Part shown: one piece after another, positions 1-64,000 of the stretch
Layout of the letters: each line of letters begins with the position of its first letter
Position numbering within the stretch: the stretch's first letter is position 1
NCBI GenBank assembly: GCA_963930775.1
Contig: OZ005701.1
Span: forward strand, 6,765,669-6,829,668
Direction: 5' to 3'
Source of the DNA: Cliona cf. orientalis
Lineage: Eukaryota; Porifera; Demospongiae; Clionaida; Clionaidae
Length of the DNA stretch: 64,000 nucleotides
Position numbers and translations under genes: made by a program
The notes under the pieces: generated by a model
Database searches by the model: none
Told to the model about the DNA's origin: nothing
The model's input: only the letters and a program-made list of their open reading frames with translations

Positions 1-605
1 CACCTGAACAGGGTACTGGTATAATACTATTGACTACATACCCTGCACCTAAACAGGGTTCTGGTCAGTGATCTAAGAGTTGGGGGGGGGGGGGGGGGGG
101 GGGGGGGGAGACGCCTGGCTATGCCACTATATAAACTGTGACATACTTCAACTGAATTATGCACTTGAGAGTCACTGCCTGTTTACACTGTCACTGCATT
201 GACAACTGAGAGAGTTGCGACGGACGGACAAAAATCGCCAAACGATTGCAGTAACCCTCCGCCTACGCTTTGCGGCGAGGGTTAATAATGCTCTTTAGAA
301 GCAAACTGTACTACCATGTCAAATCCAGTCCACAGTGATGTGAAGTGGCAGAGTGAAATTGGGCCTAATCAAAAGCATTTTGGCTGGGTGATAGTTCCCT
401 GTCCACGGGTATTGCCCACATGCCATCACCTAAATGAAAATATGATGATGTAATCGTGTTTTTTACAGTCATGTGTGTTTGAGTTTGTGATCTTGATGGC
501 TCATTCAGTTCTTCACTCATGTATCTCACCACAATTCTCGCTGGGATTAGCTCAAGTCATGTACCATTAATTTTGTGGTTTATACCACATCTGGTAATAA
601 TGAAT
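1..605. other. Intergenic DNA with short repeats
   Basis: No gene is recognised. Visible items are an imperfect direct repeat (about 1-20 and 47-67), a 27-G homopolymer at 82-108, and at about 216-290 a copy of a dispersed repeat ending in an imperfect palindrome of the form TAACCCTC..GAGGGTTAAT, whose relative lies at about 32,940-33,030. From about 300 onward the sequence is paralogous to 23,950-24,250. Confidence 0.6.
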
Positions 606-1170
606 ACGCAGTGGCTATTGATCCGGCAGCCGGATGACCTTTGCCAACGCTATAGATCCGCCAGAAATACTTAGAAATTTTTCAGAAAAAAGGAACTAGA
701 AAAAAACGAAAGTAAACAAGACAACCTGGATTCCAACCCCGTACCATTGGCTCCAGAACCCAGACACACCGCCACTGCACCACCACTGCCGCCGCTGCTG
801 GAACCCATTTTTTCACAATTATATACACCAAACAACAATGATACTAGTATAGTACATGTATATTACTAACCCTGCTAACCATACTGTAGCCAAAACCCAA
901 CCCTAGCCTGCCGAACTAACCCTGCTAACCATACCGTAGCTGAAACCCAACCCTAGCCTGCCGAACTAACCCTGCTAACCATACCGTAGCTGAAACCCAA
1001 CCCTACCTACCTACCCTGCCGAACTAACCCTGCTAACCATACTATAGCCGAAACCCAGCTAGCCCTACCTACCATGGAATATATATATAGCCAGCAGTTC
1101 GGGGGCTGGGACTATCGGACCTATAGCATTGGAAAAGGTCGTCCGGCTGCCGGATCAATAGCCACTGCGT
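606..1170. mobile_element. TIR element with 7-bp target duplication
   Basis: The terminal inverted repeats begin ACGCAGTGGCTATTGATCC and run about 35 bp. The flanks carry AATGAAT at 599-605 and 1171-1177. The paralogous site near 24,240 has a single copy of that sequence and no insertion, so the element arrived after the duplication. No transposase reading frame is present, so it is non-autonomous. The CAGTGG-type ends and 7-bp duplication suggest an hAT-like origin, but the superfamily is uncertain. Confidence 0.8.
866..1064. repeat. 50-bp minisatellite inside the 606-1170 element
   Basis: Four units start at about 866, 916, 966 and 1024, each opening with CTAACCCTGCTAACCATAC. The spacing is 50, 50 and 58 bp, the last unit being lengthened by CCTA-type repeats. 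It superficially resembles telomeric repeat but the period is wrong. Confidence 0.85.
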
Positions 1171-1216
1171 AATGAATAATGAACAAAATTATCCGCGCAT
1201 GCTATTGAATCTATAG

Positions 1217-2714
1217 CAGGGGCGGCTGAGGGTAGGTCAGTTTGGGGGGGGGGGGGGGGTGCAGTCAGGCATAGTAATGGGCAATATAGCGTAAGCCGCC
1301 ATTTATCGGCATGCAAATTTTCCCGATTTGTAACTCCCGCCAGGAATGACATATGAACTTGGTTCTTGCACTGAAAGGAAGCTCTTGACGTAGGCTTTCA
1401 TTAACTAGAATCCAGTGAGGTAGGCCCTATTAATCAATGAGCTATAAGCGCTAATGTGCAGACATGAAAATACCATTTATTGGCAACCGGTACGTATTAT
1501 CGGCACACCTATTCTTTTCCATAATGGCGAATGCGCCATTTATTGGCACCTTGGCCTTCTCGAGCCTTTTACTGCTGCCTTACTTGCCAGAAAATTATAG
1601 AAAAAATACCCCCAGATACTTCAGGATGTCCTCTCACTATATCTCTCTTCTCATATTGATCGCTTGCATCGTCTTTGAACGGCAGCCGTGAATGTGTTGA
1701 TACTACACGTAAAATCGATACTAGAGCCGTTTCACCCGTATAATAAATTCGTGAAGGACTTGGATGTGTTCTAGGCATCAGCCTCCACCTTAAGAGCAAC
1801 TATGACGGAATAATAATCTTTCTAGCTCTTGCTAGGCCACGGTAAAGACGCCATGAGCTGTTTCTCCCTGTAGACGCCAGATACTTCATCCGATTTTGAT
1901 CAAACTTGGTATAGAGCTTCTTCGCCACGCCTTCTTGCCAGTAATATCATCCTTTTCTTCCTGTTTACTTTCCTTGGTGTGCAATGGCCATTGAAAGTTT
2001 CAGGTCCGTAAACGCATCAGCGATGTCCATATAATCCCGTAAAATACGTCGTAAACTAGATGCCGATGATTGGCACGGGTGGTGCCGATATTACGTGCAT
2101 GCCGATATATGGCGGCTTACGCTACCGTCCATACCGTGATACCGAGGTATTGACTATTAACTGTTAAACCATACAAATACCGTGACACCGTATTTGCCAT
2201 CATAATTTTCTTCCATCCGTAATAAATGAGAGTATAATCTACAAATCGCCCTATAAATTTGTATAATCAGATTCAAAAAGTACCGATGTTGTAGCCATTA
2301 ATGCTTGATTATCAAATTTTAGCGTATACATTACCATATATATTCCACATACTGTGGATACCGTGATACCGCAATATTTTCTGTACAACATACCATCAGC
2401 TACTATTTCCAATACCGCCCAATGCTAGTCAGGCACCCACAAATTTTATAACAAATGTCATATATTTAGTACAGTTTGGTATACAGAGCTTGTAGCTAGC
2501 TAGTTAAGGTCCACCTTCATGGCTATTACATTAGAATTTTAATTCAGCGAACTTGAATTGATGATAGTAGGTTAGTTGCCAGAAATACATACATCATAAT
2601 AATAATGTAGGTCTAACGGTTACTATAGCCATCCACTTTGGGTGAGGGGGGGGTAGCAAGGCCCACTGATCTTAACTTTGGGAGGGCGACTGCCCCCCTG
2701 TTCCGCCTCCCCTG
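1217..2714. mobile_element. 1.5-kb non-autonomous TIR element, 5-bp target duplication
   Basis: The element opens CAGGGGCGGC and closes with the matching imperfect inverse ending CCGCCTCCCCTG. TATAG is duplicated at 1212-1216 and 2715-2719. The paralogue at about 24,285 is the empty site. Small reading frames inside (1464-1691, 1569-1799) show no recognisable protein. It contains another element (1288-2123) and a G run at 1244-1259. Confidence 0.7.
1288..2123. mobile_element. TIR element nested in the 1217-2714 element
   Basis: A 28-bp near-perfect terminal inverted repeat starting AGCGTAAGCCGCCAT is found at 1288-1315 and in inverse at 2096-2123. Interior motifs about 'cattTATTGGCA' repeat several times. 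No coding capacity is recognised. Confidence 0.65.
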
Positions 2715-3020
2715 TATAGCCAGGACGGGGAAATAACTATGCAATTTGCTGGGCTCAGTAAAGCCCTACTAATAATATGAAGCTGACACTCCATTCGTTA
2801 ACAAGGTCATGACCTCTGTAATTACTATTGACACAAGTCCTTAAAGGTCCACAGGATTAAAAATTAATGCCCTAAAACCTCTCAAAAACAACAAAATTTT
2901 GCATTCCCTCATTAACTTGTGTCAAACCCTTAGTGATGGCAGTCCGACTAAGTTCTTGAAAATTATGAAGCCTTCGACCACGGACTTCTATACACTCAAA
3001 TTTCTAGGTAGGAGGCCCAG

Positions 3021-3134
3021 TAGTCTAGCGAGCTAAACCCTCTCTCGCTCGCCGCTTAGTGGGTGTGGTTGCTCGCGCTTTCAAAACCACACCCACTAAG
3101 CGGCGAGCGAGAGAGGGTTTAGCTCGCTAGACTA
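3021..3134. mobile_element. Perfect palindromic hairpin element (TAGTCT family), 9-bp target duplication
   Basis: Two perfectly complementary 50-nt arms (3021-3070 and 3085-3134) flank a 14-nt loop. GAGGCCCAG occurs at 3012-3020 and again at 3135-3143. In the paralogous copy near 24,680 the hairpin is absent. It shares TAG[TC]CT termini and 9-bp target duplications with elements at 23401-23517, 62366-62441 and others. The 9-bp duplication is typical of Mutator-like elements, but the assignment is inference. Confidence 0.9.
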
Positions 3135-4019
3135 GAGGCCCAGGGGCTTGTACCGGGTGCATGTATTTATATATGAGACCAGCTAAAGTATAGCTAGTCT
3201 TGATGCCATACTGCTCCCTGCTGAGCCTCCATGGTATTTAGCACAGTATCACTGCACAACTGGGAGTGGTCTCAAGGGGGCATCTATGCGGGAGGTCGAG
3301 TCTAGTCATATTATCTTAGAACCACTAATGCAGCTATCAATGTATTGCCCCACCTACCACCCCACTGGCAAAAGGTGGGGATTTGATCGTATTTGACCAA
3401 TAAACATGCCCCGGATCAGGGGGGTTTGATCAATATTTATGGATAGCAGGGGGAAATATACAGTCCGAATGGGGGGATTTGATCCAAGCATTCGCTCCAG
3501 GGGAGAGGCAATTGATTTCACATAGGTCAAATCCCCAACCCTGGTGGTACCTGGGCCAATACATTGATAGGTGCATAACTTTTGGATTTATGATTGTAAA
3601 ACAGTAGCACAGGCCAGTAATTTTTATATTATCCATCATCCGGCAGATTCTAGCCTGAGATCTGCGCCAGATCTCATACTCCGAGTCGAACTCAGTGTAT
3701 GCACAAGGCTGCCAGGCAGACCCGTCATCGTAAAAATACATAATATTATAGCGTAAAATTAATTTATAATAATTTAGCACCTTGCAATGTAGGCCTTTTC
3801 CTTTCTTTAGGAATAGAATCCGTGTAGGAACGTATCTAATACTGTCGATCCACCGCGATCACAAAAACTCGATCTCTTTCATTCTCTTCGCTCGCGATCG
3901 CCTGCATGTTTAATCAACCGCAGGCATGCAATAATAACGGCCCTAGTACGCATGCGCAGTTTCGCTAAAATTAACAGAAACAATTCTGAATCAGTATATT
4001 ATGTTTGTCGGATGAGTAC

Positions 4020-4062
4020 CTTGTGCTTGCATGTTGGACACTTCCATACTCCAGTTGGTAAC
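4020..4062 (-). pseudogene. Stranded copy of BAZ2 PHD-finger exon
   Basis: The 43-nt exon encodes LPTGVWKCPTCKHK with a flanking AG acceptor and GT donor, the same as BAZ2 exon 20 at 27697-27739. Surrounding intron sequence is also shared (about 3,970-4,110 versus 27,640-27,790). No other BAZ2 exon accompanies it, so it is a duplication remnant rather than a functional gene. It could only be expressed if captured by another transcript. Confidence 0.85.
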
Positions 4063-4110
4063 CTAAAATAAATAAATAATACTACTACCATGTAGTACTT
4101 TCATAATAGC

Positions 4111-5337
4111 AAAATAGCTAGCTCTGAGTCTCGCGATCGGTTGGAATTCTCAGCTCAGTTCCTCCAATATCTGAATAGCCAATGGTAGCTATTTCAGTTT
4201 TATTGAGGTAACAATTATTGCTAGATGTAGCTATAGCTAGCTGCAAGATTACATGCACAAACTCTTTATCTGACTTAACGCAAGCTTGTACATGTACAGG
4301 GCTCATAAATGTGCTTCTGACCGGAGAAGGCACATGATAGCATTCTAGTACTCAGTGGCAGTCGGATTGCCATCCTGAAGTATAGCTATTTCTTATTGAT
4401 ATTTGAGGCGAGTCCAATGGTCCACCCCATGCACTTATCATAGTGTCCCAGGCAAGCGCCCACTCCTGGGTACAAAATCCCCCATGTGGCCATAGCTACA
4501 TTTCTCGTCATCTATTATTATAACGGTTACATCCATTACAATGGAAGTTTTATTCAAGGCAGTAAAGCAGTTGAGTGAAGAATTTTAGAAACTGCGCTAG
4601 GAAATCCAACATGGAGAGTTACAGTGGAAAGTTCAGAGGCTGCATGAGTCCAACATGGAGAGTTACAGCAGTCTAGAGCTGAGAATGTTCAATATTCTTT
4701 TCATGTCGACTCAATTTAAATGTGGTATCAGTATTATAATAATTATCATACATCATTACTATCATTAATTTATGCAGTATCTGAGTTCAGTTTTAAATGA
4801 TAAAGATCCATTGACAGAATTTTCGTTGTTGCTGCAGCTGGCCGCATGGCAGTGCATGCGGCGCATGCACTGAACTAGAGTCCCAAACAACTAGCAGAAG
4901 CTTGTAGGTGCCTGTCAGTAGCCAATCACATCGCAATATTTATTGTAATATACAGCTATATGATCTAAAGGAACTTACATAATAGTTAGACACTATGTTA
5001 TATAATTATAATCCCGAGTGAAGCGAGGGTTCAATGAGAGCTTAAATTCTATATAATAAAAACCGACTAAACAATGTCTAGTAACAAGTTTTGATCATAA
5101 TAATAATATAGCTTTGTATTGCTAGTGCCAGAGGGCAAAAGTTGTAGGTGACTATGAAAATCTTGTAGGTAACTATGACACCAGTGTTAAATATAATCGC
5201 TTTTTCGGCTTGCATGCATGCATGCATGCATGGGAGTCCATCTATGATTATTTAATTCTCAGTATTGGAGTTGATCCCTTGCCAATGATATTATTTGCAT
5301 AATAATTATTATTGGGTGCTTGCTTGAACATACAAAT
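4111..5337. other. Intergenic DNA 3' of the first Kelch-ROCO gene
   Basis: No complete gene is seen. At 4541-4740 a plus-strand frame reads like a helical, coiled-coil-type protein (MEVLFKAVKQLSEEF.. then WKVQRLHESNMES) but has two in-frame TAG codons and no recognisable homologue, so at most it is a relic. An imperfect fragment of the TAGTGTCC element is visible near 4,440-4,475. From about 5,160 to 5,337 the sequence matches 13,985-14,143, marking the 3' edge of the Kelch-ROCO tandem duplication. Confidence 0.5.
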
Positions 5338-8300
5338 TTATTTGTTATCCAATTCAGCAGTTAGGGTTTGTAGTCCTAACAAAGGTGATTTTAGAGCAGA
5401 AATTAAATCCTCCCAAGCTGGTTCACGACTAATTCTTAGCCACTCGGAGATCATTTCCTGGAAGCAGTCGTTAATAGACTGAGGGTGGTCCCTACTTATA
5501 GCTTCCAGTGTGTCTGGTGGAATCCCAAGCTCGATTCCCAGGCTTCGCCACTCGTTTCTTCCTTCCCAAGTGGCACGCAGGATATAAACGAGATGGTTAA
5601 TGTTGAGGGTACCTGCAATGTTATAGTTTTTTCATTCATAATGAAGTGGCTTTGCTATAAGTCGGTATCATACATGGTAGCTATACCAGCTACCTAAGCA
5701 CGGACCTGAATCCTTTAAAATGTGTAGATTGTCCAATGATGTAGTTACTGTACTATCACATGGTATCTGTTGAGTTTGGAATGAATAATAATGATTACTA
5801 TTGTGACACAAGGAAGAGAGAGTGCAAGAGATCGAGAGGCTCGAGGGGGAGAGGGTACCTTTCCTGTTTCTGTTTTGAGTTTGATAGCCAGAGCCTGCAG
5901 CCCCACTATAGGTGATCTCAGTGCCGAAATCATATCCTCCCACATTGGTCTACAGCCACTCTTTAACCACTCGGAGAGCATTTCAACAAAGCAGTCGTCA
6001 ACAGATTGTGGATATCTTTTGCTTATCGCTTTCAGAGTGTCTGGTGAAAGTTTGAGCTCAAGCCCCAAGTTTCTCCATTCTATTCTACCTTCCCAAATAG
6101 CTTGCCGGACTTGATCGAGATGATTAATACTGAGGACATCTGAAAGATCGTTAGCATAATAATATATTATATCAGGCAGTTACTGGGCAGTGTATTATTG
6201 TGTACAGACCTGAAGTATTTGAAGGACATGACTGACCTACTATTATCCCAGTAGTGCCATCATCATGGGATTCCTGTAATGATAAAGTTAAGAAATACAA
6301 TTACACAATAATTTGCTATAATTTTATATATAGTGAAAGGAGGAGGAGTACATCACTCAATAACTTTCTAATTGCTGAGGGTTGTGGGTAATCATAGGGT
6401 ATAGGTCAATGTTAAAAGAGCAGTGAAATAGCTATAAAAGAGGTTCAATTCCTGTTCTTACCTCTTTCCCATCAAACCAAACAAGTTGATTGTGATCTGA
6501 TAAATCAATTTCACTCTCATCTTTAAGACACTGTGCATAAGGAGGTTGATCTTTCTCCTCAACAATCTTCATCAAATGACCACTGTGTCCCTTCTTGGAG
6601 CATGGAAAAGCCATGAAAAATGGCGGCTTTTCTGGTTCAGAAGCGAAAATGCTTAGTTTGTACTTCATCTCCATGATTACGTTGTTCAACATGTGTACAA
6701 TTTGCTCTCTAACAATTGGACACATTTCTGTGATTGTCATAGCTTTTCTGCGTGTGATTCTACATTGCCCGAGTTGGATTTCAAGATGTTGCGGTTGTGA
6801 AACTAGTACGACATCAAAGCGTCCATCAACAAGGAAGACCACCCGATTTTTTCTTATCGGAAGATCTTTGCGTAATTTCCATGGAAGCGCGAGTGTGTCT
6901 TGGCTACTTATGAAGCGGGCTACTACGAAACAGAATACACCGTACGGCACAAAGCCACAGTCAAAGTGTATCATGATCGAGTAAAAGTGCTGGTATGAAC
7001 TATCTGATGTAAGGTCATTCTCTGAAGCATTTTTTAGCACAGCTGGTATGATAAACTTAGTAGATTCGCCTGACTGTTCAGGTTGTACTTCTGCCAAGAT
7101 ACCAAGATACTTAAGTAGATCAATCAGCTGTTTTGGAGTTAGGTGGGATTTTCTTTTCTTTTGGGTTGTAGTGTCAATATGTTTCAGGGTAAAGAATCCT
7201 TTGGATTCAAACTCATTTCGGACTGACCGTGGAATTGCTCGATTTGTAACGCCAAACGTATCGATAACAAGCTCACTAATGCTATCAAAGATGACTTGAG
7301 GATCGCATATCACCACATCTTTCACTGATTCAACTTCAGGATAATGCATTAGACTACCAATATTGTGGTGAAAGAATTGTATAGCATCCTCAACCGGAGT
7401 GGGCATTTCAAGACGACTGGCTAATGCTCGACAAAGACTAAGACTCACTACTGGTTTGCCCACAAGAATCAGGAGGATCCGAAACATAAGCCAGGATGGG
7501 GGAACTTCGGTTTGCAAGAAAGAACTTCGTATGATATCCTCGATCGTCTTACGAATGCTGTCAATGTCGTCATTGCCATCCATGTTGTCAATCGTGAAGA
7601 ATTTGCGTTTTCTATCTGCTTCCAACAGCAGATCCTCCTGCATGCTTGAAAGTGTTTTCCATAGGGTAGCTTCCACCTCTTTACAGCGACTCTCCAGTGT
7701 ATGTGGACATTTGAATTGGTCCTTGAAGGTACCAAACAAGAGTGCTCTACTCTTGACCTCACTGCACGATTCTACCGATCGTGTGGATTCAAAGCAAGAA
7801 ATACTCGAAACTAGCTGACACAGGACATCTTCGATGCAGTATGAAGATTCCGGAACTACCTCTTCGACACTGTTAGCAGCTAAAAATCGCACTGGGTAAA
7901 GCTTACAAATCTCTTGATCCATTCTGAAGAAAAGGAAATAAAGAGCCGATCCAGTGGTAAATGCAGGGAGCATCTCCACAAATCCAGGCTGTCCCCCCAC
8001 GTCCATCATATTTATCATGATGAGTTTCTCCAGCAGCATCTGAAATTCTCTTGGACTATCTGACTCGAGGATAGAAGACAATTCTTCTATTGCAGCTTTT
8101 ACTGCTTTCAATTCTGAGGCAGTAAGTGCACTATGATTGGAATCTAGATCTGATGTAAGTACAGCATCTTGGGCTATACTCAATGTGGAAACTGCTGTGG
8201 AGATTTGCTCTGCTGGTGTGGCTGGTGGAATTGGCTGAGGTGTGGCAGTTAATGGTGCTTGTGGTGGCAAGTCTGCAGCTGGAAAAGGAGTAGCTTCTTC

Positions 8301-11300
8301 ATCATCTGGTATTCTCAATCTGGTCCGATCTTCATCTGAGATAGTTGTAGTAGTTTTCGATATTATATGGAAGAAAAGGTGAGCAAGATAGGTGTGGTCA
8401 AATTCTCCATCTTTAAGTACAAGTTTCTTATCTCCTGTCTTCTTGAGTGATTCCCATATTGAGGGTGTTTCTTCAGACCCAACGATGGCAGCTGGAACAC
8501 TTTTGAACGGCTTGATGATGACATCTCTGCATTCAGCTACACCGGTGCTCCTTGAAATTCCCCCTAGCTGCTGAAGGTTGATGATTTCTCCAATCAAACG
8601 ACGAAATGTGGACGATTTTCCCGATCGTGGTAGACCAAAAGCTATAAATTTGAGGTAGGTCATTTTCAGCCGCATTTCACTGCTTAGAGCCAGCTCATAT
8701 GCTTCTTGTGCTTTTAGCTTTTTTAGCACTGTATATGCATCAAAAATGTTTGTAGCTAAATCAGCATGCATAAAAATAAAAGACGGTATAGTAGAAATCA
8801 AAAAGTTTACATAGCATAAGGCCACTCCAAATAGATTTCCTGTTTCCCGTCCACCGCCCGCATCCTTTTCTGGCATGTCACAAAATTTTCCATTATTAGT
8901 ACTTTTGTATGTATGCAATATCCGCATTTACTTTTGTACACGTAGTGTTCTTGCCTCAAGTGAGTGATAATTAATTAGTTTAAGTGTTTCCTGTAGGCCT
9001 TGCTACTATAATATAAATAATGGGATTTACCGCCCGCCCGCATATTACATTAGTTGTTTCCAGGAAATTTATTTGGAGTGGCCTAATCATAGTATGCAAC
9101 CACCACGCAGGATAGCTATGGCCAAACCCTACGCAATAGGTACACCACAAGTACCCAAGTACCCACGCAACAAGCAGCTAATTAAATTGTACTTAATTTT
9201 GACTCCTACTGTAGCTCTGAACATATGTAGTCTCTGAAAATTTTAAGCAGGACAAGAATATACAGATAAAGTTTGCAATCACGCAATACCTTTGTCAAAT
9301 TTGCCTTTAAGGTCACGAGCAACTATTGGCAGTTTCGTTTTCCGAAGCAACTGCGTGATGATGTGAAGTGTAACAACACGCAGATGGTACACAGACTGCC
9401 ACACATCCATAATCTCCTTGCTTTTGTAAGCAGAGAACACTGTATGCAAGGCTTGATATTCCACAGGCGTTAGAAGACAGTGTTCAGCTACAAATAAATG
9501 ATAACGTGTAAAAGTACATTCAGGGTAGCTATAGAGTGCACACCTTCATGAGGTTTTGATGAATATTTCTTTATAGCTTCAACTTTCTCATTTGTTGTCT
9601 GGAATATTAAAATCACAGAAAGCATGCAATATCTTCACGTACAATAGCTACATTCCAGATGTATTAAATACCGTAAGAACTATACATACCATATTTTCCC
9701 AAGAAGTAAAGACTTCTTGTTCGATTTCCTTAATTTCAATCTATTGAAAGAAAATTACGATTATCACTTACATGCTCTAGAAGAGTATACCTAATTATTT
9801 CGTACTAGTATATCCTGATTTTATTGTCTATAGCTACATGTTGCAATTGTTAGCTTATCACTATTATAAAAATGTACCCTTTTCAGTTTTGTTGCCTGAT
9901 CAACTGCATCTTCTATCATACCTTGCACCACATTGAGAAAACCAACCTATATAAGAAAGCAGTAGGCTAAGCTGGTGATTATGGTTTACAGTAACAGAGA
10001 TTGGGTAAATCTGCAAGTACTTACAAGATGAAGTACACTAGCCATAATTTTCAGCGGTATAATGATAATATTATTATTATTATACTGTATATAATAGTGT
10101 CTTGGATAAGTGCCACGCGATTTTGGCCTGCATGCATGAGCACTTACTCAGGATATAAATTGTATAGAAGCTGCATGCTAAATCGATTCCATATGTCACT
10201 GAGTACTAGATTATGACTGTATGATAGTCAAGCTGTCATAATCTAGTAGTTTGGAATCCATTCATCCATTTAGTACAACTAAATTATTAGCTAGGTCAAA
10301 ACTCCCTATTATAGTACATCATGATGTACCTCAAGATTCAACGCTTTAACAGAACCAAGAACTGGTAATAATATCCACTGTTTCTCTGGCCTCAATTCTG
10401 GAAAATTAATAACAACATCGTATCAGATAATAATTACTGTTAGTATTAGCAGCATACCAAATTTTAGAACTATAGTTCCAGGCAGCAGAAGGTGCTCTGC
10501 TTCACTTCTGATAAATTCAAGGTCAAGACATCCTCCAAAGATTGTAACTTCAATGAGAGAGGGATTTCTTTGGATGGCTGTTGCTGAGTGACCAAAACGC
10601 TCTTCTACTGCTACACCACATTCTGGTATAGTGACCTGCAATGGTAGTAAGATGTGAACCATTTGTAATTGCATGCGCAAATCAGCAGATCTAGATCTAG
10701 ATAGCTATAGCTATATACATAGTGTCCTGGGTATAAGCGCCCATGGACGCTTAAATATAACTCACAATTTCGGCCTGCATGGGTGCTTAGTACCTGGGAT
10801 CAAAATTCCATACATTTGTATAGAAGCTGCTACAGTGGCCCCTTGAAATGCGGTACAAGGGCAATTACCCGGGAGTGGGCGCTTGCCCAGGACACTACAG
10901 TATATAAAAGCGCTATTAACATACACACAAAAAAATGATTAACCTGTTCCCATACACCCTAAGGGTAGCTATTGATGTATACCTTTCTCCACGTTTGAGA
11001 TGAGAAATCAAATATCCACGCATCTCCAATTGTTTCATCATATGGATCAATTCCACCTATTATCAGTAATTGTGGATTATCACTTCCGAAGCCTAGACAG
11101 CAAGCTGCATGTGCATCCCTCCCAGCGGGCCATGGCTGTCCTTTCTTTCTTTTCAGCTCACTCACAGTCTGAAATAATATATTATTTATTGATCTTTACA
11201 CTTAACAATAATTTTGTGTAGGTCAGTGATATAATAATATTATTATTATGGTGAACCTGACATACTGCTGTCAATGAGAAGCAATAGCACTGAGGACATA

Positions 11301-12651
11301 AAAATGCAACTTATAAGGCACCTAACCAAAGCAGCAAAGCCATACAGACTCACTGACTCCCAACCAGCAAAGTGCATACACTGTGGCTGTGGTAACCACA
11401 AAAATTTAATTGCATTGCTACAGTACTCAATAGCATTGCACATCTGCCATGGTCACTGTATACACAAAGAAGCCAAGCTATTCCCCATGATTGCCGTGGG
11501 TTGCATATTCTTTTATAACCGAGACGAACACACATACACGAACAAAAAAATATAGTACTAACCCTGATGCATGCATGCACCAAAAGTAAAAGGAGTCTAT
11601 TAAAAGTTATCTAAGCAACAAACATACTTACCATTGTACTAAAATCAATCAGGTAAAGATTATCAACTCTTCTGCCAGCTACATTTCCTCCAAAAACAAG
11701 AGCTCTGTGATCATCAATTGCAGTGAACGAAAAGTAGGAACTATGAGGAAGGGAAATCCCTTTCATTAAAGGGAAGGACCAGTCACCTAAATAGGTATAA
11801 TAGAGAATTACATTAAATTTTCAATCATAATTCTGATTGTTACTAGAGCACAGCCAGTTGTGTGCATGCATGCACATGGCATGCAGTATGGGCATACTCA
11901 TCAGGAGTGCCAATAAACTAAAAAATTTAATGCTATAACTATTAATGGCTCAGAGCAAAATTTATACTGTTAATGACACAGGGCAAAATTTATACTAATC
12001 AAATTTCAACAGATTCGTTATGCATACAGATACCTAGACATTGTCGTTTCTCCACCCATTCTAGCTACGTAGCTATACTTCCATGCCCACAATATAAGGC
12101 ACAAGGCAATTCTGTTTACCTGTAAGAATGTCAAAGACATGCAACTCATTGGTAATATGCCATTTTCTTCCAATAGATACAATCCTTGATGACTGTTCAG
12201 GAGTTGAGATAAGATTTTCATGTGTCTGGCCACCGTATAGAGCAATTTTGGTCTTATGGAACACCACCATTTGACATCCTGCTTTCCTTAGAGGTTTATC
12301 GTCACCTCCAGGTGACAATCTCAACAATTCCAGTTTAGTAGATGTGGTGTTAAGCTTATAGAGGTGATCACAAACTTTCCATCCTATAATATTATATCCG
12401 CCATAGAAATAGATATCTCCAGATTGTAATGCACAACACGAACCACGAGTGTGCCCCAATATTAAACCTGAAGGTGATACTTCAATAGGTTGTTTAATCC
12501 ATATCTTCATCTCTTGGTCAAAGACTTCAATGAATGATGGAGGTTCAAGATCATGCCTTGGACGGGTTCCACCATACATGTAGCACTTCTTGCCAACTGA
12601 GGCAATACAATGGTGAATCCTTGACTTTGGCTCGTATGAAGCAGCTGACAT
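5338..12651 (-). CDS. Kelch-ROC-COR-like-Death-Death protein, copy 1
   Basis: Fourteen exons, all with GT-AG borders and matching phases: 12651-12120, 11786-11632, 11168-10983, 10635-10458, 10397-10330, 9946-9878, 9740-9690, 9598-9544, 9487-9290, 8755-6462, 6273-6210, 6139-5859, 5766-5706, 5612-5338. They splice to 1,488 residues. Residues about 1-370 hold six Kelch GG motifs (YMYGG, YFYGG, ALYGG, LVFGG, LIIGG, TIFGG), giving a six-bladed propeller. About 370-500 is helical. The 2.3-kb exon carries a P-loop GLPRSGKSS (about 538), a switch-like RSTGV, a G3 motif DVGGQ (about 750) and GTFKD as G4 (about 840). It continues with a COR-like region (PPSWLMFRILLILVGK; LTPKQLIDLLKYLGIL). Death domains lie at about 1285-1375 (EWRNLGLELKLS) and 1398-1488. 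The start MSAASYEP follows an acceptor shortly upstream, so a 5' noncoding exon is likely. AATAAA overlaps the stop codon. Predicted role: a cytosolic GTPase switch for Death-domain signalling. The function is inferred. Confidence 0.88.
8820..9083. mobile_element. PIF/Harbinger-like MITE in intron 9 of Kelch-ROCO copy 1
   Basis: Inverted ends GGCCACTCCAAAT flank 264 bp. TAA is duplicated at 8817-8819 and 9084-9086. Kelch-ROCO copy 2 has the empty site (one TAA) at about 17,627-17,635. GG-type ends with a TAA target duplication fit the PIF/Harbinger superfamily. The element creates a spurious N-terminal extension of the frame that runs into the GTPase exon. Confidence 0.85.
10720..10897. mobile_element. 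TAGTGTCC MITE in a Kelch-ROCO intron
   Basis: It opens TAGTGTCCTGGG and closes with the inverse. The terminal TA may be the target duplication, as in Tc1/mariner-type MITEs. Relatives are at 52945-53104 and 59583-59739, with decayed copies near 10,090-10,170 and 18,785-18,935. All share an interior of the form GGGCGCTTAAATATAACTC. Confidence 0.75.
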
Positions 12652-14143
12652 CTAGACCTGAATGATAACTTTAGTGCAACACTATGTATCTTGACTGAGC
12701 TAGATATTTCGTAAGCTAGGATACCTCGTATTGCAATTGCACTAAACTCCGAAGAGTCAGGGAGCACCCCTAGTTTATAATAATAGCGTACCAGGTATAC
12801 GTATACATAGGCACATGGGACAGTAACAGTATTATGCTTTCAGTAATAGACTGATTATCCCATGGGACATGGTAAGACTATTGGTATAATGAGATTGTTT
12901 TGAGATTGTTTTACACATAGCACTAGCTAAATGAAAAGTGAATCTTCATTCACAAAATCCCGTGACAAACAGCCAATATTTTCGGTGTGGGTGCAAATTT
13001 AGGAAGACTGCATTTAGCAGTTATAGCTACATTAATTTCTTGACAATAGTATTACGTATTAGGCTCCAGTTGTAGACTGACCTTTGAGAAATTCGTGCAT
13101 TGGGCTATAGCTAGATATAGAACTTCTCATTTAGTTATTGTGAAGTCCCAAGCTTAAGTAAGTACCCATATGCATGCAGGGGTAAAACTGCTTGCTCTTT
13201 TGACTTGTATGCATGGGTGTTTGTCTGGGATAGCTAGAAACCATATATATAGCTACAGGATTTAACTGGCATTGATCAGATATGTTTCTTACTCTACCCC
13301 ACAGACAGTTGCAACAAGCATTTCAGAAAATTTGAAACTAAAGGCATTTCCTATCCTCAACTGTGCCTGAGATTCCATTTTTACTTTTTGCATTCACCTA
13401 TTGCTTGTTTCCCTATACTATAGGAGGAATTCACCAGCTTGTGCACGTAACTGGTGGAGTTCCACGATATCTTGTAGAGTATTGTAGGATGGGAAAGCAT
13501 TATATCTCATGCCAGAAGAATTATCCCGTCAGTTTGATGATGTCTTATTGAAGTTGTTGCCAGAAAAAGTGTGTGAACTGGCACCTGGTCATTCAGTTGT
13601 TGATTTGCTGTTAATCAATAAACAGTCAAAGATATGGAGGTTTACTTTATACAAGTATCGTTTTCAGCATAGATTAAGTGCGGAGTGAGAAGATCTCAAA
13701 GCCAATAATCGAATCGCAAACAAATCCATGGCCGCTCACTATCAGGAATTCCTGAAGTACAAGAAGAGGTACTTTGCCTATACAACTACCGAATTTGAGC
13801 GTAAAGATGATTGTGTGTACTTTATGGATTTTAGGGGACAATAAGTATAACTTATGCAAACTGTGAACAAAATGTATAACATTATACTATTACAGTACAA
13901 GAAGCTAAATATTAATATAATGTGGATCATTGTTGCTGCAGCTGGCCATGCCACTAAGTTCCTGTGGAATTCCAAACAAGCAGCGCACCAGTGTTAAATA
14001 TAACTAGCTTTTTCGGCTTGCATGCACGGGTGTCCATCCAAGATAAAAATCAAAAGTTACATATTTAATTCTCAGTATAGTGGAGTTGACCCCTTGATAT
14101 TATTTGCATAATTATTATTGGGTGCTTGATTGAATGTATAAAT
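12652..14143. other. Spacer between the two Kelch-ROCO genes
   Basis: 12,652-12,920 is the 5' flank of copy 1 and matches 22,640-22,905 of copy 2 (shared GAGTCAGGGA..CACCCCTAG and TATTGGTATAATGAGATTG blocks), so promoter elements probably lie here, though no TATA box is convincing. 13,985-14,143 is the 3' flank of copy 2, matching copy 1. Between them lies the relic at 13424-13844. Confidence 0.6.
13424..13844 (+). pseudogene. Broken plus-strand coding remnant, family unrecognised
   Basis: After an AG acceptor-like site, one frame reads VHVTGGVPRYLVEY. A TGGVPR-type motif occurs in some STAND/AAA-type ATPases, so this is only a hint. The next frame reads MPEELSRQFDDVLLKLL from 13509 for 59 codons to a TGA at 13686-13688. 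It then continues in the same frame (SMAAHYQEFLKYKKRYFAY) to TAA at 13842-13844. A frameshift near 13,490 and one internal stop indicate decay. The composition is protein-like (charged, amphipathic). Alternatively it is a short genuine gene of about 59 residues. Confidence 0.4.
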
Positions 14144-17100
14144 TTATTTATTTTCCAACTCAGCAGTTAGGGTTTGTAGTCCAACTAAAGGTGATTTTAG
14201 AGCAGAAATTAAATCCTCCCAAGTTGGTTCACAACTATTTCTTAGCCACTCGGAGATCATTTCCAGGAAGCAGTCGTTAATAGACTGAGGGTGGTCTCTA
14301 CTTATAGCTTCCAGTGTGTCTGGTGGAATCCCAAGCTCGATTCCTATGCTTCGCCACTCGTTTCTCCCTTCCCAAGTGGCACGCAGAATATAAACGAGAT
14401 GGTTGATGTTGAGGGTACCTGCAATGTTAGCATTAATTTTCATATAATATAATGAAGTGGCTTTGCTATAATTATTATGGTAGCTATACTAGCTACCTAA
14501 GCACAGACCTGAATCCTTTAAAATGTGTAGATTGTCCGATGATGTAGTACTGTCACATGGTATCTATTGAGTTTGGATTAAGTTTGAAACCAATGAATTT
14601 TATGACACAAAATGATCAATGACTAATAATATTATTGTGACACAAGGAAGAGAGAGTGTAAGAGATCGAGAGGGGGAGAGGGTACCTTTCCTGTTTCTTT
14701 TTCGAGTTTGATAGCCAGAGCCTGCAGCCCCACTATAGGTGATCTGAGTGCCCAAATCATATCCTCCCATGTTGGTCTACAGCCGCTCTTTAACCACTCG
14801 GAGAGCATTTCAACAAAGCAGTTGTCAACGGATTGAGGATATTTTTTGCTTATCGCTTTCAGAGTGTCATGTGAAAGTTTGAGCTCAAGCCCCAAGTTTC
14901 TCCATTCTATTCTTCCTTTCCAAATGGCTTGCCGGACTTGATCGAGATGATCAATATAATTGAGGACATCTGAAAGATCATTAGCAAATATCAGGCAGTT
15001 ACTAAGCAGTGTAATGTGTACAGACCTGAAATATTTGAAGGGCATAACTGACCCATTATTATCCCAGCAGTGCCATCGTCATGGGGTTCCTGCAATGATA
15101 AAGTTTAGAAATACAACTAGCTACACACAATTTCAAAGGAGCTAGGAGGGAGTACATCACTCAATAACTTTCTAATTTCCGAGGGTTGTAGGTAATCATG
15201 GGGTATAGGCCAATGTTGAAAGAGACCAGTGAAATAGCTGTAAGAGGTTCAATTCCTAATTCTTACCTCTTTTCCATCAAACCAAACAAGTTGATTGTGA
15301 TCTGATAGATCAATTTCACTCTCATCTTTAAGACACTGTGCATAAAGAGGTTGACCTTCCTCCTCAATGATCTTCATTAAATGACCACTGTGGCCCTTCT
15401 TGGAGCATGGAAAAGCCATAAAAAATGGCAGCTTTTCTGGTTCAGAAGCGAAAATGCTTAGTTTGTACTTCATCTCCATAATCACGTTGTTCAACGTCTG
15501 TACAATTTGCTCTCGAACGATTGGACACATTTCTGTGATTGTCATAACTTTTCTGCGTGTGTTTCTACATTGCCCAAGTTGGATTTCAAGATATTGCGGT
15601 TGTGAAACTAGTATGACATCAAAGCGTCCATCAATAAGGAAGACCACCCGATTTTTTCTTATCGGAAGATCTTTGCGTAATTTCCACGGAAGTGTGAGTG
15701 TGTCTTGGCTACTTATGAAGCGGGCTACTACAAAACAGAATACACCGTACGGCACAAAGCCACAGTCAAAGTGTATCACGATCGAGTAAAAGTGCTGGTA
15801 TGAACTATCCGATGTAAGGTCATTCTCTGAAGCATTTTTTAGCACAGCTGGTATGATAAACTTAGTAGATTCATCTGACTGTTCAGGTTGTACTTCTGCC
15901 AAGATACCAAGATGCTTAAGTAGATCGACCAGCTGTTTTGGAGTTAGGTGGGATTTTCTTTTCTTTTGGGTTGTAGTCTCAATATGTTTCAGGGTAAAGA
16001 ATCCTTTGCATTCAAACTCCTTTCGGACTGACCGTGGAATTGCTCGATTTGTAACGCCAAACGTATCGATAACAAGCTCACTAATGCTATCAAAGATGAC
16101 TTGAGGATCGCATATGACCACATCTTTCACTGATTCCACTTCAGGATAATGCATTAGACTACCAATACTGTGGTGAAAGAATTGTATAGCATCTTCCACC
16201 GGAGTGGGCATTTCAAGACGACTGGCTAATGCTCGACATAGACCAAGACTCACTACTGGTTTGCCCACAAGAATCAGGAGGATCCGAAACATAAGCCAGG
16301 ATGGGGGAACTTCGGTTTGCGAGAAAGAACTTCGTATGATGTCCTCGATCGTCTTACGAATGCTGTCAATGTCATCATTGCCATCCATGTTGTCAATCAT
16401 GAAGAATTTGCGTTTTCTGTCTGCTTCCAACAGCAGATCCTCCTGCATGCTTGAAAGTGTTTTCCATAGGGTAGCTTCCACCTCTTCACAGCGACTCTCC
16501 AGTGTATGCGGACATTTGAATTGGTCCTTGAAGGTACCAAACAAGAGTGCTCTACTCTTGACCTCACTGCACGATTCTCCTGATCGTGCGGATTCAAAGC
16601 AAGAAATGCTCGAAACTAGCTGACACAGGACATCTTCGATGCAGTATGAAGATTCCAGAACTACCTCTTCGAAACTGTTAGCAGCTAAAAATCGCACTGG
16701 GTAAAGCTTACGAATCTCTTGATCCATTCTGAAGAAAAGGAAATAAAGAGCCGATCCAGTGGTAAATGCAGGGAGCATCTCTACAAATCCAGGCTGTCCC
16801 CCCACGTCCATCATATTTATCATGATGAGTTTCTCCAGCAGCATCTGAAATTCTCTTGGACTATCTGACTCGAGGATAGAAGATAATTCTTCAATTGCAA
16901 CTTGTACTGCTTTCAATTCTGATGCAGTAGGTGCATTATGATTGGAATCTCCACGTACAAGAGCTGATGTAGGTACAGCATCTTGGGCTATACTCAATGT
17001 GGAAACTGCTGTGGAGACTTGCTCTGCTGGTGTGGCTGGTGGAATTGGCTGAGGTGTAGCAGTTAATGGTGCTTGTGGTGGCAAGTCTGCAGCTGGAAAA

Positions 17101-20100
17101 AGAGCAGCTTCTTCATCATCTGCTATTCTCAATCTATTCGGATCTTCATCTGAGATAGTTGTAGTAGTTTTCGATATTATATGAAAGAAAAGGTGAGCAA
17201 GATAGGTGTGGTCAAATTCTCCGTCTTTAAGTACAAGTTTCTTATCTCCTGTCTTCTTGAGTGATTCCCATATTGAGGGTGTTTCTTCAGACCCAATGAT
17301 GGCAGCTGGAACACTTTCGAATGGCTTGATGATGACATCTCTGCATTCAGCTACACCGGTGCTCCTTGAAATTCCCCCTAGCTGCTGAAGATTGACGATT
17401 TCTCCAATCAAACGACGAAATGTGGACGATTTTCCTGATCGTGGTAGACCAAAAGCTATAAATTTGAGGTAGGTCATTTTCAGCCGCATTTCACTGCTTA
17501 GAGCCAGCTCATATGCTTCTTGTGCTTTTAGCTTTTTTAGCACTGTATATGCATCAAAAATGTTTGTAGCTAAATCAGCATGCATAAAAATAAAAGATGG
17601 TACAGTAGAAATCAAAAGTTTACATAGCATAATCATAGTATGCAACCACCACGCAGGATAGTTATGGCCAAACCCTACGCAATAGGTACACCACAAGTAC
17701 CCACGCAACAAGCAGCTAATTGCACTGTACATGGCTGTGTAGCTAGCTACATAACTGACAAGTGGTTTACACTAGCAGGAGGACTTGTCCGCCCCACAGT
17801 GTCACACAAAACCGTGCTAATCAAGAAGTATGTATACAACTGTTCTACAGTGTTAGTACGCTGCACATAGGCTCCCTACCTATGTATGCAATACACTATA
17901 ATAGACTCCTACTGTAGCTCTGAACATAATTATGTAGTCTCTGAAAATTTTAAGCAGGACAAGAATATACAGATACAGTTTGCAATCACGCAATACCTTT
18001 GTCAAATTTGCCTTTAAGGTCACGAGCAACTATTGTCAGTTTCGTTTTCCGAAGCAACTGCGTGATGATGTGAAGTGTAACAACACGCAAATGGTACACA
18101 GACTGCCACACATCCATAATATCCTTGCTTTTGTAAGCAGAGAACACTGTGTGCAAGGCTCGATATTCCACAGGCGTTAGAAGACAGTGTTCAGCTACAA
18201 ATAAATGATAACGTGTAACAGTATATTCAGGGTAGCTATAGAGTGCACACCTTCATGAGGTTTTGACGAGTATTTCTTTATAGCTTCGACTTTCTCATTT
18301 GTTGTCTAGAATATTAAAATCACAGAAAGCATGCAATATCTTCATATACAATAGCTACATTCCAGATGCATTCAATACCGTAAGAATTATACATACCATA
18401 TTTTCCCAAGAAGTAAAGACTTCTTGTTCGATTTCTTTAATTTCAATCTATTGAAAGAAAATTACGATTATCACTTGCATGCTCTAGAAGTATACCTAAT
18501 TATTTCGTACTGAGTATATCCTGATTTTATTGTGTATAGCTACATGTTGCAATTGTTAGCTTATCACTATTATAAAAATGTACCCTTTTCAGTTTTGTTG
18601 CCTGATCAACTGCATCTTCTATCATACCTTGCACCACATTGAGAAAACCAACCTATAATAATATTATAAGAAAGCAGTAGCTGGCAATTATGGTTTACAG
18701 TAACAGAGATTGGCTAAATCTGCAACTACTTAATACAAGATGAAGTACACTAGCCATAATTTCAGGTGGTATAATAATATTGTTATACAGTATAGTGTCT
18801 TGAATAAGTGCCATAACATAGTTTGCGATTTTGGCCTTGCATGCATGAGATACATTCGTATAGAAGCTGCTAAATTGATCCCATATTATTATTATTATTA
18901 TTAATATGCATGGGCGCTTGCCCAGGACACCACCAATCACTGAGTGCTAGAGAGTCATGCTGTTTATTAATAGGTCAAAATTGCCTATAGTGCATTATGA
19001 TGTACCTCAAGATTCAATGCTTTAACAGAACCAAGAACTGGTAATAATATCCACTGTTTTTCTGGTCTCAATTCTGGAAAATAAACAGACAATTAATTTA
19101 GTTCACATCTTAAATCTTAGCGTGCATATATATAATATATTATAGCCAGTATACCAAATTTTAGAACTATAGTTCCAGGTAGCAGAAGGTACTCTGCTTC
19201 AGTTCTGATAAACTCAAGGTCAAGACATCCTCCAAAGATTGTAACTTCAATGAGAGAGGGATTTCTTTGGATGGCTGTCGCTGAGTGACCAAAACGCTCT
19301 TCTACTGCAACACCACATTCTGGTATAGCAACCTGCAATGGTCATAAGAGGTGAACCACTATGCCAAATCAACAGATCTAGATCTAGATAGGTAAAACCT
19401 GGACTCTGGACTCTGGATTGGACTCATGGACTGGACTGTGGACTGAGATTTGGACTCCATTTTGGACTGATGCACAGTTCAATGACGACCATTTCCAACA
19501 ATAAACTGCCAGAGACTTCGAATAGAAGAGCTGCTTGTAAGCATGTAGAGGTAGAGCTGATTATTTCCCTCGGAAAATTGGTGAGGGGTGCATCTCCTCA
19601 GGACGTTGGGCATCACGTTGATACTCGGATGCAGAGAAAGGTCAAAGAAGTCTCATTCCCAGCCCCCTTTCAAGCACGCGGGCATGGGGACGAGACATAA
19701 TTTTACAACTGAGGGATTAGGCCAAAGTAGCCTCGAACGCAGGCTGATTTTCAAGGAGGAGACGAGTTTGAGGCTAAGACCACGCTAGATACTTCCTACA
19801 TGCAGATCTTTAAAATCTACTCTGACTTATCCCGAGTCTCCACATAACTTGAGCGTGAGGATATAGTGCTATCAGTCTTATTGTCCCCTTAGCCTCCGTA
19901 GGCATCTCGGTGATATTGAAGTCCATTCCTGTGAGGAGATGCTATCCCAGGCTCACCGATTTTCCAAGCGAAATGTTCACCCGAGTCTACTTCTAGCTAC
20001 ATGCTTACAAGTAGCCTCCAGGCCAGCTCCTTGTGACTTCCTGAAAAGCCTGGGTACGTACATACGTACGAGGCTAGGCTAACTTGTGACTAGCTTGCAG

Positions 20101-22639
20101 TTGTAGTACCTTCTATCCGCTGTCTCTTGGAAATGGTCATCATTGAACTGAGCATCAGTACAAAATCGAGTCCAAATCTCAGTCCATAGTCCAGTCCATG
20201 AGTCCAGTCCAGAGTCCAGGTTTTACACTTAACTAGCTACATACAGGGGTGTTCCCAGGATTAGAAGAAGGAGGGAGGTGCTAAGAAATTTGCGCGCAAA
20301 ACATGTGTAAAATTTTTAGCCACACATCCAAAATTTTGATCATAGCTACCCCTACTGAATTAAATCCATCCTTGAAGGTAGCTGGCTGATAAAGACAGCT
20401 GTTTTACGTCAAGTAGCAACGAGAAAATGCTATTTAGGGAGCGAATTTAGAACCCAGTAAGTATATATTATTGTTGGTAGTAGCTACCAGTCATCGATTA
20501 TCAGTAATAATATTTATCACTGTGAGCTACTGAGCTGGCTGTTGTGCCAGAGCTGATGGGGGTGCTCCAGCACCCTGAGCACCCACCCTGGGTACGCCGC
20601 TGACATAATTAATTAGTAAGTGAGATATTATACAATACACGCACAAAATGATTACCCTGTGCCAATACTAGTCTCGTTTTCAGCCCCCTTTCACACGTGC
20701 GGAGAGAAGGGGCCTGGCAAAACATGTATAGGGCCAGTGTCGCCCGTGCAGCCTATAATGCGCACCAATCAGATGCATGGAATAAAGTCACATGACTGTG
20801 CGGGCATGAAAGGAATGCAAATTGACGACTGTGTGTGTGCGCAATCATACCCAAATGGAATGTTACTTTATTTGCGTTTCTTATTCACATACACCAGAAA
20901 TACGTGATGTCATGCATTCCTTGGCGATACAGACCCTATACATGTTTGGCCAGACCCCTTCCCTCCACATGCATGAAAGGGGCTCAGTGGGGACGACTGA
21001 GACTAGCTACACCATAAGGATATTGATGTATACCATTCTCCATGTTTGAGATGAGAAATCAAATATCCACGCATCTCCAATTGTTTCGTCATATGGATCA
21101 ATTCCACCTATTATCAGCAATTGTGGGTTGTCACTTCCGAAGCCTAGACAGCAAACTGCATGTGCATCCCTCCCAGTGGGCCACGGCTGTCCTTCCTTTC
21201 TTTTCAGCTCACTCACAGTCTGAAATAATACATTAACACTGAGTAATAATTATTATTATGGTGAACCTGACATAGTAGTACTGGCATCAATGAGAAGCAA
21301 TAGCACTGAGAAGGACATAAAAGTGCAATTTCCTCCACAGGTATATACCTATTAACCAAAGCACTTAAAAGCCATCACTGAGTCAGACCAACCAACTTAA
21401 TCAGCAAAGTGCATACAACGTGGCTGTGACAACCACAAAAATTTAATTGAATTGCTACAGTACTCAATAGTATTGCACATCTGCCATGGTATAATACAAA
21501 TGTAGACACCAAGCTATTCTCCATGATGGCCATGGGTTGCATATTCTTTTATAACTGAGACAAACACATAAAAAATACAGTACTAACTCAGATGCATTCA
21601 CCAAAAGTAAAATGAGTCCATTAAAACAAACATACTTACAATAACAACAACCATACTTACCATTATATTAAAGTCAATCAGGTAAAGATTATCAACTCTT
21701 CTGCCAGCTACATTTCCTCCAAAAACAAGAGCTCTGTGATCATCAATTGCAGTAAACGAACAGTAGGAACTATGAGGAAGGGAGATCCCTTTCATTAAAG
21801 GGAAGGACCAGTCACCTAAATGGGTATAATAGAGAATTACATTTCAATCATAATTCTGAATATTACTATAGCTCGAGCTCTAGAGCACAGCCAGCTGCAT
21901 GCACATGGCATGCAGTACATACTTGCCAATAAATTAGTGCCATAGGGGAAAGTTTATACTAAAGCCAACTTTTTTAATCAAATTTCAGCAGATTCGTTAT
22001 GCATACAGATATCTAAATGTTGTCGTTTCTCCATCCATTCTATATACTATAATAGCTACGTATATACTGCACTTCCATGCCCACAATGTAAGGTACAGGT
22101 CTATTCTGTTTACCTGTGAGAGTGTCAAAGACATGCAACTCATTGGTAATTTGCCAGTTTCTTCCAATAGACACAGTCCTCGATAACTGTTCAGGAGTTG
22201 AGATAAGATTTTCATGTGTCTGGCCACCGTATAGAGCAATTTTGGTCTTATGAAACACCACCATTTGACATCCCGCTTTCCTTACAGGTTTATCGTCACC
22301 TCCAGGTGACAATCTCAACAAGTCCAGTTGAGTAGATGTGGTGTTAAGCTTATAGAGGTGATCGCAAGGTTGCCTTCCTATAAATCCTCCATAGAAGTAG
22401 ATATCTCCTGATTGTAATGCACAACACGAACCACGAGTGTGCCTTAGCATTAAATCTGAAGGTGAGATTTCAATAGGTTGTTTAATCCATGTCTTCATCT
22501 CTTGGTCAAAGATTTCAATGAATGATGGAGGCTCGAGATCACGCCTTGGACAGCTTCCGCCATACATGTAGCTCTTCTTGCCAACCGAGGCAATACAATG
22601 GTGAATCCTTGACTTTGGCTCGTATGAAGCAGCTGACAT
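14144..22639 (-). CDS. Kelch-ROC-COR-like-Death-Death protein, copy 2
   Basis: Tandem paralogue of the gene at 5338-12651 with every exon border conserved: 22639-22114, 21815-21661, 21219-21034, 19332-19155, 19073-19006, 18652-18584, 18447-18397, 18305-18251, 18194-17997, 17569-15267, 15089-15026, 14969-14686, 14563-14509, 14418-14144. They also splice to 1,488 residues. The six Kelch motifs, GLPRSGKSS, DVGGQ, GTFKD and both Death domains are intact. Small in-frame differences (two residues fewer in Kelch exon 1, three more in the Pro-rich insert of the GTPase, one more and two fewer around the Death domains) cancel in length. Differences fall mostly in the linker and insert rather than in motifs. 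Two elements unique to this copy (19392-20226, 20669-21005) sit between exons 3 and 4. No frameshift or stop is seen, so both copies look functional. Confidence 0.88.
19392..20226. mobile_element. Foldback element in Kelch-ROCO copy 2
   Basis: The left end GTAAAACCTGGACTC followed by repeated TGGACT words is mirrored at the right end. The inverted similarity extends inward for about 300 bp on each side, including CTTGTAAGCATGTAG and GGAAAAT[TC]GGTGAG. Copy 1 has no insertion at the equivalent point (about 10,703). I could not define a target duplication. No coding capacity is recognised. Confidence 0.75.
20669..21005. mobile_element. TAGTCTC-ended inverted-repeat element
   Basis: Termini TAGTCTC.. 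are inverted, with longer matching blocks inside (AGCCCC, CATGTATAGGG). The equivalent position in copy 1 (about 10,950-10,970) has no insertion. The termini match the 9-bp-target-duplication hairpin family, but here the target duplication is degraded. Confidence 0.65.
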
Positions 22640-23400
22640 CTCAACCTGAATGATATATTTAGTCAACACTATGACATTGTATCTAGACTGAGCCAGATAT
22701 TTCGTTTTTTTTTCCCCTCATATTGTGCTAAACTCAGAAGAGTCAGGGAACACCCCTAGCTTATAATAATACCGCACCAGGTAAGCACACATAGGCACAT
22801 GCGACACTACAGTATGATAGCCCACATGCTTTCAGCAATTGACTGATTACCCCATGAGACATGATAACATTATAAGACTATTGGTATAATGAGATTGTTT
22901 CACAAACAGAATTAACCAAAAAGTGAATAGTCCTATGATATGTATAGCCAGTATTCTTCAGTCCAAAATTTATCAATGTTGAAAAGATAGCTCTAGCTAC
23001 ATGTACAAGTATGTTTGATGTCACAATCATGACTGAACACTACTAATAGCATGCTATGTACAATCATAGATTATATATAATCTATGGTACAATCGAGTGC
23101 CAGTTAGTAGCTACAGCTACAGTGCGTATGCACAGATGAAAGCAGCACTGAACTTTGCTATTATGGTGTAGACCACACCCTTCACTGAGCAGCTACTCAA
23201 ACTCACTGTGTAATGGCGACGTTCTCACTCTGCTCGAATGTCGAATCTACCACCAGACCATGACAAAGAGCAGACATCATCTCTTGCTTCGCTCGAGGCT
23301 CGATGGCCTGTTGAGCAGGCCTGTCGAAACGTGTGGCGCTTGCGCCGCTCGCTCGAGCTCGAGAATGCATCTTTATGGCATATAGGCGCTAGGCCCTGGC

Positions 23401-23517
23401 TAGTCTCGTGAACTAGACCACTCCCTCCACAGCGCTGGATGTATTGCATCATGCACCGCGTACTGGTGACGCAATACATCCAGCGCTGTGGAGGGAGTGG
23501 TCTGGTTCACGAGACTA
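23401..23517. mobile_element. Palindromic hairpin element (TAGTCT family), 9-bp target duplication
   Basis: Near-complementary arms of about 48 bp begin TAGTCTCGTGAAC. GGCCCTGGC is present at 23392-23400 and 23518-23526. It belongs with the 3021-3134 element by its termini and duplication length, but the arm sequences are unrelated. Confidence 0.88.
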
Positions 23518-23798
23518 GGCCCTGGCAACCTTGTTTGTGCACACGGCACAACAATTCAGACTGACCAATCGTGAGTCTTCTAAATTTGTAGGAGAGCACA
23601 TCTTTTATGCCCTCCAGGTTAGGATACGGACTATATTGATCGTCTGAAAAATATTTTTCGTTGTATATAGTATAATTATTATATTATCATATCAATGCAA
23701 CTGGTTAACTGGCTTCAATCATCAAAACTAATATCAATTTTGGTTGTAATACTGGCTCAGTAAAAGTCTACTAGTTAATCATGACATTGTATGGAATC

Positions 23799-23843
23799 TA
23801 GCCTCGTACCCAGCCCCTAGAGCCTGGGTACAAGGCTAGTATA
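23799..23843. mobile_element. 45-bp mini-hairpin insertion, 9-bp target duplication
   Basis: TAGCCTCGTACCCAG is inverted around a short loop. TATGGAATC occurs at 23790-23798 and 23844-23852. Four extra bases follow the right arm. This is the smallest family member seen. Confidence 0.7.
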
Positions 23844-23939
23844 TATGGAATCTGATACTCAACTCGTTAAAAAGGCCTTGACCTCTGTGATTCTTATTGA
23901 CACAAGTCATTAAAAGTCCATATGGTGGTAGCTATGAAT

Positions 23940-25335
23940 TAAAACACGTAAATGCTCTTTAGAAACAAAAATGGACTTCTGTACTCTCATGTCAAATCCA
24001 GTCCACAGTGATGTGAAGTAGCAGAGTGAAATGGGGCCTAATCATTATTATGCCATTAACAAGAATGAAAATAATCATTATGATGATGTAATCGCGTTTT
24101 TTAATACAGTCTGTTTCATGTGCACTCGAGTTTGTGATCTTGATGGCTCATTCAGTACTTCGCTCATGTATCTCACCACAGTTCTCGCTGGGATTAGCTC
24201 AAGTCATGTACCATTTGTGGTTTATACCACAGCTGGTAATAATGAATAATAAACAAAATCATCGATCCGCCCACATGCTATTGAATCTATAGCCAGGACG
24301 TGGAAACAACTATGCAAATTGTGGTGGCTTCACTGGTTCAGTAAAGCCCTACTACTACTATGACATTGTATGGAAGCTGACACTCATTTCGTTAACAAGG
24401 TCATGACCTCTGTGATCACTATTGCCACAAGTCACTATTATGATTTTATTATGTGATACTCAATTCGTTAATAAGGTCATGACCTCTGTGATTACTATTA
24501 ACACAAAGTTCACATGAAAAAATTAATGCCCTAAAAGCTCTCAACGCTTCATAATTTTCAAGAACTTAGTCTGACTGCTACTTCAAATCACTAAGGATTT
24601 GATGCAAGTTAGCTAATGTGGGAGTAGAAGATTCATTGTTTTTCGACCACGGACTTCTATACCCTCAAATTTCTTCTAGGTAGGAGGGGCTTGTACACTT
24701 GTGGCTTGTACTGAGTGCATGTATATAATATTATTATTATGAGACCAGCTAAAGTATAACTAGTCTTGATGCCATACTGCTCCCTGAGCCTCCATGGTAT
24801 TTAGCACAGTATCACTGCACAGCTGGGAGCGGTCTCAAGGGGGCATCCGTGCGGGAGGTAGAGTCTAGTCATGTATTAAACTATAGATTATCTTTGAATC
24901 ACTAAGTTTTTATAAGTATGATCGTATATTCAACAGTAACACAGGCCAGTAATTATTATTGTGGCATATCCATTATCCGGCAGATTCTAGATCTACGCCA
25001 GACCTCATACTCCGAGTCGAACTCAGTGTATGCACAAGGCTGCCAGGCAGACCCGTCACCGTATTACATTGATAGGCGCATAAAAATACATAATTATAGC
25101 GTAAATTTATAAATTAGCACCTTGCAATTGCAATTGTAGGCCTTTTCCTTTCTTTAAGAATAGAATCCGTGCAGGAACATATAATACTACTACCGTCGAT
25201 CCACCGCGATCATGGAATTTGAAACTCGATCGTCATGCAAGCCCTCTTCGCCCCATATTACGTATGCATGTTTAATCAACCGCAGGCATGCAATAATAAC
25301 GGCTCTAGTACGCATGCGCAGCTTAAAGATCCGCT
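23940..25335. repeat. Segmental duplication block A' (paralogue of 300-3,970)
   Basis: Same-orientation partner of the first 4 kb. It holds the empty sites for the elements at 606-1170, 1217-2714 and 3021-3134. Shared landmarks include GTCCACAGTGATGTGAAGT (near 24,000 and 330) and CGGCAGATTCTAG (near 24,978 and 3,642). Confidence 0.8.
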
Positions 25336-25387
25336 AGGGTGTGAACAAAAAATTAATAGCTAGTGTATGCCACTATTATTTATTATT

Positions 25388-25811
25388 ACGTCCAGAGTCC
25401 CAATTCGCAAAAAAGAATTCGGCCTCGCGATGAGGTAATTATGATGAAATTATATACGATGAAATGATGATGAAACCTATGATGAAATATATGATGAAAC
25501 TTATGATGTAATTCCTGTGAAACTGTTTCAAAATGTTTAGCGCGCATGAAAGGTTGTTGGGACCCAGAATTCGAACCTAGCGTAGAAGACATCGTGGACT
25601 ATCGATGAGATATGGCGATTTTCTCGGTTCGCTTTCTTTGGCGAGCTCGCACTCGGGGGGATTTCCCTATTCAGTCGAGCACATGGCGGGTGAAGGTCAA
25701 CCGGCTCAAGCCGCGCGCCCCAATATTGTACACGTATACGGAGCATGCGCAGTTTGTCGATGTGTCCTAGTTCGAATTTATGGCGGCGTATTCGTGAGGG
25801 ACTCTGGACGT
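25388..25811. mobile_element. Inverted-repeat element with GATGAAA-type internal repeats
   Basis: The 14-bp ends ACGTCCAGAGTCCC and its exact inverse lie at 25388-25401 and 25798-25811. Inside, 25,431-25,520 is a degenerate array of TATGATGAAA-type units. Similar units recur outside at 25,865-25,945, so the true element may be larger. Confidence 0.5.
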
Positions 25812-26760
25812 AGTCTCTAAGTTGTTCATTATCTCCCCAGTAGAAATTTACTTTTCTGTGGTTATGAGGTAATTGCGGTGTAATGTATGATGAAACCTAT
25901 GGTGTAATCTCTTAGGTAATCTATGAGGTAATTATGAGAAAATCCAGGGCCTCGCTGGAGCCTTTCTGGGACTTGAAAATCAGTAAATATGTAGACTATC
26001 TTACGCGCGTATCCAGCGAATACATTACAAGCTGAGCGCTACTTTCTCTGAGAAGTACTGTTGGTTGAACTTCACGTGTTTCCTTGGCTTACGTAATGCC
26101 GTGGATAAATAAAGCTAGCCTTGCGCTATATATAGCACGCATCATTGTCACAAGGGGCTGGCCCGCGCGGCGACTGCAGCAGCGTGACCAACATGAAATT
26201 CGAAACGAATACTGTGCTGTCGAGTTCATCTCTGTGATTGAAGCATCGAAACCTGTCGCTATCAAGGTTGAGAGTCGATCTTAGACGCCATCTCCATGAT
26301 TTCTGGGGCCAGCATCGATGTGTACGCATTCTATTGACGACCCTTTACCACATGCACCATTACACTGTGCAGCTACTGGGGAGATGGTCAAGGGTTCATT
26401 ATTATTATTAATAATACCGTACTTGAATAATAATTATTTTCCTCAACGGTAATAATAATTATGGACTGATAAATACCACATTGACAGACTTGATTACACA
26501 AAATAGTACAGCAGGAAAGAAGCACAGGAAAAATGAAACAAGAGCCTGCATGATTTTAATACTATAATAGCTTTCTAATTATTATGCACAAGTAACATTG
26601 TTGACAACGCAAAGGGGAAAAAAACACAATGGTGAAAAAAGTGAAGAATGAGAAAAAAATTGATTGATGGGAAAAAGTGTTCATTGGTAGTTGTAAACTT
26701 GTGATTGAAACTAAATTGAAATTAAACTACAGCTCTTCCTCTGCTTTTGTTCTTTCTCCA

Positions 26761-55763
<29,003 letters not shown>

Positions 55764-57722
55764 CTACAAATATACAATATCATACAGAGAGAGGAAGAAA
55801 GGATTATTGATGCGAAAAAGTCAAAATGAATCAAAACAATGCGTATATATTTTAAAGATTAATATATTGCATCAAGAAATTGTTATTGTACTATACGTAG
55901 GATATCATAATAACGCGCACGGTCCACGCATGGATTTTATGAACACTACTTAGTAAATTGTACTTGAAATTCAACGACTGCTAAACCAGGAAAGGAGTTT
56001 GAAAATCACGATCGATCGCACTAGGATTCTCAATGCAAGGCCGTGCAAAGTATTCAACCAATAATAAATAAGCAAAGAGGTGTAAAGCTGAAACTCCTGT
56101 AATTTACAGCATATTAACTATTAACACTAGGCAACATATTAGATGCCAGGGCATTTGTTTTAGCAACCATTCATTAGTGCTAAACACGACACCACTACAT
56201 CCAAAAAGATCAGTTGTCAAAATCTAACCGCTAAAAAAGGACTCGTGTAGAAACTACCTCCATCCACAAAAGTAGCTTTGTAAATTTGTGTGAATGAGGG
56301 TGACAAACTGAAACGTCCAATTATTATTATGAAAACTCACAGTATTATGACTAACTCCTGTCGCCTCACAATGCTAAACACAACAATAAACTTCTAATTC
56401 GATTAACCATTTCAAGTTCTCCCGGATATTTTTATATTATTCGTATGTACAAAAATTATTTCGATGATCTTACTAACCCCAAGTATAAAGGGGAGGATAT
56501 GAGATAGCCACACACACTAACCACACACATACATAAGTACACACATGAACAATGCATGGTGTGTGTATTGAAAGTATTACGTACAGGAATGTACACATGA
56601 ATGTGGTAATTAATTAACCCCCCTTCTTATCAAACCGCTCGATTTTTGTTCAATGTCTTTCGAACCATCATTCTCGACTTAGCGAGAGCTTTCAAACGAG
56701 CACAAATATACAGGGGTTTACCCACCCTCCGTATAACTAGCTGAGGGCAAAGTACATGACCCAAAAAATGTGCCTGGCTCACCTCACGATCAGTAAAAAC
56801 TTCCACAATCGATAATCCACGTCTCTCTCGAACGACTCACCAACACTCCCCAATGACCATTAGCACACCGGACGCAAGATCGGAGAGAATTGAGACTGGG
56901 GAATCAGTAGGGGGTAGGGGTAAGGGGGGAACCAAAGTTGTGCCTAGTAGAATCAGCTGAGATGAGGACCTACATGGGGGAACAGGGGAAACAGAACAGG
57001 AAGGGGATCACTAGGGGGACCAGCCATGCCCATCTTTTACAGCTGCAGCCCGAGCGACCCGATTTCCAGGCCCTCGGTGGCCCAGAGAGGCCCGCGGGCC
57101 TATCCGGCCGTAATACCACCAAAATACAGGTAAAAGCATCTCGCGATCGGCTAAAAGTGAGAATAAAGCGTGCAGAAAGTTGATGCTAACCTTATTTATG
57201 CCCGCTTGGACGGTTTCGGTGCGTAGAAGAGCGGATTGAGTCGACTTTGTCTCGGGCGAAAAGTATCCACCATTTTGAAAAAACGGCTGGGCTTTGTAAA
57301 GCGAGGCAGGAAGATATAGCAAGTTCTGGTGGTATTTAGGTGACGTCACGTCTAATTATGACCTTGAAATCGTTCCTAATGAATGAGTAAATAACAAAGG
57401 CTATTGGTGCATGGGATGTTTCAACTTGGCTGCCCAAATTCGTGCGACCGCAACTTTTTTGCAACTGAAATCCCCGCGCCATTGGGCCTACCGAAGCACG
57501 CTACAATGCCTTGAGAGCCTACTGGGCGAGTTACAGCCAATTGCAGGCCATTAGTCGTGCAAAATAGGTGGTATTTTTCGATCGATTCTCCGCCGGGTGC
57601 GAATGCCCGTGGCCTGCGTAGCTCGTCTGCGGTTTACAATCTCCGCCCACGCATCAGGTGGCAATGAATATCATTAAGGCCACGTGGGGAATTATCTAAC
57701 ATTAATAACTAACTTCAAACGT
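55764..57722. promoter_or_regulatory. Shared BAZ2/G6PC divergent promoter region
   Basis: BAZ2 is transcribed leftward from here and the glucose-6-phosphatase gene rightward. About 57,030-57,700 is visibly richer in G+C and CpG than its surroundings. A perfect CRE palindrome TGACGTCA lies at 57341-57348, an inverted CCAAT box near 57,480 and a CACGTG E-box near 57,682. A plausible BAZ2 5' exon donor (AAG|GTTAGC on the minus strand) lies near 57,190. The start sites are inferred, not seen. Confidence 0.5.
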
Positions 57723-58749
57723 GCGGTACGTGATACTTCGCGCAGTTCAGTTCAGTTCGTGCGGACAAGGTTTGTACTGGAGCGAGAGAATATCTCCAAG
57801 GTAAGTTTAATAAATAGATGTATCTGATCGATAATTCATTGATTCTTCGGCTTGTATCGTGTAAATTTTGAAGGAGATTCATGTACTTGGTAAACATGTT
57901 TGTGGGCGCGAGATCAATCTAATTTATTGCGCACAAGTAGTGATGAATTTTGCGCATAACCATGATTATCGCATATTGTTACTAGGAATCGTAGACCTAA
58001 TCATGTAAGCTTATATACATTTGTTGTGCAAGCTAACTTTAATACCTTTGGATATGCCAGCCATGTTCCTTTGTTCAACCATAATAATTATTTTAATTTT
58101 AGATATATATCTCGATCTAAATATTAATTTTGTGCCTGCCGTGATGCACCGTATTCGCTCAATCAGACGCCGCAGCTACTACTTATTTCATCATCCTAGT
58201 TTGTGCAGCTTTTATTCAAGAGCGGCGTTTATTAATACCAGTAGCTGCCAGAGCGGGAATCCATAGAGAAATAATCAATTGACCACTAAACTGGGAGATC
58301 CTGGCCCCTTTGCTGTGTACATGTAGAAGATGGTTAGAACTTGTTCCAGAATATTTATCGTTATTTTTCTTATGCCTGCCATCGAGAGCGAGTCGCGAGG
58401 CATGTCCATGTCCTCGCTTGCGTCTCGAATAGTAGGTGTGGTGTGGCTACTATATTCAAGAGCAGCAACTATTTCGTTCAGCACTTCCAGAGGTGCGATG
58501 ACTAATCGAGTGCAGCATCTGATTGCACGAATACGGTAAACATTTTACTGGATTTTAAACTCAAAAGTTGCAACCAATGATACCGTATGTGGCATCCGAC
58601 AGACTTAACGGCGTTTTTTCATTAATACTGTATTTCTACAGATGTTGCAGTGGTTGATGTTAGTGGATGTGCAGATGGTCTACTACCTGCAGAAGCTGTG
58701 TGATCCTTCCACCATCCATGGCTTGGCAGCTGCTTGCTCTCAGGTGACA

Positions 58750-58794
<45 letters not shown>

Positions 58795-59180
58795 CAAATC
58801 ATACCTCCACACTAAATTGAGATAAAAAGTAGCAAGGTTTCTTTGCTATACAGTGACATCTCTATTATTGTGGGCACCACTGGGACCACATGATTGCAGA
58901 TCAGAGGTGTCCTTGTTTTTCACAATATGCCCTAATTCTTTGTACACACATCACACACTGCAGCTTGGTGATCCTCGCTATAGCTATATGGTCATGTTTC
59001 CCATCATGTTCTGGTGGAGGGGACCTAGAGCTGGAGGACACACACTGACTATCAGCGCTTTCGCTGAGTGGCTCAACATTGCTCTAAAGTGGTCAGTATA
59101 GCCACAGGCATGCATCTCTCTCCCTCCCTCTCCCTCCCTCTCCCCCTCCCTCTCTCGAGCTCTCTCCCCTTCCCTCCCTC

Positions 59181-59270
<90 letters not shown>

Positions 59271-59910
59271 TACACACAGAGCGGCATAATAACATATTAT
59301 CTTAGTGTATCATGGTATGCTTTGTTCCCTGCTCTTATGTCCTTATCACAGGTTTGACTTGGCAATGCTTCCATATATAGAGCACTTAAGCTCAGTTGGC
59401 AATCGTTAGCTCATAATCATATCTGGTGGTTTCTGTGTGCAGAAGGTGTTTAGTCTTCCAGTACACACACATACACACAGCTCTATTTATGACTATAAGA
59501 CTCTGTGTAATTCTGCATGGGTGCACATACTTGTTAGCCTGGCTCGTCCCCAGACCACTTTGGGGGACGAGGCTACATACCGTAGTGTCCCAGTCAAGTG
59601 CCCACTCCCAGGTAAGTGCCCATGTACCTCATTTCAAGGGGTCAATATAGCAGCTTCTATACAAACATACAGAAGTTATATCCCAAAATCGCTATTAAAT
59701 TTATGTTTAAGTGTCCATGGGCACTTATCCAGGACACTATAATTGTCGGTGAAGGCAAGTTGCATGCATTTCCTCTTTGTTAATATGTAGTGCTCTGTTG
59801 CAGGCTGCTCCGTGGGGACCGACCTTACTGGTGGGTGGGGCTAAACAAGGAGGTGTGGCCTCCCTCCAAGGAGCTTATTCAGGTGCCCATCACCTGCGAG
59901 ACTGGTCCAG
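57723..59910 (+). CDS. G6PC: Glucose-6-phosphatase catalytic subunit, N-terminal part only
   Basis: Three coding exons: 58642-58743 (MLQWLMLVDVQ..), 58964-59091 and 59804-59910. All are in phase, ending on a one-base overhang at a GTAAGT donor. A probable noncoding first exon ends at 57800 (AAG|GTAAGT). The translation includes MFPIMFWW, EWLNIALKWLLRGDRPYWWV and IQVPITCETGPG, closely matching vertebrate G6PC (KW..RPYWWV..FPVTCETGPG). The KX6RP part of the PAP2-type phosphatase signature is intact. The PSGH and SRX5HX3D parts should follow but I find no exon for them before the Death-domain gene at 61.1 kb or elsewhere to 64 kb. So the gene either continues past the window around the Death-domain genes, or is truncated. 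Family role: hydrolysis of glucose-6-phosphate in the ER membrane. Confidence 0.85.
58751..58791. repeat. (CT)n microsatellite in G6PC intron
   Basis: About 41 bp of CT, eight bases after the donor of the first coding exon. Confidence 0.85.
59105..59265. repeat. Pyrimidine tract with pure (CT)n end in G6PC intron
   Basis: An imperfect C/T tract from about 59,115 and a pure CT run at 59190-59265. It starts close to the exon donor at 59092. Confidence 0.85.
59535..59575. mobile_element. 41-bp TAGCCT mini-hairpin
   Basis: TAGCCTGGCTCGTCCCC is mirrored by GGGGGACGAGGCTA. The flanks CATACTTGT and CATACCGTA match only six of nine bases, so the target duplication is imperfect. Same terminal family as 62366-62441. 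Confidence 0.5.
59583..59739. mobile_element. TAGTGTCC MITE in G6PC intron
   Basis: TAGTGTCCCAGTCAAG.. is inverted at the right end. It is reversed relative to 52945-53104, as shown by the shared interior (CTATTAAATTTATGTTTAAG versus GCTTAAATATAACTC). Confidence 0.75.
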
Positions 59911-61139
59911 GTAAGTCACAGTACATGCTCTGTATATACATATCATGTACGTACTTGACATTGTATAGTAGTACCCTTTGTCAGTTCAAAGGGTATACTG
60001 ATATCATTTAGTATTAATATCGGAAATACAATGTGCTCAGGATTGATTCTTCAGTTGACTACAGGCCAGGTCACACCCAAGGGGTTGGGGGGGGGGGGGG
60101 GCAAAGCATGGGTATAATATTATAGACCTGCTTGCTTGCTACCTCCGATTAGAATGATATGCATGAAACTTCAAATATTCATGCATTGATAACCTTCTTT
60201 ATACAGAGACATATATTATCGCACCATCATGCTAATAATAATACCAGTACATGTACAAAAATAACTAGTAATTTTGATCGGGTAATTAAAGTATAGTTAC
60301 TATACTTCGCTATGGCACCTGTATGGTAATCAATTCTGCTGTTATCATTAAATTTTATAATAATATGGACACCTTGACATTTCAGTTGGGGTACTTTGAA
60401 CTTATCCTGCAATAGAGATTGATTTTACATCCACTAGCTGATAATATGATGATGGAGTTATAAATAAGTGCAACCGTGCCTGTTGATGATTCCTGATGCT
60501 CTGTAATTAATTATTAATACACCCGCAATAATTGTTATAATAATAACATCATTACATTTTTGGTACATTTGGATTCCACGTGTATACATGTATACGATAT
60601 TGTCCGATTACGTCGGCCAGGTATTATTATAGTTACCATATTTTCCCGCTATAGCTACATATTAATGTAGCTAGTGCATGCAAGTACCGTACAAGTAATT
60701 TTGTTCGCAAAATATTTGTGTTAAATATTCGTGTAGCAATACTTTAAGCGCACGCTATACATATTCGCTACATGTACATAAGTACAGGTAAACTATTTTC
60801 ACGTAAAGCATTTTTATCACTTCACGTTAAATGAAAAATTTTCTAACAACAAAATTTTCGCAAATTACGATAAATAACGCTATAGCTAGCTAGTTATACC
60901 ATAATCGATGCATCTTACAGGCTACTACAAAAGCTACTTTAATTGAGTTAGATGCATGTAGCTTGTTGCTATAAGCGTATTCATTCACCTGTTACAGCAT
61001 GAATCCTGTTACATGCATGTTTATGTGTATACACGCACATGTATACATGGCTACATGCATTCCTCTCGTGGCCAGCCCCTCCCACTTACATCCTTAATTG
61101 TCCTAATTAAAGCTCACCCTGGCAGGTTGATGCACTACA
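59911..61139. other. DNA between G6PC exon 4 and the Death-domain gene
   Basis: No exon recognised, and specifically no PSGH-coding exon. A G run lies at about 60,089-60,102. From about 60,126 the sequence is paralogous to 62,516 onward (shared GACCTGCTTGCTTGCTA and GATATGCATGAAACTTCAA-type blocks), marking the start of a roughly 2.4-kb tandem duplication. The promoter-proximal part is shared with the second copy (CTCACATCCTT..AATTAAAGCTCACC). Confidence 0.65.
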
Positions 61140-61910
61140 ATGTCCCTTACTCTGGAAGACTTAATCGCTGAATTTGGAGTCAAGAATATCGACAAAGAGT
61201 GTAGTGATGAGGATATCTTAGCTTTTAAAGATTTTTGTGATCCCTGGGAGGAAGTGGGGACGGCTCTTAGACTCAGTGCAGCAGATATTAGTGCCATTGC
61301 TGAAGATCATCGAATAGCATCTCTGAGGCGTTTGGGAGTCCTTCAGAAGTGGAAGTCAAAGTTTGCATTCAAAGCTACTTACAGGGCACTGATTACTGCT
61401 CTTCTAGAGTGTAACAAAGGTGATAAAGCCCGTCAAGTGTATCGAATTCTCGCTCAAAAAACAGGTAATTAAGCTCAATGAGATGTCACAAGCTTTGACT
61501 TACTACAATCTAGTAGCTATAGTACTATGTAGTTCAATTGTTTAGAATATTCTCTTCCTGATACAGACGGTGTCAGTGGTGGGTCTGGAGGCAGAGGAAG
61601 TACACATGGTTCATCTGGAACTGCTTCAGCGGCGAATACCAGTTCTGACAGTCCACTTACTCTGCCTACATTGTTGAAGATTTTGCTGCCAGTGAGTAGC
61701 CAGTGGATGAACATAGGGGTGATGATATCACTCAGTCACGAACGCCTTACTGCAATTGAAACTCGATGTAAAGGTGTTCCCGATAACTGTCTGCGAGAGA
61801 TGCTGAATGATTGGCTCAAGCAGAAGGATCCTCCTCCTACCAAATCAGCACTTATCGATGCTGTTAAAATGTACGATCGATCACTGGCTGATAGTATTTC
61901 TGCCCTATGA
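61140..61910 (+). CDS. Two-Death-domain adaptor-like protein, copy 1
   Basis: Two exons, 61140-61464 and 61567-61910, joined in phase, give 222 residues. Death domain 1 spans about residues 25-108 (DPWEEVGTALRLSAADISAI.. ALITALLECNKGDKARQVY). A Gly/Ser linker follows (GVSGGSGGRGSTHGSSG), then Death domain 2 to the C-terminus (SQWMNIGVMISLSHERLTAI.. LREMLNDWLKQKD.. SALIDAVK). There is no enzyme domain or membrane segment. A protein consisting only of two Death domains is expected to act as an assembly adaptor (inference from the family). The ATG follows a run shared exactly with copy 2, and the context ACAATGTC is acceptable. Confidence 0.85.
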
Positions 61911-62365
61911 TAGCTAACTCTTTGAGCATCGGAAAAACACTCACTGAGTCTTAACTTTTTGTATAGGTGTTATTACGAGCAAAAATATTAATTTTAACTT
62001 TTGTATATTTTTTGTACAATAATTTTATAGTACCCACAACTTTTGTACATAGTATGGCTATATTCGCTACCTTCCTTCAGTCTGCTGTTCGAAAAAGGAA
62101 AAGGTCCAACACAGAGAACTCATCACTGACAAGCACATCTGTTTTACGAAGCTTTGCGGCCTGGATATAGTACCATTTTCAAGACTGCTATTACAGTCAA
62201 TATCAAATCCAAAAAAAATGTGAATCGCAGTGCCACCAATGAGGTGTGCGGCAACAACACTAGGAGCAAGCTTCATACATGTACCTACTAGATGGTTGGA
62301 CTTTAGAACCTCTATGAGACCACGCAGGGAATAGTATACCTGCAGGTCCAACTATGGCCACTGAG

Positions 62366-62441
62366 TAGCCTCGTCCCCAGGCAACCCGATCATTTCAACG
62401 CACGTGCGTTGAAATGATCGGGGTGCCTGGGGACGAGGCTA
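62366..62441. mobile_element. Palindromic TAGCCT hairpin element, 9-bp target duplication
   Basis: TAGCCTCGTCCCCAGGCA.. folds back almost perfectly on itself over 76 bp with an ACGCACGTGCGT centre. GCCACTGAG is duplicated at 62357-62365 and 62442-62450. Confidence 0.9.
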
Positions 62442-62902
62442 GCCACTGAGCCTCTGTTTACCAGCTGAGAGTCCCACCTGTATGCTCTCCTTTGAGAATC
62501 TGCATGTATATGTATAGACCTGCTTGCTTGCTATCCACGATTAAAATTATATGCATGAAACTTCAAGCATTGATAACCTACATTATATGTCCAGAGACGT
62601 TTTGCATCAATTTGGTAATAAAAATATTATACCAGTACATGTATTAAAGTTTAGTTGCTATACTTTGCTGTGGCACCCGGTATACAGTAATCTATTCTAC
62701 TGTTATCATTTATTATTATATATGGATACCTTCAGTTGGGGCACTTTGAACTTATCCTGCAACAGAGATTGATTTTACATCCATTAGCTGATAATATTCC
62801 TGATGTTCTGTAATATTAATAAACACTGCAATGCCCCCCGGTAATTGTGCAAAAATTTAACGATAGGATCATAGAATTCTATGTGTATACATGTATGATA
62901 TT

Positions 62903-63263
62903 GGGCTTTTCCATTTTATAAGCAAACACCCCCTATTGAGGAGCAAATTGTGAAATGACCCCTCAGGAACTAATTAACTCATTTTGCCCCCTAAGAATAA
63001 TTAATTCGGACAGTTGAACCCCCTAGGATCAATTAAATTTATCTGAAATACCCTCTGGAAATTAATAAGTGGTTATTTGACCCCTCCAGAATCTATTTTT
63101 TGATAGAAAATACCCCACGAGATTAATTAAAATCGCCAAAAGAGCCCCATAAGAACCAATTAAATTGCCAAAATGACCCTCAAGAAACTCACAAAAAAAG
63201 ACCCCTCAGGATGTAATTATCACTCCTCAATGGGGGGTGTATGCCTATTAAATGGAAGAGCCC
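62903..63263. mobile_element. Inverted-repeat element with internal CCCCT/AATTAA repeats
   Basis: Ends of about 41 bp starting GGGCTTTTCCATTTTATA are inverted with a few mismatches. ATT is duplicated at 62900-62902 and 63264-63266. The paralogous position in the first copy (about 60,600) is empty. The interior is a degenerate array of roughly 35-bp units each with a C-run and AATTAA. A 3-bp duplication fits several superfamilies. Confidence 0.8.
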
Positions 63264-63626
63264 ATTGTGTGATTAATATTACACAGGCCGGGTATTATTC
63301 TAACAACTTACAGTATTTTCCTGCTATCTGCATAATTATAATATTATGTGTACAGTAATCTATTATTAACATAGTGCATATATGCAAGCTAGCCATACCA
63401 TGATCGATGCATCTTAGCTATAAGCTACTGCAAAGCTATACTTTGATGTAGCTTCATTCACCTGTTACAACATGAATCCCATTACAATTTAATACGTGCA
63501 TGTTTATGTATGTACATCTACATGTATACGTACATGGCTACATGCATTCTCCTCGACCACCAGCCCCACCCACCCACTCACATCCTTGTCCTAATTAAAG
63601 CTCACCGTGGCTGTTGATGCACTAAA

Positions 63627-64000
63627 ATGTCCCTTACTCTGGACGATTTAATCGCTCAGTTTGGAGTCAAGAATATTGACAAAAAGTGTAGTGACGAGAA
63701 TATCTTAGCTTTTGGAGATTTTTGTGATCCCTGGGAGGAAGTGGGGACGTTTCTTGGACTCAGTGCATCAGATATTAGTGCCATTGCTGAAGATCATCGA
63801 ACAACGTCTTTGAGGCGTTTGGGAGTCCTTCAGAAGTGGAAGTCAAAGTTTGCATTCAAAGCTACTTACAGGGCACTGATTACTGCTCTTCTGAAGTGTA
63901 AGAAAGCTGATCAAGCTTGTCAAGTGTGTCAAATTCTCGCTCAAAGAAAAGGTAAGCCTACTAAGCTTGATCAGATATATCATAATTATTTTAACTAGCT
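63627..64000 (+). CDS. Two-Death-domain adaptor-like protein, copy 2 (cut by window end)
   Basis: Exon 1 (63627-63951) has the same length and phase as in copy 1 and encodes the same Death domain with scattered substitutions (FLGLSASDISAIAEDHR for ALRLSAADISAIAEDHR). The donor AAAAG|GTAAGC is intact. Exon 2 with the second Death domain lies beyond the window. The frame's run past 63951 is intron. Confidence 0.82.

Follow-up and report, generated by a model that had tools for sequence, protein, structure and literature searches.

The window analysed here, a 64,000-nucleotide stretch of the Cliona cf. orientalis genome, contains two neighbouring genes on the minus strand, A (12651..5338) and B (22639..14144; Table 1). 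Rebuilding the exon chains gave 14 exons for each gene, with GT-AG at all junctions and zero internal stops, and the two copies are identical at 1381 of 1492 aligned positions (93 %). The spliced chains of 1,488 residues put forward in the original prediction were reproduced in both copies, confirming the observation; the exon-10 acceptor, however, was shifted by 27 nt, which shortens the chain to 1,479 residues. The earlier acceptor (tgatttag, 8755 in A and 17569 in B) is missing from a third copy of the gene, whilst the AG 27 nt further downstream (atacag/TG, 8728/17542) has the same position and phase as in the paralogues, and on these grounds exon 10 was set to start at 8728/17542. Judged by this genomic comparison, 1,479 residues would be the better model for A and B; the domain order is unchanged whichever acceptor is used. 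Overall dN/dS between A and B was 0.30, pointing to purifying selection and to more than a chance reading frame; with this value and no stops, a pseudogene reading was considered unlikely. Introns 6–9 are themselves 88–97 % identical in aligned pieces, so that the A/B comparison is weakly informative on exons 6–9; eight of the 13 introns are 68–85 % identical and one has no match. A search of the 64-kb window against Rfam at the gathering threshold returned no matches.

Table 1. Exons of genes A and B, with positions in the window (scores in bits)
Feature	Position	Strand	Basis
A exon 1, start codon and first three Kelch motifs	12120..12651	-	Exon-chain rebuild, Pfam
A exon 2, Kelch	11632..11786	-	Exon-chain rebuild
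A exon 3, Kelch	10983..11168	-	Exon-chain rebuild; junctions agree with C3 and C7 Kelch
A exon 4, Kelch	10458..10635	-	Exon-chain rebuild; comparison with C3 and C7 Kelch
A exon 5, propeller end	10330..10397	-	Exon-chain rebuild
A exon 6, linker with in-frame ATG	9878..9946	-	Rebuild; splice sites conserved in third copy
A exon 7, linker	9690..9740	-	Exon-chain rebuild; third copy
A exon 8, linker	9544..9598	-	Exon-chain rebuild; third copy
A exon 9, helical module common to other ROCO paralogues	9290..9487	-	Paralogue comparison
A exon 10, Roc-COR GTPase (earlier start 8755)	6462..8728	-	Pfam, paralogues, fold
A exon 11, linker; alternative donor 6236, 27 nt shorter	6210..6273	-	Exon-chain rebuild
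A exon 12, Death domain 1	5859..6139	-	21.8 (cut-off 22.6)
A exon 13, linker	5706..5766	-	Exon-chain rebuild
A exon 14, Death domain 2, stop codon	5338..5612	-	20.4 (cut-off 22.6)
B exon 1, start codon and Kelch	22114..22639	-	Exon-chain rebuild, Pfam
B exon 2, Kelch	21661..21815	-	Exon-chain rebuild
B exon 3, Kelch	21034..21219	-	Exon-chain rebuild
B exon 4, Kelch	19155..19332	-	Exon-chain rebuild
B exon 5, propeller end	19006..19073	-	Exon-chain rebuild
B exon 6, linker	18584..18652	-	Exon-chain rebuild
B exon 7, linker	18397..18447	-	Exon-chain rebuild
B exon 8, linker	18251..18305	-	Exon-chain rebuild
B exon 9, helical module	17997..18194	-	Exon-chain rebuild, paralogue comparison
B exon 10, Roc-COR GTPase (earlier start 17569)	15267..17542	-	Pfam, paralogues
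B exon 11, linker	15026..15089	-	Exon-chain rebuild
B exon 12, Death domain 1	14686..14969	-	22.0 (cut-off 22.6)
B exon 13, linker	14509..14563	-	Exon-chain rebuild
B exon 14, Death domain 2, stop codon	14144..14418	-	18.8 (cut-off 22.6)

The domain order proposed at the outset, Kelch followed by GTPase/COR and Death, is supported, Kelch and Death by sequence profile and the Roc-COR part by its fold and GTPase motifs. On the complete chain A, Kelch (PF24681; 127 bits against a Pfam cut-off of 50) and Death (30.6 bits against 22.6), the latter C-terminal to ROC-COR, scored above their cut-offs; the Death exons taken singly stayed below at 18.8–22.0 bits. COR-A lay below its cut-off of 35.3 on the chains (31–33 bits; 31.3 for chain A), with 36.4 and 36.7 when the genome was searched, whilst Roc was weak at 12 bits. 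At E ≤ 0.1, Pfam gave no kinase, ankyrin or NACHT on the full chain. The expected six motifs of the putative Kelch propeller were present as six hydrophobic-GG motifs, and its closest solved relative is KLHDC2 (residues 8–340, E 4.5e-14), a protein that binds C-terminal degrons; for the Death region it is FADD (E 0.025).

A Roc GTPase with COR directly after it, the arrangement that marks members of the Roco family, is present in the chains. A PDB sequence search with P0001 found no Roco, and with the 72-row profile LRRK2 appeared weakly (E 0.74–0.82), ranked below unrelated entries. A first structure model, built from five sequences, was useless (pLDDT 43) and was discarded. Structure prediction recovered a putative Roc-COR fold for the GTPase/COR part, resembling LRRK1/LRRK2 and prokaryotic Roco, at low Foldseek TM-scores (0.25–0.39 by query). 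The weak Roc profile score, a lengthy insert predicted with low confidence between G1 and G3, and a G4 that reads GTFKD and not the consensus NKxD would all suit a nucleotide-dead Roc scaffold within a passive adaptor. We consider this quite improbable, as the P-loop (G1) is kept in 72 of 72 and DxGGQ (G3) in 70 of 72 aligned homologue rows, window rows included, and xTxKD in 71 of 72 homologues, a conservation that argues for nucleotide binding by Roc.

On comparative grounds, A and B each appear to form one Kelch-to-Death chain. A better control here than the A/B comparison is the third copy (C13:6716k), which shares 90 % identity with A. It has AG at 12 of 12 acceptors (exons 3–14) and GT at 13 of 13 donors (exons 1–13), a count that excludes the exon-2 acceptor, located beyond the stretches read, and its joined exons 2–14 are open for 1,300 residues up to the final stop. 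The alternative is that Kelch (exons 1–5 or 1–9) and ROCO-Death are two separate neighbouring genes, co-duplicated and maybe working as a pair. Consistent with this, translation continued past the donor of exon 9 reaches a stop in at most four codons in A, B and the paralogue locus L040, and Kelch blocks also adjoin kinases; the in-frame ATG in exon 6 means that a downstream gene could start between exons 5 and 9. Two genes nevertheless seem unlikely: in 16 of the 17 sequences listed, the GTPase exon begins, at the homologous position, with a phase-1 AG, which is what an internal exon should show; exon 9, together with the phase-1 junction ahead of the GTPase exon, is found again in paralogues, of which one (L040) has ankyrin frames upstream in place of Kelch; and the frame is open across the junctions in three copies, one having a 3.4-kb intron 5. 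The evidence at the Kelch-to-linker joint consists of phase and open frame. Locally, Kelch and GTPase exons alternate (five of five). Introns 1–4 agree in position and phase between C13, C3 and C7, and we rejected these as proof of fusion: kinase-linked Kelch units in C6 share the exon-3 junctions, so that the shared introns mark the Kelch family instead.

The main wider result is modularity: many genes of this genome are built from interchangeable parts, with Kelch standing before kinases as well and ROCO also after ankyrin. Kelch and ROCO probably came together on more than one occasion. A single ancestral Kelch-ROCO gene was rejected by the ROC tree, both without (p-AU 2.9e-10 for a C13+C3+C7 clade) and with (p-AU 5.6e-5) the C7 1.1-Mb row, with long-branch warnings; the Kelch tree did not reject this clade (p-AU 0.077) until that row was included (p-AU 7e-4). 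Tree groups were fixed ahead of the trees, yet after the identity table was known. The C3 and C7 units may lack the helical module, since its profile had no match in L042–L044, and two further C13 copies look broken. Ankyrin lies upstream in one of the two non-Kelch paralogue loci read (L040), the other (L041) having an IRF frame there. For 18 of the 24 homologues of the Kelch exon, no contig of equal length occurs amongst the ROC homologues listed (120 of 263 matches); these 18 are mostly on contigs under 9 kb, with P0141 on one of 352912 bases. A 1317765-base contig carries a ROC that is 92 % identical and may be from the same species. The contig scan gave one relative among 114 stretches, a ROC exon adjoining the atp operon on a bacterial contig (L045), which is probably a chimeric assembly. 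Tentatively, and with the balance somewhat against it, we suggest a combinatorial receptor repertoire parallel to NLRs, in which a GTP-driven ROCO switch with Death output, and a kinase output, were repeatedly recombined with Kelch or ankyrin sensors through exon shuffling and tandem duplication. Kelch-ROCO-Death would then have more than one independent origin, and the ROCO genes would have grown in number to at least 100.

The candidate new class of the original prediction was too strong a claim: the ROC-COR core with C-terminal Death is that of the DAPK1 group (kinase-ANK-ROC-COR-Death in the available text of PMC6320773 and PMC6337361), and the same genome has an ankyrin-fronted paralogue, L040. 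A and B differ from that group in lacking kinase and ankyrin, in place of which they carry a Kelch propeller, and in having two Death domains. Their architecture appears to be new, though its kind is familiar, a ROCO with Death, DAPK1-like minus the kinase. Kelch next to Roc-COR already has a precedent, as the portion of the Roco review available names Kelch and WD40 as propeller repeats flanking Roc-COR in the kinase-bearing group (PMC6320773); what seems new is the triple combination, no protein with Kelch, Roc-COR and Death having been found in the accessible parts of the open-access literature. The predicted Roc-COR fold is shared with LRRK1/LRRK2, Roco2 and C. tepidum Roco; unlike LRRK1/LRRK2 and prokaryotic Roco, A and B have no LRR or kinase, and have C-terminal Death and the long G1–G3 insert. 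Six Kelch motifs are common to KLHDC2-type propellers, whereas in A and B the gene model places them in one chain with a GTPase. As far as the available text goes, cnidarian NG1 (LRR-GTPase-COR-TIR) and NG3 (kinase, Death and TIR with ROC/COR; PMC5094078) and the ROCO-bearing TLR and MyD88-like proteins of Aplysia (PMC9334734) likewise fuse invertebrate ROC-COR to TIR or death-fold signalling domains, but in another order and with no mention of Kelch. Similarly, AP-GTPase/COR conflict systems combine a GTPase-COR switch with repeat sensors and death/effector modules, the sensors described in the text available being LRR, with 'kelch' occurring 0 times (PMC8195603).

Judged from the genome, three copies agree on the exon chain, and its modules recur. 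On balance, we lean towards one protein of ∼1,479 residues per gene (Kelch propeller, short linker, helical module, Roc-COR, Death, Death) acting as a sensor, GTP switch and death-fold relay. Most likely, the propeller would bind a trigger, which could be a ligand from microbes or from damage, or the end of a host protein; this would shift Roc-COR between GDP and GTP states, exposing the tandem Death domains, which could then seed a death-fold assembly and recruit adaptors for apoptosis or NF-κB-type signalling. For A and B we infer a single transcript, a ligand, nucleotide switching, Death assembly, a cell compartment and an immune role. Somewhat doubtful, in our judgement, is that the propeller of the same chain binds host proteins (e.g. 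C-terminal degrons) and regulates host cell death as DAPK1 does, with no pathogen sensing. KLHDC2 as the closest solved relative and the ROC-COR-Death core of the DAPK1 group (in the available text of PMC6320773 and PMC6337361) would fit this, whilst tandem expansion, copy decay and module swapping resemble a receptor repertoire more.

The A/B protein would unite a propeller-shaped sensor, an LRRK2-like GTP switch and two cell-death domains, apparently a novel combination. STAND NTPases are usually viewed as the switches of death-fold immune receptors. A large ROCO-switched animal repertoire with swappable sensors, if true, would show the capacity of ROC-COR, known from LRRK2 and DAPK1, to serve as an immune switch, and would provide a natural series, with one switch and varied sensors and outputs, in which to test the way ROC-COR links the binding of a ligand to the output.

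The original prediction of two 1,488-residue Kelch-GTPase-Death-Death chains, encoded by the tandem minus-strand genes A and B of the window (C13:6765669-6829668) in this genome of 217 Mb (149 contigs), held for the 14 exons of each gene, their GT-AG introns, the absence of internal stops and the predicted ends, but not for the exon-10 acceptor. The site originally chosen (tgatttag) is absent from the third copy of the gene on C13. In 16 of the 17 sequences compared (21 were taken, four of which had no motif match), namely both genes, the third copy and 13 other paralogues, an AG 27 nt downstream occupies the homologous position and is in phase 1; in the 17th, L042 on C3, the AG is present and its phase uncertain. 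Judged from these alignments, the exon-10 acceptor of A and B should shift to this AG, giving 1,479 residues in both chains. Chains A and B are 93 % identical, and as dN/dS is 0.27–0.44 in the propeller, helical module, Roc, COR and both Death domains alike, all of the chain appears to be used. In introns 6–9, aligned pieces of A and B are 88–97 % identical, whilst the remaining introns show 68–85 % identity or cannot be aligned; given this greater likeness, a recent gene-conversion tract over introns 6–9 is likely.

That Kelch through Death constitutes a single gene is suggested by comparison of copies and paralogues. Of the sites read in the third copy, all 12 acceptors have AG and all 13 donors have GT, and its exons 2–14, when joined, gave a frame that is open throughout and 90 % identical to A, despite an intron 5 of 3.4 kb. 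Kelch first exons and GTPase copies alternate along C13, five of each; two of the GTPase copies look broken. Among the matches listed, 6 of the 24 Kelch-exon homologues lie on contigs equal in size to those of GTPase-exon homologues: 1317765 bases (Kelch P0123, P0125 and P0132; ROC P0007), 644161 bases (Kelch P0138 and P0139; ROC P0013) and 357979 bases (Kelch P0143; ROC P0019). The evidence that each pair shares one and the same contig is strong but indirect; the first contig may derive from the same species as the window, since its ROC is 92 % identical. The joint of exon 5 to exons 6–8 is the least secure step: it is based on phase and an open frame, and because A and B hardly differ in this region, even in their introns, the third copy is its sole test.

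Exon 9, specifying the helical module, is homologous to the exon preceding the GTPase exon in paralogues. Searching with exon 9 of A returned C8:8021k, C4:8485k and C4:8515k (E-values 1.9e-5 to 2.3e-4), and using the C2 and C8 versions as queries brought the total to seven, distributed over C2, C4 and C8. Alignment z-scores were 12.5 (C8) and 9.3 (C2), with 0 of 2000 shuffles equally high, and the AAAG/GT junction is the same in both versions; the helical-module profile was made from these same rows and recovers them by construction. As ankyrin repeats occur in frames upstream of exon 9 at C2:9357k (29.3 and 25.5 bits; cut-off 21.1), and exon 9 recurs before the GTPase exon, exons 9 and 10 move as a unit with differing N-terminal sensors.

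Genome-wide, the GTPase exon had 70 matches, some being fragments of a single copy, and the COR-A profile scored 150 places among 290 candidates, all at or over the cut-off except the last three listed. The largest published count found is 47 ROCO genes in a brown alga (PMC11378527); these are annotated genes, whereas COR-A places are six-frame and include broken copies, so that the units are not equivalent. At C7 3.90–4.11 Mb (minus strand), Death, COR-A and Kelch places, six of each, succeed one another in the order DCK six times; parts of two of these units were read. A stretch of 8 kb on C3 holds a Kelch block and, after it, ROC-COR (21.5 bits) and two Death matches below the threshold (19.2 and 13.9 bits). 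Of two adjoining Kelch blocks at C7 1.1 Mb, one has ROC-COR (42 bits) and the other a protein kinase (89 bits) downstream. The best Kelch matches beyond C13 were C8:4127k and an array at C6 5.82–6.10 Mb, the single unit of which that was read has a protein kinase (122 bits) downstream, with an apparent coiled coil (by eye) in between. These neighbours on C3, C6 and C7 are candidate single genes, recognized as adjoining places. Further frames near such units are listed in the table; the IRF frame on C8 is either a neighbour or a fusion partner of the ROCO exon.

Features accompanying genes A and B and their homologues (window positions unless a contig or locus is named)
Feature	Location	Strand	Remarks
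Introns 6–9, B and A	17450-18652 and 8640-9946	minus	
Third copy	C13:6715600-6726200		
Bromodomain	27378-27761	minus	Pfam, 37.6 bits
Frame, 175–177 aa	28151-28684	minus	several hydrophobic stretches (by eye); no Pfam match
Related frame, 175–177 aa	29958-30491	minus	several hydrophobic stretches (by eye)
Related frame, 175–177 aa	33190-33717	minus	several hydrophobic stretches (by eye)
WSD motif in 1,112-aa frame	38451-41786	minus	Pfam, 22.8 bits (cut-off 25.4)
Frame between Kelch and ROC-COR, C7 1.1 Mb	L058:4651-5607		ZU5, sub-threshold, 13.9 bits
Frame resembling the preceding	L058:9135-9497		no Pfam match
Two similar short segments (by eye) flanking the C3 Kelch-ROCO unit	L042:303-485 and 8150-8530		no Pfam match
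353-aa frame 3 kb upstream of ROCO exon, C8	L041:2634-3692		IRF DNA-binding, 95.7 bits; IRF-3, 42.8 bits

In the ROC tree (19 of 31 prepared rows used; long-branch warnings), the C13 copies grouped with C2/C8/C4-type ROCOs (84/90, 13 rows), one of which is known with ankyrin; the C3 unit attached to this group at a deeper node (100/100), with the C7 3.9-Mb unit outside it. A single ROC clade of C13, C3 and C7 was rejected (p-AU 2.9e-10). The Kelch tree (14 rows; C6_5823, lacking full exons, left out and C7b without exon 3) placed C13 with C8:4127k (81/81) and, at a support that is not strong (85/85), with the C6 propellers linked to kinases; C3 and C7 formed a separate clade (100/100). Here, C13, C3 and C7 as one clade was not rejected (p 0.077); the same clade with the C7 1.1-Mb row added was (p 7e-4). 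From the results of both trees, Kelch and ROCO were likely, though not provably, joined at least two times.

Elsewhere in the window, the minus strand at 27378-41786 may hold exons of a BAZ2-like chromatin gene; the three related frames sit between its bromodomain and WSD frames. A 1,631-aa open frame on an ENA contig (P0005), which contains NACHT (51.8 bits) and matches LRR, Roc and COR-A below their thresholds, is a possible NLR-ROCO chimera. A Pseudomonadales MAG contig (L045), where a ROCO exon 42 % like that of the window adjoins an atp operon, is probably a chimeric assembly.

Our search for a Kelch-ROC-COR-Death protein, which covered accessible parts of the open-access literature, found none. 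Kelch next to Roc-COR has already been named for the kinase-bearing Roco group (PMC6320773). Among proteins that carry death-fold or TIR domains, DAPK1, NG1 and NG3 of cnidarians (PMC5094078) and the ROCO-TIR proteins of Aplysia (PMC9334734) come nearest. Within that literature, the architecture is a new combination within an already known kind of protein. By analogy with Roco and Death-domain biology (general background; PMC6320773 and PMC6337361), the propeller would most likely bind a trigger, Roc-COR would change its nucleotide state and the tandem Death domains would seed death-fold assembly. The modular repertoire surrounding A and B is more interesting than the architecture by itself.
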